Shown here: one piece after another, positions 1 to 64,000 of the stretch
Position numbering within the stretch: the first letter of the stretch is position 1
How the letters are laid out: every line of letters starts with the position of its first letter
Assembly: GCA_026709935.1 (NCBI GenBank)
Contig: JAPOSC010000012.1
Span: forward strand, 1 to 64,000
DNA length: 64,000 bases
Source of the DNA: Thiotrichales bacterium
GTDB lineage: Bacteria; Pseudomonadota; Gammaproteobacteria; HK1
Reading direction: 5' to 3'
Translations under genes and position numbers: made by a program
Notes under the pieces: generated by a model
What the model saw: only the letters and a program-made list of their open reading frames with translations
Database searches by the model: none
Told to the model about the DNA's origin: nothing

Positions 1-326
1 TGGCGTTGCTCAGGTGAAATCGAACCGTCTCGCCGGGTCGAACCGACAGACGATCGGCATATCCGGTCAGCGGCAGCATGGCGATTGGCTCCTCGAGTTC
101 GCCGCCGGCGTCGCGGCCGGCATCGGGGCGGTATTCTCACAGAAATGGTCGGGCGGAGGTCAGTGGCGGAATATCGGACCCCGGGCAAACGCTCCGCAAC
201 GGGAGCAGTCCTTCGCATCCTCCCGATTCCGGCCCGGCCTTGCGGGCCGGGCGATGGGTCGGTCCGCACCCGCCACGATCGGGAGGCGAGTCGCGGCCCG
301 GCGCGAGATCGATACCGGCAGTCCCG
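1..326. other. Non-coding stretch downstream of boxB
   Basis: I see no convincing gene here. The only structure is an 8-bp inverted repeat (GCCCGGCC, loop TTGCG, GGCCGGGC) at 232-252, about 75 bases beyond the boxB stop on the minus strand. It could end the boxCB transcript, but it lacks a T-run. Confidence 0.5.
232..252 (-). terminator. Hairpin downstream of boxB
   Basis: A perfect 8-bp GC stem with a 5-base loop lies just beyond the boxB stop codon. There is no T-tract, so intrinsic termination is only possible, not shown. Confidence 0.3.
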
Positions 327-1748
327 TCAGTCGAGCCGCACGTACTCGAAGTCGATGGGGTGGTGGTTGATGCCTCGCGACGGCGGCGCGATCCAGTTGG
401 CGAACTTGCCGGGCTCGGTCACCGCCTCCGGCATGAGCGAGCGGATGTAGGCGCGGTCGGACTCCGAAGGCAGCCACTCGGCCTCGCGGCGGCGCCACGT
501 TTCACCGTCGATGACCGCACCCTCCGGGGTGACGTCCAGGTCGGCGAACATGCCGACGCGGCGGTTGAACGCGACATGCGGGAGCGCGAGCTGGAAGTCC
601 ACCCCGAAGCTGCGGATGATGCGGTTGATCCGGCCGAGTCCGGTCTCGACATCCGCCACGAAATCGGCGCGCAGGCGCTCGTTGAGCGCGTTCAGCGCCG
701 GGAAGTCGATCCGGCGGAACGCACCGTCCACCCATTGCAGAACCGGATAGGTGGCGTGATCCAGCCGGTGGTCGTCGTCAATGTCGGATTCGTGGAATCG
801 GCCCTTGAGCCCGCCGGTGTAGCCCCCCGCCGCGTTGGTGGAGATCTCCGCGCCGAAAAGATCCAGGGTCACGCTGAAGTGGAAGTTCAGATACCTCTGG
901 AACGTCGGCAGATCGATGACCCCGAAGGGGCGCACGTCGTCGGTGCGGTGGGTGCGCATCACCTCGCAGGTGCGCTCGACGACGCGGGCGAGGCCGGTGA
1001 TGCCGACGAACATGTGGTGGGCCTCCTCGGTCAGCATGAACCGGCAGGTGCGCGCGAGCGGGTCGAAGGCGGATTCCGCCAGGGAATGAAGCTGGAACTT
1101 GCCGTCGCGGTCCGTGAGGAAGGTGAACATGAACAGCGCGAGCCAGTCCGGGGTGCGCTCGTTGAAGGCGGTGAGGATGCGGGGCCGGTCGGCGTCGCCC
1201 GAACGGCGCTCCAGCAGCGCCTGCGCCTCTTCGCGCCCGTCGCGGCCGAAGTACGCGTGCAGGAGGTAGACCATCGCCCAGAGGTGACGCCCCTCTTCGA
1301 CGTTGATCTGGAAGAGGTTGCGCAGATCGTAGCCCGAGGGGCAGGTCCGGCCGAGATGACGCTGCTGCTCCACCGACGCCGGCTCGGTATCGCCCTGGAT
1401 CACGATCAGCCGGCGCAGCGCCGCCCGATAATCCCCCGGCACCCGCTGCCACACCGGCTCGCCCCTGTGGTCTCCGAAACCGATGCGGCGGTCCGGCTCC
1501 GGGTCGGCGAGGAAGACGCCCCAGCGATAGTCCGGCATCCGGGTGAAGCCGAAGTTCGCCCAGCCGCTGCGGTCGACGGAGATGGCGGTGCGCAGATACG
1601 CCTCGGGCGCGGCGCCCGCCACCGGCCCCATCTCGCGCCACCAGTCGAGAAAGGCGGGCTGCCACTGCTCCAGCGCCCGCTGAAGACGGCGGTCGGAGGC
1701 GAGATCCACATTGTTGGGAATACGGTCGTTCAGATCGACGGAAGACAT
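327..1748 (-). CDS. boxB: Benzoyl-CoA 2,3-epoxidase subunit B (BoxB)
   Basis: This is the diiron oxygenase component of aerobic benzoyl-CoA degradation. BoxAB uses NADPH and O2 to epoxidise benzoyl-CoA to 2,3-epoxybenzoyl-CoA in the cytoplasm. The 473-residue length is normal for the family. The expected carboxylate/histidine iron ligands fall at E122, E152, H155, D213 and E242, in the motifs VEEGRHLW (150-157) and TEEAHHMF (240-247); this spacing matches the ligand set known for characterised BoxB. An AAAGGAC ribosome site sits about 8 bases before the ATG. boxC lies upstream on the same strand, separated by 150 bases. The reductase gene boxA, the ligase bclA and the regulator boxR are not in the window, so this is a partial view of the pathway or a dispersed gene set. 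Confidence 0.95.
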   Translation of the reverse strand: MSSVDLNDRIPNNVDLASDRRLQRALEQWQPAFLDWWREMGPVAGAAPEAYLRTAISVDRSGWANFGFTRMPDYRWGVFLADPEPDRRIGFGDHRGEPVWQRVPGDYRAALRRLIVIQGDTEPASVEQQRHLGRTCPSGYDLRNLFQINVEEGRHLWAMVYLLHAYFGRDGREEAQALLERRSGDADRPRILTAFNERTPDWLALFMFTFLTDRDGKFQLHSLAESAFDPLARTCRFMLTEEAHHMFVGITGLARVVERTCEVMRTHRTDDVRPFGVIDLPTFQRYLNFHFSVTLDLFGAEISTNAAGGYTGGLKGRFHESDIDDDHRLDHATYPVLQWVDGAFRRIDFPALNALNERLRADFVADVETGLGRINRIIRSFGVDFQLALPHVAFNRRVGMFADLDVTPEGAVIDGETWRRREAEWLPSESDRAYIRSLMPEAVTEPGKFANWIAPPSRGINHHPIDFEYVRLD

Positions 1749-1898
1749 TTCCAGGTCCTTTGAGCAAATGTTGCGCCGTAATCACTTCAACCATTCACTT
1801 GCGGATTGACAGAGCCGGAAAATGTCCGCATCGATCTCATCGAATGATTTACCTTATCAAATCGTTCCGATCAGTCATTCCTACCAAGCCGAAACCTG

Positions 1899-3587
1899 CT
1901 ACACCCGCTTCCGGTCGAAGTCGGCGCGCGCGCCGGTGCCGTACAGGGTCAGCGCACCGCGCTCGCCGACCGCGTTCGGACGCTGGAAGATCCAGTTCTG
2001 CCAGGCGGTGAGGCGGCCGAAGATGCGCGACTCCATCGTCTCCGGTCCGGGGCAGCGCAGGCTCGCCTCCAGGCCGGTGAGTGCGTCCGGCGAGAACGCT
2101 GCGCGCTCCTCCAGCGCGATGCGCACCTCGTCCTCCCAGTCGATGTCATCGGGCGTGAAGGTGACGAGCCGGTGGGCCTCGGCGTCGGCGGCGGTGAGGT
2201 CCCGGCCGATCTGCCGGCGGGCACGGCTCACCGCCTCCTCGTCGTCCAGGCCGCGTGCTTCGAGTCGGGTGAGGCCGTTGACGCCGGGAAAACAGCCGAA
2301 GTTGGACTCGGTGAGGCGCACCACGGCTTCGGCGCCACCGTCCTCGAACGGCCCTTCGAGCATGTAGCCGCGATCCGCCGCCAGCACCAGTTCCAGCAGA
2401 AAGCCGGCGAAGCAGCTCCCCGGCTCCACCAGGGCGAGGAGGCTGCGCGCGGTGAGATCGATGCGCTTCAGCAGGCGCTTCCAGTAGAGCCGGATCTCGC
2501 GGACGAGCCAGTGCGCGCGGTGGGCGAGCAGGAAGGCGTCGTAGGCAGCGACCGCGTCGAGATCGCCTTCGGACGCCATCACCAGGGTGCCGATTGCCGG
2601 CTCGTTGTGGCGCAGGTGCAGGATCAGGTCTTCGATCTCGCGGGCCAGCGCGAGAGGCCAGAACGCATCGCCCGCCGGCACGAGTCCGTCGATGTCCGCG
2701 GGCGACGCCCCGGCCGGCCCCTCGATGCGGATGCGGCAGGCGCGCATCTCGCGATCGATGTCGGCCTCCACGTACCGGTAGCGGATGCGCTCGCCCTCGA
2801 TGCGCCGCTCCAGGTCGCGAAGACGGATGCCGCGGGCGGCGCGCGGACGATCGGACGTTGCCGCCAGCGCCCGCGCGCGCGTCTCGACCGCAGCATCGAA
2901 ACGCGACGAAGGCGCGATCTCGTCCACCAGGCCCCACTCCAGCGCGCGCCGTCCGCGCACCCCCTCCTCGGTGGTGGAAAAGAAATCGGCGCGGTCGCGG
3001 CGCACCTTGCGCTTGTCGACCAGACGCACCAGCCCACCGGTGCCCGGCAGCACGCCGAGCAACGCGACCTCCGGCAGCGACACCGCGCTCGAACCGTCGT
3101 CGACGAGGAGAATCCAGTCCGCAGCCATGGCGAGTTCGTAGCCGCCGCCCGCCGCAGTACCGTTGATCGCGCACAGATAACGCTGGCCCGAATATGCGCT
3201 CGCGTCCTCGATGGCGCACCGGGTCTCGTTGGTGAACTTGCAGAAGGCGACCTTGTGGGCGTGGTTCGACCCGCCGAGCATGCGGATGTTGGCACCGGCG
3301 CAGAACACCCGCTCTCTCGCGGAGCGGATCACCACCGCCGCCACCTCCGGGTGCTCGAAGCGCAACCGCTGCACCGCATCGGCCAGCTCGATGTCGACGC
3401 CGAGGTCGTAGGAGTTGAGCTTCAGCTCGTAGCCGGGCGCGAGGCCGCCCGACTCGTCGACATCGAGTGCGAGCGTGGCGATTCGGCCCTCGACGTGCAG
3501 GCGCCAGTGCCGGTAGCGATCCGGGGCGGTGCGCACGTCGATGGGATCGCGGCCCGAATGCAGCGGCGTTGTTGTGGTTTCGGGCAT
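1899..3587 (-). CDS. boxC: 2,3-epoxybenzoyl-CoA dihydrolase (BoxC)
   Basis: BoxC hydrolyses the epoxide made by BoxAB and opens the ring to 3,4-didehydroadipyl-CoA semialdehyde plus formate. The protein has two crotonase-like halves. The first contains a clear enoyl-CoA hydratase signature with the oxyanion-hole region (FCAGANIRML, then AINGTAAGGGYEL). I place the start at the ATG at 3587 (562 residues), which begins MPETTTTPLHSG and matches the usual BoxC length of about 550. A longer in-frame reading from 3671 adds 28 residues without family character. The gene is upstream of boxB and probably co-transcribed with it. Confidence 0.93.
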   Translation of the reverse strand: MPETTTTPLHSGRDPIDVRTAPDRYRHWRLHVEGRIATLALDVDESGGLAPGYELKLNSYDLGVDIELADAVQRLRFEHPEVAAVVIRSARERVFCAGANIRMLGGSNHAHKVAFCKFTNETRCAIEDASAYSGQRYLCAINGTAAGGGYELAMAADWILLVDDGSSAVSLPEVALLGVLPGTGGLVRLVDKRKVRRDRADFFSTTEEGVRGRRALEWGLVDEIAPSSRFDAAVETRARALAATSDRPRAARGIRLRDLERRIEGERIRYRYVEADIDREMRACRIRIEGPAGASPADIDGLVPAGDAFWPLALAREIEDLILHLRHNEPAIGTLVMASEGDLDAVAAYDAFLLAHRAHWLVREIRLYWKRLLKRIDLTARSLLALVEPGSCFAGFLLELVLAADRGYMLEGPFEDGGAEAVVRLTESNFGCFPGVNGLTRLEARGLDDEEAVSRARRQIGRDLTAADAEAHRLVTFTPDDIDWEDEVRIALEERAAFSPDALTGLEASLRCPGPETMESRIFGRLTAWQNWIFQRPNAVGERGALTLYGTGARADFDRKRV

Positions 3588-3871
3588 GGATTCGAGGTCC
3601 GGACCGGCGACTGCGGGTACCTTCGACGCTACCATTCGGCCGACAGCTCCGTCGAGGCTGGCGGTCGGCACTGCGATTGGAGATAGCGATCTCGTCGGGA
3701 GTTAGCCGTGGTTCATGGCGATTCAGGGTTTTCCGGCTCTTCTGCGAAGGCGCGCGGCACCGGCCGCCATTCCGCGTCCGTTCGCCTTGGGAAATCCTCC
3801 CGCGGTCCCGGCATGGTCGGGCACAATGAGATCCGGAGCACGAGTCCGGCCCGAACCGAGTGACGTGTGCC

Positions 3872-4831
3872 ATGGCCGCATCCATTCCCGAAATCGACAT
3901 CGACGCCGCCAACCTCGCGAGCCCTCGCGTACCGGAGATCGCGCGTGCGCTCGACGGCGCATTCCGCCGCACCGGCTTCTGCTACGTCGCCAATACCGGG
4001 ATCGAGTCGAACCTGACGGAGGCGGTGTTCGACGCTTCGCGCCGCTTCCACGCCCTTGGCGACGAGGCCAAGCGGGAGATCGCCATCAATGCCTTCCACC
4101 GCGGATACATCGCGCCGAATTCCTCCCTGACCCAGACTTCCAGCGTGGCTCGGGTGACTCGACCGAACTTGAGCGAATCGTTCATGGTCATGCACCAGGT
4201 GGCCCCGAAAGACCCCGCGTTCGGCAAGCCCTTGCAGGGACCCAACCAGTGGCCCGACGGTCTGCCGGGCTTTCGCGAGGCGGTCACCGCCTATCAGGCC
4301 ACGATGACGAACTTCGCGCGGCGGTTCACGAGACTGCTCGCGCTTGCCCTCAGCCTGCCGGCCACATACCTCGACCCGCACTTCGAGCGTCCCACCTCCT
4401 GGCTGCGGCTGATCCACTATCCCCCGGAGTTCCCCGACACTCCGGCCGACCATTACGGGGCGGCGCCCCATACCGACCACGGGTTCATCACCTTTCTTGC
4501 TCAGGATGAGCATGACGGCCTCGAAGTGCGGATGAGGAACGGCGAGTGGGTACCGGCGCCGCCGGTCCCGGAGACGTTCGTGGTCAATGTGGCCGACATG
4601 CTCGCCCGCTGGAGCAACGGACGATGGTCCTCCACCCCGCACCGGGTCCGAAACCGCTCGGGGAGAGACCGCTACTCGGTGCCCTTCTTCTGGGACATGG
4701 AGAGCAGGATCGAATGCCTGCCGACCTGTTGCGGTCCGGACCACCCGCCGCGCCACGCGCCTGTACGCTACGCCGACTATGTCCTGGAGAGGCTCGACCG
4801 GAACTATGCCTATCGCCAGGCCGCCCCATGA
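3872..4831 (+). CDS. 2-oxoglutarate/Fe(II)-type oxygenase (isopenicillin N synthase-like)
   Basis: The 319-residue protein is a non-haem iron dioxygenase of the isopenicillin N synthase/gibberellin oxidase type. An N-terminal DIOX_N region is followed by the jelly-roll core with facial triad H200, D202 and H257, and R267 in a RYS motif that would bind the 2-oxoglutarate carboxylate. The substrate cannot be told from sequence; bacterial members oxidise small metabolites, and some relatives make ethylene or succinate. The ATG at 3872 is chosen; a GTG 12 bases upstream is also possible. It is divergent from boxC and ends 77 bases before a GNAT gene on the same strand. Confidence 0.85.
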   Translation: MAASIPEIDIDAANLASPRVPEIARALDGAFRRTGFCYVANTGIESNLTEAVFDASRRFHALGDEAKREIAINAFHRGYIAPNSSLTQTSSVARVTRPNLSESFMVMHQVAPKDPAFGKPLQGPNQWPDGLPGFREAVTAYQATMTNFARRFTRLLALALSLPATYLDPHFERPTSWLRLIHYPPEFPDTPADHYGAAPHTDHGFITFLAQDEHDGLEVRMRNGEWVPAPPVPETFVVNVADMLARWSNGRWSSTPHRVRNRSGRDRYSVPFFWDMESRIECLPTCCGPDHPPRHAPVRYADYVLERLDRNYAYRQAAP

Positions 4832-4908
4832 CGGGCCGGAGTTCCGGGCCACCGGATTTCGGCCGAGAGCGATCGACCACCCCCGATCTTGAGCTGAGAC
4901 CTTTCCGA

Positions 4909-5340
4909 ATGGGACCGGAGCCGTTGCACATCCGCTGCTGTACCACTCTCGACCGCGATGGCGTGATCGCGCTGTGGGAGACGGCGTTCCCCGACGATCC
5001 GTCGCACAACGCGCCGGCCAAAGTGTTCGACGCGAAGCTCGCGATGCGCGACGGCATGCTGTTCGTCGCAACCGATGCGGAAGCTGCGATCGTCGGCACC
5101 GCGATGGCGGGGTACGACGGGCATCGGGGCTGGCTCTACACGGTTGCGGTCTCGCCCGGGCATCGGCGCCGCGGGATTGGCACGGCCCTCGTGCGCCACG
5201 CGGTCGCCGCGCTGCGCGCGGAGGGCTGCGGCAAGGTCAACCTTCAGATCCGCTCCTCCAACCGTGCGGTCCGCGGGTTCTACGAGTCCCTCGGCTTCCG
5301 GGCCGAGGAGCGCCTGAGCATGGGGATGCTGCTCCGCTGA
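4909..5340 (+). CDS. GNAT-family N-acetyltransferase (YpeA-like)
   Basis: This is a 143-residue single-domain acetyltransferase. The acetyl-CoA pyrophosphate-binding loop is seen as RRRGIG (86-91), preceded by the beta-4 strand VAVSP and followed by the helix beginning TALV. The late motif RGFYESLGF is typical of GNAT enzymes. It resembles the YpeA/RimI-like group, but the acceptor (small molecule or protein N-terminus) is unknown. The start at 4909 gives the normal family length. The G-rich tandem repeat begins 8 bases after its stop codon. Confidence 0.85.
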   Translation: MGPEPLHIRCCTTLDRDGVIALWETAFPDDPSHNAPAKVFDAKLAMRDGMLFVATDAEAAIVGTAMAGYDGHRGWLYTVAVSPGHRRRGIGTALVRHAVAALRAEGCGKVNLQIRSSNRAVRGFYESLGFRAEERLSMGMLLR

Positions 5341-5348
5341 ACCACCTG

Positions 5349-5455
5349 CCTGGGGGGTGGCCTGGGGGTGGCCTGGGGGGCCTGGGGGTGGCCTGGGGGT
5401 GGCCTGGGGTGGCCTGGGGGCGGCCTGAGGGTGGCCTGAGGGCGGCCTTGGGCGG
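5349..5455 (+). repeat. G-rich ~11-bp tandem repeat
   Basis: About ten head-to-tail copies of CCTGGGGGTGG (9 to 12 bases each, drifting to CCTGAGGGCGG at the right end) fill the gap after the GNAT gene. The plus strand carries runs of 3 to 6 G that could form G-quadruplexes in RNA or single-stranded DNA. The array lies downstream of GNAT and about 170 bases upstream of the ABC binding-protein start. Confidence 0.9.
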
Positions 5456-5623
5456 CCCGGGGTGATCCGCGGGGCAGGACGAGCGAGCCGGGGACACCCG
5501 GGGCGGCCCGGAGCGGGACGAGGGCGATCATGGAAGTAGCCATGGAGGTTGCATGGCCGGATGCATTCGTCGAAAGTCTCGCCACGGATTTCGACCCGAC
5601 CACGAATCGCACAGGAGAGAACC

Positions 5624-6628
5624 ATGCGCCTGCCCATCCTGCTGATGTCCGCGTTCCTCTGCGCTGCGACCGCCTCGGCGCAGACGAGCATCCGCTTCTC
5701 GAACGACTGGAAATGGGAGGGACCGAACGCGCCCGTGCTGTTGGCGCTCGACCGGGGCTGGTACGCCGAAGCCGGCCTCGACGTGACCGTGGACACCGGC
5801 AAGGGTTCGCGCGAGGCGATCCCCCGCGTCGCCGACGGCAACAACTGGCAGATGGGCTCGTCGGACATCAACTCCCTCATCAAGTTCCGGGACCAGAACC
5901 CCGACCTCGCCCCGACCGCGATCATGGTGATCTACAACACGCCGCCGTTCGCGATCATCGGCCGCAAGTCGCTCGGCGTGATGGCGCCGAAAGACCTGGA
6001 AGGACGAATCCTCGGCGCTCCGGCGCCGGACGGCGCCTACGCGCAGTGGAAGGCGTTCGTGAAGGCGAACGACATCGACGCCTCGACGGTCACCATCGAG
6101 AACGTCGGCTTCCCGGTGCGCGAGCCCATGCTTGCAGCGGGCAAGGTGGACGCCATCACCGGTTACTCGTTCTCGTCGTACATCAACCTGAAGGCGAAAG
6201 GCGTGGGCGAGGAGGACATCTCACTCATTCTGATGCGCGACCACGGCCTCGATCTCTACGGCAACGTCGTCATCGTCAATCCGGACTTCGCGAAAGCCAA
6301 CCCGGAGGCGGTGAAGGCGTTCGTGGCAGTCACCGTGCGCGCGTACCTGGAAGCCGCGAAGGACCCCGAAAGCGCGGTCAAGCACGTGCTGAACCACAAC
6401 GACGTGGCGCGCGAGGAGGTGGAGCTGGAGCGGCTGAAGATGGCGATCGCGCAGAACATCATCACCGACGAGGTGCGCGCGAACGGCTTCGGGGGCGTCG
6501 ACATGGATCGCCTGGAACGGTCGATCGACCAGATCGCCGATACCTACGAGTTCACCAACCGGCCGGCGGCTGCGGACGTGTTCGACCCGCAGTATCTGCC
6601 GCCGGAAGCGGACCGGATGGTGCCCTGA
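5624..6628 (+). CDS. ABC transporter substrate-binding protein (NMT1/SsuA-like)
   Basis: This is a 334-residue periplasmic binding protein. A cleavable signal peptide (about residues 1-19, ending ATASAQ) precedes the NMT1/THI5-like fold used for nitrate, sulfonate, taurine and hydroxymethylpyrimidine uptake. The start at 5624 has an AGGAGAG site 4 bases upstream. The ATPase and permease genes follow in the same direction, forming a complete importer. The ligand is not predictable from sequence; the family spans sulfonates, pyrimidines and aromatic acids. Confidence 0.88.
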   Translation: MRLPILLMSAFLCAATASAQTSIRFSNDWKWEGPNAPVLLALDRGWYAEAGLDVTVDTGKGSREAIPRVADGNNWQMGSSDINSLIKFRDQNPDLAPTAIMVIYNTPPFAIIGRKSLGVMAPKDLEGRILGAPAPDGAYAQWKAFVKANDIDASTVTIENVGFPVREPMLAAGKVDAITGYSFSSYINLKAKGVGEEDISLILMRDHGLDLYGNVVIVNPDFAKANPEAVKAFVAVTVRAYLEAAKDPESAVKHVLNHNDVAREEVELERLKMAIAQNIITDEVRANGFGGVDMDRLERSIDQIADTYEFTNRPAAADVFDPQYLPPEADRMVP

Positions 6629-6792
6629 CCACGACCGCCCCCGGCGGCATCGACAACCCACGGCCCGGCGGACCACCGAGCGGATGGCAGCACTTCCTGC
6701 TGACGCCTCGCCTGGCCATCACGCGGTGCGATTCCGGCGAGAGTCCGGACGCCGGGCGCGCGCGTTCGGACCGATTCCGGGGCATGTGCCAT

Positions 6793-6840
6793 GCCATCTG
6801 CCGGGCCATGTGCCGAGCCATGTCTCAGGCCATGTCCCGG
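6793..6840 (+). repeat. 12-bp tandem repeat, four copies
   Basis: Four contiguous 12-base units of the pattern GCCATGTNNCNG lie upstream of the ABC ATPase start. It is one of several short intergenic tandem repeats in this window. Confidence 0.75.
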
Positions 6841-6871
6841 GCCGACGGGCATTGCCGAGCGCATAGCGTCC

Positions 6872-7666
6872 ATGGCGACACCATTCATCGAGGTCGAGGA
6901 TGTCGCGCTCCGCTATCGGCCCCACGGAGCGGCGGAGGGGACGCTCGCGGTCGAGGCGCTGAGCCTCTCGGTCGCCGAAGGTGAATTCGTCGCCGTGGTC
7001 GGGCCGTCCGGCTGCGGCAAGTCGACGCTCATGAAGCTGGTGACCGGGCTGCAGTTCCCGAGCGCGGGAACGGTGCGGGTGGCCGGCCGGCCGGTCACCG
7101 GGCCGGTCAACATCGCGGGCATGGCGTTCCAGAACCCGGTCATGCTCCCGTGGCGCACGACGGGAGCGAACGTGCTGCTGCCGATGGAGATCGTGCCGCC
7201 GCACCGGCGCAACATCCGCAGAAATCGCGCCGCCTACGACGCCCGGGCCGATGCCCTGCTCGCCTCCGTCGGGCTCGAGGGCGCGGGCGACAAGTTCCCC
7301 TGGCAGCTTTCCGGCGGCATGCAGCAGCGGGCGGCGCTGTGCCGCGCGCTCATCCACGAGCCGAAGCTGCTGATGCTCGACGAGCCGTTTGCGGCGCTCG
7401 ACGCCTTCACCCGCGAAGAGCTGTGGTGCGTCATCCGCGATCTCCAGGCGGACAAGGGCTTCACCACGGTGCTGGTCACCCACGATCTCCGCGAGGCCGC
7501 GTTCCTCGCCGACCGGGTGCTGGCGATGAGCGCGCGCCCGGGCCGGATTCTGGCCGAGCGCATCGTGGATCTGCCCCGGCCGCGCGATCCGGAGGTGCTC
7601 TACACGTCGGAGTTCGTCGACCTCGTGCACGAGCTGCGCGGCCACATCGCGCAGGCGAGGCAGTAG
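6872..7666 (+). CDS. ABC transporter ATP-binding protein (SsuB/TauB type)
   Basis: This 264-residue ATPase energises the adjacent importer. Walker A is GPSGCGKS (44-51), the Q-loop glutamine is Q87, the signature is LSGGMQQR (146-153) and Walker B is LLMLDEP (166-172). A switch histidine follows in LVTHD. The ATG at 6872 gives the standard family length; in-frame codons upstream run through the 12-bp repeat and look non-coding. The permease gene starts 5 bases after its stop, so the two are translationally close. Confidence 0.92.
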   Translation: MATPFIEVEDVALRYRPHGAAEGTLAVEALSLSVAEGEFVAVVGPSGCGKSTLMKLVTGLQFPSAGTVRVAGRPVTGPVNIAGMAFQNPVMLPWRTTGANVLLPMEIVPPHRRNIRRNRAAYDARADALLASVGLEGAGDKFPWQLSGGMQQRAALCRALIHEPKLLMLDEPFAALDAFTREELWCVIRDLQADKGFTTVLVTHDLREAAFLADRVLAMSARPGRILAERIVDLPRPRDPEVLYTSEFVDLVHELRGHIAQARQ

Positions 7667-7671
7667 CGGCG

Positions 7672-8439
7672 ATGCGCATCAACTGGGTGGTGGCGGCGCC
7701 GTGGCTGTGCACCATCGGGCTCTTCGTCCTGTGGGAAGGGACGGTGTGGCTGCTGGAGATCGCGCCCTACGTGCTGCCGCCCCCGAGTCTGATTGCCGTC
7801 GCGTCGTGGGAGTTCGGCGGCGCCCTGTGGAGGAACTCCGTCCAGACGCTGTGGACCACGATGGCAGGGTTCGGGATCGCGGTGGCGTTCGGGCTGGCGC
7901 TCGGGCTGTTCGTCGGCTGGGACCGGCGGATATACGCGGGGCTCTACCCGCTGATGGTGGGTTTCAACTCCATTCCGAAGGTCGCCGTGGTCCCGATTCT
8001 CGTCATCTGGTTCGGCTCGGGCTGGCTCCCCGCGGTGCTGACCGCGTTCCTGATCTCGTTCTTCCCCATCGTGGTCAATGTGGCCACGGGTCTCGCGACC
8101 ATCGAGCCGGAGATGGAGGACGTGCTGCGCGCGCTCGGCGCGAAGAAGCTCGACATCATGACCAAGGTCGGCATCCCGCGCTCGCTCCCCTACTTCTTCG
8201 GGTCGCTGAAGATCGCCATCACCCTCGCGTTCATCGGCTCGGTACTGTCGGAGACACAGGCCGCGAACGCGGGCCTCGGCCACATGATGCTGACCGCGCA
8301 GGCCAACTTCGAGGTTCCGCTGGTCTTCGCCTGCCTGGTGGCCCTCGCCATCGAAGGCATCGGGATGTACGCGGTCATGGCGTGGCTGGAGATGCGCATG
8401 ACCGGCTGGGCCCACCGCTCGGGGTTCTCGGCCCAGTGA
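7672..8439 (+). CDS. ABC transporter permease (SsuC/TauC type)
   Basis: This 255-residue inner-membrane permease has about six hydrophobic segments. The cytoplasmic EAA-like loop that contacts the ATPase is visible around ALGAKKLDIMTKVGIP. It completes the NMT1-type importer with the two preceding genes. The start at 7672 is a few bases after the ATPase stop and preserves the first transmembrane helix. Confidence 0.9.
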   Translation: MRINWVVAAPWLCTIGLFVLWEGTVWLLEIAPYVLPPPSLIAVASWEFGGALWRNSVQTLWTTMAGFGIAVAFGLALGLFVGWDRRIYAGLYPLMVGFNSIPKVAVVPILVIWFGSGWLPAVLTAFLISFFPIVVNVATGLATIEPEMEDVLRALGAKKLDIMTKVGIPRSLPYFFGSLKIAITLAFIGSVLSETQAANAGLGHMMLTAQANFEVPLVFACLVALAIEGIGMYAVMAWLEMRMTGWAHRSGFSAQ

Positions 8440-8488
8440 GCGGCCTCGATCGGGACCATTGCGCGCGGTGGAACCGATGGAACACGGG

Positions 8489-8514
8489 TCGGGCCGGTGC
8501 TCGGACCGGCCCGA
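8489..8514 (+). terminator. Hairpin after the ABC importer operon
   Basis: A perfect 10-bp inverted repeat (TCGGGCCGGT, loop GCTCGG, ACCGGCCCGA) begins 50 bases after the permease stop. It has no T-run, so termination efficiency is uncertain. Confidence 0.45.
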
Positions 8515-8579
8515 GCATCGGACTGATCGGATCATCGGACGGTCTCCCGGCACCGTAGTATCAAATGGCGCCGTCGCAT

Positions 8580-8615
8580 GAAATGGCCCTCGAAATGACC
8601 CACAAAATGACCTTG
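8580..8615 (+). repeat. 12-bp tandem repeat, three copies
   Basis: Three contiguous 12-base units related to GAAATGACCCAC lie about 100 bases upstream of the formaldehyde dehydrogenase start. They are AT-richer than their surroundings. Confidence 0.65.
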
Positions 8616-8717
8616 GATCTCGAGCCCGACGTATCGGACCGGCATGCCGAATCGCCGCGGAGAGTGTGATAGCTTCCCGGCCTGTCGATCACCGCAAACC
8701 CCGAGGAGCGCCGCACC

Positions 8718-9890
8718 ATGGAAACCCGAGCCGCCGTTGCCTACGAGGCGGGCAAGCCGCTGACCGTCGAGACCGTGGATCTGGAGGGACCGAAGGCCGG
8801 CGAAGTGCTGGTCGAGCTGAAGGCCACCGGCATCTGCCACACCGACGAATTCACCCTCTCCGGTGCCGACCCCGAAGGACTCTTCCCCGCCATCCTCGGG
8901 CATGAAGGCGCGGGCGTGGTCGTCGATGTCGGCGCGGGTGTCACCAGCGTGAAGCCCGGCGATCACGTCATTCCCCTCTACACCCCCGAGTGCCGCCAGT
9001 GCACGTACTGCCTGAGCGGCAAGACCAACCTCTGCCAGGCCATCCGCGAGACCCAGGGGCGCGGGGTGATGCCCGACGGCACCAGCCGCTTCAGTTGCCA
9101 GCCGGTTCACAAGACTGGGGAAGGCGGGATGATGCCGGGCGGCACCAGCCGGTTCAGCGCGGGCAAGGATTCGATCTTCCACTACATGGGCACCTCGACC
9201 TTCGCCAACCACACCGTGCTGCCGGAGATCGCGGTCGCGAAGGTGCGCGAGGACGCGCCCTTCGACAAGATCTGCTACATCGGGTGCGGCGTCACCACCG
9301 GCATCGGCGCGGTGATCAACACCGCGAAGGTCGAACCGGGCGCGAACTGCGTGGTCTTCGGCCTCGGGGGCATCGGCCTGAACGTCATTCAGGGCCTGCG
9401 CCTGGTGGGAGCCAACATCATCGTCGGCGTCGACCTGAACCCCACCAAGCGCGAGCTGGCGGAACGGTTCGGGATGACGCACTTCGTCAACCCGAGCGAG
9501 GTCGAGGGCGACCTCGTCCCGTATCTGGTGGACCTCACGAAGGGCGGCGCCGACTACTCGTTCGAGTGCATCGGCAACGTCGACGTCATGCGCCAGGCGC
9601 TGGAGTGCTGCCACAAGGGCTGGGGTGAGAGCATCATCATCGGGGTCGCCGGCGCCGGGCAGGAGATTTCCACCCGCCCGTTCCAGCTCGTGACCGGGCG
9701 GGTGTGGCGCGGCACCGCCTTCGGCGGCGCGAAAGGCCGCACCGACGTGCCGAAAATCGTCGATTGGTACATGGAAGGCAAGATCGACGTCGACGACCTG
9801 ATCACCCACACCATGCCGCTCGAGGACATCAACAAGGGGTTCGACCTGATGCGCTCGGGCGAGTCGATCCGCAGCGTGGTGCAGTTCTGA
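8718..9890 (+). CDS. frmA: S-(hydroxymethyl)glutathione dehydrogenase / class III alcohol dehydrogenase
   Basis: The enzyme oxidises S-hydroxymethylglutathione, the spontaneous adduct of formaldehyde and glutathione, to S-formylglutathione with NAD+. The catalytic zinc site is built from C40, H62 and C190, the structural zinc site from C92, C95, C98 and C106, and the Rossmann motif is GLGGIG (215-220). At 390 residues it is about 15-20 longer than typical FrmA. The excess comes from an in-frame duplication: MPDGTSRFS at 118-126 recurs as MPGGTSRFS at 139-147, a 21-residue offset. The S-formylglutathione hydrolase gene starts 4 bases after the stop. Confidence 0.95.
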
Positions 9891-9894
9891 GGTG

Positions 9895-10758
9895 ATGGAG
9901 ACGCTCTCGGAACAGCGCTGCCACGGGGGCGTGCAGGGCTTCTACCGGCACCATTCACGAGAAACCGGCACCCCGATGCGGTTCGCGGTGTACCTGCCGC
10001 CGGCCGCGCAGGAAGGGCCGGTGCCCATCCTCTACTTCCTCGCGGGGCTCACCTGCACGGAGGAAACCGCGACCATCAAGGCGGGCGCCCAGGCCCACGC
10101 GAGCCGGCTCGGGCTCGCGCTGGTGATGCCGGACACGAGCCCCCGGGGCGCATCGATCGAGGGCGAGGACGACGACTGGGACTTTGGCACCGGCGCCGGC
10201 TTCTACCTGAACGCCACCCGGACGCCCTGGTCCGCGCACTACCGCATGCACGCCTGGGTCACCGGAGAGCTCCGCGCCCTGGTCGCGTCACGCTTCCCGG
10301 TGAGGGACGACGCCACCGGAGTGACCGGTCACTCGATGGGCGGCCACGGCGCTCTGACCATTGCGCTCAAGGACCCGAAGGCCTGGCGCACAGTATCCGC
10401 GTTCGCCCCGATCTGCGCCCCGACGCAGTGTCCGTGGGGCGAAAAGGCGTTCAGTGGCTATCTAGGTATGGCTGGGGGTAGTGACCAAGCCGGCGATGAT
10501 CGGGCCGCCTGGGCGGAGTACGACGCAACCGCGCTCGTCCGGTCCGGAAAGCGGTGTTCGGCCATCCTCGTCGACCAGGGTGAGGACGACCAGTTCCTGG
10601 AGACCCAGCTTCACCCGCACCTTCTGGAAGAGGCATGCGCCGCGGCCGGCCAGCCGCTGGAGCTGCGACGCCATCCTGGCTACGACCACAGCTACTGGTT
10701 CATCCAGACGTTCATCGCCGACCACCTGGAGCACCACGCCCGGGGCCTGAGCGACTGA
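9895..10758 (+). CDS. fghA: S-formylglutathione hydrolase
   Basis: This esterase-D-type alpha/beta hydrolase splits S-formylglutathione into formate and glutathione, completing formaldehyde detoxification begun by the upstream dehydrogenase. The nucleophile is the serine of GHSMGG (S147 counted from the ATG at 9895), with an acid residue in the QGEDDQF segment and the histidine of YDHSYWF. The 287-residue length is usual. A GTG 3 bases upstream is an alternative start. The AGG near the frmA stop probably serves as the ribosome site, which implies tight coupling. Confidence 0.94.
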   Translation: METLSEQRCHGGVQGFYRHHSRETGTPMRFAVYLPPAAQEGPVPILYFLAGLTCTEETATIKAGAQAHASRLGLALVMPDTSPRGASIEGEDDDWDFGTGAGFYLNATRTPWSAHYRMHAWVTGELRALVASRFPVRDDATGVTGHSMGGHGALTIALKDPKAWRTVSAFAPICAPTQCPWGEKAFSGYLGMAGGSDQAGDDRAAWAEYDATALVRSGKRCSAILVDQGEDDQFLETQLHPHLLEEACAAAGQPLELRRHPGYDHSYWFIQTFIADHLEHHARGLSD

Positions 10759-10787
10759 TCCATCGAGAACGCAGCGATGGAAATTAC

Positions 10788-10809
10788 GGCTGCGACGGAA
10801 GTTGCAGCC
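10788..10809 (+). terminator. Weak hairpin between fghA and phrB
   Basis: A 6-bp stem GGCTGC/GCAGCC with a 10-base loop lies in the 127-base gap between convergent genes. It could act as a terminator for fghA but has no T-run. Confidence 0.25.
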
Positions 10810-10885
10810 TTGGCGCCCCGACCCGACCACAGGTGCACTGGTTCACCGAACTGGGATCGTCACTCTCACCCCGGCTGACCGCTGA

Positions 10886-12292
10886 TCATCCACCACCGCC
10901 ACGCACCGCGCGGAACCGTGCGAGCGCGACCGCCCGCTCGCGCGCATGGTCGACAATACGCGCCGGATAGGCGCGCGACGAACCCCCCGCCGTCCACGGC
11001 CGGTGCACCGCCTTCCCCGGCAACCCTTCGAGCTCGGGAACCCAGCGCCGGACGTACTCCCCGCCGGGATCGAAGCGCTCGCCCTGCGACGTCGGGTTGA
11101 AGATGCGGAAGTACGGCTGCGCGTCCGTGCCGGTGGAGGCCGCCCACTGCCAGCCACCGTTGTTGCTGGCGGGATCGCCGTCGACGAGCCGGCGCATGAA
11201 CCAGCGCTCGCCTTCGCGCCAGTCGAGGTGCAGATCCTTGACGAGGAAGCTCGCGACGATCATGCGCACGCGGTTGTGCATCCATCCCGTGGCGGCCAGC
11301 TCCCGCATCCCGGCATCCACGATCGGATACCCGGTCATGCCGGCCTGCCATGCCTGCCGCCGGCCCGCATCATCGTCCCATTCGAGCGCGTCGTACGCCT
11401 CGCGGAACGCGCCCTCCAGCACCCGGGGGTGGGCATCCAGGATCGCGTGGTAGAACTCGCGCCACACCAGCTCGTCGATCCACGTCCCGACCCCCTGCTC
11501 CGCCTCCGGTTCGGCCGCCGCCAACGCGAGCCCCGCGCGAACGCACTCGCGCACCGAGATGGCGCCGAAGCGCAGGTACGGCGAGAGCCTGGAGGTGCCC
11601 GCGAGGGCGGGGAAGTCCCGGTCGGTGCGGTAGCGGTGCGCCGCCCCGCCGAGGAACCCGTCCAGCCGTTCCCTCGCGGCCGAGGCTCCGCCGCGCGGAA
11701 TGTCGGTCGTATCCGCCCGTACCCCGCGCCCGCGCAGGGGCGGCAACGCATCGGCCGGGGCTTCGGGGATGCGCGGCGGCAGCGCCGGAGCCGGGATCAC
11801 GCCGGGCGGGCGGGCCTGATACCGGCGCCACCATGCCCGCCGGTAGGGGGTGTAGACGGAGTAGGTTCCGCCGTGGACGGTGCGGATCTCGTCGACTTCG
11901 AAGACGACGCGATCCTTGAACGTGCGAACGTCGACCCCGTCGCGCGCGAGGGCGTCCCGGACTTTTCGGTCACGCTCCTTCGCATGCGGCCCGTAGTCGC
12001 GGTTCCAGGTCACCAGCGACGCCTTGCACGCGCGGGCAAGCGCGGGAAGGCAGCGGTGCGGCGCGCCTCGCAGGACAATGAGCCCGGACCCCGCCGCCTC
12101 CAGCGCCGAGGCGAGATCGTCGAGGCACGCGTGCAGAAACCGGAGGCGCGGATGGGCTTCGCGGTGCCGCGCGAGCAGAGCGTCGTCCAGCACGAACACC
12201 GGCGCCAACGCATCGGCCCGTCGACAGGCGTGCGCAAGCGCCGTGTTGTCCGCAACCCTCAGATCGCTTCTGAACCAGTGAATTACCCGCAT
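10886..12292 (-). CDS. phrB: Deoxyribodipyrimidine photolyase
   Basis: This 468-residue class I cyclobutane pyrimidine dimer photolyase repairs UV damage using blue light. The N-terminal photolyase domain holds the antenna chromophore and starts MRVIHWFRSDLRV; the C-terminal FAD domain contains ELVWREFYH, TGYPIVDAGMREL, GWMHNRVRM and DPASNNGGWQWAASTG, which are strongly conserved in the family. I use the ATG at 12292, because the 25 residues possible upstream have no family character. It is transcribed towards fghA and away from nothing obviously related. Confidence 0.95.
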   Translation of the reverse strand: MRVIHWFRSDLRVADNTALAHACRRADALAPVFVLDDALLARHREAHPRLRFLHACLDDLASALEAAGSGLIVLRGAPHRCLPALARACKASLVTWNRDYGPHAKERDRKVRDALARDGVDVRTFKDRVVFEVDEIRTVHGGTYSVYTPYRRAWWRRYQARPPGVIPAPALPPRIPEAPADALPPLRGRGVRADTTDIPRGGASAARERLDGFLGGAAHRYRTDRDFPALAGTSRLSPYLRFGAISVRECVRAGLALAAAEPEAEQGVGTWIDELVWREFYHAILDAHPRVLEGAFREAYDALEWDDDAGRRQAWQAGMTGYPIVDAGMRELAATGWMHNRVRMIVASFLVKDLHLDWREGERWFMRRLVDGDPASNNGGWQWAASTGTDAQPYFRIFNPTSQGERFDPGGEYVRRWVPELEGLPGKAVHRPWTAGGSSRAYPARIVDHARERAVALARFRAVRGGGG

Positions 12293-12384
12293 GACGAAGA
12301 CACCGCCGCGGAAATCGGTGGTGTCAAAACTGCGCCCGCCAGGGTTGTTGATGCCGACCCACGTCAATCAGCCAATACGGGGCC

Positions 12385-12903
12385 CTATTCCCCGGTGCCG
12401 TGGTTCTCGTCCTCGTGGGTCCATCCAACCGGTCCAACGGTATCGACGATTGTCACGCGCACCTTCTTGCTCGCAGGAAGGAATGCCGTGGCCCAGGAGC
12501 GGGATCCAGCCTTCTTCCATTTGCCCCGCTTGCGCGTCTGCAGGTCGGAGAGCACCAGACTGAAATGCTCGTTGTCCGAATCCTCGTCCGGGTAGGTTCT
12601 GACCGTTACCAGTGCGGTCCTCGAGAGGGCGGGGAACACCACATGGTGCCCCTGCACCGCATAGTCCACGCCGGCTTTGGCGCTGCCGTCCTCCGTGCGC
12701 AAAGCGTATCGGACATCGGTCATGCCCCCGTACGGCAGGGTAATGGCGAGGACCGTAGTCTCGTCTTCATTCACCATGAGGGGATCCGTCGCCGCGGCTG
12801 GCGGCACCAGCGTTACCAGCATCAGGGCGGTGACGAGGCCGGCCGCACCGCTTCGCAGGCGCCGGGCAGACAATCCGGAGCTCTCATGGGTCGAGTGCTT
12901 CAT
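12385..12903 (-). CDS. Exported Calx-beta-like protein
   Basis: The 172-residue product has a signal peptide (hydrophobic core about residues 22-38, ending near AAATD). A single immunoglobulin-like segment follows that resembles a Calx-beta domain: it contains EDGSAKAGVDYAV, then HVVFPA and a strand ending FSLVLSD, with acidic residues that could bind calcium. No enzyme signature is seen. The ATG at 12903 is chosen because it begins the signal peptide. It is 92 bases upstream of phrB on the same strand, so co-transcription is possible; the function is unknown. Confidence 0.7.
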   Translation of the reverse strand: MKHSTHESSGLSARRLRSGAAGLVTALMLVTLVPPAAATDPLMVNEDETTVLAITLPYGGMTDVRYALRTEDGSAKAGVDYAVQGHHVVFPALSRTALVTVRTYPDEDSDNEHFSLVLSDLQTRKRGKWKKAGSRSWATAFLPASKKVRVTIVDTVGPVGWTHEDENHGTGE

Positions 12904-13149
12904 GATGCATCCTCCGTCGGGATTGCAACCTCTGTCCCGCACCATTGACGGCGTGCACAGTAGCGCCAGTGCAGGGCGGAGATCCAGGATCGAATCCGGA
13001 CATGTCCATGATGACGGAACCCGACCCCCGGTCGTCCTCGAGGCCCCGCGCTGGTGGCATACCGCACGCCTCCGACCACTTGGCCGTTATCCCGGCTCCG
13101 CCGCGCCGTTCCCGCCTCGCAGGCACAGCTCCGGCGGTGGCGGCGCTGA

Positions 13150-14652
13150 TCAGCGCCGGTGGCGGAGGATGGCGGCGGCTACCGAGGCCGCGTCGGCGTT
13201 CGAAGGGGCGACCGCAACCCCGGCGTCAGTGAGCATGGCGGCCTGCCGCTCGGCATCCTGCGGATCGTCGGCGGTGCCGCACACCGACGCGACGACCGCG
13301 GGGCGATCGTCTCCGGCGTCGCGCACCGCATCGCGCACCGGGCGGGCGGGGTCCGGGTGGGCGCCGAACCCCAGCACGACGTCGAGCAGCACCACTGCGG
13401 CTTGGCGGTCGGCCAGGGCCTCGCGCAGCTCTGCGGTGCGAGGGGCGGGGTCGATCATCGGGTGCGGCCGACCGACGGTGTACTCGTCGGCACCGAGATC
13501 GATCACTCGATGCGGCGCGTTCGCACCGGACGACGCGGACGACGCAGGGCCGGTGACAGCGCCGACTCCTGCCGCCGCGAGCACCGCGTGCGCCTCCGTC
13601 GCCAGCGTGCCGCCGCAGAACAGACCATGCAGCGTGTGACGGCCGGGGCTCAGGTGCTCCGCTTCGCTCCGGGCGGTCGCCGCGGCGTCGTGGTCGGGTG
13701 CGATCCGGCGTCCCGTCGCGCGCTCGACCGCGTCCTTGAGGGTCGGGACCGGGACCGGCCCTCCCGGCGGGGGCGCGATCCCCTCCGCCCCGAACACCAC
13801 CGCGGTGCAGGGCTTGCCCGCGGCCGCGATCCGCTCGAAGACACGGCGCGCGGTGCGCGTACCGGGCGGCTTGGAGACCAGGATGAGATGGTCGGTTCCG
13901 GGGTCGGAGGCGAGAAGGTCGATGGCGTCCAGAGTGCTCACCCCGCCGACCGCATCCGAGAGATCGCGGCCACCCACCCCGATCCCGTGCGAGATCCCGG
14001 CCCCGGCGCGCGCCAGCAGCACCGCGACCTCCTGCAGCCCGGTGCCCGACGCCGCGACGACCCCGATCCGGCCCCGGGGCACGACGTTCGCAAACGCGAT
14101 CGGCGCCCCGGCGATCCAGGCAGTGCCGCAATCCGGCCCCATCACCAGCAGCCCGAGCGCGTGCGCGCGCTCCTTGAGCACCCGCTCCGCCTCCAGCGGC
14201 ACGTTGTCGCTGAACAGCATCACGTTCAGCCCGCGGTCGAGGGCCCGCCGCGCCTCGCGGGCGGCGTGCGCACCCGGCGTCGAGACGAGCACGAGGTTCG
14301 CATCCCCCATGCGATCGACGGCGCCGTCGAGGGTGTGCGGCCGCCACGTCCCGACCTCCTCCTCCGGCACGACCTCCCGGTCGAGGGTGCTCCGGGCCTG
14401 TGCGAGCGCCGTCTCCGCCGCCGGCCGGTCCCCGGCGCGGACCGCGACGACGAGATCGTTCGGCCCCGCCGCCTCGCCCGGCGGCGCGAGCAGGCCGGCC
14501 TCGCGCATGATCTCCAGATTGGACGGCGTGCCGTTCATCGCCACCGCATCCTCGACCCCCGCCAGCGCCGCCAGCTCCGCCGAGATCTGCATCAGCGCCA
14601 CCGAATCGAGGTAGAAGCCGCGCCGCACCTCGTTGACGACCACCGCGCTCAC
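13150..14652 (-). CDS. fdrA: FdrA-family protein (AllF-like acyl-CoA synthetase fold)
   Basis: The 500-residue product belongs to the FdrA family, related to the alpha subunit of succinyl-CoA synthetase. In E. coli, FdrA (AllF), YlbE (AllG) and YlbF (AllH) together form the oxamate transcarbamoylase of anaerobic allantoin use. A CoA-binding-like Rossmann region is seen (LVLVSTPGAHA; GVVAASGTGLQEVAVLL), and MGPDCGTAWI resembles the succinyl-CoA synthetase nucleotide loop. The likely start is a GTG at 14652 that overlaps the stop of the DUF1116 gene by 4 bases (GTGA). No allH (DUF2877) or carbamate kinase gene is nearby, so the complex may be incomplete or its partners lie elsewhere. Confidence 0.85.
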   Translation of the reverse strand: MSAVVVNEVRRGFYLDSVALMQISAELAALAGVEDAVAMNGTPSNLEIMREAGLLAPPGEAAGPNDLVVAVRAGDRPAAETALAQARSTLDREVVPEEEVGTWRPHTLDGAVDRMGDANLVLVSTPGAHAAREARRALDRGLNVMLFSDNVPLEAERVLKERAHALGLLVMGPDCGTAWIAGAPIAFANVVPRGRIGVVAASGTGLQEVAVLLARAGAGISHGIGVGGRDLSDAVGGVSTLDAIDLLASDPGTDHLILVSKPPGTRTARRVFERIAAAGKPCTAVVFGAEGIAPPPGGPVPVPTLKDAVERATGRRIAPDHDAAATARSEAEHLSPGRHTLHGLFCGGTLATEAHAVLAAAGVGAVTGPASSASSGANAPHRVIDLGADEYTVGRPHPMIDPAPRTAELREALADRQAAVVLLDVVLGFGAHPDPARPVRDAVRDAGDDRPAVVASVCGTADDPQDAERQAAMLTDAGVAVAPSNADAASVAAAILRHRR

Positions 14653-16082
14653 GATGCGTCCAGCCCTTCCGCGAGCGCGACCAGCGCCTGCCCGAAACAC
14701 GCGAGCGGCGCGTTCACGATGCCGGCGCCCACCTGCCCGACCCCCGGCTCGCGGTGGGCAATGCCGGTGTTGATGGTCGGTGCGAGCCCGCTCGCGACCA
14801 CCCGACGCGCGTCGATGCCGGCCGGCACGCCCGCGAAATCGAGCGCGGGGATCGTCCACTCCGGGTTGCGCGCCGCGGTGATCTCGTACATCGAGCGGGT
14901 CGCCGCCAGCGCCGCGCTGGCGCCCGCCGCCCCCACGAAGCCCGCCACTGCGGGGGAGGCGGCCATCGCGAACCCGCCGAGTCCGACCGTCTCCACGATG
15001 GTCGAATCCCCGATGTCGGGGTTCGCGTCGGCCGCGGTGAACCCCGGGAAGTAGAGCCCGCGCGGCATCTCCACCGGGGCGGTGAACCAGCGCTCGCCGG
15101 TGCCGGCGAGCCGAATGCCGAAGTCGGTGCCGTTCCTCGACATGGCGGTGACGATGCTCGCGCTGTCGATGCCGCGCACCGGGTCCATGACCGCCTTGCC
15201 CATCGCCATCGCCACGTTGAGGAAGAACTGGTCGTTGCCGCCGATGAACTCCAGCACCTCCGCGAGCAGCGCACTGTCCCGGGTGGTGCGCGCCAGTGCC
15301 GGCGCGAGCGTGCGCAGCAGCAGGCTCGTGCAGGCGACGTTGCGCTGGTGCATCTCGTCGCCCATGGAGAGGCCGCGGGCGACCAGAGCCTTGAGCGGCA
15401 CCCCTTCGCCCGCGCGCAACGTCTCGCCGAGCCGAGGGCCGAGGGTGGAGGCGAGCCACCGCAGCCTTCCGAGCACCGAGTCGTCATTGCCGCCGAAGCG
15501 CATGACCCGGCCGAGCCCTTCGTTCACGGTGCAGTACGCCCGATTGCCGAAGGCCCGGTTCTCCACCACCATCACCGGCATCGAGCGCGTAGTGAGCCCG
15601 GTCATCGGGCCCACCGCATCGTGGTGGTGGTTCGGCGCGAACCGGATCTTGCCCGCCGCGGCCAGCGCACTCGCCGCTTCCAGATCCGGGGCCCAGCCTT
15701 CGAGCACGATCGCCCCGGCCACCGCACCGCGCAGGGGGCCGCACATCCGCTCCCACCCGATCGGCGGACCGGCGTGGAGGATCATCCGTTCCTCGAGGCC
15801 GGGCACCACCTCCGCGGCCGGGCGCACATCGACGAGCACGGGATCCGCGGCCAGTATCCGCTCGACGGCGGCCGCGTTCGCCGCCCCCACCCGCGCCGTC
15901 AGCGCAGAGTCCGCCCCCATGAGGCGGTCGAGGGCATCGAGCACCCGCTCATCCGCACTCGCCGGCGGCGTCCACGCGACATCGACGACCGGAACCCCGG
16001 CCCCGCGCAGATCCTCGGCAAACCGGGGCAGACCGACGTTCACCACACGCGGTCCGTTCGAGAGGAGATCGGCAGCGGACAA
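14649..16082 (-). CDS. ylbE: DUF1116 protein (YlbE/AllG-like)
   Basis: This is a 477-residue member of the DUF1116 family (YlbE, now AllG), a partner of FdrA in oxamate transcarbamoylation in E. coli. Family features include the N-terminal VVNVGLPRFAEDL segment, PNHHHDAVGPMTG, and the conserved GDEMHQRN and FIGGNDQFFLN blocks. No ATG is available near the expected N-terminus. A TTG at 16082, 8 bases after a GGAG sequence, is the best start; another TTG is two codons upstream. It leads an operon with fdrA and is divergent from the gamma-glutamyltranspeptidase gene, sharing a 141-base promoter region. Confidence 0.85.
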   Translation of the reverse strand: MSAADLLSNGPRVVNVGLPRFAEDLRGAGVPVVDVAWTPPASADERVLDALDRLMGADSALTARVGAANAAAVERILAADPVLVDVRPAAEVVPGLEERMILHAGPPIGWERMCGPLRGAVAGAIVLEGWAPDLEAASALAAAGKIRFAPNHHHDAVGPMTGLTTRSMPVMVVENRAFGNRAYCTVNEGLGRVMRFGGNDDSVLGRLRWLASTLGPRLGETLRAGEGVPLKALVARGLSMGDEMHQRNVACTSLLLRTLAPALARTTRDSALLAEVLEFIGGNDQFFLNVAMAMGKAVMDPVRGIDSASIVTAMSRNGTDFGIRLAGTGERWFTAPVEMPRGLYFPGFTAADANPDIGDSTIVETVGLGGFAMAASPAVAGFVGAAGASAALAATRSMYEITAARNPEWTIPALDFAGVPAGIDARRVVASGLAPTINTGIAHREPGVGQVGAGIVNAPLACFGQALVALAEGLDAS

Positions 16083-16223
16083 GTTCAAGACTCCGGATGT
16101 TCGGCCCACGAGAGGCGCAGGATATACGACCGGCCCGGGTTTGCGCGTATCGGGCGCGGTCGATTCAACAGATCCGGTAGTGCTATCGTCCCGCCTTGCG
16201 TACGGAAAAGTCCTGCCGCCGCC

Positions 16224-18101
16224 ATGAACGCACGCACACCCCCCGGTAAGCGATTCACCCCCTTCACCTGCGAGAAGCGGCCCGCGACCGGCTCGCGGGG
16301 GATGGTGGTGACCAACCATCCGCTGGCGTCGGCGGCGGGGGCGGAGATGCTTCTCGGTGGGGGCAACGCGGTCGATGCGGCGGTCGCGGCCCTGTTCGCC
16401 CTCACCGTGGTCGAGCCGATGATGGTCGGGGTGCTGGGCGGAGGCGTTGCCCACATCCGCCTCGCCGACGGCCGTCACGTGGTGCTCGACGGTCTGAGCA
16501 CCGCGCCCGCGGCCGCACACGGCGCGATGTACGAAACGGTCTCCGACACCCTGCCGGACTACCGCAAGACGGTCGGACGCGCCAACGCGGTCGGTCCCCT
16601 GGCGGTCGCGGTGCCGGGCGCGCTCGCCGGCTGGTGCCGAGTGCTCCAAGACTTCGGCGTCCTGTCCATCGAGGACGTGACGGCGCCCGCCATCCGGCTC
16701 GCCGTGCGAGGGTTCACCGCAACGCCCTATCTGGCCGACTGCGTGGCGGACCTGGCGCCGGATCTGAGCCGCGACCCCGGGCTCGCAGCCCTGTTCCTGC
16801 CCGGCGGCGCTCCGCTCCGGGCCGGTCACCGGGTGGTGCAGCCCGAGTACGCCGAGACGCTTCGTGCCATCGCCCAAGCGGGTGCGGGCGCGCTCCACGG
16901 CGGCCCGCTCGGCGACGCGCTGGCGGACACGATGTCGAGGGACGGCGGCCTCGTCCGCCGCGAGGATCTGGCGGCCTACCGCGTGATCGAACGCGCGCCG
17001 ATCCGCGGCGCCTACCGCGGGTTCGAGATCCTCGGCCCACCACCGCCCGCATCGTCGGGGGTGCACGTCGTGCAGATGCTCAACCTGCTCGAAGGCTTCG
17101 ACGTGGGGGCGATGGGTTTCGGCGCCCCGGATGCGCTCCATCTGCTCGCCGAAGCGATGAAGATCGCCTTCGCCGACCGCACGGTGGCGACCGCGGACCC
17201 CGCCTTCGTGGACGTGCCGGTAGAGCGGCTGACGGACAAGGGCTACGCCGAACAGCGTCGCCGGCTCATCGACCCGGCCCGCACCCGGCGGTGGGAGCCC
17301 GGAGTATTCGGCGCGACTCCGGAATCGGCGTCCACCGATCCGACGGGCGGCCGCGTATCCGCGCACCACGAAGCCAGCCGCGCCCCGTCCGGTTCGGGAT
17401 CGGTTCAGCCGGCGGACCGGGACGGGGGCTCTCCGGCATCCGGCGCCCGCCTCGGACTCGACCCGTCCGGCGCCCCCGATCGGCCCGCCTCGGGCGGCAC
17501 CTCGGGCGGCGAGTCGGGATGCACCACGCACGTCACCGTGGCCGACGCCGAGGGCAATGTGGTGGCCACGACCCAGACCCTCAACGGCCTGTTCGGCGCC
17601 TGCGTGCAAATCCCCGGCACCGGGATGATCGCGAACAACTACATGTTCAACTTCGACCCCCATCCGGGTCGCGCGCTCTCGGTCGAACCCGGCAAGCGGG
17701 TGTTCACATCGATGGCGCCGATGATGGTGCGCCGGGGCGGGCGGCTGCTGTACGCGCTCGGCCTGCCCGGTGGGCTGCGGATCTTCCCCTCGGCCCTGCA
17801 GGCGCTGGTCAACCTTCTGGACCACGGGATGTCGCTTCAGGAGGCGGTGGAGGCGCCCCGGCTCTGGACCGAGGGCGGCGTGGTCGAGATGGAGGAAGCG
17901 TTCCCCGTGGAAGTGACGAGCACGCTCGCGGCGCGCGGGCACGAGGTCGCGCGCGTGCAGCGCGTCGGCGGCGGCATGAACGCCATCGCCTTCGGCGACG
18001 ACGGGACGCTTGCCGGCGCCGCGTGCTGGCGGGCCGACGGCACGCCGGTCGGTATCGCCGGGGGGCTCGCCCGGGCCGGCGTGCGCTTCTCCAGTGTCTG
18101 A
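16224..18101 (+). CDS. Gamma-glutamyltranspeptidase-family protein (possible oxamate amidohydrolase)
   Basis: This Ntn-hydrolase precursor (625 residues) should self-cleave before T434, in CTTHVTVAD, to make large and small subunits; the threonine then acts as nucleophile. The N-terminal GGNAVDAAVA and C-terminal small-subunit residues match the family. No signal peptide is evident, unlike periplasmic GGT. Immediately before the cleavage site lies a roughly 70-residue Gly/Ser/Pro/Ala-rich insertion (about 370-430). HpxW of Klebsiella, a family member, hydrolyses oxamate; the divergent fdrA-ylbE genes make that role attractive here, but this is inference. A 2-hydroxyacid dehydrogenase gene follows 18 bases downstream. 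Confidence 0.85.
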   Translation: MNARTPPGKRFTPFTCEKRPATGSRGMVVTNHPLASAAGAEMLLGGGNAVDAAVAALFALTVVEPMMVGVLGGGVAHIRLADGRHVVLDGLSTAPAAAHGAMYETVSDTLPDYRKTVGRANAVGPLAVAVPGALAGWCRVLQDFGVLSIEDVTAPAIRLAVRGFTATPYLADCVADLAPDLSRDPGLAALFLPGGAPLRAGHRVVQPEYAETLRAIAQAGAGALHGGPLGDALADTMSRDGGLVRREDLAAYRVIERAPIRGAYRGFEILGPPPPASSGVHVVQMLNLLEGFDVGAMGFGAPDALHLLAEAMKIAFADRTVATADPAFVDVPVERLTDKGYAEQRRRLIDPARTRRWEPGVFGATPESASTDPTGGRVSAHHEASRAPSGSGSVQPADRDGGSPASGARLGLDPSGAPDRPASGGTSGGESGCTTHVTVADAEGNVVATTQTLNGLFGACVQIPGTGMIANNYMFNFDPHPGRALSVEPGKRVFTSMAPMMVRRGGRLLYALGLPGGLRIFPSALQALVNLLDHGMSLQEAVEAPRLWTEGGVVEMEEAFPVEVTSTLAARGHEVARVQRVGGGMNAIAFGDDGTLAGAACWRADGTPVGIAGGLARAGVRFSSV

Positions 18102-18119
18102 TCCGGGAGCACCACCCCC

Positions 18120-19085
18120 ATGACCGAGACGATCGTGGTCCTCGACGCCATCAGCGAAACGGTGGCCGATCGGCTCCGCGCCCTGCTGCCCGAGGGCTTC
18201 GCGCTCACCCACGCTACCGCGCTCGGCGACGACCACCTGACGGACATCGTCGCGCAGGCGGACTACGCCATCTCGGGTCAGGTCGCGGTCGGCGGCGCGG
18301 TGCTGCGGGCGGCGAAGCGGCTCAAGCTGCTGCACAAGTGGGGCGTCGGCGTCGACAACCTCGACATCGACACCGCGCGGGAGCTGGGGGTCAAGGTGGC
18401 GCGCACGACCGGCAGCAACGCGACCGCGGTGGCGGAGTTCACCATCGGGCTCATGATCTGCGCGCTCCGGCACATCCCGCACGGGCATTTCGACCTGCAG
18501 CAGGGGAAGTGGCGAAACTGGCGGGGGCAGACCCCGTTCCTGCTCTCGGGCAAGATGGTCGGGCTGGTGGGATTCGGCGCCATCGGCAAGGCGGTGGCGC
18601 GACTTCTGTCCGGATTCGGGTGCACCATCCTGTACCACAAGCCGCACCGGCTTTCGGATGACGAAGAGGCGCAGCTCGGCGTCACGTTCGCGGAACTCCC
18701 CGATCTGCTCGCCCGAGCCGACGCGGTGTCCCTGCACTGCCCGCTGACGCCGGCTACCGCCGGGCTCATCGACCGCGCCGCACTGACAGCCATGAAATCG
18801 ACCGCAGTGCTGATCAACGTCGCGCGCGGCGGCGTCGTGGCCGAAGACGATCTCGCCTGGGCGCTGAGCGCCGGTGTCATTCACTCGGCCGCGGTCGATG
18901 TCTACGAGATCGAGCCGCTCCCCGCCGACAGCCCCCTTCTGCACCTCGACAACCTCACCCTCACCCCCCACCTCGGGGCGATGGCCGCGGACACCTTCGA
19001 ACCCACCGTCCGGCGGATGTTCGCCAACATCGCCCGCGTCTCCCGCGGGGAGCCGCTTCCGGCGCTCGATGCGGTAGTGCCCTGA
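18120..19085 (+). CDS. D-2-hydroxyacid dehydrogenase
   Basis: This NAD(P)-dependent dehydrogenase of the phosphoglycerate/glyoxylate reductase family has 321 residues and lacks the C-terminal ACT domain of SerA. The dinucleotide motif is GFGAIG (151-156), and the catalytic residues are R236 (NVARGG), E265 (YEIEP) and H284 (TPHLGA). A GGGAG ribosome site precedes the ATG, and only 18 bases separate it from the GGT-family gene, so the two are probably one operon. In an oxamate or ureide context it could reduce glyoxylate or a related 2-oxoacid; the substrate is not determined by sequence. Confidence 0.88.
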   Translation: MTETIVVLDAISETVADRLRALLPEGFALTHATALGDDHLTDIVAQADYAISGQVAVGGAVLRAAKRLKLLHKWGVGVDNLDIDTARELGVKVARTTGSNATAVAEFTIGLMICALRHIPHGHFDLQQGKWRNWRGQTPFLLSGKMVGLVGFGAIGKAVARLLSGFGCTILYHKPHRLSDDEEAQLGVTFAELPDLLARADAVSLHCPLTPATAGLIDRAALTAMKSTAVLINVARGGVVAEDDLAWALSAGVIHSAAVDVYEIEPLPADSPLLHLDNLTLTPHLGAMAADTFEPTVRRMFANIARVSRGEPLPALDAVVP

Positions 19086-19428
19086 CGGCGACCGTCGGCG
19101 GGCGAAGCCGCGCGACCCGGAACGCCGGCTCCGAAGTCCGTGCAAGGCACCGACGCCACTGCCCACTTCGCTCCGCCGGATATCCGGCCGACACCGGGCA
19201 CCGGGCGGGCATCGCAAACACGCCCGCGCCGGCCCTGCGAGCGGCGGCGGATCGGTCTGCGGGCAAGTTCGACACGCGCAGTCCGTTCGACTACCGTTCA
19301 TTCAGCCCGAATTTTTCGGGTCAGAGCGCCGCCGCCGGCCCTGTCGCATGCGGTACCGGAGCGCTCCCGGCGCGGCGAGTCGGGTCTGCGACCCATCGCG
19401 ATGCCACTCTTCGAGGAGGAGCGAGACC
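19086..19428. other. Intergenic region before TRAP system 1
   Basis: No gene is supported in this 343-base gap. It contains a small 6-bp hairpin CCCGAA/TTCGGG with loop TTT at 19306-19320 and, at its right end, the GAGGAGGA ribosome site of the following dctP gene. Confidence 0.5.
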
Positions 19429-20445
19429 ATGAGAACCCTGATTCACAGAACCGTCTTCACCGTCGCGTTTGCGGCGCTCTCGGCCGCAGGCCTGACGGAG
19501 ACCACCTCCGTCCGGGCCGCCGATGAATTCAAGTGGAACGTCCCCGTCGTCTGGACCCCGCCGCACAACGTCCGGGCCGGGCAGGAAGCGTTCCGCCAGC
19601 GCGTGCTGGAACGCTCCGGCGGGAGGCTGGATCTCTCGCTCCACCAGTACGGCGAGCTCGGACTGGTGGAGTCCGACGTCCTCGGTCTCGTTCGCGGCGG
19701 CGAGTTCCCGCTGGTGGAACTCGACCACTCGAAGACCTCGGGTGACGAGCCTCTCTTCACCATGTTCAATCTGCCCGGTCTCGTGTTCAGCATGAAGCAG
19801 GCGATGATCGTGGCGGAGGCGATCGAGCCGTTGCGCACCCAGGCCCTCGCCGAGCGCAATGCGGTCGAGATCGGCATGGTGTTCTACAACCCGCCGCAGG
19901 GCATCTTCTCCAAGAACCCGGTGAACACGATCGGCGATCTGGAGGGGTTGAGCATCCGCGTCTACAGCCGCGTGCTCCTGCGCTCGTTCGAGCTGCTCGG
20001 CGCGCGCCCGCAGATCATTCCCTGGGGCGACGCACCGGCGGCGCTTCTGCAGGGCGTGGTCGACGGCGCCATCACCAGCCCCAGCTCCGGTATCAAGGTG
20101 GGCTTCGGCGATACCACGAAGTACATGACGGTGATGCCGCTTGCGAACCGGGTCTCCTGGCTCGCGAACAAGGACGCCTGGGACGCGCTGCCCGCCGATC
20201 TGCGGCAGATCCTGTCCGAAGAGGCCAAGGCCGCCGGCGACGCCATCCAGGCGGGCTGGGACGCCGAGGAGGTCGGGGTGGCCGGGATGGTGACGAAAGC
20301 CGGCATGACGTTCGTCGCGCCTTCCGAGGAATTCCAGGCGGAGGTGACAAAGCGGCTGCGCCCGGTGTGGGACGAGTGGGCAGAGTCGACCAGGTACGGG
20401 CCGGAGGCGCTCGAACTCGCCCTGAAGGCGCTGGGACGCAACTGA
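19429..20445 (+). CDS. dctP: TRAP transporter substrate-binding protein DctP (system 1)
   Basis: This 338-residue periplasmic receptor of a tripartite ATP-independent transporter has a signal peptide ending near residue 30 (VRAADE). The DctP fold follows, including the conserved helix region with SIRVYSR, whose arginine usually binds the ligand carboxylate, and a WGD block. A strong GAGGAGGAG site precedes the ATG. The dctQ and dctM genes follow in order. The ligand is probably a small organic acid. It may be co-regulated with the preceding oxamate/2-hydroxyacid genes, which are 343 bases away. Confidence 0.9.
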   Translation: MRTLIHRTVFTVAFAALSAAGLTETTSVRAADEFKWNVPVVWTPPHNVRAGQEAFRQRVLERSGGRLDLSLHQYGELGLVESDVLGLVRGGEFPLVELDHSKTSGDEPLFTMFNLPGLVFSMKQAMIVAEAIEPLRTQALAERNAVEIGMVFYNPPQGIFSKNPVNTIGDLEGLSIRVYSRVLLRSFELLGARPQIIPWGDAPAALLQGVVDGAITSPSSGIKVGFGDTTKYMTVMPLANRVSWLANKDAWDALPADLRQILSEEAKAAGDAIQAGWDAEEVGVAGMVTKAGMTFVAPSEEFQAEVTKRLRPVWDEWAESTRYGPEALELALKALGRN

Positions 20446-20648
20446 GGTCCCGGGCGCGGGGACGCGGGCAGGCGGCGCTCCCGGCGCGAACGCCGGGGGC
20501 GCGGGGTGCGGGGTGCGGTTCGGCCGTTCGTCGCCGCACCTGTCGTCCGGGTCCCGCGCTGGCACAGGGGTGCGAGACGGGGCCGGGCGGTCCCACGTCC
20601 AGCATGCGCGCTCGGCCCGGCATGCGCGATCGAACGAGGAAGACAATC

Positions 20649-21218
20649 TTGGCCATCCAGCCCCGCCCCGGCGGCACCATCAGCCGGCTGATCGTCGGGC
20701 TCGCGAAGCTCTCGATGGCCATCGCCGCGGCGGGGGTGATGGCCATGTGCCTGCTCGTCACCGGCGCCGTCGTGGTCCGCTACGTTTTCAACTGGCCCGT
20801 GGTCTGGGTTCCCGAGATCGTCGGCTACCTGATGGTCGCGCTGGTCTTCCTCGCCCTCGGCGAGACCATGCTCGCGGGTCGCCACATCAGGATCGACCTC
20901 GTGGTGGGCAGACTGCCACGGCGCCTGCGCGAAGTTGTCGAGCTGATCACCCTGACGCTCTCGGCCGGAGTCGCCGGCTTCTTCGCATGGCACGGGGCCG
21001 ACACCATGCTGCGTTCCCTGGACTACGGGCGGCGGGACGCATTCGGGGCTCTGAACACCCCGCTGTGGATCCCGCAGCTTGCCCTGCCCATCGGGTTGTC
21101 GGTGCTGACGCTGGTGGGGATCCTCCTCGCGGGCCGGAAGCTCCACGACATCCTCTACGGCTCCCGCCCGGACGATGATGATGGCTCGGGCTCGCCGGCA
21201 GGAGGCGCCCGACCTTGA
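20649..21218 (+). CDS. dctQ: TRAP transporter small permease DctQ (system 1)
   Basis: The 189-residue protein has four predicted membrane segments and the DctQ features FNWPVVWVPEI and GETMLAGRHIRID. The start is uncertain. A TTG at 20649 sits 6 bases after GAGGAAG and gives a sensible N-terminus; an ATG at 20622 would add nine residues. It links the DctP receptor and the large DctM permease of the same system. Confidence 0.85.
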   Translation: MAIQPRPGGTISRLIVGLAKLSMAIAAAGVMAMCLLVTGAVVVRYVFNWPVVWVPEIVGYLMVALVFLALGETMLAGRHIRIDLVVGRLPRRLREVVELITLTLSAGVAGFFAWHGADTMLRSLDYGRRDAFGALNTPLWIPQLALPIGLSVLTLVGILLAGRKLHDILYGSRPDDDDGSGSPAGGARP

Positions 21219-21339
21219 CCCCGCAAGTCGAGGCGACGTTCATCCCGGGCACCGACGGGAATCGCTGCCGACATGAGCGACGCAAGCAGTCGGATCCGCG
21301 CCCGCAGCCGTGAATCGGTGAGGAATCCGAGCTGACACC

Positions 21340-22632
21340 ATGGACGTCACCCTGTACCTGCTGGCGCCGCTGATCCTCCTGCTGCTGCTCGGCCAGCACA
21401 TCGCCTTCGCGCTGCTGCTTTCGGCCTTTCTCGGCTACTACTTCCTGCTCGGCGGACCGCTGCCGCGCACCATCGGGGTCACCTCGTTCAACCTGACCTA
21501 CAGCTTCGTGCTCACCGCGATCCCGCTCTTCATCTTCATGGGCGAGATCATCCTGCGCACGGGGTTCAGCGGGCGGCTGTACCGGGGCCTCTCGCGCTGG
21601 TTCCAGCTTCTGCCCGGCGGTCTGCTCCACTCCAACATCGCCGCCTGCGGCCTGTTCTCGGCGGTGTCGGGCTCCAGCGTCGCCACCGCGGCGGCCATCG
21701 GCACGGTGGCGCTGCCGGAACTGGAACGGCGCAAATACGACGCAAGGCTCGCCACCGGCTCCCTCGCCGCCGGCGGCACCCTGGGCCCCCTCATCCCCCC
21801 GAGCATCGCCTTCATCATCTACGGGGTGATCACCGAGACCTCCATCGTCCGGCTGTTCATGGCGGGGGTCTTTCCGGGCCTGTTGCTGGCGGGGCTGTTC
21901 ATGGCCTACATCGGCCTGCGGGTGGTGATGAACCGGTCGCTGGTGCCGACCGACGAGCCGGTCTCCTGGCCCGAGCGATTGCGCGGGACGATCGAGATCG
22001 TGCCCATCATGATCCTGATGTTCGTCGTGCTCGGCGGCATCTACGCGGGCGTCATGACCCCGACCGAGGCGGCTGCGGTCGGCGCCTTCGGGGCGCTGGT
22101 CATGGCGGCCGCCTTCCGCACCCTGAGCTGGCCGGTGCTGCGCGACGCTCTCGTGGAGACTGCCCGGTCGACCGCGTTCATCATGTTCATCATCGTGGGG
22201 GCGATGCTGCTCGGCGTGGTGCTGGCGCATCTGCGCATCCCCGGCGCCCTGGCCGACATGGTGCTCGCCGCCCCGCTCACCCCCCTGATGGTGATGCTGC
22301 TGATCTACGCCATCTATTTCGTGATGGGGATCTTCTTCGACGGCATCTCCATGATGATCATCACCCTGCCGGTGATCTTCCCGGTGGTGGTGGCCCTCGG
22401 CTACGACCCGGTGTGGTTCGGCGTGGCCTTCGTGATCATCATGGAGGTCGGCCTGCTGACGCCCCCGGTGGGACTGAACCTCTACGTCATCCACGGCATC
22501 GCCAAGCATCGCCCGTTCAGCGAAGTGGCCATCGGCAGCGCGCCGTTCTTCGTGGCGATGCTAATATCACTCGCTATCGTGCACGCGGTTCCGGCGCTCT
22601 CGCTGTGGCTCCCCTCGGTCCTGCTCGACTGA
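21340..22632 (+). CDS. dctM: TRAP transporter large permease DctM (system 1)
   Basis: This 430-residue, roughly 12-helix permease is the Na+-coupled translocation subunit. Family features are visible: the TLGPLIPPSIAFIIYG block, VMTPTEAAAVGAFGA and the late GLLTPPVGLNLYVI segment, both re-entrant-loop regions in characterised TRAP proteins. It closes the first dctPQM set. The gap to dctQ is 121 bases, which is wide for this operon. Confidence 0.92.
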   Translation: MDVTLYLLAPLILLLLLGQHIAFALLLSAFLGYYFLLGGPLPRTIGVTSFNLTYSFVLTAIPLFIFMGEIILRTGFSGRLYRGLSRWFQLLPGGLLHSNIAACGLFSAVSGSSVATAAAIGTVALPELERRKYDARLATGSLAAGGTLGPLIPPSIAFIIYGVITETSIVRLFMAGVFPGLLLAGLFMAYIGLRVVMNRSLVPTDEPVSWPERLRGTIEIVPIMILMFVVLGGIYAGVMTPTEAAAVGAFGALVMAAAFRTLSWPVLRDALVETARSTAFIMFIIVGAMLLGVVLAHLRIPGALADMVLAAPLTPLMVMLLIYAIYFVMGIFFDGISMMIITLPVIFPVVVALGYDPVWFGVAFVIIMEVGLLTPPVGLNLYVIHGIAKHRPFSEVAIGSAPFFVAMLISLAIVHAVPALSLWLPSVLLD

Positions 22633-22837
22633 GGCCGACGGCAAATCCACGCCTCTTCATGCTCGTGATGCGGCGCATGTTCGCGAGCACAGACGCCATT
22701 TCCGCCTCGACGCTGCAACGCTCGGCCGGCAACGTCCGGCTTGATCCGATTCGTCGGGCGCTTATCCTGCATGGAGCGGACGCCGTTCGCCCGCCTCCGG
22801 TTCGTCCCGCTCGATACGCCACGAGGAGAAGACGCCG

Positions 22838-23836
22838 ATGAACCCCCGAATCGCCTGGCTGACCGCCCTGATCCTGTCGTACCTGCTCGCCGCCGTCCCC
22901 GCGTGGGCCGCCGTGGAATGGCGCATGGCCCACAAGATGCCCCCCGACAGCTCGGAGGGCAAGGTATTTCAAAGGTTTGCAGATCTCGTCGACGAATACT
23001 CCGGCGGCGAGATGAAGCTCAAGATGTACCCCAACGAGCAACTCGGCAAGACCAACGCAGTCATGGAACAGCTCAAGCTCGGCACTGTGCACGTCTATGC
23101 CGAGGGGTCCACGTACATGAAGAAGTGGATGAAGGACATCACCTGGATGAGCGCCGCCTTCCTCTTCGACGACCGCGAGCACTGGGTCCGCTTCATGAGT
23201 ACCGACATGGTCAAGGGCTGGTTCGAGAAGGCGGCGGAGGAAGCGGGCGTGATCCAGCTCGGCGATCCGACCGCGATCCTGCGCGGCCCGTACCGGGTCA
23301 TGGTGACGACTCGCGATGTGCGCAGCTTCGGCGACGTCAAGGGGCTGAAGCTGCGCATGCACCCGAACCAGACCGCGATCGAGACCTGGACCACCATCGG
23401 GGCGGACGTGAAGACCCTGGCCTGGACCGACGTCTACCAGGCGATCGACAAGGGCATCGTCGAGGCCGTGAACAGCCCCATCGCGCTGGTCGAGGACATG
23501 CGTTTCTACGAGGTGGGCCCGCACGTCATCCGCCATGACGAGTACTACCAGTCGATCGGCTTCATGGTGAACCAGGCGGCCTACGAGAAGCTGCCCGATT
23601 CGCTCAAGGATGCCATCGGCCGGGCTTACGCGGCCGCCGGCGAGTACAGCCACGAAGTGATGGGCGCTTCGGCGGACGCGTCGATCGCCCGCATGAAGGA
23701 AAGAGGCGTCACCTTCGTCGACGTGGACCGCGCACCGTTCGTGCAGGTGATGAGCGAGTACTACCGTCGGAAAGAGGCAGCCGGGGAGCTTCCCGAAGGT
23801 TTCCTGGAGACGGTGGAGGCGACCCGCAACCCGTAA
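22838..23836 (+). CDS. dctP: TRAP transporter substrate-binding protein DctP (system 2)
   Basis: This is a second 332-residue DctP receptor, only distantly similar to the first. The signal peptide runs to about residue 25 (AVPAWAA). Conserved features are HKMPPDSSEGKVFQRFAD and VKGLKLRMHPN, whose arginine is the expected carboxylate anchor. A GAGGAGA site precedes the ATG. It is followed 57 bases later by dctQ and then an overlapping dctM, so a complete second TRAP system is present. Confidence 0.92.
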   Translation: MNPRIAWLTALILSYLLAAVPAWAAVEWRMAHKMPPDSSEGKVFQRFADLVDEYSGGEMKLKMYPNEQLGKTNAVMEQLKLGTVHVYAEGSTYMKKWMKDITWMSAAFLFDDREHWVRFMSTDMVKGWFEKAAEEAGVIQLGDPTAILRGPYRVMVTTRDVRSFGDVKGLKLRMHPNQTAIETWTTIGADVKTLAWTDVYQAIDKGIVEAVNSPIALVEDMRFYEVGPHVIRHDEYYQSIGFMVNQAAYEKLPDSLKDAIGRAYAAAGEYSHEVMGASADASIARMKERGVTFVDVDRAPFVQVMSEYYRRKEAAGELPEGFLETVEATRNP

Positions 23837-23893
23837 GCGGGGTGCGCCCGGTTACGCCTCGGTATCCTCTCCAAAGACGCTCCGAGCATCCAG

Positions 23894-24451
23894 TTGTCCG
23901 GTTCGGGCGATGGAATCTGCCGACGCGCCGTCGATCGTGTCGACGGCGCGCTCGGGGCGCTCTCGCGATGGTTCCTGGTGGTCGCCAACGCGTGTCTCCT
24001 GCTGATGCTGGTCGGCACCGCGGCGACCATCGTCCTGCGGCCGTTCGACGTGTCCTACTACTGGATCTGGCCGTGGACGATGCAGTGCTTCGTCTGGATG
24101 TCGTTCGTCGGGTTCTTCGTCGTCTACCGGCTGGGGAAGGACATCGCGGTGGACTTCGTGGTGATGCGCCTCGGGGCGCGCGCGCTCGGCCTCTCCCGAT
24201 GGTTCGTCGATCTGATCATCCTGCTGGTGACGGGCACGATGTTGTTGCAGATGCCGACCATCTTCGAGAGCCAGGTCGGGGTCATCGACGGCGTCGTCAC
24301 CCCCTGGGGTGAGATGGAGCGCTACACGCTATCCATTCCCCTCGCGGTCTCCTGCGCCCTCATCTTCGTCAACGCCGGCGTGGATCTCGCCAAGGCGTGG
24401 TTCGGACACCCGGCCCCGCCCCCTTCGCACGCGCTCGATCCCGACTCCTGA
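23894..24451 (+). CDS. dctQ: TRAP transporter small permease DctQ (system 2)
   Basis: The 185-residue protein has four hydrophobic segments and a DctQ-like GKDIAVDFVVMRLG region. The start is a TTG at 23894 without a convincing ribosome site; no in-frame ATG lies near the first membrane helix. Its TGA shares one base with the ATG of dctM (TGATG), so translation is coupled. Confidence 0.82.
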   Translation: MSGSGDGICRRAVDRVDGALGALSRWFLVVANACLLLMLVGTAATIVLRPFDVSYYWIWPWTMQCFVWMSFVGFFVVYRLGKDIAVDFVVMRLGARALGLSRWFVDLIILLVTGTMLLQMPTIFESQVGVIDGVVTPWGEMERYTLSIPLAVSCALIFVNAGVDLAKAWFGHPAPPPSHALDPDS

Positions 24452-25734
24452 TGGCGCTGGTCCTGTTCGTCGGTTTCATCGGGCTGATCCTGCTGCGGGT
24501 CCCGGTGTCCATGGCCATCGGCGCGGCGGTGCTGCTCGCGTTCGCCACCAGCGAGTTCTCGGACGCCCTCTACATCGTCCCGCAGCAGATTCTCGAGGGT
24601 GTGAACAAGCCGTCGCTGGCCGCGGTGCCGTTCTTCATCATGGCCGGCAACCTGATGAACGCAGTCGGCATGACGGACCGCATCTTCAACTTCGCCAACG
24701 CGCTGGTCGGGCACTTCAAGGCCGGTCTCGCGCAGGTGAACGTGCTGTCGTCGATGCTCTTCGCCGGCGTGTCGGGCGCCGCGGTGGCGGACTGCGCCGG
24801 GCTCGGCGCCATCGAGATCAAGGCGATGCGGGAGCGGGGCTACTCGCCGGATTTCGCGGCGGCGCTGACCGTGTGCTCGGCGGTGGTGGGCCCGATCATT
24901 CCGCCCTCCATCGGGCTCGTGATCTACGCGTTCCTGGCCCAGCAGTCGGTCGAGCGCATGTTCCTGGCCGGGCTCGTTCCCGGGATCATCGTCGGGATCT
25001 CGCTCATGATCTTCAACCGGATCCTGGTCGTGGTCCACGACTTTCCCACGCAACCCCGGGTGCCGCTGCGAGAGACCCTGCGCCGCGGCGTCGACGGCGT
25101 GCTGGCGCTGGTGGCGCCGGCAATCATCCTCGGCTCCATCCTCGGAGGGTTCGTCACCGCGACGGAGGCGGGGGTGCTCGCCTGCATGTACTGCATCGTG
25201 CTCGGCGCGCTCTACCGGACCCTCACCCCCCGGCGCTTCTGGCGGGCGCTGACCGACACCATGCTGATGACGTCGGTCATCATGATCATCATCGGCTTCT
25301 CCATCGCGATGGGCTGGCTGCTCGCCATCGAGCAGGTGCCGGCTCGGCTCGGCGACGCCATCTTCTCGCTCACCGACTCGCGGGCCGTCTTCCTCGGCGT
25401 CATGCTCGTGTTCGTGCTGCTGGTCGGCTGCGTGGTGGAGGGGGTGCCGGCCAAGCTGATGCTGGTGCCGATGCTGCTGCCGATCACCGACAGCTTCGGC
25501 ATCGATCGCGTGCACTTCGGGATCATCCTGCAGCTCGCGCTGCTCATCGGCATCGCCACCCCACCGATGGGGATCGGGCTCTACATCATGGTGGAAGTCG
25601 GCAAGGTGCCTTTCGAGCGGGTGGCGGTGGCGGTGCTGCCGTTCCTGATCCCCCTGCTGGTGGTGCTGGTGATGATCACCTACCTGCCTTCGCTCACCCT
25701 GTGGCTGCCGGACCTCGTGCTCGGCCCGGAGTGA
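24451..25734 (+). CDS. dctM: TRAP transporter large permease DctM (system 2)
   Basis: This 427-residue DctM permease carries the family blocks GPIIPPSIGLVIYAF, TATEAGVLACMYC and GIATPPMGIGLYIMVE. It begins with MALVLFVGF at the base shared with the dctQ stop. It is convergent with the RraA-like gene, 142 bases away. Confidence 0.92.
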   Translation: MALVLFVGFIGLILLRVPVSMAIGAAVLLAFATSEFSDALYIVPQQILEGVNKPSLAAVPFFIMAGNLMNAVGMTDRIFNFANALVGHFKAGLAQVNVLSSMLFAGVSGAAVADCAGLGAIEIKAMRERGYSPDFAAALTVCSAVVGPIIPPSIGLVIYAFLAQQSVERMFLAGLVPGIIVGISLMIFNRILVVVHDFPTQPRVPLRETLRRGVDGVLALVAPAIILGSILGGFVTATEAGVLACMYCIVLGALYRTLTPRRFWRALTDTMLMTSVIMIIIGFSIAMGWLLAIEQVPARLGDAIFSLTDSRAVFLGVMLVFVLLVGCVVEGVPAKLMLVPMLLPITDSFGIDRVHFGIILQLALLIGIATPPMGIGLYIMVEVGKVPFERVAVAVLPFLIPLLVVLVMITYLPSLTLWLPDLVLGPE

Positions 25735-25876
25735 GCGTCGGAGAAGATGGCCGGAGACGGCGGCCAGCGTCGTTCCCCACGGCGGTGCGCCGGCGCTCCG
25801 GGCCGGAAGGGAAGCGGCGCCGGTCCCGTGGACAGTCGTCTTCGATCAGCGTCCCGACGAGGAGTCGGCCCGGGCC

Positions 25877-26557
25877 TCACTTCGCCGGGTCGAGCCCAAG
25901 GCGGGCCCGCACCATCGCGGAGGCGCCGCTCCGCGCCCCGAGCTTCTCGCCGGCGAGAAGCGCCCGGTACCCGTCCGGCTCCGCCGCCTGCTTCGACAAC
26001 GCCCAGTCCGCGTCCGCCTCGGCCTCGTCCGGGGGCATGACCAGCACTCCCGAGCAGTCCGCGATGACCACATCGCCGGGGCATACAACGGCGCCGCCGC
26101 AGGCGATCGGGACATTGAAGCTCCCACCCACATCGTGGAGCCGGGTGGTGATCGGCGACACCCCGCGGCACCACACCGGCAGATCGTACTGCGCGATCTC
26201 GGGCAAATCAGTGCATGGACCATCGATGGCCACGCCGGCGCAGCCGCTCGTCCTGATCGCCGCGGCAACACCGCCACCGAGACATGCGTGCTTGCGGTCC
26301 CCGAGCCGGTCGATGCAGAGAAAGTCACCGGGACGCAGCAATCCGACGATGTGGTGCAGCAGAGTGGAATCCTGCCCCGGCAGCGCCAGGGTGACCGCGG
26401 TGCCCGCGACCCGGCGCCCGGGCAGAACACACTGGATCGCGCCGTCCATGAATCCCATGTGGCGGCGGTGCCCGACCGTCGCGGTCTCCACCGTCGCGTA
26501 TTTCGCGATCAGGCTCGGAGCCACCTGATCCGGCATGTCCCTGACTACGTAGGTCAT
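25877..26557 (-). CDS. RraA-like / HMG aldolase-fold protein
   Basis: The 226-residue product has the RraA fold shared by the RNase E inhibitor RraA and by HMG/CHA aldolases of aromatic ring-cleavage pathways. The glycine-rich loop LGGGVAAAIR is present. The usual G-x20-R-x-D metal/substrate motif reads DGPCTD here, so the arginine is replaced by threonine while the aspartate is kept. That argues against a standard aldolase, and related non-aldolase subfamilies exist. A GGGAGAG site precedes the ATG. Its closeness to the TRAP genes suggests a catabolic role, which is inference. Confidence 0.8.
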   Translation of the reverse strand: MTYVVRDMPDQVAPSLIAKYATVETATVGHRRHMGFMDGAIQCVLPGRRVAGTAVTLALPGQDSTLLHHIVGLLRPGDFLCIDRLGDRKHACLGGGVAAAIRTSGCAGVAIDGPCTDLPEIAQYDLPVWCRGVSPITTRLHDVGGSFNVPIACGGAVVCPGDVVIADCSGVLVMPPDEAEADADWALSKQAAEPDGYRALLAGEKLGARSGASAMVRARLGLDPAK

Positions 26558-26761
26558 CGGAGGCTCTCCCGGAAGTGGGCGCCGTGCTTCTCATGCGAAG
26601 TCGGCGCCGAAACCGGCGTCAGAATGTACCTGATCGATCACCCCGGCGGCAGGACCGCCGGCGCCGGATGCGTAGCAGAGATCCAGCGATTACCGCTGGC
26701 GACTCGAGAGAACGTCACGCAGTACGATTCTGGCAAGACTACAGATGGAGAGTGTGACGTT

Positions 26762-26789
26762 TTGACGTTGCGCATCGTTCGCATACACA
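26762..26789 (+). promoter_or_regulatory. Candidate promoter of the antitoxin gene
   Basis: TTGACG and TACACA are separated by 16 bases, just upstream of the antitoxin ATG. A GCATAC direct repeat (26781-26786 and 26795-26800) overlaps the region and could be an autoregulatory operator. Confidence 0.4.
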
Positions 26790-26802
26790 ATCGTGCATAC
26801 AA

Positions 26803-27108
26803 ATGCTTCGGAGTCATGCGACGAACTTTGTCAGTGTTCGTGGAGTGCGGAGTCGATCAGCGGCGGTGTGGCAAGCGCTCGACGAAGAGCGGCACCTGGT
26901 GGTCACGTCGAACGGCAGGCCCATCGCGCTGCTGTCCGCGACATCGTCGGAAACCTTCGACGAGACGTTGGCGGCATTGCGACAGGCGGAGGCATTGCGG
27001 GCGATCGCGTCGATGCAGCAAAGGGCGCGGGAAGCTGGTGCCGACCGCCTGTCTCTGGACGCGATCAACACCGAGATAGCCGCCGTGCGCCCACGGCGAA
27101 TCGAGTGA
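26803..27108 (+). CDS. Phd/YefM-like antitoxin
   Basis: The 101-residue product resembles type II antitoxins of the Phd/YefM superfamily. The N-terminal DNA-binding part contains SVRGVRSRSAAVWQAL and LVVTSNGRPIALL, and the C-terminal helical arm would neutralise a PIN toxin. A GTG overlapping its stop by 4 bases starts a PIN-type reading frame that is cut short after 10 codons (next entry). The antitoxin is therefore an orphan or pairs with a toxin elsewhere. It is the last gene before the compositional change at about 27.14 kb. Confidence 0.7.
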   Translation: MLRSHATNFVSVRGVRSRSAAVWQALDEERHLVVTSNGRPIALLSATSSETFDETLAALRQAEALRAIASMQQRAREAGADRLSLDAINTEIAAVRPRRIE

Positions 27109-27137
27109 GGGTCGTCGTAGACACAAACGTTGTATAA
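27105..27137 (+). pseudogene. Truncated PIN-domain toxin, first 10 codons only
   Basis: A GTG overlapping the antitoxin stop by 4 bases encodes MRVVVDTNVV and then a TAA. These residues are the canonical start of PIN toxins, including the first acidic metal ligand in VDTN. The rest of the gene is missing and the following DNA is AT-rich and non-coding. The break therefore looks like a deletion or island-insertion junction. Confidence 0.65.
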
Positions 27138-27571
27138 AACCCGCTATTTTCTCACTAATCCACTAGTATATATATATCTTTGTAGATATTTCGCTCGGAC
27201 GTAAAACCCGTAGCGTAAGCATCTCGAAAGCGGATTGATTCCAATCCCCACGCTTCCCCGGCGTCGTCTGTCGCCCTGATGAGATCGGAATCGGCGGTGG
27301 GGGGTAATCGTTCCGTCGGACCGTGGAGTTGACCGGGGCTGTCGCGTGATCCGTGCGCCAAGGCGGACAGGATCCGCCCGACAAGCGCGAAACCCCGGCA
27401 GATGCGCTGGCCGAAGCGAGGTGCGCGCCTTATACTTCGGACCCGAACTAGGGGCTGAAAGACGCACTCGGGGGAAATACCAGAGCTGATCCCCCGGCCT
27501 CTTCGACGTTCAGAGCACGGACGGGCAGGACATGCCACCGCTGCTTGGCCCCACGGATGTTGATGCTTCCT
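27138..27571. other. AT-rich junction and non-coding region
   Basis: No gene is supported. The left 100 bases are AT-rich, with a TATATATATA stretch around 27167-27178, unlike either flank. A long-loop inverted repeat CGGGGG/CCCCCG lies at 27469-27496. The region separates the broken toxin from the convergent addA-like gene and probably contains the island boundary. Confidence 0.5.
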
Positions 27572-27580
27572 TCAGGAAGC
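27565..27580 (-). terminator. Hairpin overlapping the addA-like stop codon
   Basis: On the minus strand GCTTCC-TGAA-GGAAGC forms a 6-bp stem with a tetraloop that contains the stop codon region of the helicase gene. No T-run follows. Confidence 0.4.
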
Positions 27581-30500
27581 TCGATCGACGTGAACGATGG
27601 CCCCGGAAGTCACGGCCACAATCAAGCCTCTCTCGGCACCGCTCATGTCGAGGTAGGCGCGGATCTGGCCGCGATAGTGCTCAAGCGTCTCCGGTGAGGG
27701 ATGCACGTCACTCTTCCAGTCGATCACCACCTCCGGCGCGCCATTCGCGGCGAAGGCGATGGCGTCGACGATTCCTGCCGCTGCCTCTTCGCAAGCAGCA
27801 GTATTGGTGGCCGCATGGACCGTGAACTCCGGCACGAGCCGCGGCCTGATGGCGGCGATTTCGGGAAGGTTCAAGGCGCGGACCACGCAGTCGGCGAGTT
27901 CGGTCGGGGCCAGTCCCTGCGCAGGATCGACCACCGCGCGCCGGCCCAGGGTGCTGATCAGCAGCTCGGCACGGGCGCGGAGGTCCTGCAGGGTCTCGCC
28001 CGTCTCACCGGTGAGGACTTCCTCGATCAGCTTGTGCAGAATGCGCCCTCGCTCGCGTCCGCCCTGGACAGCCGCCACGGCAGGGCTGTCGGTCAGCGCG
28101 CCGTCGGTGGCGAGGATCGCAGGCGCTTCCTCGGCCGGTGCGGGCTGGGCGATGCCCTCGTCCCGGCTCGGAGCTCGCCAGACGATGGTGGGCGTGCGTT
28201 TTGCGATCGCAGCCGCCTCGGCGGCAAAATCCCCACGGGTTTGCTCGTTCTCCGCGTCGCGCTCGCCCGCGCCGATGTTGGGCGGGTGATGGTCCATATC
28301 GAGGGCCGGAAGATCGGGCAATGCCAGATCGATGACGGAGCGCCAAGCCGAGGTGGCGGTATCGACATCGAGTCTGGGAAGAACGAGGAGTTCGCGCGCC
28401 CGGGTCGCGGCCACGTACCACAGGCGCACCCGTTCGCGATCGAGTTCGGCTTTCTCCTCGTTGCGGGCCTTCTCGTATCCGGTGGGCTCAACGCCGAAGA
28501 CGCGGCCGTAGAAGCGCCCGCTGGCGCGGTTCGTCACGGCGCTCTCGGGAGCGACCACCCGCGTCATCGTGTTGATGGGCACGACGATCGGCCACTCCAG
28601 GCCTTTCGCGGCGTGCATGGTGTAGAGCGCCACGGAATCTTCCTGGGCGTCGGGTCGGCCTTCCACGGCGCGGGCCTCGTCGCTCCAGGCCGCCGTCATC
28701 GCCTCGGCGAAAGCGCGCAGTCCCCGCACGGCATAGGCCCGGCTGAAGCTGAGATAGAGATCGACATTGGCCAATGCCCGCTCGGCCTGGCCGCGATGAC
28801 GCCGCAGCAGGATGGGCCGAACGCGCAGCACGTCGATGGCCTGGGAGAGAAGCGCATGCGGCGTGGTCGCGTTCGCTTTGCGCTGCAACGCCTGGAGCTT
28901 CTCCATGATGTCCCGCGCGAGTGGGTGCTCGATCGCGTTCGGCGCGACCCCCAGGTCGAGGCGCGGCAACTCGTCGGGCGTGTCGTCGGCGCGTGGCAGC
29001 GCCCAGACGATATCGAGCAGCGCCTCCTCGGTGAGCCCCACCAGCGGCCCGCGCAGCAGCGCGCCGAGCGCCAGCGTGTCCCGTCGGTCGGCGAGCACGC
29101 GGGTGATGGCGATGAGATCCTGGATCTCCTGGCGCCGGTAGAGGCCCTTGCCGGCCTGGGTGGCGACGGGGATGCCGCGCGCCTCCAACACCTCCTCGTA
29201 GCGCCAGAGGTCGCTTCCAGTCGGCGCCAGCAGGGCGATGTCGCCGGCACGGCACAGGCGCCGATCGCTACTCTCGCGATCGTGGATCGGCTCACTCCCG
29301 ATCAGGCGTGCGCACAACTCGGCCACGGCCTCCGCTTCGCCATCGCGCTGCCGCTCGACCTTGGCCTTTCCCTCTTCGTCGGCCACTGCGATATCCAGAG
29401 CGACGACCGACAGTCCTTCGTCACGCGGTGGCCGGGAGGGTTCAAGAGACTGAAAGCCGGGCTGGCCGTTCTCCTCGGAGAGCGCGGTTTCGAAGCGCGC
29501 GTTCACGTAGTCCATGATCGGCGCGCAGGAGCGAAAGTTGGTGGCGATCGAGAGCACGGCGGCCGCCGTCTGGGTGCGGAAGACCTCACGGGCGCGGACG
29601 TAAGCCGCGATATCGGCGCCGCGGAAGCGGTAGATGGCCTGCTTCGGATCGCCCACGAGAAAGAGCGCACCCGGGCGCAGCGAGAATGTCGTCCAGTGCC
29701 CTGTGTCGCTGCCTGCCGGCGGCTCGCCACACAGGCGCCAGAATATCTCGGTCTGGAGCGGGTCGGTGTCCTGGAACTCGTCGACGAGGACATGGCGAAA
29801 ACGCGCGGCCAGCGCCCGACGCACCTCGTCGTGGTCGCGCAGAAGATCGCGCGCGGAGACGATCAAGTCGTCGAAGTCGAGCTGCGCGGCGGCGCGCTTG
29901 TGCGCGCGGAAGCGGTCCATGACGGGTTCGACCACAGGGACGAGACCGGCGAGCACATGGGTGGCGACCGCCTGGTGGAAGGCCGTCCACGCCGTGCAGC
30001 AAAGCGCGTGGCGTGCGCCTGCCGCGTGATTCAGCCGGTCGGCATGCGCCTGAGCAAGACCGACTTCCCGAACCGCCGCTTGCCACTTCCCCTTCTTGCG
30101 GTACACGCGGAACCGGCCGGACAAGTTGAGCAGATCGCGGTGGGGTGCCATGCCCAAGAGCCTGACAAGCGCGGTGGGTGTGTCGGCCGGAAGCGCGCCC
30201 CCGACCTGTCCGGCCAGCACCTGGAAATGGCCGACGAGGGCGGCGGTCTCCGGCTCCTCGGCCTCGGCTTCGTCCAGGAAAGCGGCAAAGCCGTCTGCGG
30301 CTTCACGGAACGCGGCGACCAGACGCTCCAGATCTTCCAACGCGTAGGGCGCCAGTGCGCGATGACGCCGGAGATGATCGAGGACGGTACGCACCAGTTC
30401 GACGGTCGCATCGGGATTGTGCAGGACCAGTTCGGCGAGCAGGCCGCCCGTCTCGGTGGACAGTGCCTCGCGCAGCCAGGCATCGACGATCTCGGCGAAG

Positions 30501-30955
30501 GCGCGCTCCGCCTGGTCGCGATCCAGGACGGAGGCGCCGGGGTCGATGTCGGCTTCGACCGGATAGGGGGCGATGAGCCGCTGGCAGAAGCCATGGATCG
30601 TCGAGCAGGTCATTGCGTCGAGCGCGTCGGCCGCTTTGGTGAGGTTGCGGCGCTGCGCGTCCGAGAGGCCGGCCGCGAGGGCGGTGCGAAGCGCGACCGG
30701 GATGTCGTCCTCCGCAAGCGCCTCCACGAAGGCGCGGACCCGTATCAACAACTCGCTCGCGGCGAACTCGGTGAAGGTGACGGCGGCGATCGAGCGGGGT
30801 TCGACGCCGGCGGCCAGGAGCATGGCGATGCGGCCCGCCATGACCGCGGTCTTGCCCGAGCCCGCGCCTGCCTCCACCAGAAGGGAGCGGTCGTGAACGG
30901 CGACAGCCTGCGTTCGGGCGGTGTCGTCGGACAGTGCTGGTGGCCGGTCCGCCAT
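27572..30955 (-). CDS. AddA-like UvrD helicase/nuclease
   Basis: The 1127-residue protein is a superfamily 1A helicase with a C-terminal RecB-type nuclease. Walker A is EAGAGSGKT near the N-terminus, the Walker B/motif II region is LVDEFQDTDPLQ, and UvrD motifs such as DPKQAIYRFRGAD and LYTMHAAKGLEW follow. The C-terminal VVIDWKSDV with an upstream GIVDAIAF is the PD-(D/E)XK core. Together with the upstream AddB-like partner it should resect double-strand ends. The ATG at 30955 overlaps the partner's stop by one base. On an island such pairs may act in DNA repair or phage defence; I cannot say which. Confidence 0.85.
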   Translation of the reverse strand: MADRPPALSDDTARTQAVAVHDRSLLVEAGAGSGKTAVMAGRIAMLLAAGVEPRSIAAVTFTEFAASELLIRVRAFVEALAEDDIPVALRTALAAGLSDAQRRNLTKAADALDAMTCSTIHGFCQRLIAPYPVEADIDPGASVLDRDQAERAFAEIVDAWLREALSTETGGLLAELVLHNPDATVELVRTVLDHLRRHRALAPYALEDLERLVAAFREAADGFAAFLDEAEAEEPETAALVGHFQVLAGQVGGALPADTPTALVRLLGMAPHRDLLNLSGRFRVYRKKGKWQAAVREVGLAQAHADRLNHAAGARHALCCTAWTAFHQAVATHVLAGLVPVVEPVMDRFRAHKRAAAQLDFDDLIVSARDLLRDHDEVRRALAARFRHVLVDEFQDTDPLQTEIFWRLCGEPPAGSDTGHWTTFSLRPGALFLVGDPKQAIYRFRGADIAAYVRAREVFRTQTAAAVLSIATNFRSCAPIMDYVNARFETALSEENGQPGFQSLEPSRPPRDEGLSVVALDIAVADEEGKAKVERQRDGEAEAVAELCARLIGSEPIHDRESSDRRLCRAGDIALLAPTGSDLWRYEEVLEARGIPVATQAGKGLYRRQEIQDLIAITRVLADRRDTLALGALLRGPLVGLTEEALLDIVWALPRADDTPDELPRLDLGVAPNAIEHPLARDIMEKLQALQRKANATTPHALLSQAIDVLRVRPILLRRHRGQAERALANVDLYLSFSRAYAVRGLRAFAEAMTAAWSDEARAVEGRPDAQEDSVALYTMHAAKGLEWPIVVPINTMTRVVAPESAVTNRASGRFYGRVFGVEPTGYEKARNEEKAELDRERVRLWYVAATRARELLVLPRLDVDTATSAWRSVIDLALPDLPALDMDHHPPNIGAGERDAENEQTRGDFAAEAAAIAKRTPTIVWRAPSRDEGIAQPAPAEEAPAILATDGALTDSPAVAAVQGGRERGRILHKLIEEVLTGETGETLQDLRARAELLISTLGRRAVVDPAQGLAPTELADCVVRALNLPEIAAIRPRLVPEFTVHAATNTAACEEAAAGIVDAIAFAANGAPEVVIDWKSDVHPSPETLEHYRGQIRAYLDMSGAERGLIVAVTSGAIVHVDRAS

Positions 30956-33624
30956 CACGGTGCGCCCCACACGCGGGTTGCATCCCCGAGGCGTTCGTTG
31001 GCGGCAGCCTCCTTCCGCACGCGGTACACGGCGGCTGCGTTGGCCGGAAGCGCGAAGGCAAACTCGTCGTAGTTCCCACCCGTGTCCGTGCCCATCACCG
31101 CGCCGCCGGAGGCGAGATTCGCGCGCGCAGCCTGGAGATACTCGGTGAGGGCAGCGCGCGCGGCGTCAGGATCTCCAAGCCGCAGGTCCCAATCCTCGCG
31201 CACATAGAGGAGCGATGCCGCGATGGACAGGCGGGGGCCCAGCAGCGCCCTCACGAAGAATGCGTAGAGGCAGCGCTGAAGCTCCTTGCCGCCGTCGAGG
31301 ACGATGTCGTGCTTCGGCGCACGTCCGGTCTTGTAGTCCCGCACCAGCGCCTGGCGGTCATCGGCGGAGAGATCCAGCCGGTCGATGTGTCCCCTGATCC
31401 GAAACCCCGTGTCCGGAATCTCGACCGACACCTCGGCGTCCCATGGAATCAGCCCCTCAGTCTTGGGTTCGGACCCACCGAACGGAACCTCGCCATGGGC
31501 GCGCGCGTTGGCCAGATCCCTGTCACGGAAGCCCAGCGTCCGACCGCTCAGCTCGCGCACCTCGTCGAGCGTGCGGCGCCAGATGATGGTCGGGGGCACC
31601 GCCTGCTCGGCCTCCCAGGCCGCCGCGACCTCGGTCGCAGCGGCGTCCACGGCGGCAGCGATCTGCTTCTGCGAAGCGTCGGCAAGACCGATGTCCGCCT
31701 CCAGGATCTGAAGCGCTCCGTCGAGGGTCCGGTGAACCAGATCGCCTGTGGCGGGTGCATCAAGTACCAGCGGTTCCTCACCGCTGTCGGGCGTACGCCA
31801 GCGCAGCACGTAGTGCCAGACGAACCCCAACGGGTTGCGCAGGAGCATGCGGAGCGAGCTCGCCGACTGGGTGCGCTCAAGGATGGCGACGATCGCCGGA
31901 TGATGGGGCCGGACCGCGCCGTCGTGTGGCGTGATCTCCGAGCTGAGCCAGTCGAACCAGCACTCGGACGCCGCCTGCGCCTGGGGCAGGCCGCGGAACT
32001 CGTCGGGCCGTGCCGTCAGCCGGTCGGTCTCGCTGAACGCGTGCATGGGCACGCGGTTGCGTGGCAGGTAAATCTCGTCAGCCGCAACCCGGGGAAGCAG
32101 GGTGCTGCGTCCGAGTCGCCGGCCCTCCTCGTCGCGCCGAGCGCGGGAGAGCACGATCTCGCGCTCCGTCGTCGCCAGGATAGTCTCGAAGTCGCGCCGA
32201 TCGGCGGCGGCAACGGGCAGCGGATCAAGCTCATGCGTCGGCACGATGTGATCGGAGAGCAGGCGGTCCTCCACCATGACCCGGGGCCAGCGCGCGGAGT
32301 TGAGGCCGAGCAGGCGGACGAAGCGCCGGGGCGATGCCGCGAGTGCGCTCGCCGGTATCCAGCAGGCCGAGACGCAGGGGTCGATGCGGTCATCCTGCCT
32401 GAGCGTCTCCAGCGTGAGATCGAGGGATGCGGCCGGGCCAGTGGCGAGCGCCCGCCGCCAGATCGTGCGCGCGTGACGGCGGAGAAGGGTCTCACCCGCC
32501 TCATCGGCAGCCTCGACGCCCCGGGACAACAGGTCCACGGTAGCGGCGAGCGCCGGGCCGTGGTCGTTCCCATCCGGCCAGTCCGCGGCGGCAAGCTGGT
32601 TGAGCAGGCGCGTCCAGGCTTCGGGGGACGAGAGCGGTGCGCCGGCCGGCAGGATACGTGTCCAGCCCTCCGGCAGATCCGCGAACGGACCGGGCCACGC
32701 CCTCAGCAGCGCGTTCAGCCTGCGGATCCGTGTCTGGGAGAGGCCGCGCAGCAGGATGTCGGCGAGTGCCGCTGCGGCCTGCCCCTCGCGGCTCGCCGTG
32801 ACCTTGACGCCGTGCACGAAGTGCAAGTCGAGATTGGCGTCGGCGCGGAGCGCGAACAGGTGATCGTCATAGTCGGTGGTCGCGGCAGAGGCGATGGCAA
32901 TGTCGGCGGGCTCCGCCTTGCCGGAGGCAAGCAACGCGCGTGCCCAGCGCATGGCCTCAACCGCCTCGTGATAGGCCGTGGCCGCGCGGACGGCTGAGAT
33001 GTCCGGCGACTGTGATGCCCCCCGCACAATCTCGACGACTCTGGCGTCGAGCCATTCAGGCACCGACCGGGGGCCCGCATTCCAGCGCACCGGCACATGA
33101 TGTGCGATCGAGTGCAGGAGCGGTCGCCAGACGGGTGAGAGCTCGGTGATGCCGACGATCTCGATAGGTCCGAAGAGCGCAGCCGCATGATCCAGTCGGG
33201 CGCCCCCGGCCGCAGCGAGGTCGGCGGGCCGCATCATCGACGGCGGCAGCGCGTCCAGCACCGCACGCTCAAGGCGAGCGATGGACCGGAGCCGTGGATG
33301 CTCGCCCGCCCGAGCCTCAAGGTCGAGACCGGCCCACCAGGCTTTGCGCAAGGTGTCGGCGACCGCGCCCGTCATTCCGGGCAGCGCCTTGATCGCATCG
33401 AGCTCACCCAGCGCCGTTTCCGGCAGGACGGTCGCGATGGCTTGCCTGAGCGTATCGCCGTCGAGGGATTGCACGAAGCCGCCCGCGAGCCGGGCCGCGA
33501 GATGCTCGAAGGTCATGACCTGAAACCCGTGCTGGCGTTTCCGGGCCGCTTCCAGCCGCAGTTCCCGTATCTTCAGCCGGCTGTGGGCCACGATCGTACG
33601 GCGCGGCGACTGCGCGATATTCAC
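30955..33624 (-). CDS. AddB-like PD-(D/E)XK nuclease
   Basis: The 889-residue protein has a degenerate helicase-like N-terminal part without a clear Walker A and a C-terminal RecB/Cas4-type nuclease: GHIDRLD, then RDYKTG and ELQRCLYAFF carry the D, D-x-K and Q-Y residues. This is the architecture of an AddB-type partner. The likely start is the GTG at 33624; the longer in-frame extension overlaps the preceding gene and lacks family character. It is translationally coupled to the helicase gene. Confidence 0.8.
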   Translation of the reverse strand: MNIAQSPRRTIVAHSRLKIRELRLEAARKRQHGFQVMTFEHLAARLAGGFVQSLDGDTLRQAIATVLPETALGELDAIKALPGMTGAVADTLRKAWWAGLDLEARAGEHPRLRSIARLERAVLDALPPSMMRPADLAAAGGARLDHAAALFGPIEIVGITELSPVWRPLLHSIAHHVPVRWNAGPRSVPEWLDARVVEIVRGASQSPDISAVRAATAYHEAVEAMRWARALLASGKAEPADIAIASAATTDYDDHLFALRADANLDLHFVHGVKVTASREGQAAAALADILLRGLSQTRIRRLNALLRAWPGPFADLPEGWTRILPAGAPLSSPEAWTRLLNQLAAADWPDGNDHGPALAATVDLLSRGVEAADEAGETLLRRHARTIWRRALATGPAASLDLTLETLRQDDRIDPCVSACWIPASALAASPRRFVRLLGLNSARWPRVMVEDRLLSDHIVPTHELDPLPVAAADRRDFETILATTEREIVLSRARRDEEGRRLGRSTLLPRVAADEIYLPRNRVPMHAFSETDRLTARPDEFRGLPQAQAASECWFDWLSSEITPHDGAVRPHHPAIVAILERTQSASSLRMLLRNPLGFVWHYVLRWRTPDSGEEPLVLDAPATGDLVHRTLDGALQILEADIGLADASQKQIAAAVDAAATEVAAAWEAEQAVPPTIIWRRTLDEVRELSGRTLGFRDRDLANARAHGEVPFGGSEPKTEGLIPWDAEVSVEIPDTGFRIRGHIDRLDLSADDRQALVRDYKTGRAPKHDIVLDGGKELQRCLYAFFVRALLGPRLSIAASLLYVREDWDLRLGDPDAARAALTEYLQAARANLASGGAVMGTDTGGNYDEFAFALPANAAAVYRVRKEAAANERLGDATRVWGAP

Positions 33625-33751
33625 GTGACTTGTCCCGGTTGCGGCTGGTGCATGGCGTGCTTGCCAGGCAGTTCCCCGACGCACAAGTCTAACGTGAGCT
33701 GGGGCGTTCCTACTGCACCTGCGACGCTGGTTGACGGGTGCGAGCGGGGCG

Positions 33752-34831
33752 TCATTCCTGAACGTCACCCTCACCCTGCGCCAATGACCAGAGGTGGTAG
33801 GCCGCGTCGATGCGGGTATCGAACGAGCCGGATAGGTCCTCACCGTCAGGACTGACGGCGTGCCATCGATCGACGTCAACCTCCCGGACCTTGCGGACCG
33901 TCCCGAGCGACCCGACGGAGTTTCGGATCATCACGTCATAGGTACCCGGTGCGACAGGCAAGTAGACGAAGTCGAGGCGAGGCTCGGCCGGCCAAGTGCG
34001 AATGCCCAGCATCGATGTCCCCCGAGCGCGACTGGCCAGGGCCCGGGCGAGGAGTGCTCCGGAGCGGTCCCGGCGATGGGCTTCTCGTGCCGACCATCGC
34101 GCTGGCGGTCGGCCGCGTTGTCGGCGGTGGGGCGGGTGCTCGCGACGGCCGTCGGCATCGACGCGCACGAACCCCTGACACTTCTCCAGATTGCGCCGGA
34201 AATTGCCGCTGTCGAGGCGGACGTTCCACACGGCCTCGTAGACGGCCTGAAGCTCGCTGACCGCAAAGGTCGGTGCGAGAAACCGTGACGCGAAGGTCGT
34301 GTACTCGAGAAGCGCGCGCACGCGCTCCAGACCGTCGTCGATGATGCGCGCGTGATGGAAGGCGAGGGTGCTCCGGTCGAGTTCGTCGACGGATTGCATC
34401 TCGGCCCAGGCGGCATCGCCACCCCCGAGCATGGGCGGCAACTCGTGGGCGACGGCGAAGAACGCGACTGAGAGCACGCGCTGACGCGCGTCCCGGTGAG
34501 GGGCAACGTCGCTCCCGAGCTGCTCAAGATACCAGTCGCTCTCCGGGTGCAGGCCCGTCTCCTCGGCCAGGGCGCGAACCGCGGCCTCATTGAGGTCCTC
34601 GCCACGCCTGACGAAGCCCCCCGGCAACGCCCAACGCCCGAGGAACGGTTCGATGTCCCGTCGCACGAGGGCGATGTGGAGCGTGGGCGCGAAGAGCCGG
34701 GCCGGGGGCGTCTGGAAGTCACGGCGGCGGTGCTCCCAGGCCGGGGGTTGGACGGTGAACACGGCGATGTCGACGGCGACGGCGAAGCGCTCGAAATCCG
34801 CAGTGTCCTGCGACGCATCCTGTTCTGTCAT
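33752..34831 (-). CDS. NrtR-like Nudix regulator with C-terminal extension
   Basis: The 359-residue product begins with a Nudix domain. The box GGFVRRGEDLNEAAVRALAE, followed by ETGL, has alanine where the consensus REUxEE has its first glutamate, as in regulatory, weakly catalytic members. It continues into a winged-helix segment (AVSELQAVYEAVW, then NFRRNLEKCQGFV) typical of NrtR repressors, which sense NAD metabolites. An Arg-rich linker and about 90 further residues (LDFVYLPVAPGTYDVMIRN onwards) are unusual and look like a separate small domain. It is upstream of the addB/addA-like pair, 127 bases away on the same strand, and may regulate it. Confidence 0.75.
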   Translation of the reverse strand: MTEQDASQDTADFERFAVAVDIAVFTVQPPAWEHRRRDFQTPPARLFAPTLHIALVRRDIEPFLGRWALPGGFVRRGEDLNEAAVRALAEETGLHPESDWYLEQLGSDVAPHRDARQRVLSVAFFAVAHELPPMLGGGDAAWAEMQSVDELDRSTLAFHHARIIDDGLERVRALLEYTTFASRFLAPTFAVSELQAVYEAVWNVRLDSGNFRRNLEKCQGFVRVDADGRREHPPHRRQRGRPPARWSAREAHRRDRSGALLARALASRARGTSMLGIRTWPAEPRLDFVYLPVAPGTYDVMIRNSVGSLGTVRKVREVDVDRWHAVSPDGEDLSGSFDTRIDAAYHLWSLAQGEGDVQE

Positions 34832-34847
34832 TGCTCACGCCGGCTGC

Positions 34848-34875
34848 TTGATTTCTGGAATCATACCTGTAGAAT
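34848..34875 (+). promoter_or_regulatory. Candidate promoter of the PcfJ-like gene
   Basis: TTGATT (34848-34853) and TAGAAT (34870-34875) are spaced by 16 bases in an AT-rich divergent intergenic region. A palindromic GACATGTC at 34889-34896 just downstream could be an operator for the neighbouring NrtR-like regulator. Confidence 0.45.
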
Positions 34876-34926
34876 AGTGTGTAAGAAAGACATGTCATAT
34901 TCACTCCTCATCCCAGAAGACAGAAC

Positions 34927-36111
34927 ATGAGCGCACAAGAACCAAGACAACCCGAGCCGGAACAGCATCACAGGGCGCCGCGACCGGCATCCTCCCATCC
35001 AAACATTGCCGCACGACTCGCGTGGCTCGAAGCGCACTGGCCGGACATACCCCAGGCCCCGGCAATGCCGAAGCGGTTGCTGCGCACCGTTGACGCGTTC
35101 GGGGACCGGCCCGAGAACCGCGACGGGCGCGGGTTGTCAGTGACTGCGCGTGAAACCGTGCTTCGGACGCTCAAACACGTAAGGAGCGCGGTGCGAAAGT
35201 CCGATGGGCGAGGAGACTTGGCGCATGCGGCACGACGGTTCCTCAAATCACTGGCGCACATCACCGAGTTCGACGAGACGATCGAACGGGCGAGGCGTTT
35301 CCGCGGGGAGGTCCAGAAGACGGGGTGTCGCCGGGCGAAAGCGACCCCTGTCTGTGAAGCGCAGGCATACGTCTGCGGGGTGGTTTCGGGGGTGGGCGAG
35401 ATCCGGCTCCGCCGCGAGCGGTCGGTCGCCGAGCTGCAGAAGGTGGGGCGCGCACTCCATCTCTGCGTCGCCCATGCCAACGAGCTCGGCCGGACCTACC
35501 ACAACGCGCTGAAGACGGGGGAGTCGGAATTCTGGAGCCTGCGCACGGCCGCGGGCCCTTTCGCCCTGCTGAGCGTCAGGGTTGAGGAAGGCGAGCGGTG
35601 CATCGAGGAGTTCGAGGGCGGGAACGAGCAACGACCGGTGGTCACCGACGCAAACGGGCGCAGGCATGCACTGTCGGGGGTACTGTTGAGGAACGTCTTG
35701 CGAAAGCTGAAGGCCGACCCCTCCAACATCGATCACTTCACCTGCGTGGGGGCGTTTCCGAGCCTGTTGTCGCGGAGGAATCGTGAGAACTATCGCGACG
35801 TGTTCGCGGATGGGTGCAACTTCCGGATCTGGCGCTTCACCAACGAAGTCATCGTCGCGGTGTCGGAGAGTCGTCCCCGGAAGGCGGTGCCGGGGCGTTT
35901 CGCGCAGTGGTCACGGTTCGTACGACGTGAACGGCGGCGCCAGCATCGGAGACGGGGACGGCAACCGCAAGTTCGGCGACTCCCCGAGTGGGAGCAGGGC
36001 GCTTGGCACAGCGCGGCGATGGATCTCGGCGAGTTGCCTGAGTTGCTGATGCTGTCGCCCGATCTGAATAACGCTTTCGCCGGTAAGGAGAATGTGGGTG
36101 AGAGCACGTGA
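34927..36111 (+). CDS. PcfJ-like protein of unknown function
   Basis: The 394-residue product has a central region that resembles the PcfJ domain found in plasmid and phage-encoded proteins: SVAELQKVGRALHLCVA, a following tyrosine segment, then ALLSVRVEEGERCIEEFEGG with an asparagine (GGNEQ). Its terminal parts are charged and probably flexible. PcfJ proteins have no firmly established activity. The gene is divergent from the NrtR-like regulator and starts a run of nuclease genes. The identification rests on pattern resemblance and could be wrong. Confidence 0.5.
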   Translation: MSAQEPRQPEPEQHHRAPRPASSHPNIAARLAWLEAHWPDIPQAPAMPKRLLRTVDAFGDRPENRDGRGLSVTARETVLRTLKHVRSAVRKSDGRGDLAHAARRFLKSLAHITEFDETIERARRFRGEVQKTGCRRAKATPVCEAQAYVCGVVSGVGEIRLRRERSVAELQKVGRALHLCVAHANELGRTYHNALKTGESEFWSLRTAAGPFALLSVRVEEGERCIEEFEGGNEQRPVVTDANGRRHALSGVLLRNVLRKLKADPSNIDHFTCVGAFPSLLSRRNRENYRDVFADGCNFRIWRFTNEVIVAVSESRPRKAVPGRFAQWSRFVRRERRRQHRRRGRQPQVRRLPEWEQGAWHSAAMDLGELPELLMLSPDLNNAFAGKENVGEST

Positions 36112-36286
36112 TCACGCGCTCCCCGGGCGGTTCATGGGAGTGTGTTACCGCAGACCCTTGGTATAGTCCGTTCGGTGCGAAGGTGGACTACGGAACCAAA
36201 TTCAACTGAGGGGTTCCATTCTGCGAGGTAGTATCGGTGCGCACGCTCATGCATGTAAATCAACGCGAGCATCAATGAGGGGATGA

Positions 36287-37342
36287 ATGGGAATGAACAG
36301 GGAACCGAAGCTCTACCTCGCCCGTGCCCGGGCGGGTGAGGATGAGGAGTTGTCGCTGGAGAACAACCTCGCCATCATCGATCGCCGCGACATTCCTTCT
36401 CTGGAGGGAGCGGCAAACTTCGAGGCGGTTGCGGAGCGCGTGAGCGACGCCCTCCCCGGTGCGAACCCGCGAAGGCGGGGCAACGTCACTGCACAGTTGT
36501 GGACATTCGCTGGCGTGATGCAAAAGGGCGATCTCGTCGTGCTGCCACGCAGACTGACCTCACAGATCGCCATTGGCCGCGTGAATGGACCGTACGAGTT
36601 CAAGGAAGTGAATTCCGAACTGAGGCACACGCGTTCGGTAGAGTGGCAACAAACCGACATCCCACGAACGAGATTCGAGCAGGACCTTCTGTACTCGTTC
36701 GGTGCGTTCATGACGGTATGCAATATCTCCCGGAACGACGCGGCGAAGCGCGTCGCCGCGGTGCTTGAAGGGCAATCTGACCCGGGCCCAGCGATGCCGA
36801 CGAGGATGAAGACGAGGGAGTCGCTGGCGACTGAGGAACAAGCCGAGGCAGTCCCCGATCTGGTGCAGATGGCGCACGACCAGATCGTCGCGCGCATCCA
36901 GTCGCGATTTTCCGGGCACGCCCTGACGGGGCTGGTCGAGGCCCTACTGGAGGCTGAAGGGTGGGTCACGGAAAGTTCTCCTCCGGGTCCCGACGGCGGC
37001 GTGGACATACTCGCCGGTCGGGGCTCGTTGGGGCTTGACGGCCCACGCCTTTGCGTGCAGGTCAAATCGCAGCAAACCCCCGCCGATGTGACCGTGTACC
37101 GCGCTTTGAAGGGGACGATGCAAAACTTCAGCGCAGAACAAGGACTCCTCGTCTGTTGGGGAGGGTTCAACCGGGTAGTGCTTCAGGAATCGAAACAGGG
37201 ACACTTCACGGTGCGTCTGTGGGACGATAGACACCTCGTGGACGCCATCTACCGCAACTACGCTCGCCTGCCGGCCAAGATCAAAACGGAGCTACCGCTG
37301 AAGCAGGTGTGGATGCTCGTCTCAGAGGATGAAGAGGAATAA
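36287..37342 (+). CDS. Mrr-type restriction endonuclease
   Basis: The 351-residue protein has an N-terminal recognition-like domain (VMQKGDLVVLPRR and IAIGRVNGPYEF are typical of this family). A C-terminal Mrr-type PD-(D/E)XK nuclease follows, with D240 in GGVDILA and Q258/K260 in CVQVKSQ. Mrr-like enzymes cut foreign or modified DNA without a partner methylase (type IV). A PLD-type nuclease gene follows 188 bases later, so the two may form one defence unit. A GAGGGGATG sequence precedes the ATG. Confidence 0.82.
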   Translation: MGMNREPKLYLARARAGEDEELSLENNLAIIDRRDIPSLEGAANFEAVAERVSDALPGANPRRRGNVTAQLWTFAGVMQKGDLVVLPRRLTSQIAIGRVNGPYEFKEVNSELRHTRSVEWQQTDIPRTRFEQDLLYSFGAFMTVCNISRNDAAKRVAAVLEGQSDPGPAMPTRMKTRESLATEEQAEAVPDLVQMAHDQIVARIQSRFSGHALTGLVEALLEAEGWVTESSPPGPDGGVDILAGRGSLGLDGPRLCVQVKSQQTPADVTVYRALKGTMQNFSAEQGLLVCWGGFNRVVLQESKQGHFTVRLWDDRHLVDAIYRNYARLPAKIKTELPLKQVWMLVSEDEEE

Positions 37343-37379
37343 ATGAGCCGCTCGCTACCGTGCCGACAAGCACAGCGTT

Positions 37380-37592
37380 GTGCACGTCCATACCGAGTCG
37401 ACCACAGTTGTGATCGAGTTCTTGGTAGGTGGAAGGTTCGCGAGCGTCACCCTCGACTTCGACAGGTCGGTGCTGAGCACCGTGTGCCATGCCGAAGGCA
37501 CTGCGGTGGGGCTCAACATAAGTATCCGCCATGCTGATTACCGAAGAAAAAATATTATCCTATTTCCGGAAGCATCTCTCTTGGGCAACTGA
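37380..37592 (+). CDS. Possible small hypothetical protein
   Basis: A 70-codon frame from a GTG fills the gap after the Mrr gene and overlaps the PLD start by about 60 bases. The product (STTVVIEFLVGGRFASVTLD region) has protein-like alternation of hydrophobic and charged residues, but no family is recognised and no ribosome site is obvious. It may be a decayed gene or chance. Confidence 0.2.
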   Translation: MHVHTESTTVVIEFLVGGRFASVTLDFDRSVLSTVCHAEGTAVGLNISIRHADYRRKNIILFPEASLLGN

Positions 37593-38703
37593 AATCGATC
37601 TTGCCGCCGCTTGGGCTACCAGCCACGAGGGTCTCCGTGCTTTGCAGAGGCAACGGCCGCCGCCGGATATCCGAGCCATCGTGGGGTTGTGGGGAAACTT
37701 AACGGATCCAGTCGCACTCAGAACGCTGGCCAGGATCGGTCAGTTGCGTGGGCCAAACACAGGCCAGCGTTTTCACCCCAAAGTCTTCATATTTCGCGGT
37801 GACAGCAAATCCGTTGCTTGGATCGGAAGCGCGAATTTCACGGCCGGTGGGTTCGAAATGAACAACGAGGCCGTGTTCGAGACATCCGATACCGTGTCGG
37901 TGCAGAATTGGTTCGATGACCTGTGGGAACACACCGCCCCGATCGACGCCGCCGCCATCGATGCCTATGCCGAATCGAGAAAGAACAATCCACCCTCGCC
38001 AGAACTGCGGCCAACGCCGAACACCCGCGACTTGGACCCACCGGGTTTGCTTCGAGAAGTTACGAACTGGCAAAGCTACGTCAAAGCTCTGGAGCAGTGC
38101 GATGGGTGGTGGTGGAGCAACCATCATTCGTGGTCGGTCTTGGGTGAACACAGCAGTTGGCGCGAAACCGCCGAGATCCTGCACGATGTCGTCGCCCAGC
38201 CGGACTGGGACGAACTCGAACAATACGACCGTCTTCGCTTGCTCGGCCTGACGCGAGATGGGCACTGGGGGCTGTTCGGCAGGATGAGGTGGGCGGCCCT
38301 TAAAACAGTTTTCGGCGCCAACCAGCAAGCTATTCAACGTATCGTGCTCGGTGTCGTTGCCGCGGAGGACAGTGCTTTCCCCCAACTCGCGTTCGATGCC
38401 TACAGGGAACTCCAAGACATCGTCGGGATCGGTCCCGGTATTGCGACCCGACTGCTCACTTTTGCTCGCCCCGAACGATTCGTGTCGGTCAACGAAGCGT
38501 CGAAGGACGGCTTGGCTTCTTCCTTCGGTCTTGCGCCCACCACCCTTGGCAATCCCGACAACTACGAGCGCCTTCTCACGGCCATCTACGATCAGGACTG
38601 TTACAGGAATCCGGCTCCGCGAAATGCGCGCGAACGAGCTATCTCGCGGATACGAGCCGCCTTGCTGGATTCGTTCGTCTACGTTACGAAGAACGTTGAC
38701 TGA
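37531..38703 (+). CDS. Phospholipase-D-like nuclease with helix-hairpin-helix region
   Basis: The 390-residue protein has one PLD-type HKD-like motif: H82 and K84 in FHPKVFIF, with S100/N102 in GSANFT and E113. This is the arrangement of BfiI/NgoFVII-type endonucleases that act as dimers. The C-terminal third contains a helix-hairpin-helix element (LQDIVGIGPGIATRLLTFA) followed by RFVSVNEAS, reminiscent of HhH DNA glycosylases. The pairing suggests a metal-independent nuclease with its own DNA-binding or base-recognition part. It lies directly after the Mrr gene. No methylase adjoins it. Confidence 0.75.
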   Translation: MLITEEKILSYFRKHLSWATEIDLAAAWATSHEGLRALQRQRPPPDIRAIVGLWGNLTDPVALRTLARIGQLRGPNTGQRFHPKVFIFRGDSKSVAWIGSANFTAGGFEMNNEAVFETSDTVSVQNWFDDLWEHTAPIDAAAIDAYAESRKNNPPSPELRPTPNTRDLDPPGLLREVTNWQSYVKALEQCDGWWWSNHHSWSVLGEHSSWRETAEILHDVVAQPDWDELEQYDRLRLLGLTRDGHWGLFGRMRWAALKTVFGANQQAIQRIVLGVVAAEDSAFPQLAFDAYRELQDIVGIGPGIATRLLTFARPERFVSVNEASKDGLASSFGLAPTTLGNPDNYERLLTAIYDQDCYRNPAPRNARERAISRIRAALLDSFVYVTKNVD

Positions 38704-38906
38704 CGCGCGTTTTCTAGCGGCTGGTGCCACAGAGACAAACGCGCGAGCCTCCCTGGTGGCCTGATCCCAAGTCGACAGCCACCGCCGCAAGTCGGTACAT
38801 AACGCGCCGACCGTACGGGCGTGTAAGAGCCGATTAGGAGTACGCTCCCACAAGAGCTATGGTTCCCTCGAACCGATATGGGCGAACGCGCGTGAACGCC
38901 TGAACC

Positions 38907-39128
38907 GTCATCAAATCGGATGCAGGCGAATTCGACCTGGAACGACATGGAGCGTAGCGGTGACGGTCCGCCGAGGATCAAACGGGCACGCGGGCGAGAC
39001 TCGGCCATCGTTCCGCGCGCGCCATGGAATCCCAGGCGATGGGTATCGCCACGCCCCGCTTTTCCAGGCCCTTCACGGCAACCAGCGCAGTCCGGGCCAC
39101 CAGCGTCCGCGCCTTCCAGAGCCGCACC
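38907..39128 (+). repeat. Diverged direct repeat, copy A
   Basis: This segment aligns without large gaps to 42714-42936 in the same orientation, about 70% identical by eye. Shared landmarks include GTCATCAAA, GAGCGTAGCGGTG and GCCTTCCAG(A/G)GCCGCACC. The two copies bracket the exported-protein genes. Confidence 0.7.
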
Positions 39129-39493
39129 ACAGGATGGAACCCGTTGGATCTGCGATTCCCGACGGCACGACGCCCGCATCGACGGGCGCCGTCCGCTGCC
39201 CAGCGGCCGGCATGATGCGAGTGGCCGCACGCCGGAGGGTCGGCGCGCCTGGACGGTTGGGTGGCACGGTACGCCTCTCTTGATGGGGGTTCCAACGCCG
39301 TACCTCAGTGTCAATCTCTCTTGAAATCACGCCTCATGGGATTTACGGTGTCGGCATTGGGTGCAGCTTCAGGCGATTGGACAGACAGCAGGTCCAAACC
39401 GGGATGAAGACCGCGATGTGCGCGTTGTGCGCGACGATGCTGGAGGCTCCGAGCCTCGCTGGCGAGTCGGACGTCGCGTGTGCGTCCGGGCGC

Positions 39494-39525
39494 TTGACAG
39501 ACCCGCCTGAAGTGGCCGCTATAAT
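39494..39525 (+). promoter_or_regulatory. Consensus -35/-10 pair before the 7-bp repeat
   Basis: TTGACA (39494-39499) and TATAAT (39520-39525) are both perfect, but the 20-base spacer is longer than optimal. The predicted transcript would start inside the heptamer array immediately downstream. Confidence 0.4.
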
Positions 39526-39530
39526 GATTG

Positions 39531-39580
39531 CCGGATGCCGGATGCCGGATGCCGGATGCCGGATGCCGGATGCCGGATGC
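39531..39580 (+). repeat. 7-bp tandem repeat CCGGATG, seven copies
   Basis: Seven perfect copies of CCGGATG run head to tail, starting 6 bases after a TATAAT box. A unit of 7 would shift any reading frame through it at each gain or loss of a unit. Confidence 0.95.
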
Positions 39581-40178
39581 CTCTCCTGCGTCTTCGGCCT
39601 GGGACGGCTCCCGTCCACTAGCCTCTCCGCCTGATCCCAACGCTTCCCCCGATGGGCGCTGCACCGCCAGCCGCCCGCCTCGGCCCGTGCGCCGGGTCCC
39701 CGCGTTCTCCACCGACGGCCGCGTGCTTTTCGCCGCGCGCGTCCGTCATGCCGCCTGTCGGCCGCGCCGCGGTCTCGCCGCCACGCTTCTCGCCCTGTCG
39801 CTGCCGGCACCTCCCGAACCCGCCGCGGTGCAGACCACCCCGCGACACTGCGCGGGCCTGATGGTCACGCCGGGTGGCCGCCAGGTGCCCCCGGCACTGA
39901 CACACCCCCAACCACGACAACGTCACCGCGGACCCGGCTTGCCCGTGCCCCGGAAGAACATCCCCGCGCACGGAGCCTCCAACGAAATCCACGGGGACCG
40001 GCCTGACCGGCGCCACGCCCCACGACTGCTTCAACACGGAGCGTCGCGCTCTCCGCCGACCCCTGCGAAGGGGTCGCTCGCACACCTTGACGCAAGGCAG
40101 GCACACACGCCCCGAGGTTCCGGTCCGCGCTTCGGAGAGTGATCTTTCTCAGGGCCGAATCGAACAAGGAGAAATCCC

Positions 40179-40310
40179 ATGTTATTCAGAAAGTTACCCC
40201 CCCCCCCCCCCCCCGAAATGCTCGGAGGGTGGGGCGATGAGACGCACAGGGATCGCAGCGGCCGCACTGGTGGCAACGCTGGTCGCCGCGCCGGTGTGGG
40301 CGTCGAATGA
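40179..40310 (+). CDS. Short leader frame containing an 18-C tract
   Basis: An AAGGAG ribosome site about 9 bases before the ATG at 40179 opens a 43-codon frame reading MLFRKL, then six prolines encoded by 18 consecutive C (40197-40214), and ending at 40308-40310. It overlaps the start of the exported-protein gene in a different frame. Losing one C or gaining two would fuse it in frame with that gene. I read it as a leader or alternative start rather than an independent protein. Confidence 0.45.
   Translation: MLFRKLPPPPPPEMLGGWGDETHRDRSGRTGGNAGRRAGVGVE
40197..40214 (+). repeat. Homopolymeric tract of 18 C
   Basis: An uninterrupted run of 18 C lies between a strong start site (40179) and the signal-peptide start (40237). 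Tracts of this length are highly mutable by slipped-strand mispairing and are a hallmark of phase-variable genes. Confidence 0.95.
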
Positions 40311-41019
40311 CGCAACCTGCGATGATGCCGCCAAACTGGCTGGCTGGGCCAGCGGCTATTGGGACAACACCGCTCAGGTTTGCAGGACGCGCTATCCGTA
40401 CAACCCGCCGACACCCTCTCAACAAGAGATCGAAGCGGATGAGCGCCGCAGCCACTCCGACGCCCGCGCCGTGTACTACGGCACGCCGCCCGCCGAGATA
40501 GGAGCGGCCACGGCCAGCATAAAAAGCGGGATGATCTGCATCACCTTTCCTCCCCAAGAGTCCAAGCTGACGGGGCAAGAAAACATAAAACGAGTAGGCG
40601 TTTACGGCGGGGACGGCTACCACGATTCCGGTGTCGTTCTCACCGAAGGCGGCTCCGGCTTTGGAGCCTTTATTCATTTCGGAGACATGTTCATTGACAA
40701 GGGAAGGCAGTGCATTTACGCCAAGGGGCGGCTCATGAACGCCGGGGTTGGGGCGGAGTTTCCCATTTCACTGCGAGTGAGAAACGCCGGGCGCATAGTG
40801 GACGCGACAAACCCGAGCAGGAACTGCGCTCAAAGAAACCACACAACCGATAGGAATCTCAATATCGTCCCAGACCCGGGCTTTGTTAGAGATTCTGCCC
40901 AGGGCCGGTGCGGGCAACGGCATTACACATTCAGGAAAATGGCGCATTGTGCCGGAGCGGGGGATGCTCAATCCCAATCCGCGGGCAGTTGCCGCATCTG
41001 GGTGAGAGTCGAAAACTGA
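40237..41019 (+). CDS. Exported protein of unknown function, candidate phase-variable
   Basis: From the ATG at 40237 the product has 260 residues and a signal peptide cut near residue 23 (VAAPVWASND). The mature part is rich in Cys and Gly, with several paired cysteines late in the sequence (NPSRNCAQRN; GRCGQRHYTF; HCAGAG; SCRIW) that suggest disulfides, so it is periplasmic or secreted. No family is recognised. A GGAGG lies 11 bases before this ATG, and a competing start at 40179 reads through the 18-C tract in another frame. Codon use is less GC-biased than its neighbours, a sign of recent acquisition. Confidence 0.65.
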   Translation: MRRTGIAAAALVATLVAAPVWASNDATCDDAAKLAGWASGYWDNTAQVCRTRYPYNPPTPSQQEIEADERRSHSDARAVYYGTPPAEIGAATASIKSGMICITFPPQESKLTGQENIKRVGVYGGDGYHDSGVVLTEGGSGFGAFIHFGDMFIDKGRQCIYAKGRLMNAGVGAEFPISLRVRNAGRIVDATNPSRNCAQRNHTTDRNLNIVPDPGFVRDSAQGRCGQRHYTFRKMAHCAGAGDAQSQSAGSCRIWVRVEN

Positions 41020-41205
41020 CATGCCCGACTAACGCACGCGGGGCGGTCTTCGGGCCGCGATACTGAAGGGGCCTCTACGGTGGCCCCTTCGCTTGTCAGT
41101 CCCACGGTTCCGCGAGTTCGGCTGCTAGGCGTGATAGAGGCTACTTATCCCGCATAAATTCCGCTTATAGCTCTCTGCGCCTAGTCATGGATATATTTGC
41201 CAAGA

Positions 41206-41853
41206 TTAAAGTCTCATCTTACCGATGATGGTAGCCGTGACCGTGACCGAATGGGATGCGGTATCCCCCCAAGGACAGAACGCGCCGATGGGGATAGTTT
41301 TATCTTGAAGTCGGGTATCCCACCGTCGTGTCACCATGCGCTCGAAGCCTGATTCCTCCCATAGGGAACTCAAGTGAAGACCATTTTGAATTGGAGTGCC
41401 ATCAGATGTCGCCACTAACTTGATAATCAGTTCATACTTAGGATGTCTGTTGGCATCCTGAATGAGGCCTCCCCATGTCGTGTGCCCCCATGCGCGTCCT
41501 GGATGATCTCCCGGCAATTCATCATCTAGCCATCCTTCATCCCGACCGATATTCCTGCCCTCTACTTCTATAAAGGAGGTAGCTGCGTAATGAGCGACAT
41601 TGGGATTGCTGCCAGTCTGTGTCGGAATCGGAGGGTCGTTCGGATTATTCGGATCAACGTAAATGCCATCAGGGATATAACCGGCTTTTCTGCACATCAG
41701 ATTGAATGTGGTACTACTCCTTTCCCATGCCCCCGTTTTAGCTCTTAGCCAAACTTCTGGATCCGCCGCTAAGGCAGAGGATTGCGCTACTACCATCACT
41801 AGCAGCGCAGCCGCGAGTGCGATGCTCGTGCGTTTCAAGGTGATGTGTTTCAT
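41206..41853 (-). CDS. Exported protein of unknown function
   Basis: This 215-residue product has a signal peptide (residues 1-29, ending SSALAAD). The mature part is rich in Asp, Asn, Trp and Pro, with DPNNPNDPPIPTQTG and WGHTTWGGLIQD segments, and has no recognised domain. An AAAGGGG site lies upstream of the ATG. The gene is clearly lower in GC than the flanking DNA. It is convergent with the other exported-protein gene, 186 bases apart, and both lie between the diverged direct repeats, so the two may function together. Confidence 0.65.
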   Translation of the reverse strand: MKHITLKRTSIALAAALLVMVVAQSSALAADPEVWLRAKTGAWERSSTTFNLMCRKAGYIPDGIYVDPNNPNDPPIPTQTGSNPNVAHYAATSFIEVEGRNIGRDEGWLDDELPGDHPGRAWGHTTWGGLIQDANRHPKYELIIKLVATSDGTPIQNGLHLSSLWEESGFERMVTRRWDTRLQDKTIPIGAFCPWGDTASHSVTVTATIIGKMRL

Positions 41854-42271
41854 CGGGCGTATCCCCTTTTGTCAGCGATTCCTTGGTGAATTCGGTCTCG
41901 CAGCCTGATTTTCGGGTGGGGCCGTCTCGGCGCACGTGACGGCGGCGGTGTCTGCCTCGTCGCATGGGCCGCCGGCGGGACAGCACAACGACCGGCCGCG
42001 TCTTCCGCCGCGAAAGTCGCGGTCGTCGGTAGCGCCCGAGGGCGCTGGATGGAGTAAGAGCAGCACCGCCGGATGGCGGATGAGGGGGCGTGAACGGACG
42101 GCGACGGGGTCGGGTGCGCGCATCCCGGCCATGGCGGAGCAACATGCCCGCTCCGTATCGAGCGCACAGAAGCCGCACCATCGCCGGTGACGACGGCAAC
42201 AACGACGTTCGGAAGAGAGACTCCGGTCCGGGTGGCCGGGAGGAACGGGTGGCGGTGGTCTACGCCATTAT

Positions 42272-42313
42272 GAGGCGCGAGGCGCGAGGCGCGAGGCGCG
42301 AGGCGCGAGGCGC
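42272..42313 (+). repeat. 7-bp tandem repeat GAGGCGC, six copies
   Basis: Six perfect heptamers are followed by a partial copy (GAGGT). On the minus strand the array is preceded by TACAAT, echoing the TATAAT-then-heptamer layout at 39520-39580. Confidence 0.95.
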
Positions 42314-42713
42314 GAGGTATTGTACTGGTCGTTCTGTCCATGACTCTCGAAGCAATCATCTTCGCTGCAACTGCGTCAGGAAGTAGACCGCATCTCCGGC
42401 AGCGGCGCAAGCAGCCATCGGAACCGGCCCCACGCGCGGAATCGGGCGCGGCGGGCAGCGACCGCATTGTCTTCGACAGCGACAGCCATCTCACACCGAC
42501 GCTCGAACCAGGGTCGCACCCCGACGGCGGCGACGCGGAGACCGGCCTCGGGGTCGAACTCGGCGGCGGGATGGCCTGGGTCCACCCCACGCTTGGCCTC
42601 TCCCTCGACCTCTCGGCCGCACGACGCCCTGAATGACCGGGACCTCTCCGCCGCCTTCACCTTGGCGGTGAGGTCGGGCGGAGGATAGCCGCCGCCAACA
42701 AGGCGCACCGCCC

Positions 42714-42936
42714 GTCATCAAACCGCATGCTGCCCACTTCGACCAGAAGCGCCGCCGAGCGTAGCGGTGGCACCCGGCCGAACGTCGAATATCGGTGCCG
42801 GCACGATGCCTCCCTCCCCCGCACGCACGCCATCGCACACTGGGCGATAGGTCACGCCGCGCCCCGGTTTTCCACCCCAGTCACGGCAGCGCGGTCAGCT
42901 TGGGCAGCCACCATCCACGCCTTCCAGGGCCGCACC
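42714..42936 (+). repeat. Diverged direct repeat, copy B
   Basis: This is the partner of 38907-39128, in the same orientation, about 70% identical by eye and 3.8 kb away. It abuts the 3' end of the restriction endonuclease gene. Confidence 0.7.
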
Positions 42937-42953
42937 GTCGACCACAGATAGCA

Positions 42954-43688
42954 TTAGCGCACACACTCGGCCGCAGTGTGGCCGGCGAGCTCGGAGATAA
43001 AAGTTCGTAGACCTGTCAATTCGCTTAGTTCCGAATAGTCTCCGATTATGGATGCAGAGCGGGGCGACGTCAAGACGGCGGCTGCCGAGTACAACTGCTC
43101 CTGCATCAGTTTCCGGCAGAGAATGTTGTATCGGGCCGCATAAGAGGTATCCGCGAACTCCTTGAAAACTGGGAAATGCGGACACTCATTCTTGATGGGT
43201 TCGCGTGAGCCCTCTGCATCTTCCACCAGGATCAGCCACCCGACAAAGGGGCGGGGTTGTTCACCAAAGGCACCCTCGCGATATGCTGTCCAGAGGTCAT
43301 GAGCGGTTCCGATGGCTTCCTCCGCGCGGTTGTTGAAATTGTTGCCGAAGGAGGGACCGACCTGGCTCTTGAATTCGAGTGCGGCGATCAATCGACCGTG
43401 ATTGATGACGAGGACATCCCACAACTTCGTGGGTCGGAAATAGCCTGGCAGTGTCAGGACCCGGCGCTTCAGGTGAATGCTCGCGTCAGCGAGGCCATTG
43501 GCGCGGACGACGTGAGTCACGAGCGTAATGAAGCCGTCCATGTTTTTTCCGGCGGTTACGCCTGCGCGTTCTCCCTGATCGGCCCTTCCCGATTCGATCT
43601 GTTTTTGCCGCGCCTGCTCGCGGCTGGCCCAAAACAGTCGCACGGCGGCGCGAGCTTTCTCTTCGTAGTTGACGAGGTCGACCGGCAC
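42954..43688 (-). CDS. PaeR7I/XhoI-family type II restriction endonuclease
   Basis: The 244-residue protein closely matches the XhoI/PaeR7I family. Recognisable blocks include [53 protein letters not shown] and QPRPFVGWL. The catalytic PD-(D/E)XK residues are D91 and E105/K107 (ALEFKSQ). Characterised members cut CTCGAG; the same target is likely here but is an inference from family. It is encoded 14 bases after its methyltransferase on the same strand, with the methylase first, which favours protection before cutting. Confidence 0.9.
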
Positions 43689-43702
43689 GGAACACGCTCC
43701 TT

Positions 43703-45445
43703 TCAGTTGTCGGCACCATTGCCGCCGAGCGCGGCGCGTTCGTCGGCATTGAGATCGTAGAGCGCGAAGGCGGCCTGATTGCAGGCTTCAACGTCACCGG
43801 CCTCGGCAGCGGAGACCAGTGTATGCATTTTGGAGCGCGAAACGGTGGAACAGTGCGGTAGCCGTATGCGGCGAAGATACTGAGCCTGGAAGCGCAAGTA
43901 TCCGCCGCGCATCCTGGTCGAATAGGCGCCAATGAACAAGTGGGCGATACCGGAGAGCAAAACGGCCTGAAGGGCTCGGAGATGCCAATGGTCGGACGTG
44001 ATGTAGTAGAGGTTATGATGAGGGTAGAGCGTGCCGCCTTCGTAAACGATTTGCGCCTCGCCCTTGATGTCGGGAATGAGAAGCTTGGGCGTTCGCGCCA
44101 AGGCAGGATAGATTCGGTCGATGGTGCGATACCAGTTGGCGGGTGCCTTCTTCGCGATGTGACGTATGGCTATCTGATCCTTCCGATCTTCCAGGTGGCG
44201 TTTCAGGCGAGGATACCGGTCGAGCGCGACCAGTCCACCTTCGTCGGCAAACGGGTTGACAATCCCGAGACCACGCCACTCGACCTCACCTGACATGATG
44301 TCTCGCGTCGTGGCCAAGGGGAGCTTGCGGTCGTCTTCGACGTCGAGATCTTGAAAAGGACCGATGAATGCCTTGTCGGCACCAGTTGCGACGCCGATAC
44401 CGATTTTGCATCCCGCCTCTTCGAGCATGGGGAAGTCCCTTTCCAAGCGCCTGAGCAGCGCGAGGCGTTCGGGTTTATCCAGAATCCAGGGCTGGGAGCC
44501 GTCGGCGACCTCGGCAATGTCTCTGACGGGAGTGGCCGGCGCAGGCGGCGAGGTGTCGGTCAGCCAACCGGCCAACCTGGTCAGGGACGATGCACAGATG
44601 TGTGGCCGATGCGCGATGCGCGTCGCGCCAGGCCCTTGCCTGGCAATGATGAAGATCGCTGGATAGGCGATTACATCCGAATGAAATGCGGGGGTGTCGT
44701 ACATATCGACATAAATCTGAAGATGGAATTGCTCCGAGACGAGCCGGCGCAACGGCCCTCCATAGCGGTTTTTCATCCAGCGATCGGCACAGATGAAGCC
44801 GAGCCTCCCGTCATCGCGCAGTTGATGGAGTGATCGCTCGATGAAGGGGATGTAGACGTCAGCGCGATCGAAGATCGTGCTGTATCGGCGCCGGTACTCG
44901 GCGACCAGCGCGTTGGGGATCTGCTCGTGGCGTACGTAGGGTGGGTTGCCCACGACGAACTGGACAGGGAGCGGTAGATCAGCGAGCAGGAAGTCATCGT
45001 GAATCAGCCAGGCATCGATGAGTGACGCAGCATCGGTCCGGAGAATTCCTGCGTCCCTGAGCAGCCGGATCAGTTTGGCGCGTGTCGACTCGAATGAAGC
45101 CTGGTGCAGTTCGACGGCCCGGATGGCGTTGGCGAGTGCTGTCACCGGGACGGGCTCCGCGAGATTGCGCCAAGCCGCGAGAAGGCGTTCGACGGCGGCC
45201 AGCAAAAAGTCACCGTCGCCGAAAGACGGCTCAAGGAGGGGGAGTGCGTGAAGCGGCCGGTCCGGCGTGTAGCCGACAAGGTCGAGAATGAAATCAACCA
45301 CTTCGCGGCGCGTGAAGATCGCACCGCGTTCTTCCGGCCCGGCCCGGGACAACTGCGCAAGCGCGGCCTCGACGGGGCAAAGGCCAGGCAGGGATACCTG
45401 CTGGGCGAGAGAGCGTGGAGCAGATGCGGTTTCGGGCACGATCAC
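43703..45445 (-). CDS. N6-adenine DNA methyltransferase of the PaeR7I/XhoI system
   Basis: The 580-residue methyltransferase has AdoMet motif I as [13 protein letters not shown] (70-82) and catalytic motif IV NPPY at 167-170, the gamma-class N6-adenine type. A C-terminal TaqI-like target-recognition part follows. A GTG at 45445 overlapping the upstream ribbon-helix-helix stop by 4 bases is the natural start; longer in-frame sequence runs through that gene. With the downstream endonuclease it forms a complete type II system that would methylate adenine in CTCGAG if specificity follows the family. Confidence 0.88.
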
Positions 45446-45633
45446 GCGTCGGCGGCGACCGTCTTGTCCGGTCGGCCGAGATCCAGTCGGGATGAACCTT
45501 CGCGCTCGCGGTGTTCCAGAAAGTCGCGCATCAGGCGGCGGATGATCCATGACACCGTGACGTCACTCTCCTTCGCGATGCATGCCATTGCCGCGTAGTG
45601 ATCCGGCTCAACGGTAATCGTGATGCGCTGCAT
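45442..45633 (-). CDS. Ribbon-helix-helix protein, possible R-M controller
   Basis: The 63-residue product begins [20 protein letters not shown] and continues with [14 protein letters not shown], the beta-strand plus two-helix pattern of CopG/MetJ-type regulators. Its stop overlaps the methylase GTG (GTGA). A perfect inverted repeat lies 28 bases upstream of its ATG, so it may repress its own operon and delay the endonuclease, like a C protein. No toxin partner adjoins it. Confidence 0.7.
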
Positions 45634-45660
45634 AAGACCACCTGCATGTCTTTTGTAGCA

Positions 45661-45677
45661 TGCATCAGTGTGATGCA
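45661..45677 (-). promoter_or_regulatory. Palindromic operator upstream of the RHH/R-M operon
   Basis: TGCATCA-GTG-TGATGCA is a perfect 7-bp inverted repeat. A wider CCTGCAT/ATGCAGG pair brackets it. The position just upstream of the RHH start suits an autoregulatory site. Confidence 0.5.
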
Positions 45678-45775
45678 GGCTATCAGCCCCTCGCAGCGAT
45701 CGCGAGCCAAGGTAGATGAGGCGTAGCCGGAGAGGAGGGGTCATTGCCGATCTGCCCAGAACTGGGGTGTGCGCG

Positions 45776-46663
45776 CTATCTGGGATTTCCGGACGCAATC
45801 TGTTCCATCTGTACCTCCCGGCCCCGGATCCGCACCATGAGGTCGGCGCGGTCGTTGTCGGATCGCATCCGGAGCGCCTCGCGACGGAGGTCGTGCAGCT
45901 TCTTCTGGAGCCGATTGGGAGTCTGGAGCCGATCGCCTCGAACGATGACGCCGGTGATCTTCGCGGGCCGTGCGTGCCTGGCGCGTTCCTTCGCGCCCGC
46001 GCAACGATGACCGTGCGCCCGAAGCAGCGTCTTGACCCGCCAGATGACCTCCTCCGGAACCACGCGGCCCGAGACAGTGACATCGTCGGCATAGACGCTG
46101 AGGGTGCAGCCTGCGTCCTGCACGATCCGGGCGATCCGCTCCCACATGTCCACATAGCACCAGTACGCGAGGATGGGGCTGCACGGGCTGCCCTGCGGCA
46201 ATGCTCCCTCGTGCGTGACGATTCTTGTCAGCACGGCCGCCACATCGCGCGAGCATTCCATCCGCACATGGAAGAACCAGAATGCCCGCTTGGCGGTACA
46301 GTTCGGGAAGAAGTCCTCGATGTCGAGCCCTCGAATCGACATCGCCCCCAGGTGTGTCGCGGCGTTGTCGACGTAGGAACGTCCCGGGACGGGCGCGAAC
46401 AAGTAGTCCGGGGTCTCGATCCGGCGAAGCAGCTTCGCAATCCGCGCCTGAACGGATTTCAAGTCGCCGCGGGGCGCACTGATCACCCGGAGCCCCCCCG
46501 AGGCTTTTGGCCGCGTGAAATGGCGGTAAAGCGCTCCTCCGTCGGCGAGCGTCCGGAGCTTGGCCTTGCCGATGAAGAGGAGGGAGGCGAGCCTTGCCCT
46601 CGACCGCAGACGGAAGAACGGGCTATCTCGTTCGGTGTAGCGCCGATCAGACTTGCTCGGCAT
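45776..46663 (-). CDS. Retron reverse transcriptase
   Basis: The 295-residue protein is a retron-type RT. The retron-specific NAxxH motif is present as NAATH (100-104), palm motif A is DIEDFFP (114-120), LPQGSP lies at 155-160, the catalytic YADD at 191-194, and ITG (236-238) corresponds to the thumb VTG motif that reads the msr RNA. It would prime from the 2'-OH of a guanosine in its own ncRNA and make msDNA. The gene overlaps the end of an HTH-protein gene by 17 bases, so the two are one operon. An RT plus HTH-protein architecture has been classed as type VI among retrons, as I recall it. Confidence 0.9.
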   Translation of the reverse strand: MPSKSDRRYTERDSPFFRLRSRARLASLLFIGKAKLRTLADGGALYRHFTRPKASGGLRVISAPRGDLKSVQARIAKLLRRIETPDYLFAPVPGRSYVDNAATHLGAMSIRGLDIEDFFPNCTAKRAFWFFHVRMECSRDVAAVLTRIVTHEGALPQGSPCSPILAYWCYVDMWERIARIVQDAGCTLSVYADDVTVSGRVVPEEVIWRVKTLLRAHGHRCAGAKERARHARPAKITGVIVRGDRLQTPNRLQKKLHDLRREALRMRSDNDRADLMVRIRGREVQMEQIASGNPR

Positions 46664-46967
46664 GCTCGGTTCGCTCCTCGATCAGGCGCAGAAAATGGAC
46701 GACCTTGCGAGCGATCGCCCCTCGCCCGCGTTGTGCCGCATTGGCTGACTTCGACGGACTCTCCAGGCCCTCCGCAAAGAACAAAATGGAGGAGCGGGGG
46801 ATGCCGAACTCGGCTGCGTAGCGGTCGATGAGCGCGAGCGTGGGTTGCTTTCTCCCGCGCTCGATCTCGCAGAGGTGGGATTTCGAGATACTGAGCCTCT
46901 GCGCGAGTTCCGTCTGCTTCACGTCGTGAAACACCCGCATGAGTCTCAGCGCTTCGGCCAGCATCAT
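46647..46967 (-). CDS. XRE-family HTH protein of the retron operon
   Basis: The 106-residue product has a Cro/CI-type helix-turn-helix (KQTELAQRLSISKSHLCEIE, then RGRKQP), followed by a C-terminal helical tail. A second ATG one codon in (46964) has better spacing from AGGAG. Its reading frame overlaps the RT start by 17 bases, arguing for a functional link. In retrons the accessory protein is usually the toxic effector, held inactive by RT-msDNA; whether this protein is effector or repressor cannot be told from sequence. Confidence 0.82.
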   Translation of the reverse strand: MMLAEALRLMRVFHDVKQTELAQRLSISKSHLCEIERGRKQPTLALIDRYAAEFGIPRSSILFFAEGLESPSKSANAAQRGRGAIARKVVHFLRLIEERTEHAEQV

Positions 46968-47139
46968 CCTTCTCCTGCGCGAGAGACAGAAGGGAAAGCG
47001 ATCTAGTCCTCAGTCTGACCAGTCAGGGCGCACCACCATCGCCAGAGGCGATCCATGGCGGCTCCGACGGCCAGTACGACCCGGAACAGGCGGGGGCATC
47101 GTAGCGATCGCGGCCACCGCCTCCCGCTCTTCGACCGCT

Positions 47140-47432
47140 GCGGCAACGGCTTGGGTTTGAATATGTACATCGTTCGTGTACCTCTCTGCTGCTCACTTCG
47201 CAGGATTGCGAAGCGAGGTCATCGCCAGCAAAGAGACGGAACGTCGCCGCCAAATCCCAAGTGTCTGAGACCCGACCCGTCATCAGTCGGGTCTCGCAAG
47301 GCCTGACCGGGGCCAGCCCCGGAGGAGCCGACCACCCGCCGCAGCCGAGCGGTAGAGGGGTCTTGCCCCTCCTCGAGCCGGCACAGCCGGCTCCGGGTGT
47401 GATGACTTGTGCTTCCGTATCACCAAGCGGGG
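47140..47432 (-). ncRNA. Candidate retron msr-msd RNA
   Basis: The region is read from about 47430 leftwards towards the HTH-RT operon. Stems in order are GAGCCGGC/GCCGGCTC (47375-47393), GAGGGG/CCCCTC (47355-47371), CCGGGG/CCCCGG (47307-47322), GAGACCCGAC/GTCGGGTCTC (47267-47295) and an 11-bp stem with one G-U (47192-47217). A GCTTGG near the 5' end (about 47426) can pair with CCAAGC near 47150, as a1/a2 repeats would. AAGC near the 5' end could supply the branch guanosine. The boundaries are estimates. Confidence 0.45.
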
Positions 47433-47434
47433 AC

Positions 47435-47464
47435 ATTATGGGTCGCGAGATTATGAGTTGTCAA
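47435..47464 (-). promoter_or_regulatory. Promoter for the retron RNA/operon
   Basis: On the minus strand TTGACA (47464 to 47459) and CATAAT (47440 to 47435) are 18 bases apart. Transcription would start near 47428, immediately before the hairpin series. Confidence 0.6.
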
Positions 47465-47528
47465 GAACAAAGTTCGCTTATAGCGAACACTTCGAAGCAT
47501 GTGATCGGCTCGATCAACCTAGCTGCCC

Positions 47529-48215
47529 TCACATCTTCCTGAGCACCCACACCACCTTGCCGACGATGTGGACCTCGACCCCGAGCACGGTGTAGGGCGC
47601 GTAGGCGGGGTTGGCGGAGAGCAGCCGCAGCCGCGCCTCGCCCGGCACCGTCTCGATGCGCTTGACGACGAGCCCGGTGCCGTCGAAGAGCACGAAGAGC
47701 TCGCCGGTGGCGGGCCGGCGCTTCGCGGTGTCGACGAGCAGCCGGTCGCCTTCGCGCATCTCGGGCTCCATGGAGTCGCCCTTCACGCGCAGGATACGGA
47801 GCGCCTTCGGGTCCGCATCGCCCTCGTGGCGGACCATCGCCTCGGGCAGATACCACCGGGCGGTCTCATCGACGGACTCACCGGCAACGGCGCCGCCGCC
47901 CGCAGCGGCCTCGACCTCCATCTCGGGCACGGGGACGAGGGGGATGCCGGGCAGAGCGCGGGGGCCAGGACGTCGGGGACGGGTCCGGGGCTTGCGGGGC
48001 GGGAGGGCGGCGTGGCGGAGCTCGGCGGGATCGCAGCCGAGGAGCTTCGCGAGCGTCTCCGAGTCCTGGAACCCGAGCACCTTGGGCATCCCGCGCACGA
48101 GGTACTGCTGGAGGTAGGCGCGGTTGCGCCCGAGGGCGGTCGAGGCGCGGGCCATGGTGAGGTCGTTTTCGCGAAGGAGCGTGCGAAGGCGCGCGCGTAC
48201 GGGGTCGTTGGGCAT
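47529..48215 (-). CDS. S24-family (LexA/CI-like) repressor
   Basis: The 228-residue protein has an N-terminal helix-turn-helix (LTMARASTALGRNRAYLQQY) and a C-terminal S24 self-cleaving domain. The nucleophile is S148 in KGDSMEP and the lysine is K185 in VVKRIE; a possible Ala-Gly cleavage site lies at 111-112. It would be inactivated by RecA filaments after DNA damage, derepressing the element. It is divergent from the first gene leading to the tra operon, as expected for a conjugative-element switch. Confidence 0.88.
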   Translation of the reverse strand: MPNDPVRARLRTLLRENDLTMARASTALGRNRAYLQQYLVRGMPKVLGFQDSETLAKLLGCDPAELRHAALPPRKPRTRPRRPGPRALPGIPLVPVPEMEVEAAAGGGAVAGESVDETARWYLPEAMVRHEGDADPKALRILRVKGDSMEPEMREGDRLLVDTAKRRPATGELFVLFDGTGLVVKRIETVPGEARLRLLSANPAYAPYTVLGVEVHIVGKVVWVLRKM

Positions 48216-48242
48216 CGCGGGGGTTCGCCGATGTGTCGGGAT

Positions 48243-48284
48243 GCGCAGGATATAAACTACACATTCCTATTGTCAAGCCTGCGC
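48243..48284. promoter_or_regulatory. Repressor promoter and flanking inverted repeat
   Basis: On the minus strand TTGACA (48276 to 48271) and TATATC (48254 to 48249) are 16 bases apart and would drive the S24 repressor gene. GCGCAGG (48243-48249) and CCTGCGC (48278-48284) form an inverted repeat around this promoter and are a plausible operator for autoregulation and for control of the divergent gene. Confidence 0.5.
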
Positions 48285-48306
48285 CCCGTCCCTATGGTGC
48301 GCGCCC

Positions 48307-49032
48307 ATGACGACGCAGGCCACCCTCATCCGCCACCTCGACGCCTACCGGGCGCGCACCGGGGTTAGCGCCCGACGGCTCGGCCTTGAGGCGCTCAACG
48401 ACCCGGGGCTCGCCACGACGCTCGCGCGCGGTCGAACGCTGCGGCTCGCGAGCGCCGACCGGCTCCTTGCCTTCATCGGCGCCGCGCCTCTGGGACCCCG
48501 GTTCCGCCACGAGGTGGAGACCTTCCTCCGGGTGACCCGCACCAAGCGGGCCGTGTTCGGCCTCGAAGCCGCCGGCAGCCCCTCGTTCGTCGCGCGGCTG
48601 TTGTCGGGCGCGTCACCGACGCTCGCGACCGTGGACCGGGTGCGGGCGTGGATGCGGGCGCACGCGAATCCCACCGAGCGGGCGGCCATCGCGCGGGCGG
48701 TCGAGGAAGCGTTCCCGACACCCGCCTCGGAGAGAGGAGCCCCTGCGTCCGCGCCTGTCCCGCGCTCCGTCCTCACCGATTCCCTGACTCACACCCAAGG
48801 AGACCCATCGATGCGAGACCACACCACCTATCTCGACACCCGCGCCGCCGCGGCACATCTGGACCTCTCGCCCCGCACCCTCGACCGCTACCGGGTGAGC
48901 GGCGACGGGCCGACGTACTTCAAGCTCGGGGCGCGGGTCCGCTACCGCCTCCCCGACATCGAGGCCTGGGCCGCGGCCCGGCGCCGGCGCTCGACGTCGG
49001 ACGATGGCACCGGCCCGGGAGCGGCGGCATGA
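48307..49032 (+). CDS. DNA-binding protein with excisionase-like C-terminal HTH
   Basis: This 241-residue protein has two parts. Residues 1-140 contain two related helical units (ALNDPGLATTLARG, then AAGSPSFVARLLSG, each followed by a DR-containing helix). Residues 169-241 form a MerR/excisionase-like winged HTH (YLDTRAAAAHLDLSPRTLDR, then FKLGARVRYRLPDIEAW). An ATG at 48811, preceded by AAGGAG (48797-48802), lies in frame at the start of the second part, so a 73-residue HTH protein may be made separately. It is divergent from the S24 repressor and overlaps traA by 4 bases, so it probably regulates transfer or excision. Confidence 0.65.
   Translation: MTTQATLIRHLDAYRARTGVSARRLGLEALNDPGLATTLARGRTLRLASADRLLAFIGAAPLGPRFRHEVETFLRVTRTKRAVFGLEAAGSPSFVARLLSGASPTLATVDRVRAWMRAHANPTERAAIARAVEEAFPTPASERGAPASAPVPRSVLTDSLTHTQGDPSMRDHTTYLDTRAAAAHLDLSPRTLDRYRVSGDGPTYFKLGARVRYRLPDIEAWAAARRRRSTSDDGTGPGAAA
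48797..48813 (+). promoter_or_regulatory. Internal ribosome binding site and ATG
   Basis: AAGGAG followed 8 bases later by an in-frame ATG occurs inside the preceding gene, exactly at the boundary of its excisionase-like domain. This suggests a second translation product of 73 residues. Confidence 0.5.
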
Positions 49033-49310
49033 GGGCGCCCGCACTCGTGGGTGCGGCGCTCGTGCTCCTCGCTCTGGAGCCCGCGCTCGCCACCACCGAC
49101 ACGACCTTCACGGGGCCGTTGAGCACCATGACCGGCATGGTCTCGGGCACCGGCGGGCAGCTCGCCGCGGTGCTCGCGGTCGGGGCCGCCCTCATCGGCT
49201 CGGTGCTGCGGTTCAACGCGACCCAGCTCCTCGGCGCGGTCGGCGTCGGGGTCGCTGCCGGCGCCGGCACCGGCATCGTGACCGGCCTCGTCGGCACCGC
49301 CATCGTGTGA
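49029..49310 (+). CDS. traA: TraA-like conjugative pilin
   Basis: The 93-residue product has a signal-peptide-like N-terminus and two hydrophobic segments separated by a short loop (QLAAVLAVGAALIGSVL and the final Gly/Ala/Val-rich helix). This is the layout of F-type and VirB2 pilins. Sequence identity in this family is low, so the call rests on size, topology and its place before traL. The ATG overlaps the upstream stop (ATGA), and GGGAG is 8 bases before it. Confidence 0.7.
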   Translation: MRAPALVGAALVLLALEPALATTDTTFTGPLSTMTGMVSGTGGQLAAVLAVGAALIGSVLRFNATQLLGAVGVGVAAGAGTGIVTGLVGTAIV

Positions 49311-49597
49311 TGGACGCCCCGTACGTCATCCCCCGCCGGCTCGATGACCCCGAGCGCTGGCTCTTCTGGACGCTGGATGAGGCGGCGGCGCTGCTTGCGC
49401 CCGCCGTCCTCGGGCTCGGGGCCAATGCGTTCCTCGCGGGGCTCGGGGCCGGTGTGGGGGCCTGGTTGCTGCTCCGGCGCGTGAAGCGCGGCGGCGGGGC
49501 GCATGTGGCGCTCTATGCGCTCTACTGGATGCTGCCGGGGCCGGCGCTCGGATTGAAGGCCACGCCCCCGAGTCATCTGCGGCGCTTCGCCGGATGA
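49310..49597 (+). CDS. traL: TraL, type IV conjugative transfer protein
   Basis: This small inner-membrane protein of 95 residues has the TraL N-terminal pattern YVIPRRLDDPERWLFWTLDE followed by two hydrophobic helices. TraL is needed for F-pilus assembly and corresponds to VirB3. Its ATG shares a base with the traA stop, and its end overlaps traE by 4 bases. Confidence 0.85.
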   Translation: MDAPYVIPRRLDDPERWLFWTLDEAAALLAPAVLGLGANAFLAGLGAGVGAWLLLRRVKRGGGAHVALYALYWMLPGPALGLKATPPSHLRRFAG

Positions 49598-50148
49598 GGC
49601 ACGCTCGACGGGAAGCCGAGCGCCAGCGGGTGCGCGACGCCCGACTCGCCCTCGCCGCCCTGCTCGGGCTCTCGACGCTCACGAACGCCATCCTCGGTCT
49701 CGGGCTCGTGCACCACGAGCGGGTGACGGTGCTGGTGCCCGCGGTCACCGGCCCCGCCTGGGAAGTCGGGGAGACCTGGGCCGGACGGCGGTACCTCGAA
49801 GACGCCGCCCGCACCGTCGCCGCGACCCTCCTGACCCTCACCCCCGAGAACGCCCCCGCAGTCCGTGAAGCCGCCGCCCGCATGAGCCACGCCTCGGCCC
49901 GGGGCGCCATCGGCGCCTGGGTCGCGGCCGAGGCCGAGCGGATGGCGGCGCTCGATTTGGCGAGTGCCTTCCACCCCGAGCGCATCACCACAGACCCGGA
50001 AGCCCTCGCGGCCGAAGTGACCGGCACGCTCGCGACCTTCATCGGCCGGGAGGAGACGTCCCGGGTGCGCAAGACCTATCGCCTCGTCTTCCGGCTCGAT
50101 GCCGCACGGCTGGGGCTGCTCCGCTTCGAGGAGCGGGAGGAGGAGTGA
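49594..50148 (+). CDS. traE: TraE, pilus assembly protein
   Basis: This 184-residue bitopic inner-membrane protein corresponds to VirB8. It has a short cytoplasmic Arg-rich start, one membrane helix at about 18-40 and a periplasmic domain ending YRLVFRLDAARLGLLRFEE. It forms part of the inner-membrane platform of the F-type secretion channel. It overlaps traL by 4 bases. Confidence 0.85.
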   Translation: MRHARREAERQRVRDARLALAALLGLSTLTNAILGLGLVHHERVTVLVPAVTGPAWEVGETWAGRRYLEDAARTVAATLLTLTPENAPAVREAAARMSHASARGAIGAWVAAEAERMAALDLASAFHPERITTDPEALAAEVTGTLATFIGREETSRVRKTYRLVFRLDAARLGLLRFEEREEE

Positions 50149-50150
50149 TG

Positions 50151-50843
50151 ATGTCCATCAACACCACACGACGACGATGCCTGAGCGTGCTGCTCGCAGG
50201 CCTCGCCCTCGCCTCGGGCGAGGCGCTCGCGATGCAGCGCCTCACGGCCACCGACCACGCGATGCTGGAGGCGGAGGTCTCCGCCACCGCCGTGAGCCGC
50301 ATTGCACTTCACCAGGACCGCATCGCCCGCATCGTGCGCCCGCCCGGCGGACTCGCCATCGAGCACGACGCGGTGCGGGGCGACCTGTATCTGCGGCCCG
50401 AGGGACCGGAGCCGCCGGAGACCGCGACCCTCTTCCTCGGCACCGAGCGGGGGTTCACCTACCAGCTCACCCTCACCGTCACCGACCGCGCCGCCGCGCA
50501 GGTGCTGATTCGCAACCCGGACGCGGCCACCGCGGCAGAGGACACCCCCGCCCCGGGCGATGCCCGCATCGCCGCGCTCGTCGCCCTCATCCAGGCGGTC
50601 GCCGCGCGCACCCCGCCCGCTGGCGTCACCGTCGAGGGCGCGACCGGCGCCCGCCACGCCGGCCACCCCGTCCTCGAGATCTGGCGCGCCCGGCGCTTCA
50701 CCGCCCGGGTGCTGGCGCTCCCGCCCAATGCGCCCACCGACGCCGCCGCCCTCGGCACCGAGGCCGGCCCCACCGTCGCCGCCGTGTGGGTCCCCGAAGG
50801 CCCGCACCCCCGCCACGCGGTCATCGTGGAGACCCCCCGATGA
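50151..50843 (+). CDS. traK: TraK, outer-membrane core component
   Basis: The 230-residue exported protein has a signal peptide ending near ALASGEALA and a secretin-like beta-rich domain corresponding to VirB9. With TraB and TraV it forms the channel core complex. ATG at 50151 follows AGGAG by about 5 bases; ATG at 50148 is an alternative. It overlaps traB by 4 bases. Confidence 0.83.
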   Translation: MSINTTRRRCLSVLLAGLALASGEALAMQRLTATDHAMLEAEVSATAVSRIALHQDRIARIVRPPGGLAIEHDAVRGDLYLRPEGPEPPETATLFLGTERGFTYQLTLTVTDRAAAQVLIRNPDAATAAEDTPAPGDARIAALVALIQAVAARTPPAGVTVEGATGARHAGHPVLEIWRARRFTARVLALPPNAPTDAAALGTEAGPTVAAVWVPEGPHPRHAVIVETPR

Positions 50844-52078
50844 CCGCCCCCCAGGCCGACCCCGCCACCGAGCGCACCCGCCGCGTCCAGCAGGCGCTCG
50901 CCGCCGGCATCGCGGTCGCGGTCCTCGGGGGCTTGGTCCTCTGGCTCTCCGCCGGGGGCAACAAGCCGTCGCTCCCCGAAGGCGGCATCGCGGCCGAGCT
51001 CACCGGCCCCGACACCGCCCAGGCGAGCTGGGTGCGCCGCTCCGAGGCCCGCATCGGGGGCCTGGAGCGCCGCCTTCGCGCGATGGAGACCGAGGCGAAG
51101 CGCATGGAGGCGGAGAACACGCGCCTGCGCACCACCCTCGACGCCCGCGACGCCGACGCCCGCGCGGTCATCGACCGCCAGGCCGCGCTCATCGCATCGA
51201 TGGAGCGCGCCGCGGCCACCGCGCCCGACCCGTTCGCCGGGGCCGACGCCTTCCCCGGTGGCGAGCGCTTCGCCCCAACATCGACCACAGGACAACCCTC
51301 TCCGACACCCGGCGCTCCATCCACGCAACCCCCGGCCCCCACCCCCCTCATCGAGTCCTTCTCCCTCGAAGGGGCGGAACTCCCGGAGACCTTCCGCCGC
51401 CTGGACAAGACCCTCGGCACCTGGCTCCCCGCCGGGAGCCACGCCGAGGCGGTGGTCATTGCCGGCGTCGACGCCTCGGCCGGCATCGTCTCCCAGAGCG
51501 ACCCCCGCCCGGTGCTCCTTCGCATCACGAGCCCCGCGTGGACCGCGGCCGATGCGGGCCGCGCCCTCGAAGTCGACCTCGCAGGCTGCACCGTCACCGG
51601 CGCCGCCCACGGCGACCTCTCCTCGGAGAAGGTGTACGTGCGCCTGCGCACCCTGACCTGCGCCGGCGACACCCCCGACGCCATCGTCGAGACCGAGGTC
51701 GCAGGCTTCGTCGCCGGCGCCGGCAAGACCGGCGTCCGTGGCCCCGTGGTGAGCCGCGAGGGCGCGCTCGTCGAGAAGGCGTTCCTCGCGGGCGCCGTCT
51801 CCGGGCTCGGCGAGGGCGTCTCCCGCGCCTTCGAGCCCCAGGCGCTCGCGACCGGCCCCGGGACCGCCGCCGTCGCCAACATGTCCATCGACGACATCGC
51901 CCGCTCGGGGCTCGGCTCGGGCGCAGGAAGCGCCGGGCGCAAGGTCGCCGACTACCTCATCCGCCGCGCCGAGCAGTACCAGCCGGTCGTCCAGCTCCAG
52001 GCCGGCACCCGCGTCGCGGTCGTGTTCATCGAAGGCGCCCGCCTCGACGGGCGCGAGGAGGACCCCACGCATGGCTGA
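50840..52078 (+). CDS. traB: TraB, VirB10-like core protein
   Basis: The 412-residue protein spans the envelope. A short cytoplasmic tail and a membrane helix (about 22-42) are followed by a coiled-coil (GGLERRLRAMETEAKRME region), a Pro-rich linker and the C-terminal VirB10/TraB domain (KVADYLIRRAEQYQPVVQLQ, then AGTRVAVVFIEGARLDG). It links inner-membrane energy sensing to the outer pore. The gene overlaps both traK and traV. Confidence 0.9.
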   Translation: MTAPQADPATERTRRVQQALAAGIAVAVLGGLVLWLSAGGNKPSLPEGGIAAELTGPDTAQASWVRRSEARIGGLERRLRAMETEAKRMEAENTRLRTTLDARDADARAVIDRQAALIASMERAAATAPDPFAGADAFPGGERFAPTSTTGQPSPTPGAPSTQPPAPTPLIESFSLEGAELPETFRRLDKTLGTWLPAGSHAEAVVIAGVDASAGIVSQSDPRPVLLRITSPAWTAADAGRALEVDLAGCTVTGAAHGDLSSEKVYVRLRTLTCAGDTPDAIVETEVAGFVAGAGKTGVRGPVVSREGALVEKAFLAGAVSGLGEGVSRAFEPQALATGPGTAAVANMSIDDIARSGLGSGAGSAGRKVADYLIRRAEQYQPVVQLQAGTRVAVVFIEGARLDGREEDPTHG

Positions 52079-53081
52079 GACGAGCACCCCGCAGTACCGC
52101 CCCCTTACTGTCCTCGCCCTGACCACAGCGCTCGCAGGCTGCGCCGCCACCCACGTCGGCGACGACTGGCAGTGCCCGCTCGCGCAAGGGGAAGTCTGCA
52201 CCAGCATCGTGGCTGCCGACCCCGCGGTCGCGCCGGACGCTGCCCCGCCGCCGCTCGCGACCGACACGCCGCTCTACCGGACGGCCGACCCGCAGGCGAT
52301 GGGGCCGGAGAAACAACCCGAGCCCACGACGCAGCCCGACGCCAAGCCCCGGCCCTGCGCCAAGGGCTGCCATCCCCTCGCCTGGCTCGGGCGACTGTTC
52401 GCCCCGCGCATGGACGCGGGTGAGGCCGCAGACAGCGACGAGCCGGAGTCCACCGCCCCGTCCGCCTCCGGCGCAAGCGACCAGGAGGGCAAAGCGCTTT
52501 GCGGCGCAGAGGCGTCGGCGCTGCAACCGACTCCGGCGGTGATACACGCCGACAAGGGGGCGCTCAGCCCCCATGATGACGTCGCGCCTTGCGCGATCGC
52601 GGCCGAGGTGCAGGACACCGCCCCGTCCGCACCGATCATGGCCGAAGCGCCGATCACGCCGTCCACGGCGCCGACGATCTCCTGCGGCACCGACGATGCC
52701 CCCGCCGCGCCGCCGTTGGAGGTCGATGGCGCCACGGATGGACCGGCGTCCGACGATCCCGAGACACCGTGTGCGACTCTGGCCCCCGTTGACGAGGCCG
52801 CGTCCGCAGCGATCGGCGAGCCCGACAGCTCGATGGTCGCAAACACGGAGACGGGCGGAGTTGAAGTCGCGGCGACCGGGGATGCCATGCCACCGCCGAT
52901 CGCGGATGCACCGCCTCCCGCCGCCGCGACGTTCCTCCTCCCGTCGCCCACACCGGACACCCTGCGCACCGGCGAGGTGGTCGGCCGGATCTGGATTGCC
53001 CCCTTCGTCGACGCGGGCGGCGTGTACCGCGAGGGCGCATGGGTGCGCGCGGTGCTCGCCCCGGCGAGGTGGCGCCGGTGA
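52071..53081 (+). CDS. traV: TraV lipoprotein with a large low-complexity insertion
   Basis: This outer-membrane lipoprotein corresponds to VirB7. A signal sequence ends in the lipobox LAGC, with lipidated C23 or nearby, followed by ATHVGDDWQCPLA. The C-terminal RIWIAPFVDAGGVYREGAWV block is the conserved TraV end. At 336 residues it is about twice the usual length. Most of residues 60-290 is Ala/Pro/Asp/Thr-rich with scattered cysteines and no recognisable fold. It overlaps traB at its start and shares one base with traC. Confidence 0.8.
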   Translation: MAETSTPQYRPLTVLALTTALAGCAATHVGDDWQCPLAQGEVCTSIVAADPAVAPDAAPPPLATDTPLYRTADPQAMGPEKQPEPTTQPDAKPRPCAKGCHPLAWLGRLFAPRMDAGEAADSDEPESTAPSASGASDQEGKALCGAEASALQPTPAVIHADKGALSPHDDVAPCAIAAEVQDTAPSAPIMAEAPITPSTAPTISCGTDDAPAAPPLEVDGATDGPASDDPETPCATLAPVDEAASAAIGEPDSSMVANTETGGVEVAATGDAMPPPIADAPPPAAATFLLPSPTPDTLRTGEVVGRIWIAPFVDAGGVYREGAWVRAVLAPARWRR

Positions 53082-55606
53082 TGATGTCTCGCCTCCTTGC
53101 GCTCTTCGAGGGCTCGGCCGCGCTCGAGACGGAAGTCCGCCCGCCGCTCCCGGCGCCGCTCCATGCGCTGCTCCCCTGGCGGGCGTTCGACGAGGGCGCT
53201 GAGCTCTACGTCAACGCCGCCAGCACCGGCTTCGTGCTGGAGGTCGCGCCCTTCGTCGGATTGGATGCGGAGACGCTGGCCGCCCTGGCGGGGGTGCTCG
53301 CCGATTCCGCACCCGAGCGGGCGACGGTGCAGGTCCTGCATTGGACGAGTCCACGCTTCGGGGCCGCACTTGCCACCTGGGCCGCCCCGCGGGCGGCGGC
53401 GGGCGGCGTCCAGGCGGCGATGGCGGAGCGGAGAGTCGCGCTGCTTCGCCCCGCCGGATGGCGGGCGCTCCATGCGGACGGCCCCCCATACACGCTGCGC
53501 GACGCCCGGGTGTTCGTCTGCGCCGCCCTTGGGGGTGGCCCCGGTCCCGCGACGGAGACCGCACTCGCCGCATTCCGCCGGGCGCTTGAAGGCACCCTCG
53601 CCTCGGTCGGCGCCCCCGCCCGGCGGGTCGCCCCCGATGGGCTGCTCTCGCTCGTCGCCGAGCTCGTCACCCCGACCGTGGCGGGCACCGACGACGGCGG
53701 CCTCGCCCGACCCCCGCGGCGCTGGGCGCCCCGCGACCCGCTGCACATCCAGGCCGCCGCCCCGGACCGCGCCCTCACCGTGCACCCGCGGGGGCTCGTG
53801 GTCCACCACCCGGACGGGACGGACGTCGCGGTCCGGGTGCTCTCGGCCCTCGCCTTCCCCGAGGTCTGGCCCGGGTGGCGGGGCAATGCCCTCATCGGCG
53901 ACTTCCACCGCGACTTCCTCCAGCCGGGCGCCCCGGTGCTGACCGGCTTGACGGTCCGGGTCGGCGATGCGGCGACGGCCGAGCGCGCGCACCTCAAAAG
54001 CGCCCGCGCCGCGCAGCAGGCGGGGACGGGCATCGCCCGCTACCTCCCAGGCCTCCCGGAGAAGGCGAGCGACTGGCGCCTGGTGACGGAGCGCCTCAAA
54101 GACGGCGAGCGGCTCGTCTCCGCCTGCTACTTCGCCGCGGTCTACGCCCCGGTCGATGCCATCGACGCCGCCGAGCAGGCGGTGCGCACCCTCTACCACG
54201 GACAGGGCTGGCGGATGGCGGCCGAGCGCTACGTCCAGCTCCCCGCCTGGCTCGCGTGCCTCCCGATGGCGCCGGCCGGGGGACTCGATGCGGACCTCGC
54301 CCGCATGGGACGGATGAAGACGCTCCTTACCTCGTCGGTGGTCAACCTCGCCCCCGTGCACGGCGAGTGGCGAGGACAGCCCGCGCGCGACGACACCCCG
54401 CCGGTGCTCCTGCTCCTCGGCCGCCGCGGCCAGCCCGCGCCCTGGTCGCCGTTTGCGAACACCGCCGGGAACTACAACGTCGCAGTGACGGGGAAGTCCG
54501 GCTCGGGGAAGTCGGTCCTGATGCAGGAGCTCGTCGCCGGCATCGTCGGCTCGGGCGGCGAGGCGGTGGTCATCGACGACGGGCGCTCGTTCCAGCACTC
54601 GGCGGAAGCGCTCGGCGGTGCCTTCGTCGCCTTCGGCAAGGACGCGGCGTGCCTCAATCCCTTCGCGATGATGGAGGCGGCGACCGCCGCGCACGATGCC
54701 GACTACCGCGAGGAGTGCCTCGCGATGCTCGCCGGGGTCGTGCGCCGGATGTGCCGGCGCCGGGGCGCACTCGACGACTTGGAAGCCGCGCTCATCGACG
54801 AGGCGGTGGGACGGGCGTTCACCGAGGCGGGGAATCAGGCCGACCTCGGGCATGTGCGCCGAGGGCTCGAGTCGCTGAGCGACCGGAGAGCGACGGACCT
54901 CGCGACGTCGCTCAAGCCCTGGTGCCCCGGCGGGCCGCTCGGGCGGCTGTTCGAGGGCACAACGCCTCCCCCGCTCGATGCCGCGCTCACCGTGTTCGAG
55001 CTCTCGGAGCTCAAGGGCCGCGGCGATGTCCAGGGCGTGGTGCTGATGCTCGTGGTGTTTCTCGCCACCCAGCGCATGTACCACGGCCCCCGCACACGCG
55101 CGAAGGCCATCGTCATCGACGAGGCGTGGGACCTCCTCGCCGGCGAAGAGAGCCGGCGCTTCCTCGAAGGCGCCGCGCGCCGAGCGCGGAAATACCGCGG
55201 CGCTCTGGTGACCGGCACCCAGTCGGTCAACGACTACTACACCAACCCGGCCGCGCGGGCCGCATGGGAGAACGCCGACTGGGTGCTCTTCCTCGCCCAG
55301 AAGGACGAGTCGGTGGAGCTCTTGAAGTCCGAGAAGCGTATCCACTGCGACCCCGGGATGGAGCGGGCCTTGAAGAGCCTCGCCACCGTCGACGGTCGCC
55401 ACGCCGAGCTCGTGCTGCACGGCCCCGACGGCTGGCGGGTCGCCCGCCTCGTCCTCGACCCCTTCTCCGTCGCCCTCTACTCCTCGCGCGGCCCCGTCTA
55501 CACCGCGGTCGAGCGGCTGAAGGCGGAAGGGCTCACCACCGAGCAGGCCGTCGTGCGCCTCGCCGCGGGCGAGATCCCGACTCAACCCGCAGGAGACCGA
55601 CGATGA
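53081..55606 (+). CDS. traC: TraC, conjugation ATPase (VirB4-like)
   Basis: The 841-residue hexameric ATPase powers pilus assembly at the inner membrane. Walker A is GKSGSGKS (471-478) and Walker B is AIVIDEAWDLL with D680/E681. The N-terminal half matches the TraC-type VirB4 domain. ATG at 53081 coincides with the last base of the traV stop; a second ATG follows immediately. Its stop overlaps the next gene by 4 bases. Confidence 0.95.
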   Translation: MMSRLLALFEGSAALETEVRPPLPAPLHALLPWRAFDEGAELYVNAASTGFVLEVAPFVGLDAETLAALAGVLADSAPERATVQVLHWTSPRFGAALATWAAPRAAAGGVQAAMAERRVALLRPAGWRALHADGPPYTLRDARVFVCAALGGGPGPATETALAAFRRALEGTLASVGAPARRVAPDGLLSLVAELVTPTVAGTDDGGLARPPRRWAPRDPLHIQAAAPDRALTVHPRGLVVHHPDGTDVAVRVLSALAFPEVWPGWRGNALIGDFHRDFLQPGAPVLTGLTVRVGDAATAERAHLKSARAAQQAGTGIARYLPGLPEKASDWRLVTERLKDGERLVSACYFAAVYAPVDAIDAAEQAVRTLYHGQGWRMAAERYVQLPAWLACLPMAPAGGLDADLARMGRMKTLLTSSVVNLAPVHGEWRGQPARDDTPPVLLLLGRRGQPAPWSPFANTAGNYNVAVTGKSGSGKSVLMQELVAGIVGSGGEAVVIDDGRSFQHSAEALGGAFVAFGKDAACLNPFAMMEAATAAHDADYREECLAMLAGVVRRMCRRRGALDDLEAALIDEAVGRAFTEAGNQADLGHVRRGLESLSDRRATDLATSLKPWCPGGPLGRLFEGTTPPPLDAALTVFELSELKGRGDVQGVVLMLVVFLATQRMYHGPRTRAKAIVIDEAWDLLAGEESRRFLEGAARRARKYRGALVTGTQSVNDYYTNPAARAAWENADWVLFLAQKDESVELLKSEKRIHCDPGMERALKSLATVDGRHAELVLHGPDGWRVARLVLDPFSVALYSSRGPVYTAVERLKAEGLTTEQAVVRLAAGEIPTQPAGDRR

Positions 55607-56277
55607 AAAGACCCAGAACACGCCCCGGCGACGGGGTCGGCCCGACCACCCCCGACTCCCGCCCCCTCGTCTGGCCCGGAAGCCCCGAGGGCGCCACCGC
55701 CGCGGACGTGGACTTCGCCGCCCTCGCCCATGTCCTCGCCCACACCTGCCGGTGGGGCGGGCGGACCCGCCACTACTTGAGCCTCGCCCAGCACGCGGTG
55801 GCGGTGAGCGAGGAGGTCGAGGGGCTCGACGGCGTGACCGATGCGGAGCGCCGCACGCTCGCGCTGCACGGACTGCTCGCCTCAGCCCCCGCCGCCTGGC
55901 TCGGCGACGCAGCGGACCCGGCCTCGACCCGGGCGGCCGAGCGCCACCGCCGCCACACCGCCGCCATCGAGCGCGCGGTGCGCGAGGCCGCAGGATTGCC
56001 CGCAGACCTCTCACCCGAGTGGGCGACGCTCCTCGGACTGGTCGCCCGCATGGTGGATGCGGCCGAGCGCCGCGACCTCGGCGTCGGGGCCACCGCCGCC
56101 GGAGTCGGCTTCCCGCCCGCCCGGCGCCGGGTGCGGCCAGTGGCACCCGCCAAGGCCGCCCGGCGCTGGCTGGCCCGCTTCGAGACGCTCACCGCGCCGC
56201 CGGCGGGCGGGACAGCGGTGCCGGAGACGCACTCCGGCCCCGCCGCCACCCCGGAGGCGGTATCCGATGCCGCGTAA
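55603..56277 (+). CDS. YfbR-like HD-family protein with altered catalytic motif
   Basis: The 224-residue product resembles phage and plasmid HD hydrolases: FAALAHVLAHTCRWGGRTRH and YLSLAQHAVAVSE match their N-terminal metal-ligand region. The expected ALHDA pair reads ALHG (H89-G90), so the defining aspartate is missing while a downstream WLGD is kept. It may therefore be inactive as a nucleotidase. The C-terminal 100 residues are variable. It is embedded in the tra operon, overlapping traC and trbI, where no F-plasmid counterpart exists. Confidence 0.65.
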   Translation: MKRPRTRPGDGVGPTTPDSRPLVWPGSPEGATAADVDFAALAHVLAHTCRWGGRTRHYLSLAQHAVAVSEEVEGLDGVTDAERRTLALHGLLASAPAAWLGDAADPASTRAAERHRRHTAAIERAVREAAGLPADLSPEWATLLGLVARMVDAAERRDLGVGATAAGVGFPPARRRVRPVAPAKAARRWLARFETLTAPPAGGTAVPETHSGPAATPEAVSDAA

Positions 56278-56635
56278 CACGGGCCCGGAAATGCACGCGC
56301 TCCCCTCGCTCGCCGCGGCCGCCCTTGTCGCGGCCGGCACCGCCGCCGCAGTGGCGGCGCTGGCGCTGCGCCTCGCGCCCGAGCCTCCACCACCGGTCGC
56401 GCGGGTGCACCTGGAATCCCTCGTCGCCGCGCACGTCGAGGCCGCGGCCCGCGACGGGGCGGCACCGGAGACCACCCACGCCTTCGCCGCCGCGCTCGAC
56501 GCCGCCCTCGCCCAAGTCGCCGCCCGCCACCGCGTCGTGCTCCTCCCCGCCCGCGCGGTCGCAGCCGGGGCGCCGGACCTGACGCCCGCAGTCCGCACAG
56601 CACTCGAGGCGGCCCTGACGGAGCCACAGCCATGA
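56267..56635 (+). CDS. trbI: TrbI-like F-type transfer protein
   Basis: The 122-residue protein has one N-terminal membrane helix. Its periplasmic tail contains the TrbI pattern of an F-A-x-A-L-D segment followed by RHRVVLLPARAVAAGAPDLT, which characterises F-type TrbI. TrbI influences pilus outgrowth and retraction. It lies between the HD-like gene and the S26 peptidase gene with overlaps on both sides. Confidence 0.75.
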   Translation: MPRNTGPEMHALPSLAAAALVAAGTAAAVAALALRLAPEPPPPVARVHLESLVAAHVEAAARDGAAPETTHAFAAALDAALAQVAARHRVVLLPARAVAAGAPDLTPAVRTALEAALTEPQP

Positions 56636-57231
56636 CGCTGCGTCTGCGCCGCGCGCACTTCCTCTCCGCCGATGCGCTCCGGGCCAAGGCTCGCATCCGC
56701 CGCCGCGCCCGCTGCGTGCTCGCCGCCTTCGCTGCACTTGCGGTGCTGTGGCTCGGCGTCGCTTCCCGGGTGCATGTCAATGCAAGCTGGTCCGACCCCG
56801 CCTGGGGCTACGTGCTGCTGCCGACCGGCACCCCCACCCACGGCGACCAGGTGGTGTTCGACCCGCCCGCCGCGCTCGGGGCGCCGGCACCGTACCTGAA
56901 GACCGTGCGCGGACTTTCAGGCGACCAGGTCTCGGTCGGTCCGGACCACACGGTGGCGGTGAACGGGATTGCCCTCGGGCGCGCCAAGCCCCACGCGCAC
57001 GACGGGCGCCCGCTTCAACCCATCACCCCGGGGACGGTCCCCGCCGGACACTACTTCGTCCACGGCGCCCACCCCGACAGCCACGACAGCCGCTACGCCG
57101 AGGTGGGGCTGGTTCCTCGCTCGGCCATCCAGGGCCGCGCCCTCGCGCTCCCCGACCTCCCCTGGCTCGGCCTCGCGGGGCCGCTGGTGGGGCCGGAGAC
57201 GGTTGCGGTGACCGCGGAGACGCGACCATGA
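56632..57231 (+). CDS. S26-family conjugation signal peptidase
   Basis: This 199-residue membrane-anchored serine peptidase has one N-terminal helix (about 28-45). The nucleophile is S54 in NASWSDPAWGY, which aligns with the N-x-T-x-S-x-P signature of RP4 TraF, and the general base is K90 in YLKTVRGLSGD. It probably processes the pilin or another exported Tra protein. F itself lacks such a gene, but SXT-type elements carry one (TrhF/TrsF). It overlaps trbI and traW by 4 bases. Confidence 0.85.
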   Translation: MTLRLRRAHFLSADALRAKARIRRRARCVLAAFAALAVLWLGVASRVHVNASWSDPAWGYVLLPTGTPTHGDQVVFDPPAALGAPAPYLKTVRGLSGDQVSVGPDHTVAVNGIALGRAKPHAHDGRPLQPITPGTVPAGHYFVHGAHPDSHDSRYAEVGLVPRSAIQGRALALPDLPWLGLAGPLVGPETVAVTAETRP

Positions 57232-57896
57232 GACGCCTCCGCTTCATTCGCCGTCCGGTCGCACTCGGACTCCTGCTCGCCGCGATGCTGACCACGGTGC
57301 CGCTTCCGGCCAAGGACCTCGGCGTGCGCGGCACCACCTGGCCCATCGCCGAGCCCGATCTCCTCGACGCCCTCACCGCGCGCCTCGAAGCCCTGCGCGA
57401 CACGGGCGCGTTCGAACGCTGGAACGCCGCCGCGAGTGCCCGCGCCCGCGCGTTCCTGGAGACCCCGCCCCGGGTTCCCGGCCTCGTCCCGGCGACCGAG
57501 GACCGTACGCGCCGCTTCGACCCCACTCTCACCATCGCCCGCACTGTCGTCACCCCGGACGGGACCGTGCTCGCCCGCGCCGGCGCCCGCGTCAATCCGC
57601 TCGACCACGTGGTGCTCACGCGTCCGCTGCTGCTCGTCGACGGCACGCGCGCCGCGGAAGTCGCCTGGGCGCTCCGCTACCCCACGCCCGCGACGCTGGT
57701 CCTCGTCGCCGGGCCACCGCTCGCCCTCGCCCGCACCCACCGCCGCCCCGTCTTCTTCGACCAGGGCGGCGCCATTGCGCGGCGGTTCCGGATCCGGGCC
57801 ACCCCCTCGGTGGTGACGCAGGAGGCGACGTGGCTCCGCATCACCGAGGTCGCGCTCGACGACTCGGCCGGCGACCGACCGAAGGACGGCCGATGA
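57228..57896 (+). CDS. traW: TraW, pilus assembly protein
   Basis: This 222-residue exported protein has a signal peptide ending near VPLPAKDLG and the TraW start GVRGTTWPIAEPDLL. The conserved FDPTLTIARTVVTPDG and VNPLDHV blocks follow. TraW and TrbC interact in the periplasm during pilus assembly. It begins with an ATGA overlap with the peptidase gene. Confidence 0.88.
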   Translation: MRRLRFIRRPVALGLLLAAMLTTVPLPAKDLGVRGTTWPIAEPDLLDALTARLEALRDTGAFERWNAAASARARAFLETPPRVPGLVPATEDRTRRFDPTLTIARTVVTPDGTVLARAGARVNPLDHVVLTRPLLLVDGTRAAEVAWALRYPTPATLVLVAGPPLALARTHRRPVFFDQGGAIARRFRIRATPSVVTQEATWLRITEVALDDSAGDRPKDGR

Positions 57897-57966
57897 CGAC
57901 GCACACCGCACGGCCGGCCGTGGCCACGACCCCTCGGCCCCAACCCATCGACAGGAGGCGCTCTCC

Positions 57967-58317
57967 ATGCAGGACGTGAACCGGGTGACGCTGTTCGGCC
58001 GCGCGGGCCGGGATGCGACGCGCCGCACCCTCGCGAGCGGCGACGGCTGCGCGACCTTCACGCTCGCGACCACCGCAACGTGGCGCCGCAAGGACGGAGA
58101 ACGCGCCGAGCGGACCGAGTGGCACCGTGTCGTCGTCTTCGGCCCCGCGGTCGATGCGGTCGCCCGCGCGGTGCGGACCGGCCGCCCGGTGCTGGTCGAG
58201 GGCCGCCTCACCTCGCGCACCTTCGAGGCCGACGCGGGGGCGGAGCGCCGGGTGTGGGAGGTGGTGGTCGACGCACGGGGCACGGTGAGCGTGCCGCCGG
58301 CACCGGGCGCACCATGA
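57967..58317 (+). CDS. ssb: Single-stranded DNA-binding protein
   Basis: The 116-residue OB-fold protein carries SSB signatures NRVTLFGRAGRDA, ATFTLATTATWRR and TEWHRVVVFG. It lacks the usual acidic C-terminal tip (it ends APGAP), which normally recruits repair proteins. An AGGAGG site precedes the ATG. A 28-codon frame from 57894 overlaps its start and may couple translation to traW. It probably coats transferred single-stranded DNA in the recipient; an ssb within the pilus genes, rather than the leading region, is notable. Confidence 0.85.
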   Translation: MQDVNRVTLFGRAGRDATRRTLASGDGCATFTLATTATWRRKDGERAERTEWHRVVVFGPAVDAVARAVRTGRPVLVEGRLTSRTFEADAGAERRVWEVVVDARGTVSVPPAPGAP

Positions 58318-59306
58318 GCCTCCGCCCACTCGCGCTCGCCGCCCTGCTCGCGCTGCTCCCCGGCGCGGCCCACGCCCAGGCGTGCACCGGACGCTTCGTC
58401 AATCCGCTCACCGATGTGTGCTGGGAGTGCCTCTTTCCGCTGTCCATCGGCCCGGTGTCCATCGGCAGTGCGGCCGGGACGCCCGATACCCCGAACCCGA
58501 GTGCCTCCATCTGCTTCTGCGGCGCGCCCATCCCCCGCATCGGGCTCTCGGTCGGGGTGTGGGAGCCCGCCCGGCTCGTCGATGCCTCGCGCGCGCCTTG
58601 GTGCTTCCCGAACCTCGGGGGCCTCACCATCGCCCCGGGACTCCCCGCCGGACGGGGGCGGACCGGTGCCTCCGGCGGCGACGGCGCATCAGGCTCGGTC
58701 TGGCACGCCCATCACTACGTCTATCCGCTGCTGTCCTGGATAGGCGCACTCCTCGACTTGGGGTGCCTCGAGTCCGGCGGCCTCGACCTCGCCTGGGCCT
58801 CGGAGCTCGACCCCGCGTGGTTGGATGACGAGCTCTCCTTTCTCCTCAACCCCGAAGCGGCACTGTTCGCAAGCTTGCCTGCGCAAGCGGCTTGCGCCGC
58901 CGACTGCGCGGCCGCCTCCGCGGGTCTCCCCCTCGACCCCCTGTTCTGGTGTCTCGGGTGCCAGGGCGGGGCGTACCCCTTGACCGGCAACGTCGCCGCC
59001 CATGTCGGCGGGGTGCAGGCCTCGCTCCTCGCGGGCGAGCGCCTCCTCTACCGCTTGCACCGCGCCGGACTCGCCTTCGGGACCATGGGGAGCGGCGCGC
59101 TCTGCGGACACATCCCGATGCCAGTGATGCGCAAATCCCAGTACCGCTGGCAGATGACGCAGCCCGTGCCCGCCACCACGCCGTTCACCGGCTGCAACCC
59201 CACCGGCCGGTCCTCGGTGCTGTGGGAGAGCTTGCGCGAGGTCCCGGTCGCCGGCGAGCACTTCGGCTACCTCGTGTGGCGGAAGCGGAACTGCTGCCTG
59301 TTGTGA
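58314..59306 (+). CDS. traU: TraU, DNA transfer/pilus protein
   Basis: The 330-residue exported protein has a signal peptide ending AAHAQ. The cysteine-rich TraU pattern follows: CTGRFVNPLTDVCWECLFPL, SICFCG, and a late CGHIPMPVMRKSQYRWQM block. TraU is a periplasmic protein needed more for DNA transfer than for pilus formation. Many cysteines imply disulfides that the TrbC/TraF thioredoxin-like proteins could maintain. It overlaps ssb by 4 bases. Confidence 0.92.
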   Translation: MSLRPLALAALLALLPGAAHAQACTGRFVNPLTDVCWECLFPLSIGPVSIGSAAGTPDTPNPSASICFCGAPIPRIGLSVGVWEPARLVDASRAPWCFPNLGGLTIAPGLPAGRGRTGASGGDGASGSVWHAHHYVYPLLSWIGALLDLGCLESGGLDLAWASELDPAWLDDELSFLLNPEAALFASLPAQAACAADCAAASAGLPLDPLFWCLGCQGGAYPLTGNVAAHVGGVQASLLAGERLLYRLHRAGLAFGTMGSGALCGHIPMPVMRKSQYRWQMTQPVPATTPFTGCNPTGRSSVLWESLREVPVAGEHFGYLVWRKRNCCLL

Positions 59307-59320
59307 GGAGGGGACGACGC

Positions 59321-60043
59321 ATGAGAAGGATGGACGCGAAGCACGGCACGGCGGCGCTCGCCCTCGCGGGACTGCTGATGGGAAGTGCCCGCATGACGTT
59401 CCCGGACGAAACGCCCGAGGCCGCAGCCCGAGCGCTGGTCGAAGCGGTCACCGCGACCCGCCCCGAGACGGAAGCCCTCGACGCGTGGAGCCGCACCGTG
59501 CTCGACCGGGCGCTCGAATCCGCCGGCACCCCATCGACCGAGGACGGGACCCCACCCACCACCCCGCTCCCGGCCGAGCGCCACGCGGCGACCCTGGCCC
59601 GCAGCCTCGCTCCCGACGCGGCCGGCCCCGCCGTCCTCATCTTCACGAGCCTCGCCCTCCCCGAGTCAAGCTGGCGGCGGTGGAGCCTCGATGCGGCCCG
59701 CGCCGGCGCCACGCTCGTGCTCCGGGGCGTCGTCCCCGACGGGCTCGCGGCGACGGTGCGCCGCCTCCGCGCCCGCCTCCCCGAGGGCGGGGCGAGCGTC
59801 GCCATCGACCCCGCGCTCTTCCGGCGCTTCCGCATCGACGCCATCCCCGCGGTGGCGGTGGTCCCGGGCGGCATCGCCCCCTGCCGGCGCCGGGGTTGCG
59901 CGGACGACGCCCCACCCCCACACGACCGCATCGCGGGCAACATCGGGCTCGTGGCTGCGCTTGAAGCGGTCGCGGCCGAGGGGGCGGTGGGACGGGAGAC
60001 CGCACAGCGGCATCTTGCGCGCCTGCGGGAGGCGCGGCCGTGA
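59321..60043 (+). CDS. trbC: TrbC-like F-type transfer protein
   Basis: The 240-residue exported protein has an N-terminal hydrophobic segment and a C-terminal thioredoxin-like region (AVLIFTSLALPESSW, VLRGVVPDG, IDAIPAVAVVPGG), which is the TrbC_Ftype pattern without a CxxC. A GAGGAGGGG site lies upstream of the ATG at 59321. It works with TraW in the periplasm. It overlaps traN by 4 bases. Confidence 0.85.
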   Translation: MRRMDAKHGTAALALAGLLMGSARMTFPDETPEAAARALVEAVTATRPETEALDAWSRTVLDRALESAGTPSTEDGTPPTTPLPAERHAATLARSLAPDAAGPAVLIFTSLALPESSWRRWSLDAARAGATLVLRGVVPDGLAATVRRLRARLPEGGASVAIDPALFRRFRIDAIPAVAVVPGGIAPCRRRGCADDAPPPHDRIAGNIGLVAALEAVAAEGAVGRETAQRHLARLREARP

Positions 60044-61122
60044 GGGCGCCGGAATCGACGATGCGCTCCGCGGTTGCGATCACGCTGGCCGCAGCGACGT
60101 GGATTGCAACCCCCCCGGCCTTCGCCGACGACCCCCGCACCGCCGCCCATCTCCTCGGCGCCGCTGGTCAGGCGGACGCGGCGGCAATCGCCCGCGACGG
60201 TGCCCTGTCCGCCACCGTGCCAGGGTTCGCGGGCACCACACTCCCCGAGACCACCCTCGACCCGGACACCCTGCCGGACGCGGCCCGTGCGCGCCTCGCT
60301 GCCCCGGACGACGTCGGTGGCGCGGCCGGTCGTCTGGTTGTCGAGGGCGCGACCACCCGCACCCCCGTCCCGGTCCCGGCGGACGGGCCGGTGGCGCAGC
60401 GCGCCGCGGCGGTCACCGCCGACCCGCAAGCGCCCGCCCTCGGGGCAGCGGGCCTCGCCTCGGGGAGTGCGACCGACTGCACGGCCGGACTCGGCCAGGC
60501 GGACGCCGGCGGCCCGTGCGGCGCGGTGCGCTACTGCGTGGGCGCAGGGTGCGAGACCGTCACGGCCGAGGCCAATACCGGGTTCCTCGACGCCACCACC
60601 AAGCTCAACATGGTGATGACCCTCGGGGGCGACGCCTTCGACCGCCAGGCGCTGCGCTTCTTCGCCGGCACGCGCCGCGCCTGCCGCATCCGCTGGGGCG
60701 GGCTCGCCAACTGCTGCAAGAATAGCGGACCGCTGGTCGGGCTCGCCCACTGCTCGGCCGCCGAGCGGGCGCTCGCCGAAGAGCGCCACGCGGGCCATAC
60801 CCACCACCTCGGCACCCGCTGTGCACGGCGGGTGTTCGGGGTGTGTCTCAAACGCGAGCGGGTGTGGTGCGTGTTCGGCTCGAAGCTCGGGCGCATTCTC
60901 CACAGCCAAGCGCGTCCGCAGCTCGGGCTCGGCTGGGGGAGCTGCCGGGGCTTCACCATCGCCGAGGTCGAGCGCATCGACTTCGCCGCTCTCGACCTCT
61001 CGGCGTTCGCCGACGACCTCCTCGATGCGAGTCAGGCGCCGTCGGTGACGCTCCCCGAGGCGGACGAGACCGGCGCGGCGCTTCGCACCCGCATCGAGGA
61101 CTTCTACCGGAGGGCGCCGTGA
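60040..61122 (+). CDS. traN: TraN, mating-pair stabilisation protein (short form)
   Basis: The 360-residue exported protein has a signal peptide ending PPAFADD. The cysteine-rich C-terminal part of TraN follows: CGAVRYCVGAGC, RRACRIRWGGLANCCKN and the WGSCRGFTIAEVERIDF block. F TraN has about 600 residues; the missing middle is the outer-membrane-protein recognition region, so recipient specificity may differ. The GTG at 60040 overlaps trbC in the operon's usual style and follows GGGAGG; the ATG at 60061 is an alternative. Confidence 0.85.
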   Translation: MRAPESTMRSAVAITLAAATWIATPPAFADDPRTAAHLLGAAGQADAAAIARDGALSATVPGFAGTTLPETTLDPDTLPDAARARLAAPDDVGGAAGRLVVEGATTRTPVPVPADGPVAQRAAAVTADPQAPALGAAGLASGSATDCTAGLGQADAGGPCGAVRYCVGAGCETVTAEANTGFLDATTKLNMVMTLGGDAFDRQALRFFAGTRRACRIRWGGLANCCKNSGPLVGLAHCSAAERALAEERHAGHTHHLGTRCARRVFGVCLKRERVWCVFGSKLGRILHSQARPQLGLGWGSCRGFTIAEVERIDFAALDLSAFADDLLDASQAPSVTLPEADETGAALRTRIEDFYRRAP

Positions 61123-61922
61123 ACCCCGCGGCGGTCCTCCTCGGGGCGACTCTGCTCCTCGCCGCGGGCGCCGATGCGCGCGAGTGGCGGGCCTGGTGCG
61201 GGGACGGGTTGGCCCTCGGCTGGCACTTCTACTGTGACGCGGCGGAGGAGGAGACCCCCGCGAAGACTCCCGAACCGCCCGCCGAGCCCGAGCCCAGGGC
61301 GGAGGCACCGCCCGACGCCGCCACCGCACGGGTTGCCGCCCTGCGCCAGGCACTCGCCGAAGCGCGGGCGCGCGCAGTGCTGGAGCCTTCACAAGCCCAC
61401 GTCACCGCCTACCTCCACCTCCAGCAAGCCGCCCTCGACCGCGCGGCCACCTTCTCCGACGCGGTGCGGCGCACCGTGTGGGCGACCCCGGCCCTCGACT
61501 ACACGCTCCGCCGCCCGGTCGGCGCGCTGGGCAAGCACCTGTGGGCCGATGCCCGCCGCGCCGAGCGGGCGCAGGTGCTCGCGCAGCTCGGCGACCGCTA
61601 CGGCCTCATCTACCTGGGCGACGGCGCATGCCCCGCCTGCCGGGTGTTCGGCCCGCTGGTTCGCGCGTTCGCCACCCGCCACGGCCTCGACGTGCTGGCG
61701 GTCTCACGCGATGGCGGGCCGCTCGACGGGTGGCCCGACGCGGTCGCCGACCACGGGCGCTCGGCCGCCCTCGGTCTCGCCGACGTGCCGCTCCCTGCGC
61801 TCGTCCTCTACGACACGCAGACGCGGCGCGTCCAGCCCGTCGCCTTCGGCGTTGTGGCCGAGGACCAGCTCGCCGAACGTCTGTTCGTCCTCACCGCCCG
61901 GGCGGTCGGCCATGACTACTGA
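61119..61922 (+). CDS. traF: TraF, thioredoxin-like assembly protein
   Basis: This 267-residue periplasmic protein has a signal peptide ending near AAGADARE, a Pro/Glu-rich linker and a thioredoxin-like domain with the active CPAC motif (C171 and C174). F TraF lacks CxxC, whereas many relatives keep it. It likely forms or isomerises disulfides in TraU, TraN and TraH. It starts with GTG overlapping the traN stop by 4 bases. Confidence 0.88.
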   Translation: MNPAAVLLGATLLLAAGADAREWRAWCGDGLALGWHFYCDAAEEETPAKTPEPPAEPEPRAEAPPDAATARVAALRQALAEARARAVLEPSQAHVTAYLHLQQAALDRAATFSDAVRRTVWATPALDYTLRRPVGALGKHLWADARRAERAQVLAQLGDRYGLIYLGDGACPACRVFGPLVRAFATRHGLDVLAVSRDGGPLDGWPDAVADHGRSAALGLADVPLPALVLYDTQTRRVQPVAFGVVAEDQLAERLFVLTARAVGHDY

Positions 61923-63357
61923 GCGCGGCAGTCCCCGTCGGCGCAGTGGGCGAGCGTTCCCCTTGGCCGCCGTGCTGGCAATGGGGATTGTGGGACTTGT
62001 GCCGTCCCCCCGCGCCGACGTCCTCTCGGAGATGGCCGCGTTCTGGCAGGGGGCGGCGGTCAACACCACCGGCCCCACCGCCTTCGACGGCCAGGCGTCG
62101 GGGCACTGGACGCTCGGCAACCTCTACGTCCGTGCCCCCGTGCGCACCGAGACCCTCGCGACGGTAAGCCTGCCGTCGTTCCGCGCCGGCTGCGGCGGCA
62201 TCGATGCGTTCGCCGGCGCGTTCTCCTTCATCGACTCCGACCAGCTCGTCGCCTTCGGCCGGGCAGTGGCCCAGAACGCGGCCGGGTTCGCCTTCGAGCT
62301 CGCCCTGGAGACCCTCTCCCCCGTCATCGCTGAGACGATGGCGAAGCTCCGCGCGCTCGCCCAGTGGGCCAATCACCAGAATGTGAACTCCTGCGAGACC
62401 GCCCAGGCGCTGGTCGGCGCCGCCTGGGCCCGCAATGACCGCGCCTCGTCGGCCATCTGCGCCGCCATCGGGACGAGCCAGGGCCTTTTCACCGACTACG
62501 CCGCCGCCCGCCACGGCTGCGGGGCGGACGGGCAGCGGCACTCGACGCTCGCCGCCGCGACCGGCCCCCTCTCCGCGCAGGTGCCGGTCAACGTCAACTA
62601 CGCCTGGCGCGCCGCCTTGGCCTCCGCCTTCCTCGCCGCAGATCCCGCGCTCGCCGAGCTCGCGATGTCGGTCTCGGGCACCGTCATCGTGACCGCCCCG
62701 ACGACGGATGCCGACCCCGCCGGCCCCCGGGTCCGGGTCCTGGAACCCCTCGCCCTCGACCGGCGCCTCGTCGAGGTGTTGATGGAGGGCGGCGGGACGC
62801 TCCCCGTCTACACGTGCGATGAGCCCGTGCGGTGCCTGAACCCCACCTGGGGGAGTGTCGCCATCCCCGCCGACCGTGGCTTTCGCCCCAGAGTCACCGA
62901 CCTCCTCCGACGGCTCGTCGAGGCGGTGCGGACCGACACCGCACCCCCGGCGGATGCATTGGGGCTTGTGAACTTGACCACGCTCCCCGTCTACCGGGTG
63001 GTGAACGCCGCGGCGGCCTACCGCGGCGCGGTGGTCGACCAGGAGGTGGATGCGCTCGCCGAAGCCGTCGCCCTCGACATCCTCCAGGTCTGGCTCTCGG
63101 ACCTCCACCGCGCCATCGAGGCAAAAGCGGGGGCGCTCGACATCGCCGACGGGGACCGCCTTGAGCGCTGGCGGGCGGGGCTGCAGGCGAGCCGCATTGC
63201 GCTGTCGCGCCACCGCCACGCCGGCCTCGCGCGGTTGAACACCGCGCTCTCGGTCATCGAGAAGCTCCGCCTCGTCGAGACCGAGCTCGCCGGGGCGCTC
63301 TCGTCGGACTTGCGCGCGGCGCTCGCCTTCGCCCGGGGCGGGGCCGGGGCGCGCTAG
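61912..63357 (+). CDS. traH: TraH, pilus assembly protein
   Basis: This 481-residue exported protein has a signal peptide ending near SPRADVLSE and the conserved TraH blocks SFRAGCGGIDAFAGAFSFID, ELALETLSPVIAETM and NVNSCETAQALVG. A C-terminal coiled-coil-prone region follows. TraH acts in pilus extension and retraction with TraF, TraW and TrbI. It overlaps traF by 11 bases. Confidence 0.92.
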   Translation: MTTERGSPRRRSGRAFPLAAVLAMGIVGLVPSPRADVLSEMAAFWQGAAVNTTGPTAFDGQASGHWTLGNLYVRAPVRTETLATVSLPSFRAGCGGIDAFAGAFSFIDSDQLVAFGRAVAQNAAGFAFELALETLSPVIAETMAKLRALAQWANHQNVNSCETAQALVGAAWARNDRASSAICAAIGTSQGLFTDYAAARHGCGADGQRHSTLAAATGPLSAQVPVNVNYAWRAALASAFLAADPALAELAMSVSGTVIVTAPTTDADPAGPRVRVLEPLALDRRLVEVLMEGGGTLPVYTCDEPVRCLNPTWGSVAIPADRGFRPRVTDLLRRLVEAVRTDTAPPADALGLVNLTTLPVYRVVNAAAAYRGAVVDQEVDALAEAVALDILQVWLSDLHRAIEAKAGALDIADGDRLERWRAGLQASRIALSRHRHAGLARLNTALSVIEKLRLVETELAGALSSDLRAALAFARGGAGAR

Positions 63358-63360
63358 GGC

Positions 63361-64000
63361 ATGTACGAGCTCTACACCCTCGGGGGCGGCACGTACCTCG
63401 TCGACCTCCTGAATGCGGTGGCGGCCCTGACGGGCGGCGGCGCGTTCATCCAGCTCGGGCAGCTTGCCGGGGTCGTCGGCCTTGCCTGGATATTGCTCCG
63501 CACCGCCTTCGGCGGGGCGTGGAAGGACAACGCGAAGTGGGTGCTGCTGTTCGCGACCGTATGGGGGGCGCTGGTCGGGCCGAAGGCGACGGTGCGAGTG
63601 GTGGACCGGCTCGACCCGGCGCTCGCGCCGGCGGTGGTCGCCAATGTGCCCCTCGGCCTTGCGCTCTTCGCGAGCACCACCTCCGCGGTGGGCGATGGCC
63701 TGACGCGCTTGACCGAGCAGACCTTCGCGCTCCCGAACGACCTCGCCTACCAGCGCCACGGGCTGCTCTTCGGCGCCCGGCTCGCGGCGAAGGCGACGCG
63801 GCTTGAGGTCACCGATGCGGTGTTCGCCCGAAACTTGCGCGCCTACGCCCGAAGCTGCGTCTTCCCCGCCCTGCTGCTCGGGCATCTCTCGGCCGACACC
63901 TTGCGCGAGAGCACCGACCTCTGGACGCTGGTGACGACGACGGGGAGCCCCTCGGCCGGGGCCTCCCCCGCGCGGATGATGGAGGTGGCGCGCCGAAGCG
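63361..64000 (+). CDS. traG: TraG, N-terminal part (runs off the window)
   Basis: The frame opens at 63361, 3 bases after the traH stop, and stays open for 213 codons to the window edge. The N-terminus (MYELYTLGGGTYLVDLLNAV), followed by hydrophobic segments and a GLALFASTTSAVGD region, matches the TraG N-terminal membrane domain. Full-length TraG acts in pilus assembly, mating-pair stabilisation and entry exclusion. The C-terminal half cannot be seen. Confidence 0.85.
   Translation, partial: MYELYTLGGGTYLVDLLNAVAALTGGGAFIQLGQLAGVVGLAWILLRTAFGGAWKDNAKWVLLFATVWGALVGPKATVRVVDRLDPALAPAVVANVPLGLALFASTTSAVGDGLTRLTEQTFALPNDLAYQRHGLLFGARLAAKATRLEVTDAVFARNLRAYARSCVFPALLLGHLSADTLRESTDLWTLVTTTGSPSAGASPARMMEVARRS

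What the first reader, a model, noticed from the sequence alone, without database searches (positions are those of the whole stretch)
40179..40260. 18-C tract between a strong start site and a signal-peptide ORF: candidate phase-variable exported protein
AAGGAG plus ATG at 40179 leads through 18 consecutive C into a frame one base off the exported-protein gene that starts at 40237. A change of -1 or +2 C would fuse the two frames and give the protein an N-terminal extension that would disturb its signal peptide; at 18 C, ribosomes from the strong upstream site overrun the real start out of frame. Long poly-C or poly-G tracts at gene starts are a known mechanism of ON/OFF switching of surface proteins. 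The downstream protein is exported, Cys-rich and of unknown family.
Basis: partly seen in the sequence, partly recalled or inferred. Interest (0 to 1): 0.75.

Follow-up and report, generated by a model that had tools for sequence, protein, structure and literature searches.

The report
Slippery C-run switches exported proteins

Summary
It is not a one-off. The same genome has about 11 loci built alike: Shine-Dalgarno, ATG, short leader, C-run (mostly 11-18), signal peptide, divergent mature protein. The leader is in frame in five of nine scorable loci and out of frame in four, including the window. Several loci, and the window protein's 71-75%-identical homolog in another MAG (C12 at the same place), lack an ATG after the run, so the upstream ATG is the native start and the run lies in the signal peptide's n-region. 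Two other gammaproteobacterial MAGs and a Rhodobacteraceae MAG carry the same repertoire; congeners lack it. Near-identical copies differ by one C (C8/C9/C10). One subfamily is FN3-like with conserved ends and a hypervariable middle. Best explanation: slipped-strand phase variation of a horizontally shared secreted-protein repertoire; assembled C18 is OFF for the long form, C17 or C20 ON. An internal Shine-Dalgarno and ATG may still allow a short form. Reads, expression and export are untested. New variant of a known kind.

The parts
40166..40171 (+). Shine-Dalgarno AAGGAG of the leader start
   Evidence: same element in the sister loci
40179..40196 (+). leader codons MLFRKL, start codon ATG 40179; sister leaders follow M-x-F-x-K-(S/L)
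40197..40214 (+). 18-C homopolymer, proposed slipped-strand switch
40224..40229 (+). internal Shine-Dalgarno GGAGGG, present in only a subset of sister loci
40237..41019 (+). exported protein ORF (260 aa from the internal ATG; 279 aa from ATG 40179 at C17); no Pfam family; 71-75% identical homolog in G055
40237..40302 (+). signal-peptide core MRRTGIAAAALVATLVAAPVWA (by inspection; conserved LAAALVAxxVAAPVxA in sisters)
40308..40310 (+). stop codon of the leader frame at C18 (43-aa overrun product)
39919..40165 (+). upstream region alignable with the upstream regions of sister loci C25, C38b and C10 but not the others
41206..41853 (-). convergent neighbour: signal-peptide protein without a C-run, homolog of a C13-controlled protein in G055 (L143/L233)

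Best explanation
A phase-variable contingency gene. Translation starts at ATG 40179 and reads through the C-run into a long, charged n-region that leads into the signal peptide of a secreted (periplasmic or surface) protein. Slipped-strand mispairing during replication changes the number of C. C17 or C20 puts leader and signal peptide in one frame (ON). C18, the assembled state, and C16/C19 do not (OFF for the long form). In this sub-group an internal Shine-Dalgarno and ATG 40237 may give some short form: ribosomes arriving in the C16/C19 frame stop exactly at that ATG (possible coupling), while those in the C18 frame overrun it (possible occlusion). The locus is one of a repertoire of independently switching secreted proteins, part of which is shared by horizontal transfer with other bacteria. 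Shown: anatomy, the multi-locus family, mixed phases, length differences between near-identical copies, homologs with the run at the same place. Inferred: slippage rate, expression, export, surface exposure, coupling/occlusion, selective advantage.
For: About eleven loci of the same anatomy in the genome, reversed-pattern control 0. In-frame at C24 (C15), C25 (C14), C29 (C12), C38a (C16), C45 (C15); out of frame at C31 (C15), C38b (C11), C82/window (C18), C27 start (C17). C38a, C38b and C45 have no ATG between run and signal peptide. Homolog of the window protein in G055 (71% identity over 217 codons; 75% by tblastn) has a C12 run at the same place, is one C away from in-frame and has no internal ATG. 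Rhodobacteraceae MAG G056: 17 strict-pattern loci and 32 hits to the A1 profile; near-identical MKRLLN leaders with C8, C9 and C10 in 91-100% identical flanks. ORFs downstream of out-of-frame runs are intact and evolve with dN/dS about 0.24-0.57, so they are not dead. Tract lengths match known phase-variable tracts (pilC G9-20, lgtG C10-16 in Neisseria, PMC5953494).
Against: No read-level or within-species length polymorphism could be examined. At most one genome per species is held. The internal Shine-Dalgarno and ATG at 40237 could make the gene independent of the run. In G055-G057, 31 of 35 scored loci are out of frame and the phase one C too long is over-represented, more than a simple 1/3 expectation, though many copies are recent duplicates. 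Exact lengths near contig ends (46 G at C27, 51 C in L253) look like assembly artefacts.
Confidence: 0.85

Rival explanations
1. One reading: ATG 40237 is the main start and the upstream ORF only modulates it by occlusion or coupling, so the switch is a dimmer between levels of one short protein rather than ON/OFF of a long one.
For: Good internal Shine-Dalgarno GGAGGG 8 nt from ATG 40237; a similar internal start in C25, C27, C31, C24, C10, C29 and in L143; leader stop overlaps the ATG in one phase.
Against: Absent in C38a, C38b, C45, in nearly all G056 loci and in the window protein's own homolog L237. The ATGA overlap follows automatically from ATG followed by A, so it is not evidence by itself.
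Confidence: 0.3
2. The run is fixed and read by ribosomal +1 slippage on CCC-C or by RNA-polymerase slippage, giving a constant low level rather than heritable switching.
For: Over-representation of the one-C-too-long phase in G055-G057 and many copies at C9; +1 slippage at CCC-C by proline tRNAs is established knowledge (from memory).
Against: Tract lengths in the window's genome range from 11 to 18 with all three phases present, not a fixed length. Near-identical copies differ by one C.
Confidence: 0.08
3. Decayed gene: the C-run is a frameshift in a pseudogene.
For: The window copy is out of frame; sister copies C10 (interrupted run, late frame break) and C27 start look decayed.
Against: 260-aa ORF intact, homolog at dN/dS about 0.45; five sister loci are in frame.
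Confidence: 0.04
4. Assembly or sequencing artefact.
For: Family loci often sit at contig ends, and some runs next to contig ends or gaps are clearly artificial (C63 gap, C27 end).
Against: The window locus lies inside a 74.6-kb contig; the same position carries a run in independent MAGs from different assemblies and in many loci; congeners assembled as single contigs also carry long C-runs.
Confidence: 0.03

Closest known systems
Neisseria pilC (poly-G 9-20) and opa (CTTCT repeats)
   Same: Repeat in the coding region of an exported or surface protein; frame switching ON/OFF; opa is a multi-copy family that also recombines (PMC5953494). That these repeats lie in the signal-peptide coding region is from memory.
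   Different: No sequence relation; here the run is C inside a short separate-looking leader, the proteins are Pfam-less and partly FN3-like, and the carriers are uncultured bacteria from several lineages.
Helicobacter pylori oipA (CT repeats in the 5' region)
   Same: 5'-end repeat controlling an outer-membrane protein by frameshift (PMC10564699).
   Different: Dinucleotide repeat, single gene, unrelated protein.
Listeria inlA 5' poly-A and 5' homopolymeric tracts in general
   Same: Homopolymer near the 5' end gives reversible inactivation; proposed as a general prokaryotic mechanism (PMC2831843).
   Different: Short A/T tracts there; long C tracts in a shared multi-gene repertoire here.
Fibronectin type III domains (closest solved fold of the paralogous A3 subfamily: RsgI4 sensor domain 7cg8, and FN3 domains)
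   Same: Predicted beta-sandwich, Foldseek E about 1e-4 to 1e-3.
   Different: No Pfam FN3 hit; the window protein itself is not in this subfamily and its model failed.

Membership tests
Slipped-strand (SSR) translational phase-variable locus | Long uninterrupted repeat whose unit is not a multiple of 3, near the 5' end of a coding region | tested here: met
   C18 six codons after the ATG
Slipped-strand (SSR) translational phase-variable locus | Repeat retained at the same place in homologs while its length differs | tested here: met
   C18 in the window versus C12 in G055 homolog L237; C8/C9/C10 between near-identical G056 copies
Slipped-strand (SSR) translational phase-variable locus | Loci occur in both in-frame and out-of-frame states with intact ORFs | tested here: met
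Slipped-strand (SSR) translational phase-variable locus | Length heterogeneity within a clonal population | not testable with these tools
   no reads available
Slipped-strand (SSR) translational phase-variable locus | Protein expression follows tract length | not testable with these tools
   needs reporter, ribosome profiling or proteomics
Opa / PilC / OipA protein families | Sequence homology of the mature protein | tested here: not met
   no Pfam family for the window protein or its sisters
FN3-domain secreted proteins | FN3 fold | tested here: inconclusive
   met by model for sister subfamily A3; window protein model has pLDDT 35

The most novel reading that the evidence does not exclude
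A horizontally traded repertoire of tens of independently C-run-switched secreted proteins, part of it with conserved ends and a hypervariable FN3-like middle, used by unrelated (alpha- and gammaproteobacterial) members of host-associated communities as an antigenic-variation-like system outside classical pathogens.
Probability: 0.5. Interest if true: 0.78.

Novelty: new variant of a known kind. Interest (0 to 1): 0.64.

Why it matters
Phase variation by homopolymer slippage is best documented in cultured pathogens (Neisseria, Helicobacter, Campylobacter, Listeria). Here an uncultured genome carries about eleven secreted-protein genes under one leader-run-signal-peptide module. The same module and homologous proteins recur in a Rhodobacteraceae MAG and two other gammaproteobacterial MAGs, but not in the genome's own congeners. 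If real, these bacteria diversify their secreted or surface proteins cell by cell and share the repertoire, which can be tested directly in existing metagenome reads by counting tract lengths locus by locus.

Tried and rejected
Homologs of the window protein in 54 relatives, viral contigs, plasmids: none. Homologs of sister protein C29 in phages: none. A3 profile in 369 genomes of the class: only the own genome. Structure of the window protein: failed, pLDDT 35, 5 sequences. Pfam on the window protein and sisters: nothing. A conserved RNA hairpin about 60 nt upstream (CACTCCC...GGGAGTG in C10 and C25) was considered and dropped: it is not preserved in the window copy (by eye). Assembly artefact considered and rejected for this locus, accepted for some runs at contig ends. 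The leader-stop/ATG overlap (ATGA) was considered as evidence for coupling and discounted, since it follows from ATG followed by A. The idea that the CAR MAGs come from a sponge could not be confirmed in the literature searched and is not relied on. Literature searches found no description of this family.

Full report
Observation. The sequence reads as described: AAGGAG 40166-40171, ATG 40179, MLFRKL, 18 C at 40197-40214, then GAAATGCTCGGAGGGTGGGGCGATG with a second Shine-Dalgarno and ATG 40237 opening a 260-aa ORF with a signal peptide. No other C/G run in the window exceeds 7; extrapolating the run-length distribution expects 4e-8 runs of 18 here. Simulated tract lengths give three outcomes: C17/C20 fuse leader and gene (279/280 aa), C18 overruns the second start to about 40310, C16/C19 stop at the TGA overlapping ATG 40237.

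A family in the same genome. The genome holding the window (G000, 3.78 Mb, 88 contigs) has 27 tracts of nine or more C. Reading all of them showed that ten belong to one anatomy: AAGGAG, 6-9 nt, ATG, a short leader often of the form M-x-F-x-K-S/L, C-run, 20-30 nt, signal peptide with LAAALVAxxVAAPVxA, and then different mature proteins. An eleventh (contig C10) has an interrupted run CCCCCCTCCCC. The strict pattern finds 9 loci in this genome and none with the pattern reversed; among 15 relatives there is a single hit, in one family-level genome, and none in four congeners. Tract lengths are 11, 12, 14, 15, 15, 15, 16, 17 and 18. The leader is in frame with the signal peptide in C24, C25, C29, C38a and C45, and out of frame in C31, C38b, C82 (window) and C27 start (at C27 start the contig begins 71 nt before the run and no Shine-Dalgarno is visible).

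Which ATG is the start. In C38a (MFSKSTPPPPPKFPRWPLTLTAALVAMLAGPVWAQ...), C45 and C38b no ATG lies between the run and the signal peptide, so translation must come through the run. The same holds for nearly all loci of other genomes and for the closest homolog of the window protein, L237 in G055. The window copy belongs to a sub-group (C82, C25, C27 start, C31, C24, C10, C29 and L143) that also has an internal start, mostly with a Shine-Dalgarno. I therefore take ATG 40179 as the native start and treat the internal one as an unresolved second start.

Relatives elsewhere. A pattern scan of GTDB genomes returned, among many unrelated hits, a Gammaproteobacteria MAG (JAPOTY010000042.1, CAR4_bin_12, = G055) with leader ATGTCATTCAGCAAGTCA[C13] and a homolog of the window's neighbour gene 41206-41853, and a Rhodobacteraceae MAG (CAR1_bin_2, = G056) with homologs of sisters C24, C29, C31 and C45. 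Strict-pattern counts were 3 in G055, 17 in G056, 2 in G057 (CAR3_bin_20) and 18 in G058 (an alphaproteobacterium with different proteins), controls 0, 0, 0 and 1. The A1 profile gave 32 matches in G056, 2 in G055, 6 in G057 and 0 in congeners G001-G004. The 20-sequence A3 profile matched only the own genome among 369 genomes of the class. The window protein has homologs in G055 and G057, none in 54 relatives. This patchy distribution, with dS of only about 0.45 between window and G055 copies, points to horizontal transfer (inference).

Evidence for slippage and for function. In G056, eight copies with leader MKRLLN have flanks 91-100% identical but C8, C9 or C10, giving in-frame, out and out respectively. 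The window gene and its G055 homolog differ C18 versus C12. ORFs beyond out-of-frame runs are intact, with dN/dS 0.24-0.57: constrained but fast. The G056 copies keep conserved 5' and 3' ends and a hypervariable centre (pairwise identity 0.42-0.7); that centre is the domain AlphaFold2 models well (pLDDT 80-90) and Foldseek matches to FN3-like domains. The window protein itself could not be modelled and has no known family.

Genus context. Long C-runs are frequent in the genus (8-18 runs of 11 or more in three congeners, 7 in the fourth) but sit in other genes: a DNA methyltransferase in G001 and short RiPP-like precursor peptides in the single-contig genomes G002 and G004. In the own genome other runs lie in a GT10 fucosyltransferase-like gene and a YcaO gene. 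DNA methyltransferases and fucosyltransferases are classic phase-variable genes (from memory), which supports reading C-runs here as contingency switches.

Unexplained. In G055-G057 the phase with one C too many is commoner than expected (partly duplicates). It may reflect selection for OFF in the sampled habitat, descent, or tolerance of +1 slippage at CCC-C.

Limits. No reads, no second strain, no expression data, no name for the genome; state calls rest on assembled consensus lengths, which are unreliable at contig ends. Verdict: phase-variable exported protein locus, member of a new multi-lineage repertoire using a known mechanism.

Noticed in passing
G000 C4, C45, C55 (L009, L021, L026): Second family: poly-G runs of 14, 11 and 15 lie 66-70 nt upstream of small secreted Calx-beta-like proteins, after a conserved hairpin TATCGCCCCGATAGGAAAA; looks like promoter-type phase variation.
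   Followed up: partly
G002 and G004 (L287, L292, L293, L298, L301): Congeners carry several short RiPP-like precursor peptides (KPWxKPTVRVIGET...) with C19-C26 runs shortly after or before the start region, in different phases: possibly phase-variable RiPP precursors.
   Followed up: partly
L032 and L023 (G000 C70, C47): C14 inside a YcaO cyclodehydratase gene and C13 at codon 3 of a GT10 fucosyltransferase-like gene, both in frame.
   Followed up: partly
L273 (G001): N6/N4 DNA methyltransferase with a C12 run after a ten-codon leader, out of frame: candidate phasevarion.
   Followed up: no
L080-L191, Candidatus Gastranaerophilales MAGs: Many prepilin-like genes (FTLAEVLITLG) follow AAGGAG-ATG-leader-C10; 25 of 28 prepilins with a run are C10 in the out-of-frame state. 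The scan required C10 or more, so shorter runs were invisible; fixed-length frameshifting or ascertainment.
   Followed up: partly
G058 (CALXUB, E02__bin238): A 1.3-Mb alphaproteobacterial MAG has 57 C-runs of 11 or more; 18 loci of 8 or more C are in ATGTTCACTTTAACC-type leaders or similar before signal peptides of Cys-rich proteins.
   Followed up: no
window 39529-39581 and 42272-42317: Two perfect heptanucleotide tandem repeats (TGCCGGA x7.6, GAGGCGC x6.6) flank the locus; their unit also shifts frame.
   Followed up: no
window 36287-45550: Restriction genes around the locus: Mrr-like, PLD/NgoFVII-like, XhoI endonuclease and an Eco57I-type methylase.
   Followed up: no
G000 contig ends C25, C27 (both ends), C31, C82: Five contig ends coincide with members of the family, as expected if runs and shared leaders break the assembly.
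   Followed up: no
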